From Planctomycetaceae bacterium (GTDB taxonomy: Bacteria; Planctomycetota; Planctomycetia; Planctomycetales; Planctomycetaceae): DNA of 64,000 nt. The notes under the pieces were generated by a model. The model did not search any database. It worked only from the letters and a program-made list of their open reading frames with translations, and was not told the origin of the DNA. This document shows positions 1-64,000 of this stretch, one piece after another. A program made the translations under genes and the position numbers. The stretch covers positions 1 to 64,000 of the forward strand of contig PBMZ01000201.1 in NCBI GenBank assembly GCA_002722955.1, given 5' to 3'. The first letter of the stretch is position 1. Each line of letters starts with the position of its first letter.

Positions 1-2
1 GG

Positions 3-128
3 CTCCACACCAGCGTCCTAGAAAGAATCAAGAACAAGATCAAAGTCATCAAACGAATGGCATTCGGCTTCAGAGATCACGAATACTTCTTCCTAAAAAT
101 CAAACAAGCATTCCCCGGAATTCAGTGA
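3..128 (+). CDS. C-terminal end of an ISL3-like transposase (partial)
   Basis: The window opens inside a reading frame that ends at a TGA at 126-128. Its 41 residues include IKVIKRMAFGFRDHEYFFLK, which resembles the conserved C-terminus of ISL3-family DDE transposases (usual form IK-IKR-A-GFRN-ENF-LRI). The 5' part of the gene lies outside the window, so completeness and activity cannot be judged. No clear terminal inverted repeat or target duplication is visible in the 148 bases before the enolase gene. The family call rests on recalled motif similarity over a short stretch, so it is moderate. Confidence 0.65.
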   Translation, partial: LHTSVLERIKNKIKVIKRMAFGFRDHEYFFLKIKQAFPGIQ

Positions 129-237
129 AAAACCTTATTTTTGCCCATTCACCACCTCCACTCTCAAAACCAACAAATCAACCCGCGCCGATGGAAGAGT
201 GATACCCAAATGTGGTAAAACTGCTGGTTCGTTTTGA

Positions 238-1551
<1,314 letters not shown>

Positions 1552-1570
1552 CTGTACGTTGGAAACGCTA

Positions 1571-1610
1571 CGCCCCATGCCGCCCCGTTGCGGTTTGGGG
1601 CGTTTTTTTA
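1571..1610 (+). terminator. Intrinsic terminator after eno
   Basis: CGCCCCA at 1571-1577 pairs with TGGGGCG at 1596-1602, with an inner CCGC/GCGG stem, and is followed by a run of seven T (1603-1609). It lies 20 bases after the enolase stop and is a textbook rho-independent terminator on the plus strand. Confidence 0.88.
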
Positions 1611-1644
1611 TTGTGACGCCTGTGAGGAGGCGACGCTTCCAGAG

Positions 1645-1734
1645 ACTTGTCATTAGTTATTTGTCATTTGCTATAGAAACACATTTGTCGTCGTGGTTTT
1701 TAGCTTCTCAAATGACAAGTGAGAAATGACAAAT
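1645..1734. repeat. Short inverted repeats built on TTTGTCATTTG / CAAATGACAA
   Basis: Two copies of a TTGTCATT-type word at 1645-1670 face CAAATGACAAGT (1709-1720) and AAATGACAAAT (1724-1734). The set lies between the eno terminator and the next gene and runs into that gene's first codons. A similar word family (AATGACCAATGACCAATG) occurs at 4.6 kb. Function unknown; possibly a small dispersed repeat. Confidence 0.5.
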
Positions 1735-2316
1735 CTCTTCACCTCTGCCCCATCGATCAACCCAATGCAACGGTCTTCCGACTCGAAATTTGCTTGGATC
1801 ATCTCCCTCGCCTTTTGGCTGATGCTGTTTACGGCATCAGCCATGTATGCGTTGGTGGCGTTAGCACCTCGATGGATTGACAACATGCAGCTGGTGGCCG
1901 ACAAGCAGGCGAATAAACGCCGGCTCTTGGCGCTTGAGCAAGAAGTCGAGGACATGAATACGGTCTTGGTTGCCGTTGAGAGCGACCCGGAATTCAAAGC
2001 CGAGCTGGCGCGATTAGACTTCAGCGTCAAGCGCCCCGGTGACGAGGACATCCCGGTCGACGAACGCTATCTTGTCGATGCGCGTTCCCGCGCCGGGGAC
2101 ATCCAGGCCGAGCCAATCTTGCCATGGCACGCCGCCTTTGTAAGACCCTTTGCCGAGAGCGACAGCTTACGTCGGCTAACACTGTTTGCGGCAGCCGTGT
2201 TGACGATCGTCGCCTTCACCTTCGTGCAGGAGTCACAAGAGGCGCAGTTGCGGACTAGCTTGGAAACTGTTCGCGACTTCATTCAAGCGACCAAGAATCG
2301 GTATCGGAAAACGTAA
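1726..2316 (+). CDS. FtsB/DivIC-like (septum formation initiator-like) membrane protein
   Basis: The product has 196 residues. A membrane segment spans about residues 22-47, followed by a charged coiled-coil-like region (about 52-85) and then LARLDFSVKRPGDED (about 94-108). This last stretch resembles the FtsB/DivIC signature after the coiled coil, in E. coli ARNELSMTRPGETF. Unlike FtsB (about 100 residues), this protein carries an extra C-terminal half with a second hydrophobic segment (about 150-168). In gammaproteobacteria ftsB lies directly downstream of eno, as here. The family assignment is inferred from motif and synteny, not from a search. Since planctomycetes lack FtsZ, a role in division or in another envelope complex is open. 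The start ATG lies in a repeat-rich stretch without a strong ribosome binding site. Confidence 0.6.
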   Translation: MTNLFTSAPSINPMQRSSDSKFAWIISLAFWLMLFTASAMYALVALAPRWIDNMQLVADKQANKRRLLALEQEVEDMNTVLVAVESDPEFKAELARLDFSVKRPGDEDIPVDERYLVDARSRAGDIQAEPILPWHAAFVRPFAESDSLRRLTLFAAAVLTIVAFTFVQESQEAQLRTSLETVRDFIQATKNRYRKT

Positions 2317-2437
2317 CGATTTCTCGCAATTGCCACATGTCGGTCGCGCTGTGAGTTGCTAACATGCGGACCGAAACCACTGATTCAGCGAGAACGTCTT
2401 CGCTTGTTCGCAGCCCATTGGCTAAAGGAGAGCCATC

Positions 2438-3679
2438 ATGATCACGATTCGTCCTGTTAAGCGAGCGCTCGTTCCTGTCGACACGGCCGCGGCCCAACGG
2501 ATCATGGGACCCAACTATGATGAGTTTCAGAGCGACGACGAAGTCTGGGACATCATACAAGCCAACCCCGACAGCATCTTGCGGCTGACAATGGCACACT
2601 GCGACTTCGCGACTAAAGAGGAAATGATCAAGGATGGTTCTCCCGAGGCGCTCGAAATGGCCGCGGCTAACTTGCAACAGTTGGTTGATGGCGAGTTAAC
2701 TCGTGTCGTTGAGAACATGTTGTGGGTTTACGAGATCGTTGATGAGAACCGCCCCGGAACGCGGCAAATCGGACTTGGCTGCGGAGCATTGACCAGCGAG
2801 ATTCGCACAGATCAAACTCCAGACGGAACAGTCATCCGCAACGAAGGCATTCGCGACGAGAAAGCTCAAGGCCGCGCGAACTTGATCTCGAAGACGAACG
2901 CTTACATCGGCACGGTCAACAACACGATCGAGGACACTGAAGACCGTGTGATTGCTGAGCTCGAGAAGTACGCGGATGGGAGAAGTTGTGATTACAGCGC
3001 TGTCGACGAGTGTGGGAACACTCACAAGGCCTGGATTGTCACCGACGCCGAAGAGATTGCCGGTTTCACTCGCGTGATGGCCGAAGAACCCTTCGCGTTT
3101 GTTGCCGATGGCAATCACCGAAGCGCGGCCGCCGCTGTGCTTGGCCGTGAAGAATACCTCGCAGTATTCTTTACCAATGATCGTATGGGACTGGCGCCTT
3201 ACAATCGTTTGGTGAAACCAACAGACAGCTCGATCGATGATTGGGTAGCCGTGCTATCAGCCAGCTTCGATGTCGAGCCGCTCGGTGATCTGCCCGAGTT
3301 CCAACCGACGGAGACGCACGAGATTGGTTTCTATGTGCAAGGCAACTGGCTTCGGCTGAGACCGAAAGCGGAAAGCTACGATCCAGAAAATGCTGTGCAA
3401 GCAATCGACTCGGACATCATTCAACGCAAGCTTTTCGATAAGCTACTGGGAATCACTGACGCTCGCGATCCAAAGCTGACATTTGTGGGTGGCAACAAGG
3501 ACTCGGCATACTTGAAGTCCAAGGTTGATGACGGCTCTCACGAGATCGCGATCACGCTACCACCTGTCACCATCGTCCAGTTCGTCAACGTGTGTAAACA
3601 AAACCGCTTCATGCCACCCAAGTCGACTTGGTTCGAGCCGAAGATTCGCAGTGGGTTGGTTGTGGCGTTGTTAGATTAA
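2438..3679 (+). CDS. DUF1015 family protein
   Basis: The 413-residue soluble protein contains VADGNHRSAAA near residue 222, matching the hallmark DGHHR motif of DUF1015 proteins, and starts with the family-typical ITIRPVKRALVPVD. A strong ribosome binding site (AAAGGAGAGCC) sits just upstream of the ATG. The biochemical role of the family is not settled. Its genes are often found near serine-biosynthesis genes in other phyla, but no serine genes lie next to this one, so context gives no function here. The gene is flanked by an FtsB-like gene upstream and a large palindrome downstream. Confidence 0.82.
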   Translation: MITIRPVKRALVPVDTAAAQRIMGPNYDEFQSDDEVWDIIQANPDSILRLTMAHCDFATKEEMIKDGSPEALEMAAANLQQLVDGELTRVVENMLWVYEIVDENRPGTRQIGLGCGALTSEIRTDQTPDGTVIRNEGIRDEKAQGRANLISKTNAYIGTVNNTIEDTEDRVIAELEKYADGRSCDYSAVDECGNTHKAWIVTDAEEIAGFTRVMAEEPFAFVADGNHRSAAAAVLGREEYLAVFFTNDRMGLAPYNRLVKPTDSSIDDWVAVLSASFDVEPLGDLPEFQPTETHEIGFYVQGNWLRLRPKAESYDPENAVQAIDSDIIQRKLFDKLLGITDARDPKLTFVGGNKDSAYLKSKVDDGSHEIAITLPPVTIVQFVNVCKQNRFMPPKSTWFEPKIRSGLVVALLD

Positions 3680-3701
3680 GCTTCTCACTCGATCGTCTGA
3701 T

Positions 3702-3766
3702 GTTTAACCCGTAGCCGCAGGCGAGGAGCATGCCGGAGAATCCTCGCCTGCGGCTACGGGTTAAAC
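3702..3766. repeat. Perfect 26-bp inverted repeat (REP-like), copy 1
   Basis: Arms at 3702-3727 and 3741-3766 are exact reverse complements, separated by 13 bases. The outer part of the arm is GTTTAACCCGTAGCC. A near copy occurs at 42744-42807 with the same outer 15 bases. It lies 22 bases after the DUF1015 stop and could fold as a long hairpin in RNA, but it has no T-run, so a dispersed palindrome is more likely than a simple terminator. Confidence 0.85.
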
Positions 3767-3795
3767 GAACGATAGCTCGCTCACGTTACCAGGCG

Positions 3796-3840
3796 AAAAA
3801 AAAAAAAAAAAACGACCCGCCAGCTTTTGCGGGCGAGTCG
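3796..3840 (-). terminator. Intrinsic terminator for the peroxiredoxin gene
   Basis: Read on the minus strand, a GC-rich hairpin (plus coordinates 3813-3840, CGAC/GTCG and CCGC/GCGG pairs) is followed by a run of 17 T (A17 at 3796-3812). It lies just after the stop of the minus-strand peroxiredoxin gene. The intact, very strong terminator suggests that gene is a maintained transcription unit and not a relic. Confidence 0.88.
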
Positions 3841-3867
3841 TCATTGGATGCAATCTAAAGAAGAGTG

Positions 3868-4482
3868 TTACTTCCTCTTTTTCTTGGCTTTAGCAACGCC
3901 GAGCTCTTTGAGCTTCATAGCGACGTCGGCAGCGTGTGTGCGGGCGCTGACTTTGCGGTCAACGTGCAATAGCTTGCCGTCTTTGCCGATATAGAACGTC
4001 CAACGTTCGGGAACTTTGCGATCGCCATGAACGACGCCGTAGGCCTTAGCGACGTCTTTCTTCACATCGCTGAGGATCGGATAGTCGAGTTTGAGGGCCG
4101 CCGCGTATCGTTTGTTGACGGCGGGTTGATCACAGCTTGCCGTGAAGATTTGGACGTCGTAGGCGTCCAATCCAGAACCCTTCTGAGCTTTGACTTCGAA
4201 TTCGCCTCGGAGGAGTTTCACTTTGAAGGGCTTGTCGATGGCGCTGGCACGCAGCGAACTACATTGAGCCGTTCAGCCACCGGTAAATGCTTTGGGGAAC
4301 CAAGCCAGCACAACAACTTGTTTGCCAGCAAAGTCGGACAGTTTGTGCTTCTTGCCGTCGCTGCCGGGAAGTTCGAAGGCGGGGGCTTTGTCGCCGGCCT
4401 TCAAGTCAGCAGCAGACGCGTTACCGATTGCTCCAGCAACCACAAACGCGGACGCTAGTGCAATGCTTGCGAGTCTTCTCAT
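3868..4482 (-). CDS. Exported peroxiredoxin, probable selenoprotein with in-frame UGA
   Basis: AhpC/TSA-type thiol peroxidase of 204 residues, read through one in-frame TGA at 4273-4275 (residue 70). Residues 1-25 form a signal peptide ending in [14 protein letters not shown] and [14 protein letters not shown] lead to U70-TAQC74. In family members the TxxC position of this loop is the peroxidatic cysteine, so the TGA replaces exactly the reactive residue. After it the same frame runs through [14 protein letters not shown] and [18 protein letters not shown] to a lysine-rich end without another stop. The ATG at 4482 has GGAGG eight bases upstream; a TTG at 4485 is less likely. A hairpin at 11-14 codons... 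lies 17-31 bases after the TGA and could be the SECIS. Alternatives are a nonsense mutation or a sequencing error. Confidence 0.82.
4242..4256 (-). promoter_or_regulatory. Candidate bacterial SECIS hairpin of the peroxiredoxin
   Basis: On the minus strand CGCTG and CAGCG enclose the loop CGTGC, with the apical loop 22-26 bases after the TGA. Bacterial SECIS elements are short hairpins directly downstream of the UGA with a G in the apical loop, at about this spacing (E. coli fdhF is the reference). The stem is only 5 bp, so the call is tentative. Confidence 0.45.
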
Positions 4483-4579
4483 CAATCATTCCTCCAAGGT
4501 GTGCGTAAAACGTGCGAATTCGAAACGCATAGACGATCTCTAATGTAACGTAAGCCGATGGGGGACTCAACATAGTAAT

Positions 4580-4678
4580 GACCAATGACCAATGGAAGAC
4601 TCGCAAGCGACGCTGTCCTTCGATATTGCTTGCGAGTCTTTCATTAGTCATTGGTGCTTGGTCATTGGTGCTTGGTCA
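4580..4678. repeat. Inverted and tandem ATGACCAATG-type repeats
   Basis: GACTCGCAAGC (4598-4608) faces GCTTGCGAGTC (4628-4638). This core is flanked by ATGACCAATGACCAATG on one side and by TTGGTGCTTGGTCA in two tandem copies (4651-4664, 4665-4678) on the other. The tandem part overlaps the 3' end of the ribokinase frame and encodes its last residues. Confidence 0.6.
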
Positions 4679-5598
4679 TTCAAGAAGCCCTCTAACTCTT
4701 CACGATTCGCCAATGATGGCTGCGCCCCCAATCGGGTTACGGAAAGGGCCGCGGCGGCACTGGCCCAGCGGCACGACTCGAACAATGGTTTACCTTCTGC
4801 CAGCGCCACGGCAAGGGCTCCATTGAATGCATCGCCAGCGGCCGTCGTATCAACTGCTTCGACAACGTGACTCTCGACCGACGTGGCTTCGTCGCCATCG
4901 ACAATGAGCAGTCCGTCGGCGCCACGAGTGATAACGATGCGTTGGCATCCTAACTCCTGGAAAAGGTCGGCAGACCGCAGCAGGCCTTTCAGTCGCGACT
5001 GGCCGGCGTCCGCAAGTTCGATGGCTTCGCTCTGGTTGGGCGTCAGAATGTCGACGAGTTCCAAGTAATCTTCTCGCATTATGCAGCGGTTCGCCGGTGC
5101 TGGGTTCAGAATTGTTGTCATTCCAGCAGCCTTGGCTTTTCGAAGCCCCGCCAGAACGGCCTCCCACGGAGACTCTAGGCAAGCCAAGAAAACTCCACCT
5201 TCGACAAATGCCGAGTCGGCACGCGATACATCCTTGCGAGTCAATTCCAGATTCGCACCGGATGCCACCGCGATCTGGTTCTCGCCCTGGCCATCCACCA
5301 TGATCAAGGCAACACCCGACGCGACCCCTTCGACAACTTTGATATGTTCCAGGTCGAGATTCTCGCGTTCGAGTCCTTCCCTTGCCTCTACACCAAACTG
5401 GTCGTCGCCCACAGCTGAAACAAAGCGTACGGATTGACGCGCCAACCGCGCCGCAGCAACGGCTTGATTGGCGCCCTTGCCACCTGAGGCGCGATAGAAT
5501 TCGCCGCCCAAGACAGTTGTTCCTTGAGTCGGAAGTGTCGGTGTCTTGATGACGAGATCGGTGTTGATCGAACCCAAGACGGTGATTGATTCTGTCAT
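4648..5598 (-). CDS. rbsK: Ribokinase (PfkB family)
   Basis: PfkB-family sugar kinase that phosphorylates ribose to ribose 5-phosphate; 316 residues, close to the usual 305-310. Visible are the N-terminal GSINTDLVI, the substrate-loop ASGGKGANQAVAAARL (about residue 38-53), NPAPA (about 165), TPNQSEA and the second PfkB signature DTTAAGDAFNGAL (about 243). This signature has alanine where DTTGAGD is usual, while the catalytic aspartate in AAGD is kept. The last residues (NDQAPMTKHQ) are encoded by tandem repeat DNA and may be an extension acquired when the repeat arrived. There is no rbs transporter or repressor nearby, so ribokinase proper versus another sugar kinase cannot be decided. Confidence 0.85.
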   Translation of the reverse strand: MTESITVLGSINTDLVIKTPTLPTQGTTVLGGEFYRASGGKGANQAVAAARLARQSVRFVSAVGDDQFGVEAREGLERENLDLEHIKVVEGVASGVALIMVDGQGENQIAVASGANLELTRKDVSRADSAFVEGGVFLACLESPWEAVLAGLRKAKAAGMTTILNPAPANRCIMREDYLELVDILTPNQSEAIELADAGQSRLKGLLRSADLFQELGCQRIVITRGADGLLIVDGDEATSVESHVVEAVDTTAAGDAFNGALAVALAEGKPLFESCRWASAAAALSVTRLGAQPSLANREELEGFLNDQAPMTKHQ

Positions 5599-5633
5599 TA
5601 ACTTCAGTCAGCTTTATAGTTCGGTTTGAGCAA

Positions 5634-5666
5634 AGACGCCCGGCTTCTCGAAGAAGCCGGGCGTCT
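5634..5666. repeat. AAGCCGGGC-type hairpin, copy 1
   Basis: AGACGCCCGGCTTCT (5634-5648) and its exact reverse complement (5652-5666) enclose a 3-base loop. It lies between the 3' end of the cytochrome gene and the 5' end of rbsK, both minus strand, so it may terminate the former. The same core recurs at 13386, 33371 and 47916. Confidence 0.75.
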
Positions 5667-5675
5667 CGCCAAAGA

Positions 5676-8627
5676 TCACTCTTTGAAGTTGGGATGCTCT
5701 GGGTTGCCGGCGGACTCGATGTAGGCCAACAGGTCTAGAATCTCTTCCTTGGACAATGTGTTCAACAAATCCTTGGGCATCAGCGATACCTTGGATGGGA
5801 CCATTTCGTCGACGTCGTCCATAGGGATCTCGACCACTGATTGAGGGCTTCTAGGATCTAAAGCCACGGTCAGTTGTTTTTCGTTCTTGTCCAAGACGCG
5901 GCCTTCGTACGTCTTGCCTTCGATCGTGCGGATTGCGTGAGTGCGGAACTGATCGGAGATTTGCTTCGAAGGATCCAGAATCTCGCGGACCATGATCGCT
6001 CGGCTGTACCGTTTTGATGCGGCCGTGATGTCTGGCCCAAGAATGCCGCCGATGTTGTTGAATCGATGGCATTGCACGCAGCTGGCGATTTGAAACATTT
6101 GCTTGCCAACGGCGAACGAACGTCCTGATCCGACTCGATCAAGCTCTGGCAAAATGTCCTCTTGCTTCCAATTGCGAATGAACTTTCTCGGTGTCGGCGA
6201 GCCTGTCGGTATAGCGCTGACAAGTTTGGCTTTCAATACGTCGTCGTAATCAGCTCGTTTGTTTTCATCGATCAGTTTGACGGCATCATCTCGCATTCGC
6301 CGCACATAGATTTGCAAGTGGCCGCCACCGACGTAATTGCCTAAGCCGGCGGCTGATTCGGCCTTGTTCAATAGGCCAAGGTACGAGCGGCGAAGGTTGG
6401 GATTCCAGCCTGTCTGCGCGACTCGCAAGGACATGGCATAGCCAAGCAACGCTTCTTGAGTTTCTGCCGCCGCCATCCGAGCGAGACTCGGTGAGAGCGC
6501 GGCCCCAGAGTTTAGATAAACCAGCACGCGGCATAATTCTTGGTTTAGAGCTTCGTCATCTGCGGGGAAGTGTGAGGCAAGCTCGCTAGCGAATTGCTTT
6601 CTTACCTCATCCGCCGGCCCGCCATGTCTTGCAAACGTGACTCCGACGGCGCGCAACAAGTCGGTTCGCTGTCGAGCCGTCAATTTCTTGGCACTGATTC
6701 GACGCAACGCGGCAATGATCTTCGGGCCATCGGACTCAACACCGCTACGGGCTAATGCTAACAGAGACTGAATCGCGCGATCGGGTTGAGTTTCCTTGAG
6801 TGCCTTCTCTCGCCAAACATCAACGTTCACATGTTCAACCGCGATCCGCGCGGCATAGCGAATGTGCCGATCTTCGTGAGACAGATAATGCCAAGGCATG
6901 TTGACTGCACGGGGCTGCAAAAAGCTGTGTTGGACTTCCAAGGAGCGCCGCAACTGGCGCAGTTTCGCGGCTTCCTTTGATTTCGCAGTCGTGGCGTTGG
7001 CACTGATCTTGCGGTTAAAAGTCACTCGATAGAGTCCAGACTGAGTCCGCCGCCCGCCAATCGTGAAATACATCGCCTTGTCATGTGGGTTGACCACGAT
7101 GTCAGTCAATGGCATTGGAGTTCCCGTGATGAATTCCTCGAGCTTGCCTGTGTATGAAGCACCGGCTTCTTCCAGGTGAACTGCGTAGAGACGGCCATAC
7201 GTCCAATCGCAGACATAAAGAGCGTCGGCGTATCGATGCGGGAAATTCGTGCCATAACCAAACGTCACACCGGTTGGCGAACCTTGTCCGATGTTGGCAA
7301 CTGCTGGCAAACTGTCGGGTGAGTAAGCGGGCCACTTACCGGTTCCGTAGCGCCAGCCGAACTCGCCACCACTGACAACGTGACAAACCCGAGTCGGACG
7401 GTACCAAGGTGTGCCGACATCCATCTCCATGTCGGCATCGTATGTGAATAGCTCGCCATCTCTGTTAAATGCCAAGTCATACGGATTACGAAAACCTGCA
7501 GCGATCAAGTCCCAATTCTTGCCATCAGGATCGATGCGGCACACGAAGCCACCCGGCGCCATGCGTCCGGTGTTGTGGCCATTCGAACAAGGTGCGCGCG
7601 GCAGCAATTGGTCCTCGGCCCAGGTCTTTGGCAATAGGTAGGTCTTGATGTCCTCGGGCAAGTACGTGTTGTTTCCGGCGATGACATACAGAGACTTGCC
7701 ATCAGGCGATTTGACGATGCCGTGAGGTCCGTGTTCTCCAGCGGGGCCGGCCAGTTCCTGGAGTTTCTCGACTTTATCAAATTGGTCGTCGCCGTCGGTG
7801 TCTTTGATGCGATAAAGGCCCGTCTTGAACTTGCCGCCCCGGTTGACCATGACATAAAGACTGTTGAACTCGTACAGCAATCCTTGAGCCTCGCCGATTT
7901 CGATCTTCAGTGGTTCAATGTTTGTAGCACCAGCTTGTCCCAGCGGCTTGGGAGTGACTCGGTAGAGACCTCCGTATTGATCGCACACGATCAATCGACC
8001 TTTGGGATCGACAGTCATGCTGACCCATGAACCTTGTGTTCTTTTGGGGACGGAATAGAGCAACTCGACTTTGAATCCCGGTAAGGTCTTGAAGCCTGCG
8101 GGATCGGTCGCTGGGTCTTCTGGTGGCGGGCCGCTGGCGCGAAGTTCGAAGCGTTCGATTTGCATCTCCATCGGCGCCGAATGCGGATCAAATCTCAGGC
8201 CCGTCAGTGGTGACTTTGTGTTGAAGTGCACATTCGCGACACTCCAACCTTTTCCCCGAGAGAGCAACTTGAAGCGTACGGACTTAGACTCACTGGTGTC
8301 GTTTTCGGCCTCTGTCGTCCAGAACAATTGTGAGTTCAGCGTGCCGCGAAACTTGGCTTTGATTGTTAACTTGAGCCAACCCGCCGGAGCCTTGACACGT
8401 GTGCCAGAGAAGGGGTCGCGACCGGTACTCTTGACATGTAAGGAGCCATCGCGAGCTTTGATTTCACATTGATTCTGTGCGGCCCAGCCGTTGTTGTCTT
8501 TTTCAAAGCTCCATGAGGCAACCAGTTTCTCGGGCGAGTTTGACTCTTGAGCCGCGACAATTCGATCGAAGCTGGAGAATGGCAAGCTCATGAGAATGAT
8601 GATGGCGGGGATCAGTTTACGTTGCAT
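5676..8627 (-). CDS. PVC-type beta-propeller / HEAT-like / cytochrome c protein
   Basis: Large exported protein of 983 residues. I chose the ATG at 8627 because it starts a clear signal peptide (MQRKLIPAIIILMSL) after AAGGTTGAAG; an upstream in-frame start would add 18 residues. Order of parts: signal peptide, a carbohydrate-binding-like beta domain (about 30-165), a sugar-dehydrogenase-like propeller (about 180-550; IVCDQYGGLYRV, GFRNPYDLAFN, GEFGWRYGTGKW), helical repeats (about 570-830) and a C-terminal c-type cytochrome domain with the heme motif CVQCH (about 850) and a later Met-rich stretch. This architecture is characteristic of Planctomycetes and Verrucomicrobia and is often annotated as a membrane-bound dehydrogenase. 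The substrate is unknown; a periplasmic sugar or polysaccharide oxidation role is inferred from the propeller. Confidence 0.85.
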   Translation of the reverse strand: MQRKLIPAIIILMSLPFSSFDRIVAAQESNSPEKLVASWSFEKDNNGWAAQNQCEIKARDGSLHVKSTGRDPFSGTRVKAPAGWLKLTIKAKFRGTLNSQLFWTTEAENDTSESKSVRFKLLSRGKGWSVANVHFNTKSPLTGLRFDPHSAPMEMQIERFELRASGPPPEDPATDPAGFKTLPGFKVELLYSVPKRTQGSWVSMTVDPKGRLIVCDQYGGLYRVTPKPLGQAGATNIEPLKIEIGEAQGLLYEFNSLYVMVNRGGKFKTGLYRIKDTDGDDQFDKVEKLQELAGPAGEHGPHGIVKSPDGKSLYVIAGNNTYLPEDIKTYLLPKTWAEDQLLPRAPCSNGHNTGRMAPGGFVCRIDPDGKNWDLIAAGFRNPYDLAFNRDGELFTYDADMEMDVGTPWYRPTRVCHVVSGGEFGWRYGTGKWPAYSPDSLPAVANIGQGSPTGVTFGYGTNFPHRYADALYVCDWTYGRLYAVHLEEAGASYTGKLEEFITGTPMPLTDIVVNPHDKAMYFTIGGRRTQSGLYRVTFNRKISANATTAKSKEAAKLRQLRRSLEVQHSFLQPRAVNMPWHYLSHEDRHIRYAARIAVEHVNVDVWREKALKETQPDRAIQSLLALARSGVESDGPKIIAALRRISAKKLTARQRTDLLRAVGVTFARHGGPADEVRKQFASELASHFPADDEALNQELCRVLVYLNSGAALSPSLARMAAAETQEALLGYAMSLRVAQTGWNPNLRRSYLGLLNKAESAAGLGNYVGGGHLQIYVRRMRDDAVKLIDENKRADYDDVLKAKLVSAIPTGSPTPRKFIRNWKQEDILPELDRVGSGRSFAVGKQMFQIASCVQCHRFNNIGGILGPDITAASKRYSRAIMVREILDPSKQISDQFRTHAIRTIEGKTYEGRVLDKNEKQLTVALDPRSPQSVVEIPMDDVDEMVPSKVSLMPKDLLNTLSKEEILDLLAYIESAGNPEHPNFKE

Positions 8628-8789
8628 CGCTTCAACCTTGTATTCGACAGTTTCACAATCCCGAAGAGTGGACGCCACCAAGGTAACCTACCTCTTGTTG
8701 TTTCGCCAACGGGACGCTTGAGTTTGACTTCGAAAATCGTAACCATGCGAATCACAAGGGCAAATGAAGCAACACCTAAGGAATGAACG

Positions 8790-9689
8790 ATGGCCAAGAC
8801 AGAGAACGAACCAGGTGCGGCAGCAGCGAAGTTGGCTGAGTTGAATTTAAATGTCAGCGAGGACATCAAGTTCAATCTGGACAGCATGTTCCCGAAGCTA
8901 AGCGGTTGGGGAGCGAAGGGCGAGATCAAGGAAAAGGTGCGCATCATCAACAATGTCGAACCCTTTCTTCGTGACATCTTGATGGAGAATGAGGTAGTCC
9001 GCTATATCGCCAAAGGCGTGCAATACAAATTCAGCGAACAGTACTTCCTTGGCATCTGGGCACAAACCATCAATCAGACGGTTTTCGTGTTGACGAATTT
9101 GCGGCTATTGATGGTTCACTCGACTTCGAAGGGCGTGCCCAAAAACGTGTATTGGCTGATCTATTACAGCGAAATCGACAAGTTTAAGGGCTCGGCGTTG
9201 AGCAACGTCAGACTGGTCTTGCGCGACAAGCAAAAGTTTACGTTCTTGGGATTCAAAGGCACGGATCGCAAATCCATGCCGCAGATTTTCGAAGAGGCAC
9301 TCGACCGATACGACGCGTATGGCTTCGAGCCGGAAGTCACGCAGTCTCGTGAAAACTTGTGTTGCGAATGCCTGACGGTCGTTCCGAAAGACACTTACGA
9401 ATGTAAGAAGTGCCAGCAAGAGTTTTGGAGGCCTGGTCAGATTGCTGTCAGAAGCTTGATCTTCCCGTCATGGGGAGACTTCATCATGAAGCATACTCTT
9501 CTGGCGTTCATGGAATTGGTCGGTTACATATTCACGTGGATTATCTTCGGTGTAATCATCTTGGATGAAGATACAGAAAACCGATTGATTACTTCCGTAT
9601 TCCTACTGTTGTTCTTGGCTGCCGAACACGCCGTCGATGCAGCGTTAACTTACTACATCGCCAAGAAGGGTTTGACGCCGAAAGGATAA
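8790..9689 (+). CDS. PH-like domain / zinc-ribbon / membrane protein
   Basis: The product has 299 residues and no signal peptide. A central region (about 70-170) with FVLTNLRLLMVHST and WLIYYSEIDKF looks like a bacterial PH/GRAM-type domain. A zinc-ribbon-like knuckle follows (CCEC and CKKC, about 190-209), then two hydrophobic segments (about 233-255 and 262-287) before the C-terminus. AAGGAATG precedes the ATG. The protein is probably anchored to the inner membrane with its globular part in the cytoplasm. The following Gfo/Idh/MocA gene starts 9 bases later, so the two may be co-transcribed. Its function is unknown to me, and the PH assignment rests on pattern only. Confidence 0.6.
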   Translation: MAKTENEPGAAAAKLAELNLNVSEDIKFNLDSMFPKLSGWGAKGEIKEKVRIINNVEPFLRDILMENEVVRYIAKGVQYKFSEQYFLGIWAQTINQTVFVLTNLRLLMVHSTSKGVPKNVYWLIYYSEIDKFKGSALSNVRLVLRDKQKFTFLGFKGTDRKSMPQIFEEALDRYDAYGFEPEVTQSRENLCCECLTVVPKDTYECKKCQQEFWRPGQIAVRSLIFPSWGDFIMKHTLLAFMELVGYIFTWIIFGVIILDEDTENRLITSVFLLLFLAAEHAVDAALTYYIAKKGLTPKG

Positions 9690-9698
9690 CGTGGTCGC

Positions 9699-10841
9699 AT
9701 GTCGTCAGCTCGCCAATTTGGTCTTTTGTTGATTAGCGGGAATCAAACGCATCAGGAAAACTATGCGCGAGGATTCGCTGCGGATTCGCGTTGCAAGCTG
9801 ATTGGTTTGACGGACGAACCGTACTTGCCAGAGCGACGCCAGCGATTGAATCGTCAATTGGCCGACGAGCTTGAAGTTCCTTACCTCGAGGATCTGGACG
9901 CCGCAATCAACCGAGAGGATGTGGACTTCGTCTGCCTTTGCCCAGATCCCGAACGCCGCGGTCGATTGGCCGCCAAGTGCGCCCGAGCCGGCAAGCACAT
10001 CTATGTCGACAAACCGATGACCTCAAACGTCGACGACGCACGCGACGTTGTTGCTGCTGTCGAGGAATCCGGTGTGCTAAGCCAGATGTTTAGTCTGGTG
10101 CGTTCATCAGCGGCCCGTCGAGCCCGCGAGGTTATAGAATCGGGCCGGATTGGTAAGCTGATCGGGCTGCACTGCGAACAAACATTCTCGAAGGGCAAGT
10201 CGGGAACAGCAGACCTTTCCAAGCCACGTGTCGAGAAAGCAGAGGCAACACGATTCACGTTCATTGATTCGAAACGCGAGCTATTCTGTGTCGGCCTTTA
10301 TCCGCTGGTGTTGTTTCAATGGCTAACGGGCGAGAAAATCGCCAGCGTCTCAGGAACAACGCACAACTTTTTCTTCAAAGAACATCAAGCCAATGACGTC
10401 GAGGACTTTGCCTGCTTGTTGATGAAGACAACCGGCGGGCTCGACGCGACGATCACTTGCGGACGCACTGGCTGGAGCAGCCATCGGTCTCATGGAGTGT
10501 TTCTGATTCATTTGATCGGCACCGAGGACGCTGTCACCATCGACGCCTTCGAGCCGCGTTTGTCGGTGTGTTCGAACGCACCGGCTTGGCAAGAACCCAG
10601 CGATCCTCACCCGGAAGATCCCATGGGATTTTGGTCCAGCACTCAAGCCAGTGGTGGTGTTACCCCCAAGCTTGATTGGTGGCCGCTAGAAACTGCTGGC
10701 AGCGATCAGATGCACTTCTTGGATTGCCTTGAGCAAAACCAACCCAGTGATGTCCCGGCAGCCGTTGGTGCTCACGCGGTTGAAGCAATTCACGCGGCTT
10801 ATGAATCGGCGGCAATGCACGAAACGGTGGCCTTGGGGTAA
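9699..10841 (+). CDS. Gfo/Idh/MocA family oxidoreductase
   Basis: NAD(P)-dependent sugar-type oxidoreductase of 380 residues. The N-terminal Rossmann half contains GFAADSRCKLIGLTD and VDFVCLCPDPERRGRLAAKC, followed by the family-typical GKHIYVDKPM motif (about residue 100-109), whose lysine is the usual catalytic residue. The C-terminal half is the alpha/beta substrate domain (GRIGKLIGLHCEQT). No signal peptide is seen, so it is cytoplasmic. The gene starts 9 bases after the PH/zinc-ribbon gene. The substrate cannot be told from sequence; planctomycetes carry dozens of paralogs, with two more in this window. Confidence 0.85.
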   Translation: MSSARQFGLLLISGNQTHQENYARGFAADSRCKLIGLTDEPYLPERRQRLNRQLADELEVPYLEDLDAAINREDVDFVCLCPDPERRGRLAAKCARAGKHIYVDKPMTSNVDDARDVVAAVEESGVLSQMFSLVRSSAARRAREVIESGRIGKLIGLHCEQTFSKGKSGTADLSKPRVEKAEATRFTFIDSKRELFCVGLYPLVLFQWLTGEKIASVSGTTHNFFFKEHQANDVEDFACLLMKTTGGLDATITCGRTGWSSHRSHGVFLIHLIGTEDAVTIDAFEPRLSVCSNAPAWQEPSDPHPEDPMGFWSSTQASGGVTPKLDWWPLETAGSDQMHFLDCLEQNQPSDVPAAVGAHAVEAIHAAYESAAMHETVALG

Positions 10842-10944
10842 ACACGGCAGATTCGAATTGATCGCCCCTGAGTTTATCTCAGGAGGTCCTCGCGTTTTTG
10901 CACTATTTTATTACACCGAACCATGTAGTGCAGAGACGTGAGTA

Positions 10945-10965
10945 CCCCCGACGTAAAGTCGGGGG
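10945..10965. terminator. CCCCCGAC/GTCGGGGG hairpin between convergent genes
   Basis: CCCCCGAC (10945-10952) and GTCGGGGG (10958-10965) enclose a 5-base loop. It lies between the ends of the oxidoreductase (+) and TPR (-) genes and could stop transcription from both sides. No clear T-run follows on either strand, so a dispersed palindrome is the alternative. A smaller CCTGAG/CTCAGG hairpin sits at 10867-10883. Confidence 0.6.
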
Positions 10966-11001
10966 CGTTGACGAGAATCTGAAGAAGAACAAGCTGGCTG
11001 C

Positions 11002-13218
11002 TTATTCTTCCAGCTTCTTCTCAATCGTCTCGAGCAGCTTCTTGTCGGGATTCTTTTCCTTACGTCCCGACTCAAGAGCCTTCTTCCACAGCTCCTTAGC
11101 CTTGTCTTTCTTGGCGAGTTTGTCGTAGCAATCGGCTAAGTGGTCGAGAATTGTTGGGTCTTGACCGAATGGTTTCGAGGCCGCCTTTTCCAGGTGCGTT
11201 ACGGCTTCCTCGTACTTGCCAAGCTTGTAAAGGACCCAGCCCATGCTGTCCAAGTATGCAGCGTTCTCTGGTTCCGCAGCGAGTGCCTTTCGGATCATCT
11301 TCTCTGCTTTCTCGAGATTCTTGCCCTGATCGGCATACAAGTAGCCTAGGTCATTGTTGACTGATGGCAGATCGGGGGCTTCCTCGTAGACCTCTTCGAG
11401 AATCTGTTCTCCTTTGCGAAGTTCGCCCTTTTGGACATAGATGTTCGAAAGGCTGAATTTGCATTGGTGAACGATGTCTTTTTCGCTTGGGAACTTCTTA
11501 ATGAAGGCCTCGAACAATTCGATGGCTTTGTCGAACTTGTGGGCGTGGTAATAAATCCAGCCATGTTGAAAATGAAAACCTGCAATTTCCGGACGCAATT
11601 CGCGAGCTTCGGCGTTCGCTTTGAGGGCATCGTCCGTCTTGCCCGTCATTTCCAGGGCTCTGGCCATGAAGTACAAGAAAATGTGCTTCTGCCGCACAAG
11701 CGTCGGGGTGTCGACGGCGTCTTGATAAACTTCCGCAACCAGTTTGTATTGGTTTTGTTGGAAAAGGTACTCGCCCAGTTCGTTGTAGAAAGAACCCGCT
11801 TGCTCGCGGCGCTGCTTGATCGCGACGCCGTAAAATTGCACGACGGCTTCGAAGCGTTTCGCTTCCATGCAGATACGTGCCAGCAAGTAGCTCTGTAAGA
11901 ATTCGAGCTTCCCAACATCTGGAGCCGACAACTTCGTGCCCGTGGAGATGATCGCATCCATCAGCTTTTCATCTTCCGAGATCGACTTCATCTCAAGTTG
12001 CAACGATCGTTGCAACTCAGCATCGCGACTGGCGCGAACGAAGATTTTCGCAAGGCTGCTAATAATGTCTTCGGAGCGAAGTTGCTTGCGGTAAACTCCG
12101 ACCAATCCCAGCTGAGCCTCAACGTCACTCGATCCGGCAAGCAACTTCTTGAACAGATCCTCGGCCATCGAGACTTTGTCGGCAGCCAGGTATTGTTCGG
12201 CAAGATAAAGTTGCAGTGGCCGATTGCGTCGGTCTTTCTCTAACAATGCTTCCAAACGCGGCAACAGCTCCTCGCTGAGACCCTTTTCTTCGAGGATCTT
12301 CGCCAGCAACGCGTACGCTTGTTTTCCCTTGGTTTGCAATTCCGCGTCGAGATACTTTTGTAACTCGGTCAATGCCTTATCGTACTCGCCGGTTTGGACA
12401 TAGACTGAAGCCAAGTTGTAGCTCAATACGCCCGGCTTGCCCTTTTGTTCGCGCGCCGCTTGCTCGAAAGCGCGGATAGCCAACTCGATGCGTTTCGCAT
12501 CCAGAAAGACTTCGCCAATACGCTCGTACGAACTGGTGACTCGCTTGCCAAGCTCATCGCGCAGTTTAAAGGACAACTGATACTTGTCCGGCTGCATTCG
12601 TGCGTCAAAGACGACCTCGTAGCAATCCGCGGCCTTTTCCTTCTCGCCCGTCATTTTGAAAATCAAACCCAAGTCCAACTTGAGCGTGACAAAGTACGGC
12701 GAGTTCGGCTTCAGACTGGGCGATTCCAGCGCCGCGTTGAGCAGTTCCACGGCTCGATCGATATCGGCCTCTTCACCCGCCATCACGATGGCCAAACGCC
12801 GCAGCACGCGATAGTTGCCCGGATCGGCTTGAATGGCCTTCAAGGCGTATTTCGTCGCCGTTTCCTTTTGCTGCAAGTTGTAAGCTAGCGGAATCAGCAC
12901 GTCATAAACTTGAATGGCTTTGTCATCCAAATCGACCGCTTTGATAAACGCTTCTAACGCTGCCGATTGATCGCCACGAAGACTTCGCAATCGCCCAGTC
13001 ATGTACCATGACATCGCGTCGACGCGAGCCTGCGTCTTTTCTGTTCGAGGCACCGCGGGCTCGAGCGGCAAGACGGGATCGTCCAGAATCTGTAAGCGAT
13101 ACCCCTTGTCTTCTTTATCGGACCTCTCTTCGATCGAGTTTTCCGAATCAGCAGCCCAAACCGGAATCGCCACCGTCAACGCCAGTAGCCCGGACATCCA
13201 ACGAACATTGGTCAGCAT
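11002..13218 (-). CDS. Large exported TPR-repeat protein
   Basis: The product has 738 residues counting from the ATG at 13218, which has GGAG eight bases upstream and starts a signal peptide ending near PVWAA; an upstream in-frame start adds 11 residues. The rest is almost entirely tetratricopeptide repeats, for example AALEAFIKAVDLDDKAIQVY, KALTELQKYL, KFDKAIELFEAFIKKFPSEK, AEKMIRKALAAEPENAAYLD and YEEAVTHLEKAASKP. Such proteins scaffold periplasmic or envelope complexes. The C-terminal stretch is lysine/glutamate rich. No enzymatic domain was seen, and neighbours give no clear role. Confidence 0.85.
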   Translation of the reverse strand: MLTNVRWMSGLLALTVAIPVWAADSENSIEERSDKEDKGYRLQILDDPVLPLEPAVPRTEKTQARVDAMSWYMTGRLRSLRGDQSAALEAFIKAVDLDDKAIQVYDVLIPLAYNLQQKETATKYALKAIQADPGNYRVLRRLAIVMAGEEADIDRAVELLNAALESPSLKPNSPYFVTLKLDLGLIFKMTGEKEKAADCYEVVFDARMQPDKYQLSFKLRDELGKRVTSSYERIGEVFLDAKRIELAIRAFEQAAREQKGKPGVLSYNLASVYVQTGEYDKALTELQKYLDAELQTKGKQAYALLAKILEEKGLSEELLPRLEALLEKDRRNRPLQLYLAEQYLAADKVSMAEDLFKKLLAGSSDVEAQLGLVGVYRKQLRSEDIISSLAKIFVRASRDAELQRSLQLEMKSISEDEKLMDAIISTGTKLSAPDVGKLEFLQSYLLARICMEAKRFEAVVQFYGVAIKQRREQAGSFYNELGEYLFQQNQYKLVAEVYQDAVDTPTLVRQKHIFLYFMARALEMTGKTDDALKANAEARELRPEIAGFHFQHGWIYYHAHKFDKAIELFEAFIKKFPSEKDIVHQCKFSLSNIYVQKGELRKGEQILEEVYEEAPDLPSVNNDLGYLYADQGKNLEKAEKMIRKALAAEPENAAYLDSMGWVLYKLGKYEEAVTHLEKAASKPFGQDPTILDHLADCYDKLAKKDKAKELWKKALESGRKEKNPDKKLLETIEKKLEE

Positions 13219-13385
13219 CAAATCGTCTCCAGCGGAGTGACAAAAGGCCAAGACAGAGCATTTACGAATCGGTAATTAACACCGTGAGTGCTCCGTCCAG
13301 CCGAGACCGCTTATCATAATCATTCCGAGCAAATTAAACCAAGGGGCATTCGATTTCGGGACTGGATGCGTCTGGGCAAGAATCT

Positions 13386-13418
13386 AGATGCCGGGCTTCC
13401 CGAAGAAGCCCGGCATCT
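13386..13418. repeat. AAGCCGGGC-type hairpin, copy 2
   Basis: AGATGCCGGGCTT (13386-13398) and its reverse complement (13406-13418) enclose a 7-base loop. It lies 7 bases after the stop of the minus-strand deacetylase-like gene and is a likely terminator for it. It shares the core seen at 5634, 33371 and 47916, but with GCCGGGC in the left arm instead of GCCCGGC. Confidence 0.7.
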
Positions 13419-13424
13419 TTCTCA

Positions 13425-14819
13425 CTAGCTCAACCGAATCGTTGAACGCCCCTTACCAAGATCGAAGCAGACCACCTGCGACTGCTTTGACTGATGCCAA
13501 GTGCCCGGTTTCAGCTCCGATGATTTGCTGACTTGTCTTAACATTTGTCGCTTGCCGTCATGGTCCAGGCTTGGTGCGTTCTTGACGTCACCACTGACGT
13601 GCATTGTGAAGGCGGGAGCTGCAAACGGTGCGTCGAGTGTGATGGCGCCCGCTTCACGCTTGATGCCGGTCAGCTCTTTCGCCGCCCAGTAGCGAGCCAT
13701 CTCGGTCAGTTTCATCCAAATCGTTCGCTCACCGAACCGAGAAGCCAGCGATTTCACAATTCGTTGAAATGCGTGGAAGCCTTCGCTTGCGCCGTTGCTG
13801 TACATGCCCGGCCAATGGCATAGCAAGACTGCCGGCTGTCCGCGCTGAATCAATTCCACAAGACGGCCGCTGGTGGCGTCGGCGTTGCAGTAGCGGTCTG
13901 GCTCCGAGATTCGGTCGCCTTGCCAGCCACCGAACCAATCACCCGTGCCCGCGGGAATGTTCACGGTCAAGTTGATGTTGTCTGTCCCCAGTCCACTCAG
14001 CTGTTCGATCTTGGGTTCCGTCGACTCATCGCCGGTGTGCACGTATTTGAAGTAGTGCGGGATCTCTGTTCGATAGACGTCGCGAACGGACTGTTGCACG
14101 GCCATCGCAAGTTCTGGCTTGACTACGTTTCCAAAGCCGCCGGGTGTGGTCACCCCCTCACAGGGCAGATCGCAGTTCTTCAGTATTCGCAAGGCATAGG
14201 CCAAGTACGCGGTTAACTCGTCCACGCTCTTCTTTTCGCGCGGGTACGAGTTCTCCATGGTCGCCGCACTGATCTCTTCCAACGGGCGGCCCGTCTTGAG
14301 ATCGATGACACGCGTGTGCGTGATCATCTCGGGATGAATGTCCCAATTGGGCAACATCAAATCGCGGACCAGCTTGATACTGTCTTGCAGTTCTCGCCGC
14401 GACCAACCAGGAAGCTCGCGGTCGAGCCAACCGACGCAAGCCGGATTGGGCACGATGCTGTATTTGCCCTTCACGCCGTTTTCGTTGCACCACTCGCCGA
14501 ACGTGCGCACGAAGCTGTCGGGGATCTCGCGCGGCCATGTTTTCCACGGCTTCTTGTAAACTTCACGCTGCGGCCAAGCCGTTGCAAACTGCGGCGTGCA
14601 GAAATGTCCCATGTTCACCAAGCAGGTCGAATCATCAATGATGAACGACAAGGGAACGCGGGCGCGTGGAAACAGCACCTTGACGCCTGCGGGTCGTTGG
14701 GGCAACTCGTCGGCTCGAGCAAGCGGCGCGGCGGCCCAATTCGCGGCAAGCCCCACAGCAGCGGCACTGCTGGCTTTCAAGAAATCACGTCGAGAGAACG
14801 AAGAATCGAGTGCATGCAT
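13425..14819 (-). CDS. Tat-exported polysaccharide deacetylase-like protein
   Basis: The product has 464 residues from the ATG at 14819, which has AAGGAG six bases upstream. The N-terminus carries a twin-arginine signal (SRRDFLKASSAAAVGLAA). The mature part begins with VPLSFIIDDSTCLVNMGHF and contains HPEMITHTRVIDL, EGVTTPGGFGN and AVLLCHWPGMY. The FIIDD start, histidines at mid-sequence and late HW resemble the NodB/polysaccharide deacetylase barrel, so a zinc-dependent periplasmic hydrolase is inferred. The canonical TFDDG and HxxxH motifs are not exact, so the enzyme may act on another substrate or be a divergent family. It is the first gene of a minus-strand unit; upstream lies the decayed TIR gene on the other strand. 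Confidence 0.6.
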   Translation of the reverse strand: MHALDSSFSRRDFLKASSAAAVGLAANWAAAPLARADELPQRPAGVKVLFPRARVPLSFIIDDSTCLVNMGHFCTPQFATAWPQREVYKKPWKTWPREIPDSFVRTFGEWCNENGVKGKYSIVPNPACVGWLDRELPGWSRRELQDSIKLVRDLMLPNWDIHPEMITHTRVIDLKTGRPLEEISAATMENSYPREKKSVDELTAYLAYALRILKNCDLPCEGVTTPGGFGNVVKPELAMAVQQSVRDVYRTEIPHYFKYVHTGDESTEPKIEQLSGLGTDNINLTVNIPAGTGDWFGGWQGDRISEPDRYCNADATSGRLVELIQRGQPAVLLCHWPGMYSNGASEGFHAFQRIVKSLASRFGERTIWMKLTEMARYWAAKELTGIKREAGAITLDAPFAAPAFTMHVSGDVKNAPSLDHDGKRQMLRQVSKSSELKPGTWHQSKQSQVVCFDLGKGRSTIRLS

Positions 14820-15810
14820 GTCTGGCTCCTTGGTAAGAGTCCGCTTCATCATAGAGTCATCTATGCCACCATTCAAAAGCTGACGCCGAATTGCTCGAAA
14901 CAGTGTCACGGCCACTCACCCAGAGATGGCAACATGAGCTGGTGGATCGTTGTTGCTAAGCGGAAACTTGTCTAATGCGTCGATTAGTGAATAATAGAGA
15001 CAGTTCTCTACGAATGTTTGCTCAGACCCCTACGAGCCCCTATGCTGCAACGACTCGAAAAACGCGTCGGCGTTGGGATCAGCAAAGGCAGGGTTTGATC
15101 GTGTTCGACGGCCTGGAGCGAGTGCAGGACGACGGGCAGCGTGGCGAGTTCGGCCGCCTGCACAGCCGCAGGTTGCGGGACTTCCTGAACCAACTGGCCA
15201 GCGGAAACTTCTCGGACCTCAGCGTGCTGGTCACATCGCGCTTTCCGCTGGCCGACCTGCGAGACAAAAACCCGCGGTTCTTTCATCTGATTCCGGTCAA
15301 CCAGATCGACCTCGCCGCGGGCATGAAGTTGCTCCGCCAGCGCGACGTCCGCGGCACCGACCCGCAGCTTGCACCGATCGTCGAGCAGTGCGGCCGACAC
15401 AATCTGACGGTGGATTTCGCGGGCGGTTACATCGCCGAGTACGGCCACGGCGATCCGGCGACGCCGCTGGATCGCGGCACGGCCGAATAGCTCCAGGCCC
15501 TTCTTGAGCAAGGAGAACACAGCGAGCAGGACGAGCTGGATGAGGACCAGCGCGAGGTGTTAAGGCAAGGCTATCGCTTCGCCCGCATCGCCGAGCACTA
15601 CCGGGACGCGATGCTGCAAAAGGACGAGGCCGCGATGGCGGTGCTGGAACGCATCTGCCTGTTCCGCCTCGGCGTGGACAGTGAAACGCTCGCCGCGATT
15701 TTCCGGGCGAGCAGGCGGTCGAAGTCTCCGGCCAGGCCCTCGCCGCCCTCAGCGTCGAGGAACTGCAAAGCAAGCTCGACTGGCTCGTGCGCATGCGGAT
15801 TGTGGAACAG

Positions 15811-15877
15811 TACGACGGCTCTCCGAAGCCGTCGAATCGGCGGGTGGATTCCTCGACGGCTTCGGAGAGCCATCGTA
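15811..15877. repeat. Palindrome inserted in the TIR pseudogene
   Basis: The arm 15811-15835 (core CTCTCCGAAGCCGTCGA) faces 15853-15877 with one mismatch and a 17-base loop. It splits a region that otherwise reads RIVEQYD then YSIHRAVRDG, and in frame 1 the insert adds about 20 residues without a stop. It looks like a small mobile palindrome that landed in coding DNA. Confidence 0.7.
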
Positions 15878-16267
15878 CGTACTCCATCCACCGCGCCGTG
15901 CGCGACGGTTTCCTGAGCGGCATCAGCCGCGACGCGGCGGTGGCGGGTCACGAAGCCGTGCGAAAAGGTCTGGAAGTCTCTCTCGGCGACGCCCGCGGCG
16001 AGAATCCGTCCGATCCCGCCACGCTCGACCTGCTGCTGGAGCGGGCCCGGCTACACCTGCTGCGAGGCAACGCGCAGGCTGCGCTGGACGACATCGAAAT
16101 GGCTCTCGGCGATGAAACTTGCGGAGGGGCATCCCCGCCAACGAGACAACCGGCCAGCCGAAACTGCTCGCCGCCCGCCCCCCCCGCCTGCGGCTACGCC
16201 TGGACCATTCCGGTGGGACTTCAACTCCGGGCTGAAGCGTTGTTACTTCAGGCGGCTCAGCAGATAG

Positions 16268-16324
16268 GTAGGACAGATTGCCAATCCGTCCAAGACGAGC
16301 CGGACGGATTGGCATCCATCCTAC
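16268..16324. repeat. Second palindrome in the TIR pseudogene
   Basis: Left arm 16268-16291 and right arm 16302-16324 share GGACGGATTGGCA and TCCTAC as inverted copies with a few mismatches between. It lies at the point where the reading frame of the decayed gene changes from 1 to 3, so its insertion may have contributed to the break. Confidence 0.65.
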
Positions 16325-17024
16325 GGTCGATCACGCCAAACAACTGCTCCACGAAGCCCTCGAACTTTGGCAGCCGCTTCACGATCCGGAGCCTGAACGC
16401 GACGATCAGAACTTCATCCATCCCGACAACGGAAAACCGTATAACGACAAAGCCGAAGACACCCATCAATTGCTCGTGCAACTCGATCGCGGTGTCTTGA
16501 CCACGTATCCGCTTGAGCGAATCGAAGACCACGAGGAAACGACTCAACAAGAGGCCGATCTTCCCCCAGTTCAGGAAACCGACCGCGACCAGGTGTTTAT
16601 CAGCTACGCCCACGAGGACCAGGTGTACTTGGATCAACTGCAAACCATGCTAGCGCCACTTGAGCGATCCGGCGCACTGACGGCTTGGTCGGATACCCAA
16701 TTGAAGGCGGGAGACAAGTGGGAAGAAAAGATCGACGCAGCACTGGCTCAGGCCAAAGTCGGCGTTTGCTTAGTAAGCCCTGATTTCCTGGCCTCTGATT
16801 TCATCATGAATCGCGAGCTACCGGCATTACACGAAGCGGCCGAAAAGGGCGAGCTAACGTTGATCTGGCTCGCACTGAGACCGTCAATGTACGGCGAATC
16901 GGTCCTCAACCAATACCTGGCCGTTCACGATCCCAACGAGCCGCTCGCCAGAATGAATTCCATCGACCAGGAATCCACGCTTGTCGCGGTCAGCCAGCAA
17001 ATCAAAGACGCATTGGCCCGCTAG

Positions 17025-17520
17025 GTACCTCAACCCTGTAGTTACCGTCGCCAGACGGTGATTTCCGCGGTCTGGCGACCGCAGCTACGTTGAATGCGAA
17101 TTTAGGGACAGAGGCCAGTAGTCGTCAGCCTTGAACGCTGGAGACAGACACAGTAACTGGCCGCGTGAGTTTCGAGGTAGCGTTTTCTTAGCCCGGAGGG
17201 CGGCAAGCCCACTGCCGTGGCCGTAAGGCCACGGTTTAGAGCTAATTCATTACACAGCCCGGAGGGCGACACAACTCATAGGGAACGATCACTTAATCGT
17301 GTGTTGCCCCCCGGGCTTATGCTTGAAATTCAATAAATCCGGTGCCTAACGGCACCGGCAATGGATGTGCCACCCTCTGGGCTATTCAATAACTCACGAT
17401 CCAACGCATGAATGAGGTCAGCGGTTCCAACAGCAAACATCCAAAGTCGCTCTCGTTGGCTCAGTCGGTGTGAATTGCCTACACTGGTTGCATTCATAGA
17501 TTTCGCAACGGGAGCCGCAG
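17025..17520. other. Non-coding stretch rich in palindromes
   Basis: No gene is seen in these 496 bases. They hold an imperfect inverted repeat (17038-17056 / 17070-17088, core GTCGCCAGAC), two direct copies of AGCCCGGAGGGCG (17190-17202 and 17256-17268), the second facing GCCCCCCGGGCT near 17306-17317, a CCGTGGCC/GGCCACGG hairpin (17215-17234) and a CCGGTGCC/GGCACCGG hairpin (17339-17358). The promoter of the following permease must lie in its 3' part. Confidence 0.65.
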
Positions 17521-19203
17521 ATGGACAACTCGGTCGTCACTCTTCTGATTCTTTTGGCCGGTATCGTCGTTGTAGTCGGAGGCGTATTAGCACTCAGACT
17601 ACACGCGTTCTTGGCACTTGTGCTGGGAGCCCTGTTGGTGGGCGTGCTGACACCAAAGGACTCGCTGGTCCAGTACTCGATCGAAAAGGCGGCCGTCGAA
17701 ATCGTCGAACTCCGCAGCGGTTCCGATGGCCAGGAACTCTTGCTGGCGACATCGACTTCCAAAGGAGCACGCGTCGGTACCGAGTACATTGTCATGCGCT
17801 TAGGCGACGCGGGTCTCACCGGGATCGGCAACGTCAAAATCACCAAGTTCGAAGACACGATCGTCAAAGATACGAAGCGAACTCTTGCCTTCGCTAGTAG
17901 TGATGACGACCTCGAACTGAAAACCACCGACGTCATCGTTCACCCGATTGATTTCGAAGCGGCCAAGTCCATGGCTGGAAAGACCGTGGGCGAACGGGTG
18001 GCAACAGCATTCGGAACAACGTGCGCCAAAATTGGCATCTTGATCGCGATGGCCTCAATCATCGGCAAGTGCCTTCTAGACAGCGGCTCGGCCGACCGAA
18101 TCGTCCGCTGGGCGCTTGGCATCTTGGGCGAGAAGGGGGCACCGTTCGCGTTCATGATGAGCGGCTTCTTGTTGGGAATCCCTGTGTTCTTTGACACGGT
18201 TTTTTATCTAATGATTCCGCTGGGCAAAGCCATGACGATGCGGACCGGCCGCAATTACCTGTTCTACGTGCTGGCGATCGTCGCCGGCGGCAGCATGGCT
18301 CACTCGCTGGTGCCGCCAACGCCAGGGCCGTTGTTCGTGGCCGAGCAACTCAGTGTCGACATGGGCACGATGATCTTGGCGGGTTGTGTTGTCGGTATCT
18401 TCACAGCCGGTACGGGTTATATTTACGCCAGCTTCGCTAACCGCATCTGGGAATTGCCTTTGCGGGAGTCAGCGGATTTCTCGCTGGAAGACCTGGAACA
18501 ACTTTCCAAGCGAGACATCAATGAGTTGCCACCCGTTTGGTTGGCCATGCTTCCGATTGTCTTGCCCGTGATTCTAATCGCTGGCTACACAGTGCTGAAG
18601 TCAACAGTTGGTGGCTCGGGCGGTTTCATGCGAGTCGCCGCGACGCTGGGCAACAAGAACATCGCCTTGACGATTTCTGCGGCCATCGCGATGGGTACGC
18701 TGGTTTGGCAGAAGCGAACCAGCTTGAAGGACTTGGCCGCTTCCGTGCAATCATCACTTGCCAGCGGCGGCGTGATTATTCTGATTACCGCAGGCGGTGG
18801 ATCGTTCGGCGGAGTGCTTCAGCAAACGGGCGTCTCGAACTTGATTCGCGATCTTCCGGAGGCCTCGCCCATCGCGATCGTGGCCTTAGCGTGGGGAATC
18901 ACCGCGGCGATCCGAACGGCTCAAGGATCCGCGACGGTGGCAATGATCACGGCGGTTGGCATCTTGGCGGGCATCGCGACGCCCGAGCAACTCGGTTTTC
19001 ACCCGGTATATTTGGCCTTGGCCATCGGTTGCGGGTCCAAGCCTGTGGCCTGGATGAACGACAGCGGTTTCTGGGTGATTGGCAAGATGAGCGGCATGAC
19101 CGAAGGCGAAACGCTCAAATACGTGACACCCATGTCGACAACAATGGGGATAGTTGGTCTAGTAGTAGTCATGATCGGAGTGTCGGTGTTTCCGATGGTT
19201 TGA
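17521..19203 (+). CDS. GntP-type permease with an inserted soluble domain
   Basis: Inner-membrane transporter of the gluconate:H+ symporter (GntP) family with about a dozen hydrophobic segments. Family landmarks are GFLLGIPVFFDTVFYLMIPL (about 217-236), SLVPPTPGPLFVAEQL (about 262), AAIRTAQGSATVAM (about 460) and GCGSKPVAWMNDSGFWV (about 502). At 560 residues it is about 110 longer than usual. The surplus is a hydrophilic, beta-rich insert (about residues 56-145, between the second and third membrane segments; KITKFEDTIVKDTKRTLAFA) that I do not recognise. GGGAG precedes the ATG. The substrate is probably a sugar acid or other organic anion. A small two-gene cassette follows within 8 bases. 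Confidence 0.87.
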   Translation: MDNSVVTLLILLAGIVVVVGGVLALRLHAFLALVLGALLVGVLTPKDSLVQYSIEKAAVEIVELRSGSDGQELLLATSTSKGARVGTEYIVMRLGDAGLTGIGNVKITKFEDTIVKDTKRTLAFASSDDDLELKTTDVIVHPIDFEAAKSMAGKTVGERVATAFGTTCAKIGILIAMASIIGKCLLDSGSADRIVRWALGILGEKGAPFAFMMSGFLLGIPVFFDTVFYLMIPLGKAMTMRTGRNYLFYVLAIVAGGSMAHSLVPPTPGPLFVAEQLSVDMGTMILAGCVVGIFTAGTGYIYASFANRIWELPLRESADFSLEDLEQLSKRDINELPPVWLAMLPIVLPVILIAGYTVLKSTVGGSGGFMRVAATLGNKNIALTISAAIAMGTLVWQKRTSLKDLAASVQSSLASGGVIILITAGGGSFGGVLQQTGVSNLIRDLPEASPIAIVALAWGITAAIRTAQGSATVAMITAVGILAGIATPEQLGFHPVYLALAIGCGSKPVAWMNDSGFWVIGKMSGMTEGETLKYVTPMSTTMGIVGLVVVMIGVSVFPMV

Positions 19204-19211
19204 GATTCTGT

Positions 19212-19445
19212 GTGGAGTCGAGGGCAAAGCATCCTAACAAACACATTCAAGAGGCTATCGAACACGCCCAATCCCAAGGCTGGCGATTGACAAAGAGTGG
19301 TGGTCAAGCCCACATTTGGGGAACGGTTTGGTGCCCAGATGCGTCACGAGATGGTTGCCGCTTCCGGATCTTTTCAACTCCGGCGAATCCTGAAAACCAT
19401 GCGAAAGATCTACGGCGAGCTATTCGGCGTTGCCAGCATGCATAA
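19212..19445 (+). CDS. Small HicA-like protein, possible toxin
   Basis: The product has 77 residues from the GTG at 19212, the first start in this frame after the permease stop 8 bases upstream; the frame is otherwise open from far upstream in the permease shadow. The sequence HPNKHIQEAIEHAQSQGWRL, TKSGGQAHIWG and STPANPENHAKDLRRAIRRC resembles HicA-type proteins: a GW-x-(6-9)-G-H core in a small dsRBD-like fold. Fifteen bases on lies a second small gene of matching size, the usual layout of toxin-antitoxin pairs. The HicA relation is inferred from pattern, and no toxicity can be shown from sequence. A small zinc or RNA-binding protein is the alternative (two cysteines, WCPDAS). Confidence 0.55.
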   Translation: MESRAKHPNKHIQEAIEHAQSQGWRLTKSGGQAHIWGTVWCPDASRDGCRFRIFSTPANPENHAKDLRRAIRRCQHA

Positions 19446-19458
19446 ATGAGAGTAAACC

Positions 19459-19710
19459 ATGACCGAACACGAATTCACAATCATCTTGGACCAGCCGGAA
19501 GAGTCCGAAGATGACGCGAACCGCCTTTACGAAGCAGGGTGCGGTGATGGGTCAATTAGCACTTCGGGTGGTGTAACACGTATCGACTTTCATCGACGTG
19601 CCGCGAATCTTGAGTCGGCCATTCGGTCTGCGGTTAGTAATGTTCAGTCGGCGGGATTCTCGGTTGCCCATGTCTTAATCGAACCAGAATCGCTGGGGCA
19701 GGCAAGCTAA
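19459..19710 (+). CDS. Small acidic protein, possible antitoxin partner
   Basis: The product has 83 residues (MTEHEFTIILDQPEESEDDA, later CGDGSISTSGGVTRIDFHRR and SAIRSAVSNVQSAGFSVAHV). The pattern strand-helix-strand-strand-helix-strand suggests one small alpha/beta domain. It is acidic and lacks a signal peptide, and it starts 14 bases after the HicA-like gene. Small proteins of this type are common next to such genes, which supports a two-gene unit. The partner role is inferred from size, charge and spacing only. Confidence 0.55.
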   Translation: MTEHEFTIILDQPEESEDDANRLYEAGCGDGSISTSGGVTRIDFHRRAANLESAIRSAVSNVQSAGFSVAHVLIEPESLGQAS

Positions 19711-19729
19711 TAATTTTGAGGAGAATAAG

Positions 19730-20434
19730 GTGCGTCAGTTTTCATATGTCGTTGCAGCAATCATTGTCAGCGTGGCCGTTGCCGTTGTTTCGAGTCCGTT
19801 CAGCTCACAAGACGCGGCGGCTCAAGGCAAAGGCAAGCCGAAGTCCAAGAAGTCGAACGTCAACTTGAAAGAAGTCGATGCCAAGGCCGAACAGAACTTG
19901 GACAACTTCATTCGGGCACAAGCCGAATTGGCGAAGTCGTACGAGGATGCCGAAGACTTGGAAAAAGCCAAGAAGATGCTGTCCGCGATCCTCAAGGTCA
20001 AGCCGGATCAACCGGGCGTCGTCTCAAAGATCAAGGAGATTGAAGAAACGATCCTCACCGCCAACGAGATCGACGTGGACTTGGACGTCAGCAAAGGCTG
20101 GGGCAAGGGCGTCGCTGTCGTTGCCAAAGACAAACCGTTCCGAATCAAAGTCGACGGCGAATATCGTTTCATTACGAACTCGACAATCGGCCCGGGCGGA
20201 TTCGCCACCGACAACCCCACCAAGGGAATGGCACCAAACGTCAAGTGTGGACAGGTCAAGGGATTGTTCTTCAGCAAGAACAAACCCGGACGCCCCTTTG
20301 CGATTGGCGAGGGAAAAGAGATTGTCCCCAAAGACGATGGCATCTTGTTCTTGGCCGTCAACGTTCCACCAGGCAGCCGCTGCATCGGCAAACTAAAGGT
20401 GGAACTGTCCGGCTACGTCAAGGAACGCGAATGA
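19730..20434 (+). CDS. Exported protein with TPR-like helices and a beta domain
   Basis: The product has 234 residues starting at a GTG that is preceded by GAGGAGAATAAG. A signal peptide (residues 1-31, ending DAAAQ) is followed by a lysine-rich linker, a TPR-like helical pair (DNFIRAQAELAKSYEDAEDL, AKKMLSAILKVKPDQPG) and a C-terminal beta-rich domain (PFRIKVDGEYRFITNSTIGP, then GILFLAVNVPPGSRC). The last part resembles the galactose-binding PA-IL-like beta sandwich often found in planctomycete proteins. It is likely periplasmic. The stop overlaps the ATG of the next gene (ATGA), indicating translational coupling with a membrane protein. Confidence 0.7.
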   Translation: MRQFSYVVAAIIVSVAVAVVSSPFSSQDAAAQGKGKPKSKKSNVNLKEVDAKAEQNLDNFIRAQAELAKSYEDAEDLEKAKKMLSAILKVKPDQPGVVSKIKEIEETILTANEIDVDLDVSKGWGKGVAVVAKDKPFRIKVDGEYRFITNSTIGPGGFATDNPTKGMAPNVKCGQVKGLFFSKNKPGRPFAIGEGKEIVPKDDGILFLAVNVPPGSRCIGKLKVELSGYVKERE

Positions 20435-20937
20435 TCTTTCGCCACGCCATCTTCTTAGTCGTTGGATTGGTGGCTCTGCTTTCGTCAGGTTTACCTTGGC
20501 TAGGATTTGGACCCCACGGCTTTACTCTTCCCGGCACTAGCATCCTTCTACCAACATGGAATCTAACCACACGAAATCCAGGTCCGATCGAATCGTGGTT
20601 TCGACTTTACTACTACTGTTTGGAGAAGCCTGTTTACTTGATAGGAGTGTGGGGACAAAACACATTCATTGAAAACGTGGTCTTTCGTCCCGGTGTCATA
20701 CCGTTCATTGCGTTCGTCTTCTGGCTTCTTGTCGGGATCGCTTTCCTCTGGATATCAATTCGCCCTGTCGTGTTTCCAAATGCTTACGGACATTTGCGGA
20801 AACTTGCTGCTTCATCAGGGCCCCACGAATTCAGGACGACCACGAATTTAGACATTCGTGGTCGTCCTGAATTCGTGGGGCTCAATCAGTTGGCCGATGA
20901 GCCACACGGAATGTTATGTCGACGGAATTGGCATTGA
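20431..20937 (+). CDS. Small membrane protein, C-terminus altered by a repeat
   Basis: The product has 168 residues, with a signal-anchor-like N-terminus (FLVVGLVALLSSGLPWLGFG) and a second strong hydrophobic segment (about 89-110, FIAFVFWLLVGIAFLWI). Its ATG overlaps the preceding TGA. From about residue 130 the protein is encoded by a perfect 28-bp inverted repeat (20820-20881) and then overlaps the next gene by 22 bases in another frame. The natural end probably lay before the repeat, and the present C-terminus looks like read-through of inserted DNA. Function unknown. Confidence 0.6.
   Translation: MIFRHAIFLVVGLVALLSSGLPWLGFGPHGFTLPGTSILLPTWNLTTRNPGPIESWFRLYYYCLEKPVYLIGVWGQNTFIENVVFRPGVIPFIAFVFWLLVGIAFLWISIRPVVFPNAYGHLRKLAASSGPHEFRTTTNLDIRGRPEFVGLNQLADEPHGMLCRRNWH
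20820..20881. repeat. Perfect 28-bp inverted repeat at a gene end
   Basis: Arms 20820-20847 and 20854-20881 are exact reverse complements (outer part GCCCCACGAATTC) with a 6-base loop TTAGAC. The perfect arms suggest recent arrival or strong selection. It lies in the reading frame of the upstream membrane protein and 35 bases before the next start. Confidence 0.88.
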
Positions 20938-21836
20938 GACCGATACGAGTTTCAGTCGTTGGAGATTCTCCAGCGGCCGTTTACCAGCTCGAGCGACTTT
21001 GTTTGCATGAGGAGTTGGTCGCGCATCGCGTCTTTTGTGGCGCCGATGCCAACCTGCCACGAGCCATTGATTGCCAATCGGTTTCCGATTGGGACGAGGT
21101 GTTAACCGATGCTGAGTCTGAGTTGGTTTTCTTTGCGTGGTCTCCCGATCGCACTCAGAAAGTCATCGAGGCACTGTCGGCTCGCAAACATGTTCTGCTG
21201 GAAGGCCCCATTGCAGCGACCGTGGAAGAAGCCCAGTCCTTAATTCAAGGATCCGAGAATTGCGGGCGGCTGCTAGACGTCGTCGATTCAAGCTTTGATG
21301 ACGATGACTTTCAAACAGCACTAGACGTCGCTCGCACCAGCGCGATTGGGAAGTTAGAGGCGATCCACTTCTGTTTGTGGGAAATGGCAATCCCAACAAA
21401 CGGCCAAGTCGACGTGCTCTGGACCTTTGGCCTCCGCATTACCGACCAGCTTTTGCAACTGGCCGATCAACCTATTGAAACGGTGACCGCGCGGAAGTAC
21501 TTGGGCGGTGACGAAATCATCGGGTTTCACGCGATCATTGATTTTGACGGAGGGCTCAGGGCGACACTTGACGTGCATCTCGACAGTCATGTCCCACTTC
21601 ATTCGGGATGGTCACTGAACGGGACAGAGGGTGGATACCGTGATTTCTCGAAGTACACTCGCACGGACGATGGCGAAATCTATGCGACTCGATTGACGCC
21701 GACATCGATCGATCCCGATCATCAATTGCTGGCGATCTACGATCATCTTCGCAAGGGGCAAGTTTTCGAATCGAACTGCCAACGTGCCAAAGCCGTTGTT
21801 GAGTTGATCGATCGAATTCGCAACGCGAACGACTGA
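20916..21836 (+). CDS. Gfo/Idh/MocA-like protein, divergent
   Basis: The product has 306 residues, shorter than the usual 340-390. A Rossmann-like N-terminus (IRVSVVGDSPAAVYQLERLC) leads to SELVFFAWSPDRTQKVIEAL and KHVLLEGPIAATVEEAQSL, where GKHVLCEKP is typical of the family. Here the motif reads HVLLEGPI, so the catalytic lysine is missing. The C-terminal half keeps family-like strands (IGKLEAIHFCLWE, GFHAIIDFDGGLRATLDV). Loss of the lysine suggests a non-catalytic or altered function. The ATG is preceded by ACGGAATGTT. It lies downstream of the repeat-bearing membrane gene and before a frameshifted DUF1501 gene. Confidence 0.75.
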   Translation: MSTELALRPIRVSVVGDSPAAVYQLERLCLHEELVAHRVFCGADANLPRAIDCQSVSDWDEVLTDAESELVFFAWSPDRTQKVIEALSARKHVLLEGPIAATVEEAQSLIQGSENCGRLLDVVDSSFDDDDFQTALDVARTSAIGKLEAIHFCLWEMAIPTNGQVDVLWTFGLRITDQLLQLADQPIETVTARKYLGGDEIIGFHAIIDFDGGLRATLDVHLDSHVPLHSGWSLNGTEGGYRDFSKYTRTDDGEIYATRLTPTSIDPDHQLLAIYDHLRKGQVFESNCQRAKAVVELIDRIRNAND

Positions 21837-21899
21837 GCTAATATTGGATTATCGATCAGGCAAGGTTAGACTTGTTTAACTAACCATTCTGCGTGGGTT

Positions 21900-23379
21900 A
21901 TGACCATGTCCAAGGACTCACAATCGATCGCTCATCCCGTCATCAATCGGCGCAGTCTTGTTCAAGCCGGTGCTGCACGCATGCTTGGTTTGGGAATGAG
22001 CGACTTGGCGACTTTGCAGTCGATGACCCGGCGACGATCATCCGATGGGCTGAGCGAAGTCGGTGATCTTTATCTTTGCAATCGGCGGCATGGCGCAACA
22101 CGAAACGTTCGACATGAAACCCGAGGCGCCTGATAGCGTTCGCGGTGAGTTTCGTCCGATTGACACAATCACACCTGGCGTTCAGATTTGCGAGCACTTG
22201 CCAATGCTCGCTAAACAAAGTCATCGATTTGCGCTGCTTCGCTCACTTGCTCATCCAAACACGAGTCACAAGAACAGCTCGCTGCTGATGCTGAGCGGGC
22301 GTTCCAAACTGCCGCCGAATTATAAGGACAAGAATGTTGAAGGGCATTGGCCATCGATCACGTCACAAGCAGGCTACGCCACCAAGTCGCGCAGCAATCT
22401 GCCCAAATCAATGATGTTGCCCGAAGTGCTCTATCACAACGCGACAACTCAAGTGCCCGGACAAACAGCGGGCTTGATGGGGCGCAAGCACGATCCCTGG
22501 TTGGTTGAAGCGATGCGTGAATGCAAAGGAAACGGATACCCAACGCGCAGCGTTTGCCCCGATTGCTATCCGTTGTCCGACTACAAAAAACCGCACAAGC
22601 ATCGCAACGAACCACTGTTCGCGACCCCGAACTTGGAATTTCCAGCGGGTGTCGACGCCTTTCGGTTCAACGATCGACAGCGATTACTCGACACGCTCGA
22701 CGAGCAACGTCGCGACTTAGAAAGTCGCGCTAACGTCGCTCAATTCAATCGTCAGCAACAACGCGTGATCTCATTATTGGTCGATCGTCACACTCGAGCG
22801 GCGTTTGACATTTTCAGCGCCAGTCCGAAAGTTCTGGAACGATACGGTCAAAACAAGTTCGGCTGGTCGCTGCTGATGGCCCGTCGCCTGGTTGCGGCCA
22901 GCGTCAACATCGTCCAAGTGCATCTGGGTCACAATTTCACTTGGGACACGCACAGCCAAGCGGCGCCGATCCTCAAAGACCGCCTTTTGCCACCCGCTGA
23001 TCGCGCAATCTCGGCGTTGTTGGAAGACTTGGCTGAAAGTGGCCAGTTGGATGAAACGCTGGTCGTGATGGCCAGCGAGTTTGGTCGCACACCCAAAATC
23101 TTTGTTCCCAAGGGATCGAGAAACACCGTGCCCGGGCGCGGCCCTTGGGGATCCGTACAAACAGCATTCTTCGCCGGCGGCGGAGTGCGCGGCGGCACAA
23201 TCGTCGGTCGTTCAGACGCTCACGGCGGCTATCCCATTAAAGACAAACACACGCCTGAAGACTTCGCCGCGACGATCTACGATGCACTCGGCATCCCACA
23301 TACGGCGGCATGGTACGACAAGGAAGACCGCCCACACCAAATCTATCATGGTGAACCTATCGGCAAGCTGATGTCGTAG
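21900..23379 (+). pseudogene. DUF1501 (sulfatase-like fold) gene with a frameshift
   Basis: DUF1501 proteins are Tat-exported planctomycete proteins with an alkaline phosphatase/sulfatase-like fold. The N-terminus lies in frame 3 (NRRSLVQAGAARMLGLGMSD, a twin-arginine-like leader). The body lies in frame 1 (IFIFAIGGMAQHETFDMKPE, LMLSGRSKLPP, NIVQVHLGHNFTWDTHS, MASEFGRTPKI, HGGYPIKDKHTPEDFAATIY) and ends at 23377-23379. The switch is at about 22035-22060. Restoring GCGCG from the observed GCG near 22045 (a 2-base loss) would join AKSVIFIFAIGG in one frame. Family landmarks (DTHS, EFGRTP, HGG) are intact, so the break is recent, a sequencing error, or rescued from the GTG at 22063, which would give a leaderless 438-residue protein. 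Confidence 0.75.
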
Positions 23380-23397
23380 TCTCTCCAGCCATTTGAA

Positions 23398-24603
23398 TCA
23401 ATTGGCCCATTGATCCAAGAGGAATGCAAGCATCAAATCATGCCCTTTGGTCAGGCAAATGGACGAACGAGCGGCCGATGGTTCGTTATAGTCGATAGCC
23501 GCGTCAGCCGTGATGTTCGTACCGCACATCGCAAACGGGACAAAGCCGTGGCTGTGAGTCTTCGTTCTCAAGAAGGTCGGATGATCCGGGCAAACTAAGA
23601 TGCGGTAATCTCCACGGTCGCGCAGTGCGGAGTGGACGGGTCCGACGATGTCGGCGTCGATGCGTTCCAGCGCCTCGACCTTTGCCGCGGCATCACCCTC
23701 ATGAGACGCTTCGTCAGTCGCCTCGACATGAACGGTAACAAAGTCGACCTCATCCAATGTCTTGATCGCCCACCGACCTTTGGCTGCATAGTCGGTGTCG
23801 GTGTATCCCGTAGCGCCCGGAACTTCGATGACTTGCCAACCCAAAAGCCGAGCAATTCCGCGCAGCAAATCCACTGCCGTGATGACAGCGGCCGTCTTGC
23901 CAAATTTTTCTTGGAAAGGTTGAAGCGCCGGCACACTGCCTTGCCCCCAAAGCCAACACTGGCTCGCCGGAATTTCGCGAGCTTGGTTGTCTTCGTTGCT
24001 CGCGAAGATCGACACGCTCTCTTCCATCATCTCCCGCAAAAGCTCTGATCCCGAACCGGCCGGAAGGTGCGGCTCGATGGCTTGATCAGTGATGTCATGT
24101 GGAGGGACGGTTACGGTGTCTTTACCAAACGGAGGGTCACCATCGCGCCCTCGATAAATCAACAGATTGCGATAACTAACACCAGCGTGGAACTTCCATG
24201 AGGCGTCTCCGCAGCGAGACTTCTGAAGATCACGAACCAGTGAACTACCGATCTCATTCGGAATCTGCTCGGCCGTGAAGCTCTTCATCTTGCCATCATT
24301 GATGGTGACCAGATTGCAGCGAATGGCCCAATCTGCCGGTCCCAATTCGATGCCTTGCGCGGCTGCTTCCAGAGGAGCGCGGCCGGTGTGATATTCGAGG
24401 GGGTCGTAGCCGAACAAACTCATCGTGCCAACATCGCTGCCTGATGGCATCGATGCCGGAACGTGGTCGGCTTGACCAACGATGCCCTGCGCAGCCACGG
24501 CATCCATATTCGGCGTCTTGGCGGCTTCCAGCGGAGTTAACCAACCGAGAACCTCTTGCGGTTCGTCGGCAACTCCGTCAGGAATCACTAAAACATATTT
24601 CAT
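23398..24603 (-). CDS. apgM: 2,3-bisphosphoglycerate-independent phosphoglycerate mutase, archaeal type
   Basis: Interconverts 3- and 2-phosphoglycerate in the cytoplasm; alkaline-phosphatase-like fold with two metal ions. The start is the ATG at 24603 (MKYVLVIPDGVADEP) with AGGATCG upstream; an upstream in-frame start adds 26 unlikely residues. The catalytic serine lies in ASMPSGSDVGTMSLFGYDP (about residue 54-72), and metal ligands in HVEATDEASHEGD (about 318) and PDHPT (about 365). The 401 residues fit the ApgM family. With eno at the window's left end, two consecutive glycolytic steps are encoded about 22 kb apart. It is convergent with the DUF1501 gene. Confidence 0.92.
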   Translation of the reverse strand: MKYVLVIPDGVADEPQEVLGWLTPLEAAKTPNMDAVAAQGIVGQADHVPASMPSGSDVGTMSLFGYDPLEYHTGRAPLEAAAQGIELGPADWAIRCNLVTINDGKMKSFTAEQIPNEIGSSLVRDLQKSRCGDASWKFHAGVSYRNLLIYRGRDGDPPFGKDTVTVPPHDITDQAIEPHLPAGSGSELLREMMEESVSIFASNEDNQAREIPASQCWLWGQGSVPALQPFQEKFGKTAAVITAVDLLRGIARLLGWQVIEVPGATGYTDTDYAAKGRWAIKTLDEVDFVTVHVEATDEASHEGDAAAKVEALERIDADIVGPVHSALRDRGDYRILVCPDHPTFLRTKTHSHGFVPFAMCGTNITADAAIDYNEPSAARSSICLTKGHDLMLAFLLDQWAN

Positions 24604-24734
24604 TTTACGATCCTGAAAGTCACAATAAGTGTTCGTCGTCTCAAGCAGTGATGGCTGTTCGGTCGAGCGCGACGGTGCCAAAGTTTAGCAATCAAGCAAG
24701 AAATCGTAACCCGAAGTGTTGAGAGCTACGTAAC

Positions 24735-26648
24735 ATGACTCAACTTCCGACATTGATGTTCTTTCTTCGAATCACGTCCGTCTTCGTTGTTGCTCTCGCA
24801 ATGCTACCAACGGCGAACGGAGACGAAAGTGCTCGCCCAAGTCACGCCAACAGCCGTTTTACCGCCAGGCTACCCGAGGGTCGAGCGGTGGAGTTTCTCG
24901 GAGTCACCGACAACCCAAGTAATGAAACGCGCTGGTGGACTCCCGACGGACAAGCGATCAGATACATTCCACCGAAGTCGCCCAGCATCAAGGTCAGCCA
25001 AGCTGGCATTGACGAGTTTCGGCAATTCGAATTCTTCGTTCGCAATATTCAGCCCGGCGACGAAGTCGTCGCCAATATCAACTCACAATCAGGCTTTGGC
25101 TTCCGAACCTTTCCAATCAAAAACACAAAAGATGTCAGCGTGAGGCTTGCTGCCGGAATTCCAACAGGAATTCCCCAAGTGAACATCAATCTGAGGGTTG
25201 AATCCGATAAGTGGACATCAATCCTCTCGATCAAGCAACCGCAACAGCGGGACAAGAAGAGTCTTGATGATGTCGACATCATCGATAGCATCGGATCGCT
25301 TCGGAAATCCGGTAAGTCGTCGGTCATCACAATCTCACACCATCTTCGAGGCAGTGAGCTGCGCGTTGTTGGCATTGATAAGAAGGGCAAGCGTCACTCT
25401 GCAAGGCAAAAGCACAGTATCACCAAGAAGCTGCGCAAGTTGACCGCAACCTTTGAGGATCTGAAGCCCAACGAACTCAAGAGTGTCGAGATTGAACGAC
25501 GCAAAACTCATCACGTGGAATATCGTAATGTTGCATTGAATATCAACGGTCGCACGCAATGCCAAATGGTGATCCACGACACGTCGTTCGCGACAGTCGC
25601 CGATTCCAATAAAGCCGCGACGGTGTGGAAGTCGGAAGCGGCACCATCGTTTCAAACAGCCGCCTCAAAGCAGCGCCGTCAGGAGTTGTACTCCAAAGCC
25701 GTCGAGACCGCGGTCAAGAAAGGGCTGAAGTATCTTCTTGAGGAACAACGCAACGACGGATTCGTCCCAACCAAAGGCAACTTTCGAGAGAACATCGCCA
25801 CGACGGCCTTTGCGGGATGGGCCTTGTTACAAGGTGCAGAAAGATTCGACGACGCTGAGATTCTCAAGGCAGCTCAACAAGCGGCTCGGTTTGTGACTTC
25901 TTGTCAGACCGAAGACGGCTCTCTTGTCAATCCGCACACGAAATCCCCAGCCGGTCGAATGTACGGACACGGATATGCCCTTCATTTTCTTGCCAAATAC
26001 TATCTCCACGCCGCAAAAGCAAAAGAGGCAACCGACGAACTTCGCACAGCAATCGCCAAGGCCATCAAGTACTCGGTGGAAAATCAGATTGACGATGGGT
26101 CTTGGGGATACACCAAAGTTGATGGTCCGTTGGGTCGAGGCGACGTGTCCAACACTGCTTGCCAAATCTCAGCTATCTTGGCAGCTGGCGAAGCCGGATT
26201 CGACGTGCCAGTCGCGACGTTAACGAAGACTCGCGATTATCTGCTCAGTGCTCAGCGCGAAGACGGTGGCTTCCTCTATGTTGTGACGTATCAGTCACCC
26301 CCAACGTATGCACGCAGTGCAGCCGTGATGGCGGCCTTGTCACGACTACCGAAGGTCAAAGAACACGCGGTGGAAAACGGATTCGCATTTATGAAGGGCA
26401 TCGATGCGCATCGAAGAAGCCGCGAACCCTTCTACATGTACGGCGCATTCTTTTCGATAATCGCTTACCAGAACTTGGGTTCGGATGACTTCTGCCAGTG
26501 GTACGAAGATACATCCAAGCTGATGTTAACACGGCAAGCAAGCAACGGATCGTGGAATGTCATTCCACAAAACCTCGGTCCCAATTATGGAACGGCCGTC
26601 ACGTGTTTAGTGCTGCAATCGATCCAGTCAAAAGCAATGACCGAATGA
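24735..26648 (+). CDS. Exported protein with prenyltransferase/squalene-cyclase-like repeats
   Basis: The product has 637 residues with a signal peptide (FFLRITSVFVVALAMLPTAN). The first half (about 30-300) is a beta-rich region I do not recognise. The second half (about 320-635) contains repeats of the terpene-cyclase/prenyltransferase toroid: VKKGLKYLLEEQRNDGFVP, AARFVTSCQTEDGSL, IKYSVENQIDDGSWGY, TRDYLLSAQREDGGFLY and LMLTRQASNGSWNV. Such toroids occur in exported planctomycete proteins of unknown function; a DxDD cyclase motif is not seen, so terpene cyclisation is unlikely. It runs convergently into the RTX gene with only 2 bases between stops. Confidence 0.75.
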   Translation: MTQLPTLMFFLRITSVFVVALAMLPTANGDESARPSHANSRFTARLPEGRAVEFLGVTDNPSNETRWWTPDGQAIRYIPPKSPSIKVSQAGIDEFRQFEFFVRNIQPGDEVVANINSQSGFGFRTFPIKNTKDVSVRLAAGIPTGIPQVNINLRVESDKWTSILSIKQPQQRDKKSLDDVDIIDSIGSLRKSGKSSVITISHHLRGSELRVVGIDKKGKRHSARQKHSITKKLRKLTATFEDLKPNELKSVEIERRKTHHVEYRNVALNINGRTQCQMVIHDTSFATVADSNKAATVWKSEAAPSFQTAASKQRRQELYSKAVETAVKKGLKYLLEEQRNDGFVPTKGNFRENIATTAFAGWALLQGAERFDDAEILKAAQQAARFVTSCQTEDGSLVNPHTKSPAGRMYGHGYALHFLAKYYLHAAKAKEATDELRTAIAKAIKYSVENQIDDGSWGYTKVDGPLGRGDVSNTACQISAILAAGEAGFDVPVATLTKTRDYLLSAQREDGGFLYVVTYQSPPTYARSAAVMAALSRLPKVKEHAVENGFAFMKGIDAHRRSREPFYMYGAFFSIIAYQNLGSDDFCQWYEDTSKLMLTRQASNGSWNVIPQNLGPNYGTAVTCLVLQSIQSKAMTE

Positions 26649-26650
26649 GA

Positions 26651-28408
26651 TTAACCGCCCATCAACGCGGCAGTGATGGCATCGAACAACTCTCCGAAGT
26701 CATCCATCAGAGTTTCGTCTCGAGTTGAAGCCGTGCCCTGAACAGTGTCGTCACCTTGTGAATCGTCAACGCCATTAGCGTTACCGCCAAGAACCGTGCC
26801 AAAGCCGCCTTGGCCATCAACGAAGTCGGCGCCCAAACCACCAACGACAACGTCACGTCCCGCACCACCTCGAAGCAGGTCGTCTCCCGAGTTCCCTAAC
26901 ATCGTGTCGCGAGCTCCACCGCCGACCAGCGTGTCATTGCCGCTACCGCCCTTCATGGCATTCGCGCCACCTTGACCGAAGAGACGATCGTTGCCGGCTC
27001 CGCCAAGAAGCGTGTCCGCGCCCTGACCGCCTCGAAGCGTGTCGTTGCCGCTTCCGCCTCGCAGATGATCGCGGCCTTGACCACCGAACAACTTGTCATT
27101 TCCGCTACGTCCGATCAGCACGTCGGTCTTCTCACCGCCAATCAAGACATCGTCGCTTTGACCACCGTCCAGCGTATCGTTGCCAGGGCCACCCTCAAGA
27201 CGATCTCGGCCAAAATCGCCAAACAGAAGATCGTAGCCGCCCTCTCCTTGGATCGTGTCGCTACCCTCACCACCACGAATCGTGTCCTTGCCGCCGCCGC
27301 CTTGCAGCAAGTCATTGTTGAATCCACCGCGGATCTCGTCATTGCCTGGACCGCCGCTGATGGTGACTTCGCCAGTGTCAAAGTTGCGAGCATCGATGAC
27401 GTTCGCACTGGGACCGCCGGTCAAGTTCGCGTCTTCGATGTCGGTCAACATGTCAGTGCCGTTACCAGTCAGCTCGACATTGTTCAATGTTTGGTCGTTG
27501 TCGGAGGTTTGTCTGACAAGGTCCTCGTCTCCGGCCCCGCCGTTTAAGTTGTCGCTGCCCGCGCCACCGGCAAGAACATCATTGCCCGCCATTCCAAACA
27601 ACGACACGGAACCAAGCGTGAAGGCCGAGGCATCTAGTGTGTTATCACTGGCACCACCGGTCAGACGCGCCTGTTCAACTCGCGTCAAACTGTCGGTTTC
27701 AACCGGCGCCATCGGATCACCAACGACCAAAGAGGTATCGTCCAATGTTTGGTTGTCATCGACGATATTGACCACGGTGTCGAGCCCCGTACCGCCATCG
27801 ACCGTATCATTGCCGATGCCAGGAGTGAACTCTTCGTCGTTTGGACTTCCCGTCAAGACATCATCACCCGTGCCGCCGTTGATGACAACGTTGATTCCGC
27901 CGCCAGCTAAACCCGAGACGTCAATCGTGTCACTGCCACCATCGCCGGAAAGATCAAGGGCGTCGATTCCTGAGTTGCTTTGCGTGGCGACAGTCAGCAT
28001 GTCGTCAAGCGCGCCCAAATCAACGTCCAACGTAGTGATCGCGCTCGCAGTGCTGACATTGATATCAGCAAAGCTTGAGTTGGCGGGGTCGTTGGCTGTC
28101 TCATAAGTCAAACCAGTCGCCGCATTGGTCGAAGCGGCGTTGAACATGGCTCCGTTGAGTTGAATTCGTAAGACGCCCGGTGTGGTTTCTGAGATACTAA
28201 TGTCGTCCGCATTTCCACCATTTTCAGTGAGACTCAGTGCGGTTCCCGTACCACCATAAGTCAAGACGATGGTCAGCAGCGCGCGACTCTCAAGCTTTTC
28301 GGCCACTGAGAGTCCACACAAAGCTTTTCTGCGTTGAGGGTTACGGCGTGATTTTGCGATGGGTGAATTGGGAGACTTGAGCCAACGCAAGCAACGGGAG
28401 AAATCCAT
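26651..28408 (-). CDS. RTX-type calcium-binding repeat protein with LEPR-XLL-like motif
   Basis: The product has 585 residues. A basic N-terminus leads to VAEKLESRALLTIVLTYGG, a form of the LEPR-XLL motif seen at the start of many giant exported planctomycete proteins. From about residue 265 to 560 there are many nonapeptide repeats GGxGxDxLx (GGSGNDTLRGGQGADTLLGG, GGPGNDTLDGGQSDDVL, GGAGNDRLFGQGG), which form calcium-binding beta rolls. The protein is probably secreted or surface-bound. The ATG at 28408 has GAGG upstream. The antisense reading frames over this gene are shadows of the repeats. Confidence 0.88.
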   Translation of the reverse strand: MDFSRCLRWLKSPNSPIAKSRRNPQRRKALCGLSVAEKLESRALLTIVLTYGGTGTALSLTENGGNADDISISETTPGVLRIQLNGAMFNAASTNAATGLTYETANDPANSSFADINVSTASAITTLDVDLGALDDMLTVATQSNSGIDALDLSGDGGSDTIDVSGLAGGGINVVINGGTGDDVLTGSPNDEEFTPGIGNDTVDGGTGLDTVVNIVDDNQTLDDTSLVVGDPMAPVETDSLTRVEQARLTGGASDNTLDASAFTLGSVSLFGMAGNDVLAGGAGSDNLNGGAGDEDLVRQTSDNDQTLNNVELTGNGTDMLTDIEDANLTGGPSANVIDARNFDTGEVTISGGPGNDEIRGGFNNDLLQGGGGKDTIRGGEGSDTIQGEGGYDLLFGDFGRDRLEGGPGNDTLDGGQSDDVLIGGEKTDVLIGRSGNDKLFGGQGRDHLRGGSGNDTLRGGQGADTLLGGAGNDRLFGQGGANAMKGGSGNDTLVGGGARDTMLGNSGDDLLRGGAGRDVVVGGLGADFVDGQGGFGTVLGGNANGVDDSQGDDTVQGTASTRDETLMDDFGELFDAITAALMGG

Positions 28409-28797
28409 TCCAACGTCCTCTAAACGGAGAATGCTCCGATCGCCAAGTACTTACGCGCACGCTGCGTGTAAGGTTGCGCAGCGTGAGACCGGAGTATTTT
28501 CCAGTTGTTTCGGTACTCGCAAGACGTCTAGAGAACGGTTTTTGCGGCTTGAAGGGACTTTTCCCGAAACGCAGGCGTTACAATACTTGCAGCATGAGAA
28601 GTTGGATGAGTCTGTGCAGACTCGCCAGATTAACACCTGGCCAAATCGGCGATCGCACCTTGGGAAAACGTCGCTGGAGTCCAGCCTTTAGGCGCCTCGG
28701 ACCTCCTCAGAAAACATGCATCTTTCCCGACCGCACGGTGCTTACGCGTCGGGTTACCATCTCCTCCCCGAATTGACAAGAATTCATCAACGCACAC
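28409..28797. other. Intergenic stretch with small repeats, no gene
   Basis: This 389-base gap holds the 5' region of the RTX gene and the 3' region of the following minus-strand gene. It contains a hairpin ACGCTGCG/CGCAGCGT (28459-28484) and a 20-base word at 28676-28695 (GGAGTCCAGCCTTTAGGCGC) repeated exactly at 43991-44010. No convincing reading frame is seen. Confidence 0.65.
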
Positions 28798-31700
28798 CTA
28801 TTTCTGCACCTTACGTCCCATCCCCGCTTTGATCTTCTCTAACTCAGCTTGAAAGCCTTGTGCCAACTGCTGTTGTCCCTTTTCTTGGAACAACTTGATG
28901 GCTCGCTCGAAAGTCTGAACGCAGTACTTCGAAGGTCGGTTGCCTCTCATCTGTGGGATTGTGGGAAGGAAGGCTTTATAGAACAACATTAAATTCTGAT
29001 CCGATCCCTCGACGCTGGCCGCGAGCTGCTCGAGCTGATTTAACATACCTGGGACGTACCTGCCCTCTTCTGGGAAACGCCGAATCGTGGCGGCGAGAGC
29101 TTCGATGGCTTCCGGAGTTCGGTTGTTCTTGACCAATAGTACGATCTGCTGTTTGCGGGCCGCGAAAGCCAGATCAGGTCTTCCAGCGGACAGATACATG
29201 CCGATCAGTTGTTCGTAGTATTTGATCTTCTCGGCATCGTCGTCTTCGAAGCCGATCAAATCGCTAAACACCGTTAAGGTGAAATCGGGCACGTTTGCGA
29301 AAGTTCTGAACAATCGTACCATTGCCAAACTGACTTGCTTGCGATCTTTGGGGATTAAATCTTCTTCGCCGGAAATCTTTGCGACCGCGGTCCACGCATC
29401 GGTGTTGCCGGGGCAGAGACTAATGACGTCCGAGAGATACTTGAGGCGGTCGCTGACGCCCAGCCTCAACTCTTGAAGTAGCATGGGGTACGCCTTCATC
29501 GCAAAGACGGCTTGCCGTTTGGCCATTGGGTTCAGTCCAACGGTTTGCAACTTCAACTCCAATTGTCGATCCGTGATTTGTCTTCCGGTTTGAGGATCTC
29601 GTAGCGTGCCGACATAGAATTTGTCACCTCGATAGCGTCCGTGCGACTCCAAGGTGAAACTGATGTTCGTCCGCGAGACGCCTTTCAGCTCGACCCACAT
29701 GACCCAGGCATGGCCCTCGCCGGAGCTGGAATTTCCGGTGACGTATGCGGCTGGCACGGCAATGCTCTTTCCAACTCGCGCCGCAAAGTCAGCTTGCATC
29801 GCACACACGCCGCCGAATTGCCGGATGTTGGGCAAGTTGTATTCCTTGTCATTCAAGGCCGCTTGCTGACTTTTCGTTTCCAGCATCACAAAGTCATACG
29901 GGACGTCGTGATAGCACTTGCCAAACATGGCGCTCTTGCTGAGATAGTTTTGCAAGGCCCACTGCCGTTCGTTCACGGGCGTCCTGTGATCGACTAAGAG
30001 TGTCAAGAACTCCCACGGCAAGTATTGGACTTTGCCCTGCGTGACTTGCTCGGCATCCAGGAAGTATTGGAAGTTGTCCAGAGCCGCGATTTGTCCAGCA
30101 GGCATGCTTGCTTTGCAGCGACGCTGATGATTGGAATAGTTGTAAACTCCGCTACCATCCCAGACGACTGCCGTTGCAATCGCAAGCGGACCATATCGAT
30201 CGATCTCTTTGGGATACTTATCGATCAATTGCTTGAGCAGCTTCAGAGCGTTGCCAAGGTTGTCGTGTTTGGGATCAATGGCCGTGTAGAACTCTTCTTT
30301 CAGATCGGTGTGTTCAGCGAAGAACTCTTGCATGGCGTCGTAGTCGTCGCCCAGTGCAAATTGAATCTTGTCCGAGTTTTGACGCTCGAAGCGTTCGGCG
30401 AAGACTTTGCGCACGTCTTTGTATTCGCTGGTGAGGAACAAACGCTTTGTCTTTTTTCGACCACGAACCTCTTTGTACAAGCTGACGAGCTTCTCGATGT
30501 CAGGATCTTTTTCCGTCGTGACAACTGTTGGAGTTGTCGTGACGACGGGCTTGGCAACAGCAAAAGTGTTTCCCATGTGAGTCGTCAAGACGTTCACGAG
30601 CGTTGGGTCTTCGCCTTCGTAAACTGCTATCAGCTCGCCTTTATGAAAGAAGTGTGCTGGCGTTTCCCATTTTCGCTCGCCACCGAACATCAGTTTTGCG
30701 TCGGGAGAGACCTCGGCCGCTTGGTTTCCAGCGTCTCTTGCTGAGTCGTATTCGAAGACTTGGACAACACCTTGCTTGAAGACCAACAAGCTGGACTTAC
30801 CAGCAAATACGCTGTCGACTGCTCGCTGCTCGTACTCGACATCGATATCCGCAGCCTTTAGCGATGCTACGAATTCTTGTGCTGGTGACATTCCTTCTTC
30901 GACAGAAATTCGCAAGTTTTGCTCAGCGTGAAGTCCTTCGTCACCAGATTCACGGACTGTGACTGTGATGTTGAACGTCTTGCCGCGATCATCTCGAGTG
31001 GGCGTCCATTGGAAAGCTCCCGAAGTCGCATCGATGTCGGCGGTTTCAGGTGCGTCATCGGATAACTCGAACTGAAGCTCGTTGGCTGGGATGTCCGAAT
31101 CCGATGCTTCCACGACGAGGCGAACTGGTACGTCGGCTTTGGCTGTTTGTTCTGCGATTTGTTCGATGGCCGGCGCTTCGTTCTTTTCCAGCACCGTGAC
31201 CGAGAAGTTTACTTCGGCGCCGTTCGTAGGATCGTTAACCGATTGTACGCGGGCTTTGAATTGGTGGTCGCCAGGACCATCGGCCTCGGTCGGGAGCCAA
31301 GTGATTTTGCCGGTTTTGGCGTTGATGCTGGCTCCATCCGGAGCGGATTGCAGCAAGTACTTGACAGGATGACTGGGCGGCTCGAACAGATTCACCATAA
31401 CGGAAATTCCTTCGCCCTCGATGCGAGTCTGATTCTCAATCGTGTGGACGTTGAGTGGACGAACTGCGCCAACAACGAAAAACCAGTAAAAGCCCATGAC
31501 TCCGGCGATGAAGATTCCGCCGCCAAGGATCATAGGCATCATGCTGCCCCGCTTACGCCGTTTGGCATAACTTGAGGCAACAGATGTCGGTGCCGGCGCC
31601 GCGTCAGGGAAATCAAAGCTTGGCGCATCATCAGACGGTGCAGTCGGCGGTGGCGTAGGTGTTGCCGCAGCTGCCGTGTCAATGACCGGCATCTCTGTTT

Positions 31701-31893
31701 CTGCTACGGGTGGTGAGACCACCTCAGCTGCAGCTGGTTCCGCTGGTTCGGAGACCGCGGGCGGATCGACTGCAGGCGTCGCTGTCGGGATCGTCACAGT
31801 GTTACTGCAATTGGGGCACTTGACGCGTTTACCCGCGTGCTTGTCTGAGGCTTTGATTTTCTTGCCACACGACTGACATTCTATAGCTATCAA
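28798..31893 (-). CDS. Zinc-ribbon / Ig-like / transglutaminase-like membrane protein
   Basis: The product has 1031 residues from a TTG at 31893 (LIAIECQSCGKKI); AAAGGG lies about 8 bases upstream, and the zinc ribbon typically starts within a few residues of the N-terminus, so the long upstream extension is rejected. Parts in order: zinc ribbon CQSCG...CPNC (about 6-29), a proline/alanine-rich linker, one membrane segment (about 120-140, MILGGGIFIAGVMGFYWFFV), two cadherin/He-PIG-like Ig domains (about 150-340; GASINAKTGKITWLPTEADG), and a large extracytoplasmic part. The latter has GGVCAMQADFAARVGKSI and GEGHAWVMWVEL, the Cys and His of a transglutaminase-like protease fold (about 690-735). 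The C-terminal part is helical. A periplasmic peptide or protein cross-link role is inferred from fold only. Confidence 0.72.
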   Translation of the reverse strand: MIAIECQSCGKKIKASDKHAGKRVKCPNCSNTVTIPTATPAVDPPAVSEPAEPAAAEVVSPPVAETEMPVIDTAAAATPTPPPTAPSDDAPSFDFPDAAPAPTSVASSYAKRRKRGSMMPMILGGGIFIAGVMGFYWFFVVGAVRPLNVHTIENQTRIEGEGISVMVNLFEPPSHPVKYLLQSAPDGASINAKTGKITWLPTEADGPGDHQFKARVQSVNDPTNGAEVNFSVTVLEKNEAPAIEQIAEQTAKADVPVRLVVEASDSDIPANELQFELSDDAPETADIDATSGAFQWTPTRDDRGKTFNITVTVRESGDEGLHAEQNLRISVEEGMSPAQEFVASLKAADIDVEYEQRAVDSVFAGKSSLLVFKQGVVQVFEYDSARDAGNQAAEVSPDAKLMFGGERKWETPAHFFHKGELIAVYEGEDPTLVNVLTTHMGNTFAVAKPVVTTTPTVVTTEKDPDIEKLVSLYKEVRGRKKTKRLFLTSEYKDVRKVFAERFERQNSDKIQFALGDDYDAMQEFFAEHTDLKEEFYTAIDPKHDNLGNALKLLKQLIDKYPKEIDRYGPLAIATAVVWDGSGVYNYSNHQRRCKASMPAGQIAALDNFQYFLDAEQVTQGKVQYLPWEFLTLLVDHRTPVNERQWALQNYLSKSAMFGKCYHDVPYDFVMLETKSQQAALNDKEYNLPNIRQFGGVCAMQADFAARVGKSIAVPAAYVTGNSSSGEGHAWVMWVELKGVSRTNISFTLESHGRYRGDKFYVGTLRDPQTGRQITDRQLELKLQTVGLNPMAKRQAVFAMKAYPMLLQELRLGVSDRLKYLSDVISLCPGNTDAWTAVAKISGEEDLIPKDRKQVSLAMVRLFRTFANVPDFTLTVFSDLIGFEDDDAEKIKYYEQLIGMYLSAGRPDLAFAARKQQIVLLVKNNRTPEAIEALAATIRRFPEEGRYVPGMLNQLEQLAASVEGSDQNLMLFYKAFLPTIPQMRGNRPSKYCVQTFERAIKLFQEKGQQQLAQGFQAELEKIKAGMGRKVQK

Positions 31894-32061
31894 GATGTTG
31901 CCCTTTGAGTCGGCGGAGTTGTGACTGGTGCCAATGATTATCTCGAAAACTTCGACTCGAATCAAAGTCTGAAGAATCTTTCTGAAGTCTCTTGACACAC
32001 GAACTTGAGATTGTATTGCTGTACTGATACAAAACTCGACTGCCAGTTCCGTTGTGAAACT

Positions 32062-32439
32062 ATGCAAATCCATATCAGCGACTCAGACGGTATCCCGTAC
32101 TACCAGCAGATCGTGAGCCAAACGAAGTATCTGGTAGCAGCGGGAAGATTACAGCCAGGAGAGCAGTTGCCACCCGTAAGAAAGTTGGCCGAGCAATTGT
32201 TGGTCAATCCGAACACGGTGGCGCGGGCTTATCGCGAGTTGGAAAGTAGCGGAGTCGTGGCAAGTCGTCGCGGGGCGGGAGTGTTCATCGCCGACGGTCA
32301 ATCTCCGCTGGCTCGGCGAGAGAAGACGCGAATCTTGACCGAACGCATTGACGCTTTGTTGGCCGAGTCTCGGCAACTCGATGTCGACTTAGAAGCCTTG
32401 GTGAAACTGATCCGCCAACGAGATCGAAATCTCAAATAA
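32062..32439 (+). CDS. GntR-family regulator (YtrA type)
   Basis: The product has 125 residues from the ATG at 32062; the longer upstream reading has no support. The winged helix (IPYYQQIVSQTKYLVAAGRL, PGEQLPPVRKLAEQLLVNPN, TVARAYRELESSGVVASRRG) is typical GntR, and the short C-terminal helix is typical of the YtrA subfamily, which regulates an adjacent ABC transporter. The ABC ATPase gene starts 8 bases after the stop, so this is very likely the local repressor of the operon. It is divergent from the zinc-ribbon/transglutaminase gene with about 170 bases between starts, a shared control region. Confidence 0.88.
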   Translation: MQIHISDSDGIPYYQQIVSQTKYLVAAGRLQPGEQLPPVRKLAEQLLVNPNTVARAYRELESSGVVASRRGAGVFIADGQSPLARREKTRILTERIDALLAESRQLDVDLEALVKLIRQRDRNLK

Positions 32440-32447
32440 CGAGGGTA

Positions 32448-33341
32448 ATGATGAGTCAGCCAATCATTGAAGTCCGCGATCTTTCGCGGAAGTTCAAACA
32501 CACCCAAGCACTGGATTCCATCAGCCTCGACATTCCCGCCGGTGGCGTGTTCGGCTTGGTCGGAGAAAACGGTGCAGGCAAGACCACGTTGATCAAACAC
32601 ATCCTTGGTCTGTTAAAGCCGCAATCGGGTGCTATCAATGTCTTCGGGATCGATCCCGTCAAGAAGCCGGAAGACGTGTTGGCTCGGATTGGTTACTTGT
32701 CGGAAGAGCGTGACTTGCCCGACTGGCTGACAATTCGCGAGCTAATGGATTATTCGTCGGCCTTCTATTCCGGCTGGGATCATGAGCTGACGAATTCGTT
32801 GATCGATTCTTTTCAGCTCGAACCCAATCAGAAGATTCGATCACTTTCGCGCGGCCAGCGAGCTCGAGTTGGTTTGATCAACGCGGCCGCTCATCGGCCA
32901 GAACTGTTGTTGTTGGATGAACCGTCATCAGGATTGGATCCCAGCGTACGTCGTGACATCTTGGGCGAGATTATCCGCTCAGTGGCTGATGCAGGACGAA
33001 CAGTGTTGTTCTCGTCGCACTTATTAGATGAAGTCCAGCGCGTATCGGATCGAATCGCCATGATTCACCAAGGAAAGCTGATCTTGTTCGATGAGGTCGA
33101 GGCGATCCTTTCCAGTCACCATCGTGTTGTGTTGCGGTTCGAAAGCCAACGAGAGGCCGCTCCTGAATTTCCCGGCGTGTTGCACTGGAGTGGCTCGGGG
33201 CAAGAGTGGGCGGCGTTGTGTAACGGACAATTGGAGACCCTGAAATCGGCGGCTTCCGCTGGTGGTGCCGAGATTGTTGAGCAGTCAGCGGCGACGCTGG
33301 ACGATGTGTTTGTTGCTTATACAAGTGGCTCATCCAAGTGA
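32448..33341 (+). CDS. ABC transporter ATP-binding protein
   Basis: The product has 297 residues. Walker A is GENGAGKTT (about 38-46), the signature LSRGQRARVGL (about 133), Walker B LLLLDEPSSGLDPS (about 153), with the switch histidine in LFSSHLL (about 189). GAGGG lies just before two consecutive ATGs (32448 and 32451). It is the second gene of the GntR-ATPase-permease operon. YtrA-linked ABC systems are often envelope-stress or antibiotic-response exporters; substrate unknown. Confidence 0.9.
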   Translation: MMSQPIIEVRDLSRKFKHTQALDSISLDIPAGGVFGLVGENGAGKTTLIKHILGLLKPQSGAINVFGIDPVKKPEDVLARIGYLSEERDLPDWLTIRELMDYSSAFYSGWDHELTNSLIDSFQLEPNQKIRSLSRGQRARVGLINAAAHRPELLLLDEPSSGLDPSVRRDILGEIIRSVADAGRTVLFSSHLLDEVQRVSDRIAMIHQGKLILFDEVEAILSSHHRVVLRFESQREAAPEFPGVLHWSGSGQEWAALCNGQLETLKSAASAGGAEIVEQSAATLDDVFVAYTSGSSK

Positions 33342-33370
33342 TCCGAAGTTTTGGGTGAGAAGGCGTCAAG

Positions 33371-33403
33371 AGAAGCCCGGCTTTTCAAAAAAGCCGGGCT
33401 TCT
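33371..33403. repeat. AAGCCGGGC-type hairpin, copy 3
   Basis: AGAAGCCCGGCTTTT (33371-33385) and its exact reverse complement (33389-33403) enclose a 3-base loop. It lies between the ATPase and permease genes, where an attenuator or processing hairpin could lower permease expression. The arms are identical to those at 47916. Confidence 0.75.
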
Positions 33404-33442
33404 GACAAGCAACGCATCACTTATTCTTGAACCGGTCTAGCT

Positions 33443-35074
33443 ATGAACTCAGCCTATCGCGTTATAAGTCAAGACTTCGCTCGACGAGCGGCGCCGCACT
33501 TTTTGGTGGGCGTGGCGCTGTTTCTTGGTTTCCCCTTGATGATCTATGGCTTCATTTCGTTGGTTTCAAAGGCGGGAGCCGCTGACATCGAGTTGGAAAC
33601 GGCGCCGTACACGATCCTGTATTGTGAGGTTGTCTATCTCTTCTGTGCGGCATTTGTTTTGCACATTCAATGGGGCAACCATGCCCGTTCCAACACACGT
33701 TTGTTTACGATGCCTCGATCTTCTTCGTGGATCATGGCGGCGTTGTTTTCTCACGGCATACTTTCTGTTCTTGCATTCAATGCGGTTATCGTCCTTGTTT
33801 ACCGGCAAGTGTTTGGATCGCAGTGGCCATTGTGGACATCGATGTGTGCAACCGTTGTCGGCTTCTCGATGTTGTATGCGCTGTTCATGTCAGCCATCGA
33901 TTTTCGATGGTGGAAGCTGATAACCATTCCACTTGTTTTTGTTGGTTTCTGTACGGCGTTGGCCCAACGATTCTTACCCGGTGGTTTTGAAAGTGAGCCT
34001 GTTGTTTGGTCGAGTGTCTCGGCCATCGAAGCTGTCGTGATGCTGGGTATGATCGTTGTTTCTTACCTTTTCGCACTGAGAGGTTTCATCAGGGCCCGTC
34101 AGGGTGAGCTGCGCGAGTGGCCGAATCTGACCGCGATGATTCAAGCCGCGATTCAAAAGATTGGCGATCTGACTCGAACTGCCGGTTCTGGCATCGTCGC
34201 AAAGAGTGGGGTAGAGACACACTTTTCGCTTGAGTTTCGATCGCGCGGTTTGGTGATTGCCCCGGCGATCGGGTTGACGTTTGGTGGCCTCATCTTTTGG
34301 TTAGGCTATGCGATGATGGGAGCATCTCCGGCTCCCAACGCTTTGCTAGCGGCGTCGTTCATCATCACTTGCAGCATGTCGGTTTTCTTGGGGTTAGCCG
34401 GCGTATCCTGTGGTAACAAACAGAATATGCTGGGAACTTTTGCGGCGACACGTCCACTCAGTGATCGCCAGTTTGCGTTTACGATCATGCGCTGTCTGGC
34501 GTACTCGACGCTGATCTCGGTAACAATCGTGCTACTTGCCACGGGACTTGTGTGTTTGTTGCGAGGAGTCCGATTCAGCCCGTCGCCTGGGCTGTGCTGG
34601 TTGTTTGAAATCGCTATGTACTATGCCGCCGCTTGGACGATCTCGTCGTTCATGTCCTGCATGATGTTGACTGGGCGAGGCTGGCTGCTGTCGGTGATGA
34701 TGTCAATTTTTGTGTGTTACCTGATGTTCGTAATCATCTACAGAACCGTGTTCCTCACGCAGGAAAACGAAGCGATCTTTGAGGCCATCAATCAGTGCAT
34801 CGTGGGCACCTTAGTTTTGAGCTGGACTGTTTGGGCTTTTCGATATGCCGTCTCGCACAAACTGATACACGGCGGCGACATGCTTAAGGCGTTGACGATC
34901 TTTGTGCTGGTATTGATTGTCGAGACCCTGATGTGGAAATACGGGGTGTCTTACAACGAAAAGATTGGACAGGCGACCTGGCCGCTGTTCTTGATGGTGG
35001 TCGCCATTTCTAGCTTGGCGGTATCATGGATTGCCGCGGCGCCGGTGGCTGTCTACTTCGATAGGCATCGATGA
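33443..35074 (+). CDS. ABC transporter permease, about 12 membrane segments
   Basis: The product has 543 residues, very hydrophobic, with around a dozen predicted membrane helices (for example VALFLGFPLMIYGFISLV, LVIAPAIGLTFGGLIFWLGY, LTIFVLVLIVETLMW). It follows the ATPase gene after a hairpin and is the natural membrane partner. The two halves look like repeated 6-segment units, so it may provide both membrane domains alone. No family is recognised with confidence beyond a generic ABC-2-type permease. The ATG lacks a strong ribosome binding site. Confidence 0.72.
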   Translation: MNSAYRVISQDFARRAAPHFLVGVALFLGFPLMIYGFISLVSKAGAADIELETAPYTILYCEVVYLFCAAFVLHIQWGNHARSNTRLFTMPRSSSWIMAALFSHGILSVLAFNAVIVLVYRQVFGSQWPLWTSMCATVVGFSMLYALFMSAIDFRWWKLITIPLVFVGFCTALAQRFLPGGFESEPVVWSSVSAIEAVVMLGMIVVSYLFALRGFIRARQGELREWPNLTAMIQAAIQKIGDLTRTAGSGIVAKSGVETHFSLEFRSRGLVIAPAIGLTFGGLIFWLGYAMMGASPAPNALLAASFIITCSMSVFLGLAGVSCGNKQNMLGTFAATRPLSDRQFAFTIMRCLAYSTLISVTIVLLATGLVCLLRGVRFSPSPGLCWLFEIAMYYAAAWTISSFMSCMMLTGRGWLLSVMMSIFVCYLMFVIIYRTVFLTQENEAIFEAINQCIVGTLVLSWTVWAFRYAVSHKLIHGGDMLKALTIFVLVLIVETLMWKYGVSYNEKIGQATWPLFLMVVAISSLAVSWIAAAPVAVYFDRHR

Positions 35075-35093
35075 GCGTCGGCTTCCGCTACCG

Positions 35094-36419
35094 TTACGGC
35101 GTGACCATGCGACCGGAATCAGTGTTGGTCGTTCCACCAGGTTTCGTCGATTTGACAACCGTTTCGCTTTCCGTAAATTCGGGCGCGACGGAGTTCGTTA
35201 AGCGCGGTCGAAACACGACCATCAGCATGAGCGGCAAATACCACAAAACGTAGACGCCGCCGCTCTGTGGATACCAAAGCTGAGTTGCCACAATGATTGC
35301 GGTTGAGTGAGAAATCACATGTTCCAAATTCTTCTTGAGCGGCCAGCAAGAAAACAAAACCAGCAACAAGAAGAAACACGCCACCACCGGCAATCGATAC
35401 GCTTCGTCAACCTGAGCCCAGAATCCATGCGTGTTGCCGCCGTGGAACTTCAGCACGCTCCAATCGATCGAGCCAACAGTCTGCTCGATAAACGATCGAG
35501 CATCCGCGGATGTCCAAACGTGGCTGGCAAGAATCACGCCCATCATGACAGCCAGGGCAGAGCAAAACTTGACCCATCCCTTCTTCCCATAAAACGTGAT
35601 CCAAATGGGAAGTAAGAATACGGGAAAGAACATCGCACCGCAGGCAAAGCCCATTAAGCTGCCAGCGACTAGCGGCCGTCGATAAGTCACCAAAGCCCAG
35701 ACGATCAATGCCGCCGGCAACACATGATGTACTTTGCCGATGTTGTAAGCCGTGCAGGGAAGCAACAAATACAAAGTTGCCATGGCCAGGCCAAGCTGCG
35801 AGTCACCGAAGCGTTTGCGCCCGAGCATATACAAACCGCAAACAGCGGCTAAGTGAGCGAGTACCGCAAGAAGCCGCGCGGCCGCCAACTGCGAGTTCGT
35901 CAGCAACGTCGCCGAGGCTCCAATCAGTGCTTGAGCGGGACCCGGTGTCGCTTCACCCTCATCGACTTCGACAGGTGATTCACTAACTGGTTCCGTTTCC
36001 GAGTCTTCGCCGTTTAAGAGTTTCTCGCCTTCCTGAACGGTCGCCACAGTTGTCTCGGGCAACGGTTCGGTCATCACGCGGGTAACTTGAAACAAAAACG
36101 TGGCCACACACAGAACAAGCAAGCCGGACTTGTTCATGTTTTGTTCGAGAATTGGGCGGCGTTTGAAAAGCGAATCAAAGAACAGCCGGAACAGCAAGAG
36201 TGTTGAGCCAGCAAAGAGCCAAACGTCACCGAGCGATCGATAACCGTTCTCGCCGTTGACTAGCAAAATCCCTGGCGAGATCAGCAATAGCAGCAGCAAG
36301 TCCAGATTTCGCAACGACCACATGCGGCTGAAACGAAAGAAGACCGACACGATCAGAATTGACGAGAGGACTAGCCAAGTCGATTCGTTAACGGAGTAAT
36401 CTTCGAGAATAAATTCCAT
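35094..36419 (-). CDS. Polytopic membrane protein, glycosyltransferase-like (unknown)
   Basis: The product has 441 residues, with about 10 hydrophobic segments and a hydrophilic acidic loop (about residue 130-165, GEDSETEPVSESPVEVDEGE). VHHVLPAALIVWALVTYRRP and RLLAVLAHLAAVCGLYMLGR resemble DUF2029/mannosyltransferase-type membrane proteins, but catalytic motifs are not clear. It ends close to the permease stop (convergent). Function unknown; a lipid- or glycan-related membrane enzyme is only a guess. Confidence 0.6.
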   Translation of the reverse strand: MEFILEDYSVNESTWLVLSSILIVSVFFRFSRMWSLRNLDLLLLLLISPGILLVNGENGYRSLGDVWLFAGSTLLLFRLFFDSLFKRRPILEQNMNKSGLLVLCVATFLFQVTRVMTEPLPETTVATVQEGEKLLNGEDSETEPVSESPVEVDEGEATPGPAQALIGASATLLTNSQLAAARLLAVLAHLAAVCGLYMLGRKRFGDSQLGLAMATLYLLLPCTAYNIGKVHHVLPAALIVWALVTYRRPLVAGSLMGFACGAMFFPVFLLPIWITFYGKKGWVKFCSALAVMMGVILASHVWTSADARSFIEQTVGSIDWSVLKFHGGNTHGFWAQVDEAYRLPVVACFFLLLVLFSCWPLKKNLEHVISHSTAIIVATQLWYPQSGGVYVLWYLPLMLMVVFRPRLTNSVAPEFTESETVVKSTKPGGTTNTDSGRMVTP

Positions 36420-36815
36420 CCGTCATTTGTCGGCTTTTCGCACAAGGTGAATACCGAATGACCAAAGATCGAGCTGAAACTGCGGTCACTGGTTGATTGA
36501 TCTCGATGCCAATCGATTCGCCGGAGAAGCGAACCTTGTGAGATGAGACGGGGTAGCCGACCATTCCTTATAAGAGATTGCACGAGAGCCATCTTGAGTC
36601 GCTCGTGCTCATTCGTTGAACCCACCACGGGTTGCATTCCCATGCGAACCCGACAACGCACGCCCTGCCCAGCGCTTGGCGTGTAACATCCAGCCCAGAT
36701 TGTGCAACGCGTCGCGTCCCAGCTCTACGGCAACCTCGCTGCAAATGACTCTCTATCAGGATACGAAAGCGCCGCGATTTGACAACGATTTTTCTGCAAA
36801 AAAGTCGAGTCTTCT
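36420..36815. other. Intergenic stretch without a gene
   Basis: This is a 396-base gap between the 5' end of the membrane-protein gene (-) and the 3' end of the DUF6807 gene (-). I see no convincing reading frame, RNA gene or repeat. It probably contains the promoter of the upstream membrane-protein gene. Confidence 0.5.
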
Positions 36816-37715
36816 CTATCGAGGCAATTCCAGGAATTTCTTGTAAGTGCCTGCGACGTCACCTGTTTCGGTATCTCCACTGTGCAAATAGATCGCATAG
36901 CGAAGGTGAAGCGATTCTCCTTTAGAAAGCTTCAGCGGCTTGGCTTCTTCGGCACCACGAGTGTAGGCCTTTTCGCCGAACGGGTTGATCGTAAACAAAC
37001 CATAATCCCTCACGTGATAACGCGAGCGGCGAAAGTTCTTCGGGTGATCGAAGAGGGCCATTCCGAAGACCTTGCCATCGACCGTTCCGTAGTAGTCGAT
37101 CCAATCGCTGTGCTTACCCCAGCACTCGTCCGTCCCTTTTGCGCCGTCGGCGTTCTGGACCGTTCCGCCTTCTCTCTCACGCAATTCGTTTCGCATGCGG
37201 ATGCCAAACAAGCCTTCTTTCGTGTCTTCGAAAATCGCTTCGTCACCGCCTGGTGTGAAATGGATGTCATAGACCAACAGGCCGTTGGCGAAAATCGAGA
37301 TATCGGTTGTTTCGACGACGACCGCTTTGCCATCTTCACCCTGCCAATTGTTGACGACTGTCATCACGGCTGGGTCGGCGCTGTTCTTGACAAGCTTAAT
37401 CGACTGGTTTGCGATCTTGCCCTTCTCGGCCCAGAACTTGACCTTGTTGACTTCGTCGACCGCAACCCAGATACCTTTGTGGTGTGGGTGATCTTCAGGG
37501 TCCTTCAAGCTCCGAGTGATAATTGTGCCGCCAGCACCACGCACGGGAGAGAAAAACGGTTTTGGCAATTCTTTACTAAAGTTGTAAGTTGCGAACTCCT
37601 TGCCACCAACGGTGACTTTGACTGTGTCCTCGCCTTTTTCCAGCTTCACGGGGTGGCGACATTCGGATTGTCCGAGTAGGGCTAAGGCAACAGTAATCGA
37701 TAGCAGGCTATTCAC
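36816..37715 (-). CDS. DUF6807 (PmoA-like) exported protein
   Basis: The product has 299 residues from a GTG at 37715 with AAGGAG six bases upstream. A short signal peptide ([16 protein letters not shown], possibly a lipoprotein site at the cysteine) precedes a beta-rich body with the family's [53 protein letters not shown] and [23 protein letters not shown]6807, misleadingly called methane oxygenase PmoA in databases, is abundant in planctomycetes and their relatives, often near sugar-metabolism genes. The histidine cluster HPHHKG may bind metal or substrate. Function not established. Confidence 0.85.
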
Positions 37716-37989
37716 AGCAGGCTCCTTCGAGGCAAGTTTCTCGTCGAGATTGAAGCGATGGACACATCCGCTCGCTTGGAATCATTGTGATTGTCTCTTC
37801 CTGGGATGTAAACCGTCACAAGCAAAAGCCCTTATGAAGTAGTTCTTCGTATGACGACTCTTGTTGCTTCGCATGCGGACTTGACCTGAATCGCCAATTT
37901 GCGATCAAATCCCGCCAGTTTCGATGCGATCGCACGAATGGCAACCGTGAACTGCACAGCATGCGGAGCGTGAATAAAGATACAAAACC

Positions 37990-39168
37990 ATGGATTGGTT
38001 GAACGCCTTCTTATTCTTCTTGCTAATCGCCGGCCACACCGAGTTTCAAGTGGCAATTGTCGTCAACCGGTCTCATGCGATTCCGCTGCCGTGCGGGTTT
38101 CTCAGGCAATTACGGCATGTGCACGACGTGTTGGTGCCAGCGTTTCCACTAGTCTTGATTTGGTTCTTAGGAATCAAGGGACCGCGACTCTTGCTGGGCG
38201 GCAGTTGGTCGGACGTCGGCTGGTCTTGGCGAGTTTACTTAGCAATCTGCGCCGTCAGCTGCGTGGCGCTAATCCTCACAACCATCGCGCGGCGTCTGCG
38301 GCGCGATCCGGCTTGCTTGATTGCCAGCGAGTCGCAAGTCGTGAACATCGAAAAGGAACTCGGTGCGCGGCCGGTGGGCGCGGGGCCTTACCAGGGCTTA
38401 GCGAATCTCTCGATCAATGAAATGTTTCAATTGGAGTACACCCAGAAAACGTTTGAGTTAAGAGGGCTCCCCAACGAACTAGACGGATTGACGATCATGC
38501 ATCTCAGCGACTGGCATTTCATTGGAACATTAGACCTTCCGTATTTTCAGTACGTAACAGATATCGTCACCAAAGCCGAATCCGACCTCATCGTGTTCAC
38601 GGGAGACTTGTTGGATGACCAACGGTTGATCGACTGGATCGAACCGACACTTGGTCAGATGTCGGCGCCGTTTGGTTGTTACTTCATCCTGGGCAACCAT
38701 GACTGGTACTTGCAACCGGAAAAGACTCGCGAGCGTTTCGAACAACTGGGTTGGCACGACGTCAGCGGCACGGTGAAGTTGGTTGACACAAAAGGCCATC
38801 CGCTGGCCATTGGCGGTGACGAACGCCCTTGGATGGGCGAGGCACCAGACTTCAGCATCGCGCCCGAGAACTCAATGCGGCTCCTGCTAAGCCACTCGCC
38901 AGACAACATTAAGTGGGCGAAGCGTAATGCGATCGACTTAATGCTCGCTGGTCACAATCACGGCGGTCAAGTTCGCTTGCCCATCATTGAAGCAGTCTAC
39001 TCGCCCAGCATCTATGGATGCCGTTATGCGTCCGGCGTCTTCTTTGAGGAGCCGACGTTGCTCTATATTTCTCGAGGAATCTCAGGCCGCCACCCGCTTC
39101 GCTGGCGCTGCTTGCCAGAGATCACAAGGTTGACGCTTCGCTCGCCCACTGCGCATCAAACTCGCTGA
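37990..39168 (+). CDS. Membrane-anchored metallophosphoesterase
   Basis: The product has 392 residues with three hydrophobic segments in the first 100 residues, then a calcineurin-like phosphoesterase domain. Motifs in order: HLSDWH (171-176), TGDLLDD (204-210), GNHDWY (235-240) and GHNHGGQVRLP (321-331), giving all metal ligands of the family. It resembles the YkuE/YaeI type, which acts on phospholipid or UDP-sugar lipids at the inner membrane; substrate not determined here. It is divergent from the DUF6807 gene. Confidence 0.87.
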   Translation: MDWLNAFLFFLLIAGHTEFQVAIVVNRSHAIPLPCGFLRQLRHVHDVLVPAFPLVLIWFLGIKGPRLLLGGSWSDVGWSWRVYLAICAVSCVALILTTIARRLRRDPACLIASESQVVNIEKELGARPVGAGPYQGLANLSINEMFQLEYTQKTFELRGLPNELDGLTIMHLSDWHFIGTLDLPYFQYVTDIVTKAESDLIVFTGDLLDDQRLIDWIEPTLGQMSAPFGCYFILGNHDWYLQPEKTRERFEQLGWHDVSGTVKLVDTKGHPLAIGGDERPWMGEAPDFSIAPENSMRLLLSHSPDNIKWAKRNAIDLMLAGHNHGGQVRLPIIEAVYSPSIYGCRYASGVFFEEPTLLYISRGISGRHPLRWRCLPEITRLTLRSPTAHQTR

Positions 39169-39361
39169 GCGTCCACGCCGACCGCCACATAATCGTCACG
39201 ATCGATACGATCCTATGTTGGTGGGGCAAATCGCTCGAACTGAAGCGAATTCGCAAGCTTTAACGAGAGCTAGGGTTATACGGTCTGTAGCATAAATGCT
39301 GATCGTCGCGTCGTCGCGCGCACTCTGGTTTGTAACCCGATGCTCTTGCTGAGGTGGCAGT

Positions 39362-40885
39362 GTGAGCACAGTTTTTTCTCTTAGTGATTCCTTCGAGTCT
39401 CTCGCTGCGCTGTCTGGGTCTCAGGACTACTTCGCGCAACTTGCCGATAGCATCAACGAAGTCTTTTGGATGTACGACGTTGGTGAGGAACGCGTTGTTT
39501 ACGTCAGCCCAGCGTATGAACGAATTTGGGATCGGCAAGCCGAGGCTTTATACGAACGCCCGGAAGATTGGATGGAAGCCGTCCATCCGATCGATCGAGA
39601 ACGCGTGTTGACAATGTTTTCGCCGCAAGACCTGCAGCGAGAATTTAACATCGAATATCGCATTATTCGTCCCGACTTTAGCGTACGCTGGATTCGTGCT
39701 CGCGGATTTCCTGTCCGTGACGAAGATGGTTTCATCTATCGAGTGGCTGGCATTTCGGAAGATTTCACAGCCGAAGCGGTCGCCATCAATCGCCTAAAGC
39801 GCAGCGAAGAACGGTTTCGACGCTACTTCGATTTGGGTTTGATCGGCATGGCCATCACCTCGCCCGATAAAGAGTGGCTCGAGGTCAACGAGCGGCTATG
39901 TCAAATGCTGGGCTATTCGAAGACCAAGCTGCGGCGAATCAAATGGGACCAGTGCACTCATCCCGATGATCTGGCCAAGGACATTGCCTTGTTCAAGCGT
40001 GTCATCAATGACGAGATTGATGGCTACGTTCTTGAAAAGAGATTCATTTGCAAGAACGGTCAGGTCATCTATGTCAGCATGGCCGTGAAGTGCATGCGGA
40101 CAAATCAAGGCAAGGTTGATTGCTTCGTCGGTCTATTTCAAGACATCACCGACCGGAAAAAGGTCGAGCATCAAGTTCGCCGCTATCAAAGACGCCTGAA
40201 GTCAATGGCTTCGGAATTGGCACTCACCGAAGAACGCGAACGACGCCGTTTGGCCAACGACCTACACGACCACATCGGACAAACGCTCGCCCTGTTGAAG
40301 ATGAAAGTTGGCGAGTTACAAGAGTCGGTCAACTCAAAGGAACACTGTGAGGAATTCGAAAAGATTCGTGGATTGTTGGAAGACACCATCCGTGATACGC
40401 GAACGTTGATCTTTGAATTGAGTCCGCCTGTGCTGTACGAGCTTGGTTTGGGACCAGCCATTCGCTGGCTTGCCGAACGATTGCATGACAGTCATGGGGT
40501 TGTGTGCGAGGTGTTTGACGACGAGCGTGCAAAGCCGCTTGAAGACAACATCCGAGTCGTCCTGTTCCAAGCTGTGCGCGAATTGCTGTTTAACATTGCC
40601 AAGCACGCGGGAACGAAGCACGCCCGAGTCGAATTGATTCGACAGGGACAATATCTCTGGATCCGTGTTTCCGACGAAGGTTTCGGATTCGATCCCGATA
40701 TCTTTCAGGCCGAGGAAACTCGTCCGCGTGGATTCGGTTTATTCAGCATGGTCGAGAGACTCGATTTTCTCGGTGCCAAGTTCCGTATCAAATCCGTACA
40801 AAACGAAGGCACGACCGCGACGATCGTCGCCCCACTGAAACAAAATGCATCGAAAGCCGAGTTGCTCGCAGCCAAATCTCATTAG
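39362..40885 (+). CDS. PAS-domain sensor histidine kinase (NarX/DegS type)
   Basis: The product has 507 residues from a GTG at 39362. Two PAS domains (about 25-140, FAQLADSINEVFWMYDVGEE; about 145-270, YFDLGLIGMAITSPDKEWLE) are followed by a HisKA_3 dimerisation helix with the phospho-accepting histidine in RRRLANDLHDHIGQTLALLK (about residue 301) and an HATPase domain (FNIAKHAGTKHARV, SDEGFGFDP, GFGLFSMVERL). No membrane segment is seen, so it is a cytoplasmic sensor. The LuxR-type response regulator follows at 40998, the expected partner. Confidence 0.92.
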   Translation: MSTVFSLSDSFESLAALSGSQDYFAQLADSINEVFWMYDVGEERVVYVSPAYERIWDRQAEALYERPEDWMEAVHPIDRERVLTMFSPQDLQREFNIEYRIIRPDFSVRWIRARGFPVRDEDGFIYRVAGISEDFTAEAVAINRLKRSEERFRRYFDLGLIGMAITSPDKEWLEVNERLCQMLGYSKTKLRRIKWDQCTHPDDLAKDIALFKRVINDEIDGYVLEKRFICKNGQVIYVSMAVKCMRTNQGKVDCFVGLFQDITDRKKVEHQVRRYQRRLKSMASELALTEERERRRLANDLHDHIGQTLALLKMKVGELQESVNSKEHCEEFEKIRGLLEDTIRDTRTLIFELSPPVLYELGLGPAIRWLAERLHDSHGVVCEVFDDERAKPLEDNIRVVLFQAVRELLFNIAKHAGTKHARVELIRQGQYLWIRVSDEGFGFDPDIFQAEETRPRGFGLFSMVERLDFLGAKFRIKSVQNEGTTATIVAPLKQNASKAELLAAKSH

Positions 40886-40894
40886 GTTTTCCTA

Positions 40895-40978
40895 TTGGTA
40901 ACCCAACGCGTAAGCGAGGGACGTTCACACGTTTTCGCAAGACCTTAAGCGCCCCTTGTTGACGCTTTGGGTTACCAA
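40895..40978. repeat. Inverted repeat TTGGTAACCCAA between kinase and regulator
   Basis: TTGGTAACCCAA (40895-40906) faces TTTGGGTTACCAA (40966-40978) across about 60 bases that contain CGCGTAAGCGAGGGACG. It lies between the kinase and response-regulator genes and ends 20 bases before the latter's start. It looks like another small dispersed element and could modulate co-expression of the pair. Confidence 0.65.
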
Positions 40979-40997
40979 GAACGAACGAAAAGATGTT

Positions 40998-41645
40998 ATG
41001 AGTGTTCGAATTCTAATTGCCGACGATCATCAGATTCTGCGCGAAGGCCTGCACGCCTTGCTGCAAAAGCAAGACGGCTTCGAAATTGTTGGCGAAGCCA
41101 ACAATGGACGGCTCGCCGTACAGCTGGCCAAGCAGTTGTTTCCACACGTCGTGATCATGGATATCGGCATGCCGGATTTGAATGGCATCGATGCGACGCA
41201 ACAGGTGCTTGCCGAGAATCCTGTGATCAAAGTCATAGCGCTTTCAATGCATTCAGACCGGCAATTCGTAACAGGTATGCTGCGTGCGGGCGCCAAGGGC
41301 TATCTCCTTAAGGACTCGGCCTTCGAGGAACTGACAACGGCCGTCAACTCTGTGATCAACGAACGCATCTATCTCAGCCCTGGAATCACTGGTGTCGTGG
41401 TGGAAGATTACTTGAGTTCGAAGGAAACAGCGCGAGAAACCGACTCGCTGACGCCGCGTGAACGCGAGGTCTTGCAGCTTCTCTCCGAAGGTCAAGCCAC
41501 CAAAGAGATCGCCATGACTCTGCATGTCAGCGTCAAGACAATCGAAACGCATCGACGGCAACTCATGGAGAAACTTAACACGCGCAGCGTTGCCGAGTTG
41601 ACCAAATTCGCCATCCGCGCCGGACTGACAACGCTCGAGGTTTAG
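40998..41645 (+). CDS. LuxR/NarL-type response regulator
   Basis: The product has 215 residues from the ATG at 40998; an upstream in-frame start lies inside the repeat and is less likely. The receiver domain has ADDHQILREGLHALLQ, the phospho-accepting aspartate in VVIMDIGMPDLNG (D55), the switch serine in VIALSMHSD and the lysine in KGYLLKDSAFEEL. The C-terminal LuxR helix-turn-helix is LTPREREVLQLLSEGQATKE followed by VSVKTIETHRRQLMEKLNTR. It is the partner of the adjacent PAS kinase. Confidence 0.94.
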   Translation: MSVRILIADDHQILREGLHALLQKQDGFEIVGEANNGRLAVQLAKQLFPHVVIMDIGMPDLNGIDATQQVLAENPVIKVIALSMHSDRQFVTGMLRAGAKGYLLKDSAFEELTTAVNSVINERIYLSPGITGVVVEDYLSSKETARETDSLTPREREVLQLLSEGQATKEIAMTLHVSVKTIETHRRQLMEKLNTRSVAELTKFAIRAGLTTLEV

Positions 41646-41655
41646 AAAGTAGCCA

Positions 41656-42630
41656 TCACTCTCCGAGTGATGAGCGCTCAACCCCGTTCACAACATTCTG
41701 CGGTTGCCGTCCGCTGAGTCGATCCAAGACGCATTTTGCTGTCTGTCTTCGCAGCTCGACCAGAGATTCCTTCGACGCAAAGGCGGCGTGGGGCGTCAGA
41801 ATCACTCGTTCGTCTTTGTAAAGAGGTTCATTCAAATCGGGCGGTTCTGGGTCGTACACATCCAAACAAACGGTGGCCAGTTGATCGTCTTGAATGACGT
41901 TCCACAGCGCGTCGTGATCAATCAAGCCTCCACGCGATGTATTCACCAATACGGCCGTTGTCTTCATCTTGGCAAACGCATCAGCGTTGAATTGATGGTG
42001 AGTCAATGCTGTCAGCGGTGCGTTGATCGAGATGAAATCGCTCCGCTCGAGCAATTCGTCGAAGGCAACCATTTCACAATCGACGCCGTGATTGTTGTTC
42101 GATTGATTCGTTGCAATTACGTGCAGCCCCAAGCCCTTGGCTTTAACTGACAGTGCTTGACCGATTCGTCCAAAACCGAAGATGCCCAAGGTCTGGCCAG
42201 CAACACGATTCATTTGCCCGCCCGCTTGCAAGTTGTATTCACCGTGCTTCGTTCGCCAATGAAAGAAGGCAACATTTCGCGCCGCTGCCAACATCATAGC
42301 CAACGTGTGTTCTGTGACTTCATCAACACAATATGCGGGCACATTCGTGACAGGAATATTGCGAGCCGTCGCGGTTGCGATATCGATGTTGTCCAGACCG
42401 ATGCCCGCGCGTGCCACGATTTGACAATTTGGACAAGCTTCAATGACGGCACCCGTCACCTGAGCCCAGCAAGTTATGATGGCGTCGACGTCGTGAGCCA
42501 ATGAAATCAAGGTTGCCTCATCATGAGTCGGTGCCTCGATGATCTCGGCATCGATTTCCGACAGCACACTTTGTTCGACCTCCGAATCAGGCCAAGCTCG
42601 ATCCGTCAACAGAACGCGGAATCTGGACAT
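41656..42630 (-). CDS. D-2-hydroxyacid dehydrogenase, CtBP/SerA-like
   Basis: NAD-dependent dehydrogenase of 324 residues. ARAGIGLDNIDIATA (about 74), GIFGFGRIGQALSVKAKGLG (nucleotide-binding loop, about 149), LVNTSRGGLIDHDALW (catalytic arginine, about 229), DVYDPEPPDLNEPL (catalytic glutamate) and VILTPHAAFASKESL (catalytic histidine, about 284) are all present. The C-terminal binding protein-like form fits better than SerA because no regulatory ACT domain follows. The substrate is an unidentified 2-hydroxy acid. It is convergent with the response regulator. Confidence 0.88.
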   Translation of the reverse strand: MSRFRVLLTDRAWPDSEVEQSVLSEIDAEIIEAPTHDEATLISLAHDVDAIITCWAQVTGAVIEACPNCQIVARAGIGLDNIDIATATARNIPVTNVPAYCVDEVTEHTLAMMLAAARNVAFFHWRTKHGEYNLQAGGQMNRVAGQTLGIFGFGRIGQALSVKAKGLGLHVIATNQSNNNHGVDCEMVAFDELLERSDFISINAPLTALTHHQFNADAFAKMKTTAVLVNTSRGGLIDHDALWNVIQDDQLATVCLDVYDPEPPDLNEPLYKDERVILTPHAAFASKESLVELRRQTAKCVLDRLSGRQPQNVVNGVERSSLGE

Positions 42631-42743
42631 CGTTTCGTTCCAAAGTGAGTCACATCATGGGCAGTGGTTTCAATTATCATTATTATAACGCGAAGAAGCC
42701 ACTTTCAAACCCGCAAGGCTTTGAAAGCAGTGCCGTATTATCG

Positions 42744-42807
42744 TTTAACCCGTAGCCATAGGCGAGGAGCAGGCGAAGACACCTTGCCTGTGGCTACGGG
42801 TTAAACG
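42744..42807. repeat. REP-like palindrome, copy 2
   Basis: Arms 42744-42768 and 42783-42807 pair over 25 positions; the two exceptions are T/G and G/T, which would still pair as wobbles in RNA. The outer 15 bases (GTTTAACCCGTAGCC) are the same as in the copy at 3702-3766. It lies upstream of the following oxidoreductase gene. Confidence 0.85.
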
Positions 42808-42848
42808 GCCTCGGGAATCGTAAACGCTGACCATTGAGGAAAGACATT

Positions 42849-43979
42849 GTGAGTGAAATCAGCGCCGCCATGATTGGTACGGGATTCATGGGATGGGTGC
42901 ATGTCGAAGCGCTGCGGCGAATTGGCGTTCGCGTTGTTGGCATCTGCGGATCAACGCCCGCAAAGTCCGATGCTGCGGCAAAGCAGCTTGGTCTGGGGCG
43001 TGGCTATCAATCGTTCGATGACGTCTTAAACGATGACGAAGTTCACTCGATTCACATCGGTACTCCGAATCGAAGTCACTTCGAGATGGCAAAGCGAGTA
43101 CTGGAAGCCGGCAAGCATGTGCTTTGCGAAAAGCCACTTGCAATGACATCTGACGAGTCATCGCAACTGGTTCGAATCTCGGCCGAGCATCCAGATCTTG
43201 CCGCCGGCGTCAACTACAACATTCGCTTCAACGCACTCTGCCAAGAAGCCCGCCAACGAATCCAAGACGGCGATGTCGGCAACATCTTTCATATCAACGG
43301 AAGCTACGTGCAGGATTGGTTGATCAAACCAACCGACTACAACTGGCGAGTCTTGGCGTCGGAAGGTGGCGACTTGCGAGCTGTTTCTGATATCGGAACG
43401 CATTGGCTTGACCTCATTCAGCGCACTACAGGCTTAGAGGTCGAAGCCGTGTTTGCCGACTTGTACACAGTCTATCCAACACGCCAACGGCCAATGGGCG
43501 AGGTTGCGACTTTCAGCAACGAAGCAGCGGCAGAGACCGAGGCTGTCGAGATCACAACGGAAGATTACGGAGCGATTCTCCTGCGATTTCAGGGTGGTGC
43601 AAGAGGAACGGTTCATGTTTCTCAGGTCACTGCCGGGCGAAAGAATTGTCTTCGCTTCGAGATCGCCGGCTCCAAGAAAAGCCTTTATTGGAACAGTGAG
43701 AGTCCGAACGAACTTTGGATTGGCCACCGTGACGAAGCCAACGAATTGCTGATGCGAGACCCCGCATTGTTGGTTAATGCCGCAGACTACCCGGGTGGTC
43801 ACAACGAAGGCTACGCGGATTCCTTCAAGTATTGTTTCCGTGCGTTCTACGAATACATCGCACGTGGCGACTTCTCCGCCGAGCCAACCTTCCCAACATT
43901 CGCCGACGGACATCGAGAGATCGTCTTATGCGAGGCCATTCTGCAAAGCCATCAGACAGGAAGTTGGGTGGAAGTCTGA
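42849..43979 (+). CDS. Gfo/Idh/MocA family oxidoreductase
   Basis: The product has 376 residues from a GTG at 42849 with GAGGA eight bases upstream; the longer TTG start at 42834 would lie over that site. [20 protein letters not shown] is the nucleotide-binding start, and [13 protein letters not shown] (about residue 88-100) carries the catalytic lysine. Further landmarks are [31 protein letters not shown] and [20 protein letters not shown]. The family profile is complete, in contrast to the divergent copy at 20.9 kb. Substrate unknown, probably a sugar or inositol derivative. Confidence 0.9.
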
Positions 43980-43990
43980 TGCCGGCCGTT

Positions 43991-44059
43991 GGAGTCCAGC
44001 CTTTAGGCGCTCTTGGCGGCCGACGGCGGAAATCTGGCGGCTAAAGCCTGTACTCCAGC
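43991..44059. repeat. GGAGTCCAGCCTTTAGGCGC palindrome
   Basis: The word at 43991-44010 is repeated exactly at 28676-28695 and faces an imperfect inverted copy at 44034-44055 (GGCTAAAGCCTGTACTCC). It fills the gap between the convergent oxidoreductase and thioredoxin-like genes and may act as a bidirectional terminator. Confidence 0.65.
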
Positions 44060-44063
44060 GCGG

Positions 44064-45326
44064 TTAGGGGACGGACTCTTCCTCGGTGAACCAGTCTGGG
44101 AACGGGCCGCTTAGCTGAACGCGTTTGCCGTCTCGCCAGACGGTCAGTCGCACGGTGTCGCCGGGATCGTAACGACTGATTAAATCCGACTTGAATTCAT
44201 TCAGCGTTCGGTTCGGGTGCCGTCCGTTCAGACCAATGATGACGTCCAGCTTCTTCAGACCTAGGTTTGTCGAGAAACCCTCGCCACGCACCGACACGAC
44301 TTTCAACGCTAGACCAGTGGCCGGCAGTTTCATCTTTGCTCGCTGCGAGCGAACCAGCGGATAGCCACGCATCGCGAATGGCAACGGGGCACTGCGAATT
44401 GACTTCCGCCAGCCAAGATTAGTTTGCTTCCAATTCTCCGTCGGCTTCAACTTCGCCCGCACGATGGCCCCGCCACGTTCAAGCTCGAAGTCAATCTGGT
44501 CGGTCTTGTTTTTGTCCAAAGCCCATCGGATGTCGTACTCCGAGCGAATCGGAATCTGATTGATTCTACGGATCACGTCGCCGGCCTTCACGCCGGCATC
44601 CTTGGCGGCCGATCCAAATTTGACGCTCTTCGCCAAGAACCCATGTTCGTGGTCAATCGTAATGCCAACGTTCTCGGGCAAGGGAAATCGAAACAGTTGC
44701 CACCGATCGAATTTGCCATCGTGGTACGATTGTAGAATCCGATATTCCTTCACTTGGTGGCAGTGCACACATCCACCGTGGTTCTTGCGAAGCAAGGGTA
44801 TGTCGTGAGGCCGAAACGGTTGCTTTGGGATCGGCTGGAAGAACTTCTCACGACCATTGACGTCACTCTTCAACGCGAGTTGATGAACATCTAAGACTTC
44901 TTTCATGGTCTTCAGCAATGAAGACTTGCTCAGTCGAGCTTCTGGATCGCCGTGATCTCGGCCGCCGTAGCGGCTATAGACATTGAGCTGGCTGTCGAGG
45001 AAAAAGCTGTTCCACGTTACGTCATAGTCAAACTCGAAGCGATTTAAGTCGATGCCGTTCAAGCGAGTGATGCGCACGCAAACAAAGCTATCACGCATTT
45101 GCTTGATGTCGGTGTCTTCATGAGCAACCTGCCCATCCCAGAGGTAGCACTCTGGTCAGCGTTCACACCGAAAGACGACGAAGATCGGTTTGCCGGTCTT
45201 GGCAGATTCTTGCTGAGCAGTTTGCAGCGACGAAAGCCATCCCGGCTCGATCGAAAACGCGTTACTCGAAACAGAAAGCAAGGCAAGACTTACCACGCAT
45301 CCAATGCTGAGTTGTCGTGTCATCAT
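44064..45326 (-). CDS. Thioredoxin-like / heme c / PDZ protein, probable selenoprotein
   Basis: The product has 420 residues read through one in-frame TGA (45156-45158, residue 57). The ATG at 45326 overlaps the TGA of the upstream FHA gene (ATGATGA), so translation is coupled. Parts: signal peptide (1-24, ending SSNAFS), thioredoxin-like domain (27-140) with GKPIFVVFRC54-E-R-U57-PEC60, then FVCVRITRLNGIDLNRFEFD and DVTWNSFFLD, a heme-type CVHCH (186-190), and two PDZ-like domains (about 225-290, AGVKAGDVIRRINQIP; about 330-410, LGLKKLDVIIGLNG). U57-P-E-C60 takes the place of the CxxC active site. Read without Sec, the gene would be called a 344-residue protein from 45098, lacking signal and active site. 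The frame before the TGA is clearly coding, since it encodes a signal peptide and KPIFVVF; a chance open frame is unlikely. Confidence 0.85.
45127..45155 (-). promoter_or_regulatory. Candidate bacterial SECIS region of the thioredoxin-like gene
   Basis: Directly after the TGA on the minus strand, two alternative hairpins can form. CCAGAG/CTCTGG starts at the first base after the codon. ACCT...AGGT, with a CT bulge and an inner G-C pair, places the loop GGATGGG 18-24 bases after the TGA. The second has the bulge-and-G-loop design and spacing of bacterial SECIS elements. Tentative without folding and comparison. Confidence 0.45.
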
Positions 45327-45874
45327 TCGTCGTCAAACTTAAAAATGCCGTCTTCCTCCGACTCGCCTTCGTCCACGTCGTCGTCCGCAAGCGGAATCGG
45401 GCCTGATGAAGGATAGTTGATGGACGGCTCGACCATAAAGCTGTCTGGCTGTTCCGGTATAGCAACCGGAACTTCTTGACTAATATCTAGATGAGCTGGC
45501 GGCTTTGGCAACTTCTGAGGTGTAGGATGACCGCCGGGAGCATCTTCTTCTGCTGGCTCGCTTTGAGACTCACGGCCGGTCGAGAGTTCTTGGCGGACAA
45601 GATTGAATGGGATATCGCCGATCGACAATTCGTCGCCAAACTCGATTTCCGATTGACGCTCGATTCGTTGTCCGTTGATCCAGACGCCGTTCATGCTGCC
45701 CAAATCGCGAACCAGAAAACGGTTGTTGACGTTCGCGATACAACAATGTTTGCGAGAGATTTTGCGACTTGACGTCAAGACGACGTCGCAATCTGGGTGC
45801 CGGCCGACCAAAATGATCGCCTTATCGAGGACGATGGGACGTCCATCATTAATTGGCACCAAGGAGACAGACAT
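45323..45874 (-). CDS. FHA-domain protein
   Basis: The product has 183 residues from the ATG at 45874 (MSVSLVPINDGRPI), with GAGGGAG upstream; an earlier in-frame TTG is less likely. The FHA domain (about 8-95) has LVGRHPDCDVVL, SSRKISRKHCCIAN and VRDLGSMNGVWINGQRI, the phosphothreonine-binding core. A proline/acid-rich tail follows (DDDVDEGESEEDG near the end). FHA proteins read Ser/Thr phosphorylation, common in kinase-rich planctomycetes. Its stop overlaps the start of the selenoprotein candidate, so the two genes form an operon. Confidence 0.9.
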   Translation of the reverse strand: MSVSLVPINDGRPIVLDKAIILVGRHPDCDVVLTSSRKISRKHCCIANVNNRFLVRDLGSMNGVWINGQRIERQSEIEFGDELSIGDIPFNLVRQELSTGRESQSEPAEEDAPGGHPTPQKLPKPPAHLDISQEVPVAIPEQPDSFMVEPSINYPSSGPIPLADDDVDEGESEEDGIFKFDDE

Positions 45875-45895
45875 CTGCCTGGACTCCCTCAGCAA

Positions 45896-46172
45896 ATCAA
45901 GTCACGAAACAGGGCCGCAAGTCCGTGCGTTCTTTTCAGCGCTCCCTCAAAAAATGGCAACGGCCATTTCAATTAGGTCTAATTGCCACTCTAGTTACTG
46001 CGGAATGCTTAGCAGAACTAAGCCATTACACAGCTAATCACCATTCAGAATAACCGAATTGCTAACCCAACGAGTAGCTTGATTCTGGCTTTCATCCACG
46101 CAATTTCAAATTCTGCCGACTTGTACAAATCGACCAAAACATCCGTTAAGGATTGCCGTGATTGCCTGACCC
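45896..46172. other. Intergenic stretch before the LRR gene
   Basis: No gene seen. It probably contains the promoter of the FHA operon and the 3' region of the LRR gene. CTAACCCAACGAGTAGC near 46062-46078 resembles the repeat word seen at 40.9 kb. Confidence 0.4.
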
Positions 46173-47756
46173 CTAAACAGAAATCTCGCAGTCAGGTAGT
46201 GCTGATTTCAATGACTCGACATCCTCCTCGGTAATGCCAGTTCCTTGAAGATTCAGCCCCGTCAATCCTTTCAAATTCTTGAGCGCTTCCAATCCAGCCT
46301 CCGAAAGTACACATTTCTGAAGCCCCAACTTCTCCAACGACGTGAGATTGGCCAGGTGCACCAAGCCCACCCCTGTGATTTGTGTGGAATCAAGCCACAA
46401 GACTTCCAGGCGACTCAATTCTGTGAGCGCCGCCAATCCCGAATCCGTCACTTGAGTACTGCGTAATCCCAGCGCCACCAGATTCGACAGCGACGAGAGT
46501 GTCTTCAGAGATTCATCATCGACCAATGTTTGGCTCAGTCCCAAACGTTCGAGACTCTTTAACTCAGCCAAATGAGCGAGCCCCGATCCGTCAATGTTTG
46601 TTCCGTTGAGTCCGAGTCCCTTGAGCTGCTTCAATTGGGCAAGATGTCGGAGGGCACTGTCGGTGATCACCGTATCGCCCAAGAACAACTCTTCAAGCTG
46701 CTCCAGTCGGCCGACGTTTCGCATCCCGACATCAGTGACCGATGTAAATGCAAGGTTCAGCGAGATCAGATGACCCAACCCACCCAGATGGACAAGGCCC
46801 GCATCGGTGACATTCGTGCCAAGAAGCCCTAATCGTTTCAAAAGCCTGAGACCCTTGAGCTCCTTAATGCCGGAATCGGCAATCAGCCGGTTGTTGAAAA
46901 TGTTCAGAACTTCCAGATGATTCAGCTTTTTGAGAACCTCTAAGCCAGCCCGAGTGATCTGAAACTGAATTTCCAGCGAGACAATTTCGCCTTCCCCGTC
47001 GACTTCGACCTTGCCGACTTGCTTAACAGCCGTCGCGACGTCGCCGTCATGCTCGTCAAGCGCTTCCAACAATGGATCCGGTGAGAACGAAACGTGGCAA
47101 TCGGTCAGTTGATCCTGGAGCGACTTTGCCCCCGAGTCAGAGACCGTCGTCGCGCTGATGTCCAGTACCTTAAGTCGATTGAGAGTAACAAGATGCGACA
47201 ACCCCTCATCGCTGACATTACGACAGAATACGAGCCCCAACAGCTCCAGCGATTCCATTTTCGACACCAGCTCGAGCGCGGCGTTCGAAATGGAAGTGTA
47301 GTCTAAATTCAGAGTCCGCAGGTTTCGGCATCCCACCAAGTGATGGATTCCTGCGTCGGTTACTTGCGTGTCAGAGAGGATCAGAATCTCAAGCTTGCCG
47401 TGGTCGGCTAAGCTGGCCAAGCCATCGTCGCCGATGCTTGTACCACCGAGAATCAACATTTCGAGGTCGCTGGCACCGCGCAAACTCGCCAACCCGACAT
47501 CAGTCACCTTCGTCGTTGAAAGGTCGATTGTCTTGAGCTTCGTCAGGCCTTTGAGGTGTGCAATTCCCTCATCGGTGATTGCAGTGTCCGACAGGAAGAG
47601 CGACTCGAGATCGACAAGCTTCGATACATGTTCAAGTGCGTCGTCGTAAATCTGTCTCTCAGCAAGATTTACGTAAACAAAGCCGCCGTTCTCTTCAACT
47701 AGGTCGGCACCGAGGTCCTTGAGGGCAGCGGCAGCAGCCTGTATTGCTTCCGTCAT
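46173..47756 (-). CDS. Leucine-rich-repeat protein
   Basis: The product has 527 residues from the ATG at 47756, with GGAG six bases upstream; an in-frame TTG at 47777 would add seven residues. Nearly the whole protein consists of about 24-residue leucine-rich repeats of the type LxxLKxLxLxxTxITDxGL (IDLSTTKVTDVGLASLRGAS, LILSDTQVTDAGIHHLVG, LGLNGTNIDGSGLAHLAELK). A different spacer (about 225-260) separates two repeat blocks. There is no signal peptide, so it is likely cytoplasmic. It resembles the RNI/internalin-like LRR proteins abundant in planctomycetes; partner unknown. Confidence 0.88.
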   Translation of the reverse strand: MTEAIQAAAAALKDLGADLVEENGGFVYVNLAERQIYDDALEHVSKLVDLESLFLSDTAITDEGIAHLKGLTKLKTIDLSTTKVTDVGLASLRGASDLEMLILGGTSIGDDGLASLADHGKLEILILSDTQVTDAGIHHLVGCRNLRTLNLDYTSISNAALELVSKMESLELLGLVFCRNVSDEGLSHLVTLNRLKVLDISATTVSDSGAKSLQDQLTDCHVSFSPDPLLEALDEHDGDVATAVKQVGKVEVDGEGEIVSLEIQFQITRAGLEVLKKLNHLEVLNIFNNRLIADSGIKELKGLRLLKRLGLLGTNVTDAGLVHLGGLGHLISLNLAFTSVTDVGMRNVGRLEQLEELFLGDTVITDSALRHLAQLKQLKGLGLNGTNIDGSGLAHLAELKSLERLGLSQTLVDDESLKTLSSLSNLVALGLRSTQVTDSGLAALTELSRLEVLWLDSTQITGVGLVHLANLTSLEKLGLQKCVLSEAGLEALKNLKGLTGLNLQGTGITEEDVESLKSALPDCEISV

Positions 47757-47915
47757 TCCGTTCTCCAAGGGGTTCAATGCAACTTCCGACTCCCAGACTA
47801 TCGAAGAAAAACGGGATCGGCAATTGGGAATGTAAAATTCGAGGTGAGGAGATCAGAAATCGAAACGAGTGGCCGAAAAAGCTGCATAACTTCCGATAGC
47901 AATATCGTTTGAGGC

Positions 47916-47947
47916 AGAAGCCCGGCTTTTGGAAAAGCCGGGCTTCT
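47916..47947. repeat. AAGCCGGGC-type hairpin, copy 4
   Basis: AGAAGCCCGGCTTTT (47916-47930) and its exact reverse complement (47933-47947) enclose a 2-base loop. It lies upstream of the LRR gene and the LptD-like gene (divergent region), where neither needs a terminator, which favours a dispersed element over a terminator role. Confidence 0.75.
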
Positions 47948-48118
47948 AAAGACGTCATTTCTGAGCCCAGATTGACCCGAATTTTCTCCGCTCCTATAAT
48001 CCCCGCCCCATTCCATTGACTATGTGCCAAATCTCCCAAGCAGAATTCCCACCTCTTCTCTCCTTGCTTGGTTGGTGCAAAGTTCGTCCCCACATTCCAT
48101 GAACATTTGGGAGAGCCC

Positions 48119-51100
48119 GTGTTGGGTGTTGACGCCCAATCACGTCCACGCTTGACCTTCGTTAGTTGCTTGCGGTCGTTGGTGGTCGCTTTAGCGCTGA
48201 TTCAGGTGATGGTCGGCGTCCGCGCACTCGACGCTCAAGATCGAGTCTCCGGGTCGACGGAAGCGGCCCCCATCACAATCACTGCGGACTTTGCTCACGA
48301 ATGGCAACAACCTGCTGGTCCGCGTGTCATGATGTTGCGAGGCCGTTGCCGCATTCAACAAGGCAACGCCAATCTGCAAGCCGACAAGATGGTGATTTGG
48401 CACATCAGCCAAAAGGGTCGAGACCGTATCGCCGTCTACTTAGAGGAAAACGCACGAGCGGAATTGGCCGAGCGAACTGTGAGTCGGTCCAGTCAATTCG
48501 TGGACCTCGTGACACAATCGGGGATCGAGTACCGAGTCGCTCGCCGGAACCAAGCACGCTACGCCGCCAAGGATGCAAAGTTGGATGGGCCGCGGTTTGA
48601 TGTTCGCCGGCCTGCGGGAATTACTAGTCCGTTAGTTTCGGACGTTGAGCAAGAGCCGCTGTTCCAGCGCGCCATTCAACGCATGCTCTCGTCTCGCCAA
48701 AGCCAGATTCAGCAAGCTGCTGGCGCCGAGGATGGACGGCTGCTGCGAAACTACCAGCTCCAACAGATGCAATCTGATGAACGCCGGATTCGACTGTTTC
48801 CGCGACACTTCAACACACCCTTTGATCTTGTCAGTCGCGAGTCCAAGAACGCGACCCCACCGGAACAAGTCTCGATCATCTCTGGCGGCGTCAACATGAT
48901 CATCGATGGCGTCAAGAAGTTCGGCACGGTCGACATGAAAGCCGAACGCATGGTCGTTTGGACACAATCGAGCAACGGCGGCCTGACCGAAGAGTTACTA
49001 CAGTCCTCAGAGACGCCCTTCCAAGTTTACCTGGAAGGCGACATCGTCATTCGGCAAAGCAACAAGATTCTGCGAGCCAACCGAGCTTTCTTCGACGCAC
49101 GTGAAAATCGAGCACTCTTGTTGGATGCAGAACTCTCGACCTATCTGCCCGATGTTCGCGTTCGCTTGCGAGTTCGCGCCGAGCAAATTCGTCAGCTGTC
49201 TGAGAAATCCTTCCACGCTCAAGAAGCATGGGTCACTTCCAGCGAGTTCGGTTTGCCGGGTTACCGGGTTCAGTCAACGGACGTGTTCCTTGAGCCACGT
49301 CATGTGAACCCGTGGGTCTTTCGCGGCAAGCAAAACCGTGTCACCACCGATCCCTTCAGTGGCCAGCAAGTGGATCCGGCAACTGGAGCTCCCGTTGCCA
49401 ACGAGTTGCTTTGGGTGACAGCGCTGAATAACTCGTTCTACTTGGAAAACATTCCCGTCCTCTACACGCCCTATTTGAGTTCGTTTGCCGAAGACCCGGG
49501 TATTCCGATTCGTCGCGCGTCGGCTCGCTACGATCGCATCTTTGGAGCTCAAGCTCAGGTTGTTTGGGATGTCCACAAGTTGTTCGGGATGGACACGCCC
49601 GCGGATTGGCAGTGGGACCTCTATACGGACTTGTACTCTCATCGCGGTCCTGCCATCGGTACTGGGGGATCGTATCAAGGGGCTGATCGATTTGGTTTGT
49701 CAGGTAACTTTTCTGGCGAGCTGTTTACCTATTACTTACACGATGATGGTGAAGACAATCTTGGAGCGGATCGCCGCAGTCTTGTCCCCGAAGACTCAAA
49801 CCGCGGACGAATTCTGTTGCGACATCAGCACACCTTGCCGTTCGGTATGTCGTTGTCAGTCGAAGGTGGTTACGTTTCCGATCGTAACTTCTTGGAACAG
49901 TACTTCGAGGACGAGTTTGATGGTGGCAAGGATCAAGAAACGCTGGTCTATCTGAAGCAGTCGATCGACAACTGGGCTTGGACTGGCTTGATCAGGCCTC
50001 AAGCAAATGACTTCGCCACCACGACCGAGTGGCTTCCGAAGGGTGACTTCTACGCGTTGTCGGAACCGTTATTCGGTAGCATCATTCGGCTTAGCAGTCA
50101 TTCATCGGCCGGCTATGCCAACCTACGTCAAGGTGATCCGCCCTCGGATTCTCGCGATCTCTTCACGCCGTTGCCCTTTATTGCCAATGCGACTGGCGCG
50201 GTGTTGATGACGCGACACGAGTTGACCGCTCCGTTCCAATCGGGGCCGGCAAAAGTCGTCCCGTACGCGATGGGCGAGGCCGCTCATTGGGGAGAAGGTT
50301 TTAACGGAGAAGACGTCAACCGCCTAATTGGTCGGATTGGTGTTCGCAGTAGCTTCTCGATGTGGCGTGTCTTTCCTTACATCGAAAGTCGAATCTTAAA
50401 CCTACACGGCTTGGCGCATCGTATGACGTTCGAGACCGACGCGTCCATCACCGACGCTGACGAGAGCTTGAACAACATTCCTCAATTCAACGAGTTCGAT
50501 GACAACGCTCAGGAGCGATTTCGCCAGCGATTCCTGTTCAACACGTTCGGCGGAGCTTTGCCCAACGTATTTGAACCGCGAATGTATGCTGTTCGCACAG
50601 GAGCCGGCGGCTCGGTCACGTCACCATACCATGAGCTTGTTGATGACCAACGCGTTGTTCGCTTGGCTTGGCGGCATCGATTGCAGACAAAGGTTGGACC
50701 GCCGGATCGCTTGCGGATCAAAGATTGGATGACCTTGGATTTGGAAGCTTCGTACTTTCCGAAGAAAGACCGAGACAACTTCGGCGAGGACTTCGGTTTG
50801 CTGGGCGGACGTTATCGTTGGTACGTTGGCGACCGAACCAGTTTGTTGGCCAGCGCCTACTACGACCTGTTCGACAATGCTCAACAACTGTGGGACATCG
50901 GAGTCCTGACAAGCCGCACGACTCGCGGCAGTATGTATCTGGGCGTGCGGCAAGTCAAAGGTGCTGGCTTAGACAGTCAGATCGCGACCGCAAACTTGAA
51001 TTACGCGATGAGCCCCAAATGGATCACTTCGGTTGGCACGGCCTACGACATTGCCGAGAACATGAATCGCGGGCAATGGATGAGGCTCTCGCGAGTTGGC

Positions 51101-51247
51101 GCGGACTTTATCTTCCACATCGGTGCCGGTTTCGATCAGAGCAAGGATAACGCAACCTTGGCCATCTCGATCGAGCCGCGTATCGGGCCGTTCGATTTCG
51201 AGTCGCAACAGTTTAGCTCGCTGCTGAACATCATGAATCAGCGGTAG
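48119..51247 (+). CDS. LptD/OstA-like outer-membrane protein
   Basis: The product has 1042 residues from the GTG at 48119, chosen because GGGAGA lies just upstream and a signal peptide follows at once; an in-frame TTG at 48068 would add 17 residues. An LptA/OstA-like periplasmic half (ITADFAHEWQQPAGPRVMML, ADKMVIWHISQKGRDRIAVY) leads to a long barrel-like C-terminal half rich in alternating strands (LLASAYYDLFDNAQQLWDIG, SLSVEGGYVSDRNFLEQYF) ending in LLNIMNQR. LptD inserts lipopolysaccharide or related glycolipids into the outer membrane, so this gene supports a Gram-negative-type envelope. The exact family label is by pattern. Confidence 0.78.
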   Translation: MLGVDAQSRPRLTFVSCLRSLVVALALIQVMVGVRALDAQDRVSGSTEAAPITITADFAHEWQQPAGPRVMMLRGRCRIQQGNANLQADKMVIWHISQKGRDRIAVYLEENARAELAERTVSRSSQFVDLVTQSGIEYRVARRNQARYAAKDAKLDGPRFDVRRPAGITSPLVSDVEQEPLFQRAIQRMLSSRQSQIQQAAGAEDGRLLRNYQLQQMQSDERRIRLFPRHFNTPFDLVSRESKNATPPEQVSIISGGVNMIIDGVKKFGTVDMKAERMVVWTQSSNGGLTEELLQSSETPFQVYLEGDIVIRQSNKILRANRAFFDARENRALLLDAELSTYLPDVRVRLRVRAEQIRQLSEKSFHAQEAWVTSSEFGLPGYRVQSTDVFLEPRHVNPWVFRGKQNRVTTDPFSGQQVDPATGAPVANELLWVTALNNSFYLENIPVLYTPYLSSFAEDPGIPIRRASARYDRIFGAQAQVVWDVHKLFGMDTPADWQWDLYTDLYSHRGPAIGTGGSYQGADRFGLSGNFSGELFTYYLHDDGEDNLGADRRSLVPEDSNRGRILLRHQHTLPFGMSLSVEGGYVSDRNFLEQYFEDEFDGGKDQETLVYLKQSIDNWAWTGLIRPQANDFATTTEWLPKGDFYALSEPLFGSIIRLSSHSSAGYANLRQGDPPSDSRDLFTPLPFIANATGAVLMTRHELTAPFQSGPAKVVPYAMGEAAHWGEGFNGEDVNRLIGRIGVRSSFSMWRVFPYIESRILNLHGLAHRMTFETDASITDADESLNNIPQFNEFDDNAQERFRQRFLFNTFGGALPNVFEPRMYAVRTGAGGSVTSPYHELVDDQRVVRLAWRHRLQTKVGPPDRLRIKDWMTLDLEASYFPKKDRDNFGEDFGLLGGRYRWYVGDRTSLLASAYYDLFDNAQQLWDIGVLTSRTTRGSMYLGVRQVKGAGLDSQIATANLNYAMSPKWITSVGTAYDIAENMNRGQWMRLSRVGADFIFHIGAGFDQSKDNATLAISIEPRIGPFDFESQQFSSLLNIMNQR

Positions 51248-51249
51248 TC

Positions 51250-52689
51250 TTAACGTTTCGCTCCAACGTAACGAGCCAGCGTCACCAGATTCTTTGCGTA
51301 GGCACTCATGGAAACGATCTTGTCGGGATGCACTTCGTGAGATTTATCTCGCAAGTGATCTTCGACGAGCCACACGCCGCGGTCGTCCATCGAATTCAAT
51401 ACCGATTGAGCCGCGTTGGTGATGCCGCTGGTGCGTTTGCTGGCGGGCATGACCAATGACACGTCTGAGTCGAACTTCTCGAGCTTCGATGCCGCGTCGA
51501 ACGCTCTTTCAATCTGTTCCAACTTGCTGCCGATGATGAAACCGTAGTGAGTTGGCATGTCGGCATCGCTATAAGTCAGCTTGTAGTCTTTCGTGAAATA
51601 GAGAGGCGTATTGGTTTTGAGTTCGTAGAACCTCGCCAGTCGGCCATCTTTGCGTTTTGATCGTTTGAGGTAGGCAAGGGCTTGTGGAATCGGCGCCAGA
51701 TATTTCTTCTCGCCCGTGCGACGATACAACTCGATCAAGGTCCGCATGACGCCTTGAGACTCGCCGCCGGTAACAGCCGGCGGTTCAAATCGGCGAGCCC
51801 ATGCTGGCTCCATGTTGGCATTGTATTGCTGAGACCACGCCGGCTGTGGCTCGGGCATTTGTGCCAGAATGATGAAATCGCCGGCCTTCAGCGCCGCTGC
51901 GCGCATTCGCTTCCCGCCATAGATCGATGCCGCATCAAACATCGTCTCGATCATGTCAGCGATGGTGTCGTCGTTGAATGTGTAATAGCTTCGGTAGTCG
52001 AGTTTTGGATCCGTGCGTGACCACTTCTTGGGATATTGTGCTTTCTTGACGGGATACTTTTCCTTATCCGGTGGTGCCGAGAATCGTTGAGGCCATGCGC
52101 CGTTGGGGTACTGCGCCTGCAACAATTTATGCAACGCATATTCCACACAACTGTGAATCTTCTTGTCGCGGAAATTGAGTTGTTGATCCAGCCGCATCAG
52201 AAAACGCAGTGCTGACTGCGTGTTGTCGTCATCCAAAGTCGTGACGTTGCGAGCATTTTCGCGGACCGGGTTGACTCGATAGTTGTACTTCGTTCGCTGT
52301 TTCGGATTGAACTCGATCCGATAGTCCCATCCACCCGAGTGAAGTTGGCCTTGGACCAACGCGTAGCCGGTCTCTTTGGCCGCGTCCAGTAAGTAACGTT
52401 CGCCGCAAAGCCGATACGCGTCCAAATAGGCTTGTCCCACCGTCGGAGTTCCGGGTGGTTGCACCCATGCGGTTTCTTCGCCGGCCTTGCGTTCACCCTC
52501 GCGCATTTTCAGATCAGGGCTAAAACGCCAAAGGTAGCCGCCGCTGGCCGAGACGTTCTTTCGATGGAAGTCGACCGACTTGCGCATCGCTGCCTTTGCT
52601 GATGCGGGTGAGATCTTGTCCGCCGCATCGATGCCTGTTTGCTCGAGCGACGTAAGTAGAAGGAATGCGACTGGGAGTCGAAATGCCAT
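51250..52689 (-). CDS. Pectate lyase (PL10-like), exported
   Basis: The product has 479 residues from the ATG at 52689, with GGAG six bases upstream; an upstream in-frame start adds 13 residues. The signal peptide is FRLPVAFLLLTSLEQTGI. The body matches polysaccharide lyase family 10 landmarks: AQYPNGAWPQRF (about 209-220), YYTFNDDTIADMIETMFDA, QMPEPQPAWSQQYNANMEPA, WARRFEPPAVTGGESQGVM. It cleaves pectate by beta-elimination in the family; substrate here is inferred. Marine and aquatic planctomycetes use such enzymes on algal or plant polysaccharides. It is convergent with the LptD-like gene with 2 bases between stops. Confidence 0.8.
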   Translation of the reverse strand: MAFRLPVAFLLLTSLEQTGIDAADKISPASAKAAMRKSVDFHRKNVSASGGYLWRFSPDLKMREGERKAGEETAWVQPPGTPTVGQAYLDAYRLCGERYLLDAAKETGYALVQGQLHSGGWDYRIEFNPKQRTKYNYRVNPVRENARNVTTLDDDNTQSALRFLMRLDQQLNFRDKKIHSCVEYALHKLLQAQYPNGAWPQRFSAPPDKEKYPVKKAQYPKKWSRTDPKLDYRSYYTFNDDTIADMIETMFDAASIYGGKRMRAAALKAGDFIILAQMPEPQPAWSQQYNANMEPAWARRFEPPAVTGGESQGVMRTLIELYRRTGEKKYLAPIPQALAYLKRSKRKDGRLARFYELKTNTPLYFTKDYKLTYSDADMPTHYGFIIGSKLEQIERAFDAASKLEKFDSDVSLVMPASKRTSGITNAAQSVLNSMDDRGVWLVEDHLRDKSHEVHPDKIVSMSAYAKNLVTLARYVGAKR

Positions 52690-52755
52690 TGTGATCTCCG
52701 AACAGGTTACGATGCGTCGTTTTCGCAAGCTGGAAGCTTACGCCACTTTCTCAGC

Positions 52756-55116
52756 CTACGATGCCGTCCCTTGTTGAAAAGACTTTCGCTTTGAAAGCCC
52801 CACGATCAACAGTAAAACAGCGGCGGCTGCGATCGTCCAGCCAATGATCGGTCCGTACCAGAACGCTTGTTTTACAAAACCAAAGGCGACAAGGCAGTAC
52901 AGCAGCCCGAAACCGTAGGCGAAACGCCAAGCCATCATTTGCTCGACAAACAAAAGACCAAGGGCCGCAAACAACAACCAGCGTGTTAAACCACCGCGTT
53001 CAGCGCTTGTGCTGTCTGTCTGGCTATTGAGTTGTTTCCAATCGGTGAGGTACTCGAAGTCGACACCGGCGAACAGTTCTTGCGTCATGCTGGCTTCGTC
53101 GAGTTTGGAAAGATCGCTTTCGCGCGTATCGATGTTGGCAGCGAACACCTCTTCCCGATTGATGGGTGGTCCCATCGAGAGTTCATACAAGCCAGCTTGC
53201 TTCGTCTTGTCAAAAACGATGTTGGATAAACCATCGGAATCAACGACACGAGCCGGTGCTTGTTTATCTCCTGGTGTGTTCACAGTGGCCGACATATCAA
53301 AGGCTCGGCTTGGCAAGAGACGCGACATCGTCTGGCCGACGGTCAGCTGACGCTCTTGCCATTGGCCAGAGACTGAATGTAATACCATCTCATAGACCAG
53401 CGGCACGAAGACTTGAGCTGATGTCGTCCATGTACCCCAAGATCGATCGGCCGACGTCGTTACCAAGATCGTCCGGCCTTGACCAAACGGACTCTCAATG
53501 ATGGCTGGATCATCACTATCAAACCTCAAGGCCGTACGAGCCCCGTCCTTAGATTTCTCACCCGCCTTGATATACCGAAACGTGATCGTTCGCTCGAGGC
53601 CCGTTGCGGTGTTGCCTTGGAACTCTCGGACGATTGGATGTTCAAAGTCACCAGGATCGAACAGAACAATATTGTCGGCGGCATCAGCAGCGTCTGGTTC
53701 GCTGCCAACTCGGTTGCCGAGCTTCGCGGGCAAGATTCCGTTACCATCGCGGAAGAGCCGTTGATTGTAGTTTTCGGCTTGGACCTTTTCACCAACGCTG
53801 ATAATCAAGCCGCCACCGCCTTGGACGAAGGCAGTCAACATGTCGGCTTCGCGTTGCGTCAACAACGCAACATTGCACAAGAACACACAGTCGTACTGGG
53901 AAAGATTGATGCTGGGCAACTCGCCTTCGTTGAAGACTGTCGGTTGAATGAAGCCCTGCCAAGGTTCATCTCGAGTCGACGGTGCCAAAGCTCGCTCGAT
54001 GAAGTAAGTCGCCGTTTCGTCGGCACGGCCCGAGGACTGACCGTTGACCAGAAGCACGTTCAGTTGTTCTTTGACGGGCGCGGCCATCCAGCGACGGTTG
54101 TCTTCCATCAGTGCGTCGTCTTCAAGACGCGCCTCGATGCGGTGTTCGCCACTGTCATTGAAACGGACATTGAAATCCAACTGAATTTCAGAACGACCTG
54201 GGATATCGATACGTTTCGGTTCGACAAGTCGATCGTCGACATAGAGTTCCACCAAATTATCCGTCAAAGGTGCTGCCCCAAAGTTCTTGACGTCGACAGT
54301 AATGACGGCGGTGCGGCTGGTCGACAAGAACGGCTCGTCACTCGAGATTGAGGTGACGGCCGCGTTTTGTTGACCATTGAGTCCGACATCGATGCATCGC
54401 AATACGTTTCCCTCGCCAAGCGATTTTAGGAGTGCTTGGATTTCACTGCGTCGCGTCTTGAGCTCTGGCGACCAGTTTTCCGTCTGGAAATCGCTTAACA
54501 AGACGATCTCTTTGCGGCTGATTTCTGGTACCAACTTGACCAGTTCGCCGAGCGATTTGAGCGTCGCGGCAACATTGCCTCGTTCGTGTGCGAGTTCTAA
54601 TTGTTCAATCTCTTTAAGCACTTGGGAAGTTTGGTACGAGGGCTCGCGAATCACGATCAATGGTTCGCTACCGCTGACTCGAACCAGATTGATGGCGTCT
54701 CCGCGTGATGATGCCGAGACGATCTGACGAGCGATTTCCTTGGCTTTATCCAGCCGGTTTTCATTGGTACGTTGGTGTCCCATGCTGAGCGAAACATCAA
54801 CGACGAGAATTCGATGAGTCGGCAGATCGGCTTGAAAGAAGGCTCCCATGGTTTCGACGAACGGCTGAGCCATCGCCAATGCGATCAAGCACAGAATCAA
54901 CATTCGCACGGTCAAGAGAATGAGTTGCTCAAGCCGTAGCCGTCGTGAGTTCTTCTTTGCGGCTTCCAACAGAAACCGCATCGCCGCCCAGCTCGTCTCT
55001 TGAAACTTGCGCTTATGCAGCAAGTGAATCACGATGGGGATGGCTCCCAGCGCAAGGCCTCCCAAAAGCCATGGGCTTCCGAGACCAAACGCGAGAATGA
55101 CGGGCGACGAAATCAT
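52756..55116 (-). CDS. BatA / von Willebrand factor A membrane protein
   Basis: The product has 786 residues. The N-terminal BatA-type region has a hairpin of two membrane segments (GLGSPWLLGGLALGAIPIVI, LILLTVRMLILCLIALAMAQ) separated by HLLHKRKFQETSWAAMRFLL. The vWA domain (about 90-250) has the metal site DVSLSMGH. A large beta-rich middle (about 255-640, CARDB-like plus a glutamine-amidotransferase-like stretch) is followed by two C-terminal membrane segments. Such proteins are usually encoded with MoxR ATPases and DUF58 proteins; those genes are not seen on either side here, unless they lie beyond the neighbouring flavoprotein gene. Role unknown. Confidence 0.85.
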   Translation of the reverse strand: MISSPVILAFGLGSPWLLGGLALGAIPIVIHLLHKRKFQETSWAAMRFLLEAAKKNSRRLRLEQLILLTVRMLILCLIALAMAQPFVETMGAFFQADLPTHRILVVDVSLSMGHQRTNENRLDKAKEIARQIVSASSRGDAINLVRVSGSEPLIVIREPSYQTSQVLKEIEQLELAHERGNVAATLKSLGELVKLVPEISRKEIVLLSDFQTENWSPELKTRRSEIQALLKSLGEGNVLRCIDVGLNGQQNAAVTSISSDEPFLSTSRTAVITVDVKNFGAAPLTDNLVELYVDDRLVEPKRIDIPGRSEIQLDFNVRFNDSGEHRIEARLEDDALMEDNRRWMAAPVKEQLNVLLVNGQSSGRADETATYFIERALAPSTRDEPWQGFIQPTVFNEGELPSINLSQYDCVFLCNVALLTQREADMLTAFVQGGGGLIISVGEKVQAENYNQRLFRDGNGILPAKLGNRVGSEPDAADAADNIVLFDPGDFEHPIVREFQGNTATGLERTITFRYIKAGEKSKDGARTALRFDSDDPAIIESPFGQGRTILVTTSADRSWGTWTTSAQVFVPLVYEMVLHSVSGQWQERQLTVGQTMSRLLPSRAFDMSATVNTPGDKQAPARVVDSDGLSNIVFDKTKQAGLYELSMGPPINREEVFAANIDTRESDLSKLDEASMTQELFAGVDFEYLTDWKQLNSQTDSTSAERGGLTRWLLFAALGLLFVEQMMAWRFAYGFGLLYCLVAFGFVKQAFWYGPIIGWTIAAAAVLLLIVGLSKRKSFQQGTAS

Positions 55117-55211
55117 GCCGTCATTATAGGATCTTAGCCATCAGAATTCTCGTGAGAGCACTTGTTGAGACGGCGATCGCTTCAAGCTCGGTGTTAAACG
55201 ATGGAGATCTA

Positions 55212-56852
55212 TCAGTGTTGATCCGCAAGCAACTTGCCCAGCAAACGGCCGCTCGTCATGGCCCAACCGATGTGCAGTCCGTGTCCCCAGAGGACTTGTC
55301 CCCCTAATCCATTTTGCCCGACCGCGTACAAGCCATCGATGTGTGAACCGTCGCGTTTCAGCACGCGGAAACTCTGATCGATGGCCGCTCCACCTTCTGT
55401 TGTTGTGAAATAGGCTTTGGCTGGTCCCAGCAACACCCAACGTCTGCCGGACAGCTGTCGGTTGCGTGGTGATGGTGATGAGGAATCCTGCGAGCCACGT
55501 TGTTGGTTGACTTCATCGACAGTCTGACTTAGCTGACGGGCATCGATGCCGCGCAGCTTGGCCAACGCTTCGATCGATGATGCTTCCACAGCAATGTCCG
55601 GACGCATCTTCAAATAGTCGGCAACGTAAGCGTAAGCGATCTTCGGCGCGGTCGAAATGAACTTGGGCCAATGGCTGTAAGAGTCGATGAGTGATTCGTC
55701 CAGCAAGATGTAAGCCACTTTGCCGGACTGTTGAGCCACGGCGATTTCGCGGTCTGGCCATTCCGTTTCGTCGCAGAATCGTTGACCTGTTTGATTAATC
55801 AAGACGGCGCCATCGTCGAACAGCGAATCTTCGGGATGCTGCCAAGTCACCAACAGCCGTTTGATGAATGCTGCTAACAATGCGTTTGGCACGTAAGGTA
55901 GCAGCCAGCCCAAAATGCGAGCGGCCGGTCCGTGTGATGGCAATAACTGAGTGAAGTCGCTGCGTTTCGAAGTTGGCGGAACGAATCGAAGCTCGGGTCC
56001 GTAGGTCACGTCCATATTGAGAAGCTCGGCACCAACGCTTTCCGCCAGCAAGTGTCCATCGCCGTGGGCATTCGGATTGATCCCTTCGATCTCGGAATAT
56101 TCATTTCCTTTGAATCGAGAAATCATCGCACCCGAGTTCGCGTAATCTCCGGCTGCTAGCACAACGGCGCAGTCAGCATGGAATCGCTGCGTGTTTCCGT
56201 TGATGGAAACGTCGACGCCAACGACTCGATCATTTTCCACGATAAGTTCAGTGACCTGAGCATCGCAAACGATCTTGCCTTCATGACGTAAAACGTGAGA
56301 TTGCAGCGTCGCGATGTAAGCCTTTGCATTGGGAACGACGTTGTGCATCCGAGCCACTCGATTTGGTGGCTCGGGTGAGGGACCGTGAAAGTTCAAGCCC
56401 AACTTCATCAGCCAATCGAGCGTCTCGCCTGTGTGAGACAAGAAGTAACGTCGCAGTTCGTCATTGTTGCGCGCTTCGATATCGGGCTTGGGGAACTTGC
56501 CAGCATCTTCTGCGTGATCGTCTACCGAGTCGTCGATGCCAGCTCGCTGCTGATGCTTGGTTCGGTTGGCGGTAAACGAACCGATGGCAATTCCGGTTGT
56601 CCCACCGATGCGAGACTGCTTTTCCAACACCAGCGTCTTCAAGCCTCGCTCAGCGCAACTTGCAGCTGCGGCTAAGCCGCTACCTCCAGCTCCAACAATG
56701 ATGACGGCGAAATTCTCGATTTTTTTGCCTCGAGTAAAACTGGGGTAGAAAGCGACCCACAGTGCCAAGTTTACCGTCACACCAGCGAATTTGGAGGCAT
56801 CCGAAACGCAACCAAGTTCAGCAGTTACGCATTCCGCTGTAGCGAATTGCAC
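55212..56852 (-). CDS. FAD-dependent dehydrogenase (fumarate reductase/ketosteroid dehydrogenase type)
   Basis: Flavoprotein of about 520-546 residues. The dinucleotide-binding motif VIIVGAGGSGLAAAASCAERG (about residue 50-70 of the longest frame) and the glycine-rich TLVLEKQSRIGGTTGIAIGS follow. The C-terminal FAD loop is GLYAVGQNGLGGQVLWGHGL near the end. The start is unclear: the longest frame begins at 56852, but about 45 residues precede the FAD motif, so a TTG near 56768 or another internal start may be used. No signal peptide is clear. The fold fits fumarate reductase or 3-ketosteroid dehydrogenase relatives; the substrate is unknown. Confidence 0.78.
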   Translation of the reverse strand: MQFATAECVTAELGCVSDASKFAGVTVNLALWVAFYPSFTRGKKIENFAVIIVGAGGSGLAAAASCAERGLKTLVLEKQSRIGGTTGIAIGSFTANRTKHQQRAGIDDSVDDHAEDAGKFPKPDIEARNNDELRRYFLSHTGETLDWLMKLGLNFHGPSPEPPNRVARMHNVVPNAKAYIATLQSHVLRHEGKIVCDAQVTELIVENDRVVGVDVSINGNTQRFHADCAVVLAAGDYANSGAMISRFKGNEYSEIEGINPNAHGDGHLLAESVGAELLNMDVTYGPELRFVPPTSKRSDFTQLLPSHGPAARILGWLLPYVPNALLAAFIKRLLVTWQHPEDSLFDDGAVLINQTGQRFCDETEWPDREIAVAQQSGKVAYILLDESLIDSYSHWPKFISTAPKIAYAYVADYLKMRPDIAVEASSIEALAKLRGIDARQLSQTVDEVNQQRGSQDSSSPSPRNRQLSGRRWVLLGPAKAYFTTTEGGAAIDQSFRVLKRDGSHIDGLYAVGQNGLGGQVLWGHGLHIGWAMTSGRLLGKLLADQH

Positions 56853-57377
56853 AACAGGCGTATTCGATCACAACAGGCGTCTTCGATTGGATGACACCAT
56901 TCTGATTCTCTCAATAGTCGCCAAAAGGAAATCCGCAGCGTATAGGGAATCCCTAGGTTCATTGGCCCCGTTTGCATTAATTGTAGTGAGCCACGGTGCC
57001 CAAAACGGTGACGGGGTCAATGCTGAGCGTTCAGCCAGCTGACCAAGTCGTTTGAGCCAACTTGATGCAGGTTGATTTTACACAAACCATTTTAAGAAAA
57101 TGATTTACAACGCATTCGCCGGTGGGTCTCAATTGCTAACGAACATTAGGGAAACCCGCGAAATGTTCGGATTTGACCGATTTTGATGCAACCGATTGGC
57201 GATTTGACGGTTCTTAATATGTGGAGCAAGTCTGCGGGCCTTGATTTGTGAGTCGTCAGTGCTACGACGCTTCGGCACGCGAATTGCTTTCAACAATCCC
57301 AGCAAGAAACGAAACAGACAGACGTACTACTAAGAGACAACTCACAACGAGTGGTCACTGGGGAAAGGAGTTGGAGC
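56853..57377. other. Intergenic stretch upstream of the sigma-factor gene
   Basis: No gene is seen in these 525 bases. They probably contain the promoters of both divergent genes. A 19-base tandem repeat in two copies (units 56850-56868 and 56869-56887, CACAACAGGCGT.TTCGAT) lies just at the 5' end of the flavoprotein gene. The 57.0-57.3 kb part is A+T-richer (TTTTACACAAACC, AATGATTTACAAC), fitting a promoter-bearing leader for a regulatory gene. Confidence 0.5.
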
Positions 57378-59042
57378 ATGGCTAGTTATTTTAACCCCGC
57401 GATGAAACAGCTGACTGACCAACAGGTGCGCTACGCTCCTGTCAAAGTTAGACTGGAACAAATCGGCAAGGCGGAGAAACTTCTCGAAAAGCTGGATCCC
57501 GAAGAGTCTTATGCCTACCAAGATATCTGTGAACAAATCACGGCTTACCGCCCCGAGATGTATCCCGACCTTCAACTCAGCGGGAAAGAGGCTGTCCACG
57601 ATCTACGGTTGTTCGTCGAGGATCTTTCAGACAGCGCGAACATCGATGTGGACACGGTGGAAGAGCCAGTGCTGACAGTACAAGATGTCAGCGAGCGATA
57701 TAATGTCTCGACAAAGACCGTCGATCGATGGCGCAGCCGCGGACTTGTCAGCCGCCGCTTTGTATTTGGCAAGCGGAAACGAATTGGATTCTTGCAATCA
57801 TCGGTTGAACGCTTTGTCGACAAGCACTCGGACGATGTGGATCGAGGTCGCAACTTCAGCCAATTGAACGAAGACGAACGTCGCGTGATCATTCGCCGTG
57901 CTCGTCGCTTGGTTCGCTTTGGCGCGTCACCGTCCGAGGTCTCAAGGCGTCTCTCGAGAAAAACCAATCGTTCGCCGGAAACGATTCGGTACACACTCAA
58001 GTCTTATGACAAAGAGCACCCCGAATCTCCAATCTTCCCGAATTCTTCCGCACCGCTTACGGACGAGAACAAGGGAGAAATCTTCCGAGCATTTCGCGCG
58101 GGCACTCCCGCCGAGCTTTTGGCGTCTCGGTATCACCGAACGAAGACGAGCATTTACCGCATCGTCTCCGAAGTTCGATCACGACTGCTTACCGAGCAGA
58201 AGATCGACTACATGTACAACGAGGAGTTCGAATTCTCGAACGCGAATGAAACGATTCTGGGACCACCACCGGAAGTCGAAAAGAAGAAGTCAACGGTCAA
58301 GGTTCCGCCAGGCTTGCCGCCGTACCTTGCCAGCCTTTATTCGATCCCGTTGTTAACTCGAGAAGAAGAAGCGTACTACTTCCGCAAGATGAACTTCCTG
58401 AAACATAAAGCTGCGAAGCTCCAAGAAGAGGGACGTTCAACTGGCATGAAGTCGGACCAAATGGAAAAGATCGAAGCGCTGCTTGATCAAGCCCAAGAGG
58501 TCAAGAACTTCCTGATTCGTAGTAACCTGCGATTGGTTGTCTCGATTGCCAAGCGGCACATCAAGCCGAACACCAACTTCTTCGAGGTGGTGAGTGATGG
58601 CAACATGTCGTTGATTCGAGCGATCGAGAAGTTCGATTACAGCAAGGGCAACAAGTTCTCGACGTACTCGACGTGGGCGATCATGAAGAACTTCGCTCGT
58701 TCCATTCCTGCGGAGCACACACGGCTCGACCGTTTCCGCACGGGTATCGAAGAGGTCTTCAACAATTCGTCGGACAACCGCGCGAATCACTTCCACGAAG
58801 AAATTGTTAACCAAGAACAAAACCAATTGATCATGGGAATCCTGGATCACTTGGATGATCGCGAAAAGGACATCATCTTGTTCCGCTACGGATTAAACAC
58901 CGATGCCGAACCTCAGACTTTAGAGCAAGTCGGCAATCACTTTGGTGTAACGAAGGAACGTATCCGTCAGTTGGAACAGCGAGCCCTAAAGAAGATGCGG
59001 AAGGCTGTCCAAAGCGAAAAGCTTGATATCCCAGGTATCTAA
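57378..59042 (+). CDS. Sigma-70 family RNA polymerase sigma factor with extra N-terminal HTH domains
   Basis: The product has 554 residues from the ATG at 57378, with AAGGAG seven bases upstream. The N-terminal 240 residues include a MerR/HTH-like helix-turn-helix (LTVQDVSERYNVSTKTVDRW, about 96-120) and a second HTH-like stretch (AGTPAELLASRYHRTKTSIY, about 240-260). Then come a short conserved segment (YLASLYSIPLLTREEEAYYF, region 1.2-like, about 315-335), region 2 (FLIRSNLRLVVSIAKRHIKP, GNMSLIRAIEKFDYSKGNKF, STYSTWAIMKNFARSIP) and region 4 (RYGLNTDAEPQTLEQVGNHF, GVTKERIRQLEQRALKKMRK). Region 2 carries the core-binding and -10 residues. The extra HTH domains are unlike RpoD or RpoS. Confidence 0.88.
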   Translation: MASYFNPAMKQLTDQQVRYAPVKVRLEQIGKAEKLLEKLDPEESYAYQDICEQITAYRPEMYPDLQLSGKEAVHDLRLFVEDLSDSANIDVDTVEEPVLTVQDVSERYNVSTKTVDRWRSRGLVSRRFVFGKRKRIGFLQSSVERFVDKHSDDVDRGRNFSQLNEDERRVIIRRARRLVRFGASPSEVSRRLSRKTNRSPETIRYTLKSYDKEHPESPIFPNSSAPLTDENKGEIFRAFRAGTPAELLASRYHRTKTSIYRIVSEVRSRLLTEQKIDYMYNEEFEFSNANETILGPPPEVEKKKSTVKVPPGLPPYLASLYSIPLLTREEEAYYFRKMNFLKHKAAKLQEEGRSTGMKSDQMEKIEALLDQAQEVKNFLIRSNLRLVVSIAKRHIKPNTNFFEVVSDGNMSLIRAIEKFDYSKGNKFSTYSTWAIMKNFARSIPAEHTRLDRFRTGIEEVFNNSSDNRANHFHEEIVNQEQNQLIMGILDHLDDREKDIILFRYGLNTDAEPQTLEQVGNHFGVTKERIRQLEQRALKKMRKAVQSEKLDIPGI

Positions 59043-59077
59043 TCCGACAGACCATGTTGGAGCGTAAGGCCGCTGGA

Positions 59078-59398
59078 TCATTCCGGTTGCCTTTTTTGTT
59101 TGCTATCCGGTTTTGCGGAAGTGATCCCATAGACTTCTTCCAGATACGCGGGCTCAAATCGTTCTCGATACTGTTTGCCGTGAGGCCCCGTTGCGGCAAG
59201 TCGCTCCCAGAGCCAATCGACCGTACTCAAATCTACTGGTCCCTTAAACTTGGCCTCGACGTCTTTGACGAACGATTTCAGCGCATCCAAGGTGACGTGC
59301 CCCTCAGAAAAACAAACATTGGCATACGCAATCCCAGCCCACAACATGGCCGATTCCCATGTCTCAGTCGAAACATCGTCGGGCTTCCGAGATTTCAA
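59078..59398 (-). CDS. Small hypothetical protein
   Basis: The product has 106 residues, starting at a TTG at 59398 (KSRKPDDVSTETWESAMLWA), with DWLWERLAATGPHGKQYRER and a lysine-rich end. There is no signal peptide or membrane segment; it is helical in character. Composition and codon use look like a real gene, but no family is recognised. It is convergent with the sigma-factor gene (36 bases between stops). The TTG start has no strong ribosome binding site, so the exact start is uncertain. Confidence 0.55.
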   Translation of the reverse strand: MKSRKPDDVSTETWESAMLWAGIAYANVCFSEGHVTLDALKSFVKDVEAKFKGPVDLSTVDWLWERLAATGPHGKQYRERFEPAYLEEVYGITSAKPDSKQKRQPE

Positions 59399-59669
59399 TG
59401 ACTCAATGGCAACTTAACCGAGTTGCTTCCAGTCGATGTATTCAAAGTGCCCACACGACGCTGCTGCTATCACGATGAATGACGCGCAAATCATTTGACT
59501 GCGAAGTTGCTGACACATTGGCAGTTCCTCAATGTGAAGTGGATCATCGAAATGATGTAAGACAAGACCACAATCCCTATTATCGCACCAATTCCAGTTC
59601 ACCGCAAATATTGTGTGCTGATACCTTTGGTCTTACGATGGCCGAGTTAAACAAAGAGAACATCCGTTG

Positions 59670-60620
59670 ATGAGACCAAACATGTCAAGAATCATCAAGA
59701 TTGCCGCCGCACAGTCGGGGCCCGTACCGTTATCGCAGTCGCGAGAAGACGTCGTTGAACGGTTGATTGAACAAATGCGATCAGCGAAGTCTCAAGATTG
59801 TGACTTGATCGTGTTCACCGAGTGCGTGTTGACGGCATTCTTTCCACATTGGTGGATCGAAGACGAGGACGAATTGGATTCGTACTTTGAAACACAGATG
59901 CCCAGCCCGATCACTCAACCATTGTTCGACGAGGCCGCTCGCTTGAAGATCGGGTTCCAGCTGGGATATGCCGAGCTCGCATTCGAAGACGGCAACAAGA
60001 AACGCTTCAACTCCAGTGTTCTGGTTGGCGACGATGGCCAGATCATTGGCAAGTTCCGCAAAGTCCACTTGCCCGGTCATCGAGACCACCGCCCCGACAA
60101 CCCCTTTCAGAATCTCGAAAAGCGATACTTCGAATTCGGTGACCTCGGCTTTCCGACTTGGCGAGCGTTTGGCGGTGTGGTTGGCATGTGCATCTGCAAT
60201 GGCCGCCGCTGGTCCGAGACTTACCGAGCACTAAGTCTTCAGGGGGCCGAACTGATCACGCTCGGCTTCAACACGCCGGGGCACCATCCCGAGTTCCCTC
60301 ACTTGGACGAATTGTCTGGCTTTCATCATCTACTGTGCATGCAAGCCGGCGCGTACCAAAACGGCGCGTGGGTTGTTGCCGTCTCTAAGGCTGGTGAGGA
60401 AGAAGGCGTTCATCAGATTGGGCACACCTGCATCATCGCCCCGTCGGGCAAAGTGGTCGCTGAAAGCAAGACGCTCGAAGACGAGTTAGTTGTCCACGCG
60501 TGCGACCTAGACGAAACGATTCCGTACAAGGAATATATCTTCAACTACGAAAAGAATCGCCGTATCGAGCACTACGGAATCATCGCGTCCCAAACATCAG
60601 CAGCGCCACCAAGCTCTTAA
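59670..60620 (+). CDS. N-carbamoyl-D-amino-acid hydrolase-like carbon-nitrogen hydrolase
   Basis: Nitrilase-superfamily enzyme of 316 residues from the ATG at 59670. The catalytic triad is seen as the glutamate in DLIVFTECVLTAFFPHWW (about 50), the lysine in IGKFRKVHLPGH (about 129) and the cysteine in GMCICNGRRWSETYRAL (about 174). Family landmarks of D-carbamoylase are SSVLVGDDGQIIGKFRKVHL, LEKRYFEFGDLGFP and FHHLLCMQAGAYQNGAWVV. The Agrobacterium-type enzyme has CNDRRW where this has CNGRRW. It hydrolyses N-carbamoyl-D-amino acids to free D-amino acids in the family; the true substrate here is inferred. No hydantoinase gene is seen nearby. Confidence 0.87.
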   Translation: MRPNMSRIIKIAAAQSGPVPLSQSREDVVERLIEQMRSAKSQDCDLIVFTECVLTAFFPHWWIEDEDELDSYFETQMPSPITQPLFDEAARLKIGFQLGYAELAFEDGNKKRFNSSVLVGDDGQIIGKFRKVHLPGHRDHRPDNPFQNLEKRYFEFGDLGFPTWRAFGGVVGMCICNGRRWSETYRALSLQGAELITLGFNTPGHHPEFPHLDELSGFHHLLCMQAGAYQNGAWVVAVSKAGEEEGVHQIGHTCIIAPSGKVVAESKTLEDELVVHACDLDETIPYKEYIFNYEKNRRIEHYGIIASQTSAAPPSS

Positions 60621-60632
60621 GAAACCGTGTGG

Positions 60633-60658
60633 CTGGGGTCGAGTCTGCGAGCCCCCAG
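60633..60658. repeat. CTGGGG/CCCCAG hairpin between hydrolase and ileS
   Basis: CTGGGG (60633-60638) faces CCCCAG (60653-60658) about 15 bases after the hydrolase stop. It may end the hydrolase transcript, although there is no T-run. The remaining bases to 60854 hold the leader of ileS, with no other gene seen. Confidence 0.45.
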
Positions 60659-60854
60659 AACGCTTCCGTCATCCACTTGTCGACTGATGCGATTGCCCGA
60701 ATCCATACTGATTCCGGGTGAAAACCGCAGCACTGCACGGTCGTCCTTGACGTGTCGGCGGATCCTGAGATAGTACACCGAGTTCCGATCTCAGGCCGAA
60801 CCACATGGCTTGTGAGTTGGTCATTCCGACGAAAATACTCTGGTACGATTTTCC

Positions 60855-63800
60855 ATGTTCGAAAAAGTTAACGAAGCCAATTTCATCCAAGGGGAACACT
60901 CGGTCCTGAAGTTTTGGGACGAGAACTCGATCTTTGACAAGCTGCGGGAGCAGGTCAAAGGTAACGATCGCTGGAGTTTCCTGGACGGTCCGATCACCGC
61001 CAACAACCCGATGGGCGTGCATCACGCTTGGGGGCGGACTTATAAGGACACGTATCAACGCTTCAACGCCATGATGGGCAAGGACCAACGCTTTCAGAAC
61101 GGGTTCGACTGTCAGGGGCTTTGGGTTGAGGTTGAAGTTGAGAAGGAACTGGGGCTCGGCACGAAGACGGCTATCAACGAGTACGGCATCGACAACTTCG
61201 TCAACGAGTGCAAGAAGCGAGTGCTGCGATTCGCCGCGCGGCAGACCGAGCAATCCGTGCGGCTTGGCTATTGGATGGATTGGGATGATCCCGACGAACT
61301 CCGCAAGCTGGCTGCTGGGATCGGCACCGATGATGACGTGACATACAAGTCCGCGGCCGGAAAAGAAGAGACCGACAAGGCACATCGGCTGGTCGAACGG
61401 CTCGGCAACCCGGAATGGGGTGGCAGTTATTTCACATTCTCGACCGAGAACAACGAGACCATTTGGACATTCCTCAAAAAATGCTTCGAGCGCGGCAAAA
61501 TCTATCAAGGCCACGACGTCATGCCGTGGTCAGGTCGAGGCGGCAGTGCATACAGCCAGATGGAAATCGCCGAGGGCCGCAAGCTCACCACGCACAAGTC
61601 CGTTTTCGTCCGCTTCCCGATCCGCGGCCGCGACAACGAGTTCCTGCTGGTCTGGACAACAACGCCGTGGACGCTGACGAGCAACGTGGCCTGCGCGGTG
61701 AACACCGAGCTGGACTACATCAAACTCCAAGCCAAACGTGACGACGCCGTCTATTACTTTGCCAAGGACAACCTCAACTTCCAACGACTCGCCACGGAAT
61801 TCAAAGAGGGCTTCGGGCGTCCCGAATGGAAGTGGCCCAAAGACGTTCCGAAGCTGAAGACGATCGGGCAAATCTTCAAAGAGCAGGGCGGCTTCGAGGA
61901 ACGCGGCACGATCAAAGGCGCCGAGATGGTCGGTTGGGAGTACGACGGACCCTTCGATGAACTTCTCGCTCAACAACAGTCCGGCGGCTTTCCGATCGAC
62001 GACAAGTTAATGGATCGCAACGGAGTCAGTTGCCATCGCGTGATCGACGGCGGCCGCGATTCGCGCGGAAACGCTCATGTCGTGGCTGGCGAAGGTACGG
62101 GCATCGTGCACACGGCTCCCGGTTGCGGCGACATCGACCATACGCTCGGAGTTGTGCACGGCATCGTCGGCATCGCGCCGCTCAAAGAAAACGGCTGCTA
62201 TGACGAGGGCTTTGGCGACTTCACTGGCCGCGAAGCAATCTCTCCGGACACGGCTGAGTTGGTCTTCGAGAAACTACGCGAAAAGGGACTGCTTGTCGCT
62301 GTCGAAACTTACCCACACATCTATCCCCACTGCTGGCGAACCGGCGACGAATTGGTCTTCCGCTTGGTCGACGAGTGGTTCATCGACATGGACTGGCGCG
62401 AGGAGATCAAAGACGTCACGCGGCAAATCCGTTGGCTGCCGGAATCGATCGACGGGCAAGATCGCGAAGTCGAGTGGCTTTCAAACATGGGCAACTGGAT
62501 GATCTCGAAGAAACGCTTCTGGGGTCTGGCGCTGCCGATCTGGGTCAACGAAAACGATCCGAAAGATTTCGAGGTCATCGGCAACTTGGCCGAGCTGAAA
62601 GAACGAGCCGTCGAAGGCTGGGACGATTTCGAAGGCAACACGCCGCATCGCCCGTGGGTCGACAACGTCGTCATCGAGAGCACCAAGAACCCCGGCCAAA
62701 AAATGCACCGCATCCAAGACGTCGGCAACCCGTGGCTCGACGCCGGCATCGTGCCGTTCTCGACGATGCACTACAACCACGATCACGACGAATGGCGAAA
62801 GTGGTACCCCGCCGACTTGGTGACCGAGTGTTTTCCGGGGCAATTCCGTAACTGGTTCTATTCGCTGTTATCGCTTTCAACGATGATGCGCTACGACGAG
62901 ACCGACGATGCGAAGGAAAAACGCCCGTTCAAAACGTTGCTCGGCCATCGCCTTGTGCAGAACGAGCAAGGTGAAGCGATGCACAAATCGGACGGCACCG
63001 CGATCTGGTTCGAAGAAGCCGCCGAGCAACTCGGTGTCGACACCATGCGTTGGATGTACCTTTCACAACCACCCGCGTCGGACTTACGTTTCGGCACACG
63101 ACATCCCGACGAGCCCGTTCCGCTGCAAACCCCCGATGGCGAAGTCAGCGAAACCGCCGACGGCTTCACGACGTGCAAGGTGACCAGCCAACCCGCCGAC
63201 GAAGTCCGCCGCCGCTTGTTAATTCCGCTGTGGAACTCCTACGCGTTTTTTGTCAACTACGCTCGACTCGACGATTTCGATCCCAATGGCGAGGAAGTGC
63301 CAGTCGCCGATCGACCAGAGATCGACCGTTGGATCCTGTCCAATCTACAAAGCGTGCTCGAGGTCGCTCAAAGCGAAATGCCGAACTACAACGTCGCCGA
63401 CTTCTGCCGCGCGGCCGAGGCATTCTTGGACGACTTGACGAATTGGTATATCCGCCGCAACCGCCGTCGCTTCTGGAGATCGAAGGACGCCAGCGACACC
63501 GACAAGACCGCCGCGTATCAAACGCTGTACACGGTGCTGGTGACCTTGTGCAAAGCGTTGGCACCGTGCATCCCGTTCATGACCGAACGCATGTACCAAA
63601 ACCTCGTCACGAGTTCGAACAGCGACGCTCCGCAGTCGGTCCATCTTTGCGATTACCCGCAGCCGGATGCCGAGTTGCTCGACCCAACACTCAACACGCG
63701 AACCGCAACTGCTCAGTTGGTCGTCAAGCTAGGTCACAAGCTTCGCGAAGAGAAAAACCTGCGAGTCCGCTTGCCATTGGCCGAGCTACAATTCGCATGC

Positions 63801-64000
63801 GCCTCGGAGGAACAACGCGCCGCCATCAAGCACCTCTCGGAAGTCATCCGCGAGGAACTCAACATCAAGCAACTCACCAGTGCCGACAACCTCGACGATT
63901 TGGTCAGCTACTCTTACAAGCCAAACCTAAAGACACTCGGTCCCAAATACGGCAAACTTCTAGGAATCATCCGAAAAGAACTTCCCAACGTCGACGGCGC
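60855..64000 (+). CDS. ileS: Isoleucyl-tRNA synthetase (partial, 3' end outside the window)
   Basis: Class Ia synthetase that charges tRNA-Ile. The frame is open from the ATG at 60855 to the window end (1048 codons). The HIGH-type motif reads [20 protein letters not shown] (about 46-65), the KMSKS-type motif reads [15 protein letters not shown] (about 706), with the CP1 editing region between ([30 protein letters not shown]). After the active site, [13 protein letters not shown] starts the anticodon-binding helical part. HHAW and MHKS replace HIGH and KMSKS in a way typical of one bacterial/eukaryal IleRS clade. The gene is preceded by a 230-base leader without a recognised T-box. Confidence 0.94.

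Follow-up and report, generated by a model that had tools for sequence, protein, structure and literature searches.

The closest described relatives of the gene analysed here have been recorded under several names. The 2008 Global Ocean Sampling survey reported a 'putative secreted serine protease MucD' with the motif CxxU, represented by two Sec and 12 Cys sequences (PMC2398784), a 2022 review has an entry 'PDZ domain-containing protein', assigned to Thioredoxin_7 and likewise with CxxU (PMC9312934), and the PDZ fusion has also been described (PMC9402790). Most recently, a 2026 review tabulated the family NF041199 with the motif CxxU and one Sec, and traced it to the 2008 ocean-survey paper as its reference 61 (PMC13188914). 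From this citation chain, rather than from a direct comparison of the alignments, we infer that the 2008 'MucD' selenoprotein and NF041199 are the same family. Our literature search found no biochemistry for the Trx7/PDZ family.

The gene described here lies on the minus strand of a 64,000-nucleotide stretch of Planctomycetaceae DNA, the whole of which we call the window. Judged by its profile match, it is an additional member of the named family NF041199, 'Trx7/PDZ domain-containing (seleno)protein'. When Cys is put in place of Sec, the protein scores 386.3 bits against the NCBIfam profile, above the curated cut-off of 300, and the match spans residues 29-406 and profile positions 2-387 of 390; all 29 members of our alignment A2, Sec and Cys forms alike, match the same profile. 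The original prediction had seen in this gene an undescribed selenoprotein family, a claim that has to be given up, as the protein matches NF041199, which is tabulated in two reviews (PMC9312934, PMC13188914).

Gene structure and domain layout

On re-reading, the minus-strand frame from 45326 to 44064 encodes 420 residues, and its sole internal stop is the TGA of codon 57 (45158-45156), exactly where it had been predicted. One frame is common to both sides of this TGA, which excludes a frameshift, as had also been argued from the outset. The features discussed below are as follows.

44064-45326, minus strand: Trx7/PDZ selenoprotein gene, 420 codons with a TAA terminator (NF041199, 386 bits against a cut-off of 300)
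45156-45158, minus strand: in-frame TGA, predicted selenocysteine 57 (frame translation and homologue codons)
45147-45167, minus strand: predicted redox motif C54-E-R-U57-P-E-C60 (alignment A2 and 100-sequence tally)
45252-45326, minus strand: putative signal peptide, about residues 1-25 (by inspection; unstructured and of low confidence in the model)
45054-45239, minus strand: Thioredoxin_7 domain, residues 30-91 (Pfam PF13899, 37.3 bits, cut-off 27)
44757-44771, minus strand: CVHCH, residues 186-190, candidate covalent c-type heme site (CxxCH in 100 of 100 homologues)
44448-44654, minus strand: PDZ domain 1, residues 225-293 (Pfam PF13180, 59.9 bits over two stretches; matches to DegP/RseP PDZ domains)
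44112-44309, minus strand: PDZ domain 2, about residues 340-405 (second PDZ_2 stretch; DegS/MamE-type matches at 340-405; strands in the model)
45323-45895, minus strand: FHA-domain gene, upstream of the selenoprotein gene, its TGA stop overlapping the ATG
45119-45137, minus strand: predicted bacterial SECIS hairpin (covariation, fold of its own strand and published model criteria)

Around codon 57 the translation reads GKPIFVVFR-C54-E-R-U57-P-E-C60-YLWDGQVAH, and this region, GKPIFVVFRCER-U-PEC, comes after the N-terminus MMTRQLSIGCVVSLALLSVSSNAFS, which looks, by eye, like a signal peptide. Pfam PF13899, PF13180 and PF17820 all score above their cut-offs. An exported Trx-type domain followed by two PDZ domains, as originally proposed, is thus what we recover: Thioredoxin_7 is matched at residues 30-91 and PDZ in the C-terminal half, with the signal peptide assigned by inspection.

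The start codon of the selenoprotein gene (45326) shares bases with the TGA stop of the FHA gene in an ATGA at 45326-45323, an overlap through which translation of the selenoprotein may be coupled to that of the FHA gene. The neighbours in the window (FHA, LRR and Gfo/Idh genes) are not conserved beside the orthologues examined, and the FHA gene was not found adjoining any of these. At eight of the 18 other loci, a large same-strand gene lies directly upstream of the Trx7/PDZ gene. The two of these eight that were checked with Pfam (L083:1104-3974 and L100:1054-3792) are MMPL-family transporters, the one at L100 bearing a PDZ domain of its own; no such MMPL-like gene lies directly upstream of the selenoprotein gene in the window.

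Decoding of the in-frame TGA

Our sample of distinct homologues numbers 100. Of these, 71 have TGA as codon 57 and the other 29 a Cys codon (TGC or TGT), and the expectation that homologues should carry C or U at this residue therefore holds throughout the sample. The TGA homologues are spread over many genera and several phyla, and ten orthologues from ten other genera, at 47-56% identity, have TGA at the same codon. Conservation spans the TGA (FRC-x-x-U-x-x-C, D64 and V67), the Cys homologues read straight through it, and C54, C/U57 and C60 are invariant in alignment A2. A Cys paralogue is present in the same genome (C11:18735-19886, L063), and the sole Cys orthologue of the close clade is L031, in genome G031. 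A quick tree of 96 homologues, which has weak deep forks and served for counting changes only, gave seven state changes among CUC, CCC and UUC, against about 31 with shuffled labels; Sec and Cys have therefore been swapped several times in the evolution of the family.

A candidate for the element that would direct Sec insertion lies close behind the codon. Seven base pairs, between 45136-45130 and 45126-45120, form a stem with the loop GGU (45129-45127), which begins 27 nt past the UGA. The published bSECIS model places the loop 16-37 nt from the UGA, with a G in the first two loop positions and a stem of 4-16 bp (PMC13188914), and the hairpin agrees with it in spacing, loop G and stem length. 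At least six of eight pairs can form in all 71 TGA genes, and five at most in all 29 Cys genes; in L031, the Cys form from G031, the hairpin is gone. Across 20 TGA genes, 91% of cells are paired and three pairs have changed on both sides, giving a covariation score of 0.339 against 0.201 for shuffled alignments (0 of 500 as high) and 0.151 at most when slid. The mean folding z against synonymous recoding is -2.0 in the TGA genes and +0.4 in the Cys genes. In the gene studied here, the hairpin has a z of -0.9 on the same measure, its outermost pair is broken, and alone it folds at -7.1 kcal/mol, compared with -7.5 for the published bSECIS model (PMC13188914); the 50-nt stretch from the UGA, which includes a second stem, folds at -16.3 kcal/mol. 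Rfam at the gathering threshold returned no match in the window.

Directly after the UGA, at 45138-45155, lies a perfect 6-bp hairpin, CCAGAG-UGCUAC-CUCUGG. We rejected it as the SECIS, being absent from the aligned orthologues and too near the UGA for the bSECIS model; it might tune read-through.

The same genome encodes selB (343 bits), selA (505 bits) and selD (273 bits), all over their cut-offs. On the other hand, selC (tRNA-Sec) was found neither by the Rfam model nor by a pattern search of the 79%-complete assembly, ARAGORN detected no tRNA-Sec near selA, selB or selD, and the single pattern match was discarded as falling inside a tRNA-Leu. Of the sel genes that the original prediction named, selA, selB and selD are present and selC was not found. 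Since the assembly is 79% complete, this negative result does not count heavily against Sec decoding, and selC is present in most relatives bearing the TGA form. More broadly, 20 genomes have a TGA form, and 19 of them contain selB scoring above its cut-off or a strong match to selC; among 42 genomes whose homologues are all non-TGA, the number is 11 (Fisher p = 2e-7, a descriptive value because the genomes were chosen by relatedness and related ones are non-independent). The sole TGA-form exception, G008, holds part of a selB-like gene, a fragment of 164 aa. In G031, the genome of the Cys orthologue L031, no selB above cut-off was found, and no strong match to selC. As for selD (L020 / L077, G000:C183), its open frame is 744 aa long while the match takes up only about 305 codons, and it may therefore be fused to another domain.

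SelB, acting on the hairpin just 3' of the UGA, would bring Sec-tRNA, and the UGA of codon 57 would be read as selenocysteine. The presence of Sec in the protein is something that we strongly infer, and we hold Sec decoding, together with NF041199 membership, to be very probable for this gene. Could the TGA instead be a sequencing error, or a nonsense mutation in a Cys-type gene, which would make the locus an artefact or a young pseudogene? A single base change (TGC or TGT to TGA) would suffice and the assembly is fragmented, but a TGA shared by 71 of 100 homologues, with a covarying hairpin confined to TGA genes, makes this exceedingly improbable. A real stop at the UGA would leave a 56-residue secreted peptide and a separate PDZ/heme protein starting at ATG 45098; an ATG-started ORF of 344 aa does exist downstream, yet this start would halve the Trx domain after its active site, and with conservation crossing the TGA and Cys homologues reading through, such an arrangement has only a very slight chance of being right. 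Recoding of the UGA to another amino acid, such as Trp, found no support at all: homologues have Cys or TGA alone at the site, the upstream FHA gene terminates in TGA, and selA, selB and selD are present, leaving this reading a negligible probability.

A second in-frame TGA was seen elsewhere in the window, at 4275-4273 on the minus strand, within an ORF at about 4482-3869 (minus strand) for an exported AhpC/TSA-type peroxiredoxin. The translation reads ..AFTGGUTAQC.., with the TGA at the peroxidatic position, and a stem CGCUG-CGUGC-CAGCG lies within bSECIS distance and has G in the second loop position; the 50-nt fold is no better than shuffles. From its sequence, this ORF probably encodes a Sec-peroxiredoxin.

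Active site, candidate heme motif and proposed function

In thioredoxins, the nucleophilic Cys is found at the start of the active-site helix. Our fold model (pLDDT 91) has a strand at 48-53 and a helix at 58-70, with U57 just before the helix, and because of this arrangement it suggests that U57 occupies the nucleophile position (UxxC). U57-P-E-C60 also aligns with the CxxC/CxxS of solved Trx folds. The original prediction had put the TGA at the first CxxC position, and the model and the Trx-fold alignments speak for this, although the published motif is CxxU (C54-x-x-U57) and three positions, C54, U57 and C60, are conserved. Eight homologues have a second Sec in place of C54, and one of these has Asn in place of C60, which speaks against a simple answer; the active pair may be C54-U57 or U57-C60.

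The alignment position of the cis-Pro, which is Pro in 2l57 and TXNDC12, is taken here by Trp105 (45012-45014 in the window, minus strand), and this Trp is nearly invariant in the family alignment. Because the cis-Pro is replaced in this way, classical thioredoxin chemistry cannot be assumed and, as far as its sequence tells, the Trx7/PDZ protein is not a classical thioredoxin. Two in-frame TGAs, the first turning C54 into a second Sec (UxxUxxC), occur in L039, L069, L117, L120, L132, L144 and L154, and L134, labelled Abditibacteriales, has two TGAs with Asn for C60 (UxxUxxN). The two-TGA homologues have a single hairpin loop, 26 and 35 nt from the UGAs, and as the published range of 16-37 nt takes in both distances, a single SECIS could suffice for the two UGAs.

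Further along the protein, all 100 homologues keep C186, C189 and H190, which upholds the CxxCH of the original prediction. Most of them read C[IV]HCH here, although the middle His is not strict (CIRCH in L028 and L033). An invariant C..CH with a variable middle His speaks for a c-type heme rather than for a metal site with four ligands, and on this pattern we regard heme attachment at CxxCH as moderately probable. The C-terminal PDZ pair matches the PDZ domains of DegP/DegQ and RseP by sequence and by fold.

We propose that the gene product, as a selenoprotein of NF041199 (Trx7/PDZ), would be exported, and that Sec57, at the start of the Trx-type active-site helix and between Cys54 and Cys60, would most likely be the nucleophile, forming and breaking selenyl-sulfide bonds with Cys54 or Cys60. 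The PDZ pair would probably hold a peptide or protein, be it substrate or partner, and the invariant CxxCH would probably bear a c-type heme, which could give electrons to the thiol/selenol centre or take them from it. A thiol/selenol redox role seems likely to us, and coupling of the heme to the selenol is a tentative suggestion that we would not expect to hold.

What else might the CxxCH be doing? The strongest competing account, although we still think it the less likely one, has it bind a structural metal or form a redox disulfide, and takes the protein as a plain PDZ-guided envelope selenol-disulfide reductase or isomerase. There is only a single CxxCH, the prevalent C[IV]HCH offers an extra His, and we know of no heme-dependent activity in the Trx7/PDZ family; against this, the variable middle His beside a C..CH kept in every homologue is the pattern expected of heme c, and the protein has the look of an exported one, a requirement for attaching a c-type heme. 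A different and rather unlikely possibility is a peroxidase-like enzyme or sensor, in which peroxide oxidises the selenol, the heme or PDZ domains relay the signal, and the Trx domain takes no part in protein-disulfide chemistry. Trp105 fits this, standing in for the cis-Pro that shapes protein-disulfide recognition in thioredoxins; however, no peroxidase motif is present, and the third Cys (C60), which would suit a resolving thiol, is missing from only one of the 100 homologues. Extended to the family as a whole, that is, a selenol site coupled to a c-type heme within one exported, PDZ-guided protein, with some lineages placing two Sec in UxxUxxC under a single SECIS, the proposal is speculative and on balance doubtful. 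If true, it would describe an unusual selenium-heme redox module, possibly with a diselenide or three-chalcogen centre, and lacking the cis-Pro.

Comparison with described systems

On comparative evidence, the Trx7/PDZ selenoprotein gene spotted in the first reading of the raw sequence appears to be real, and standard gene calling would truncate it. The family now has a well-supported, covarying SECIS, and the puzzle that it poses is biochemical, concerning the heme, the three redox positions and the two-Sec variants, and not the presence of Sec.

Set beside known proteins, the C-terminal PDZ pair shares the fold of that in DegP, DegQ and RseP, whereas the Trx7/PDZ protein has no protease domain. 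This bears on the 'MucD' selenoprotein of the ocean survey (PMC2398784), which resembles our protein in its CxxU motif, PDZ homology and Cys homologues, but whose name reflects PDZ similarity alone. With 2l57, AGR2 (TMt 0.67) and TXNDC12, the protein shares a Trx domain and the placement of CxxC/CxxS at U57-x-x-C60; unlike them, it carries the extra C54, Sec57, a Trp for the cis-Pro, the CxxCH and the PDZ domains. Closest of all is NF041199 as tabulated: the domains follow in the same order, Sec falls at the equivalent position, Cys homologues occur in both, and no essential difference separates them; yet the published motif is CxxU where our fold model suggests the Trx-type pair U57-x-x-C60, and where the tables give one Sec, some of the homologues collected here have two.
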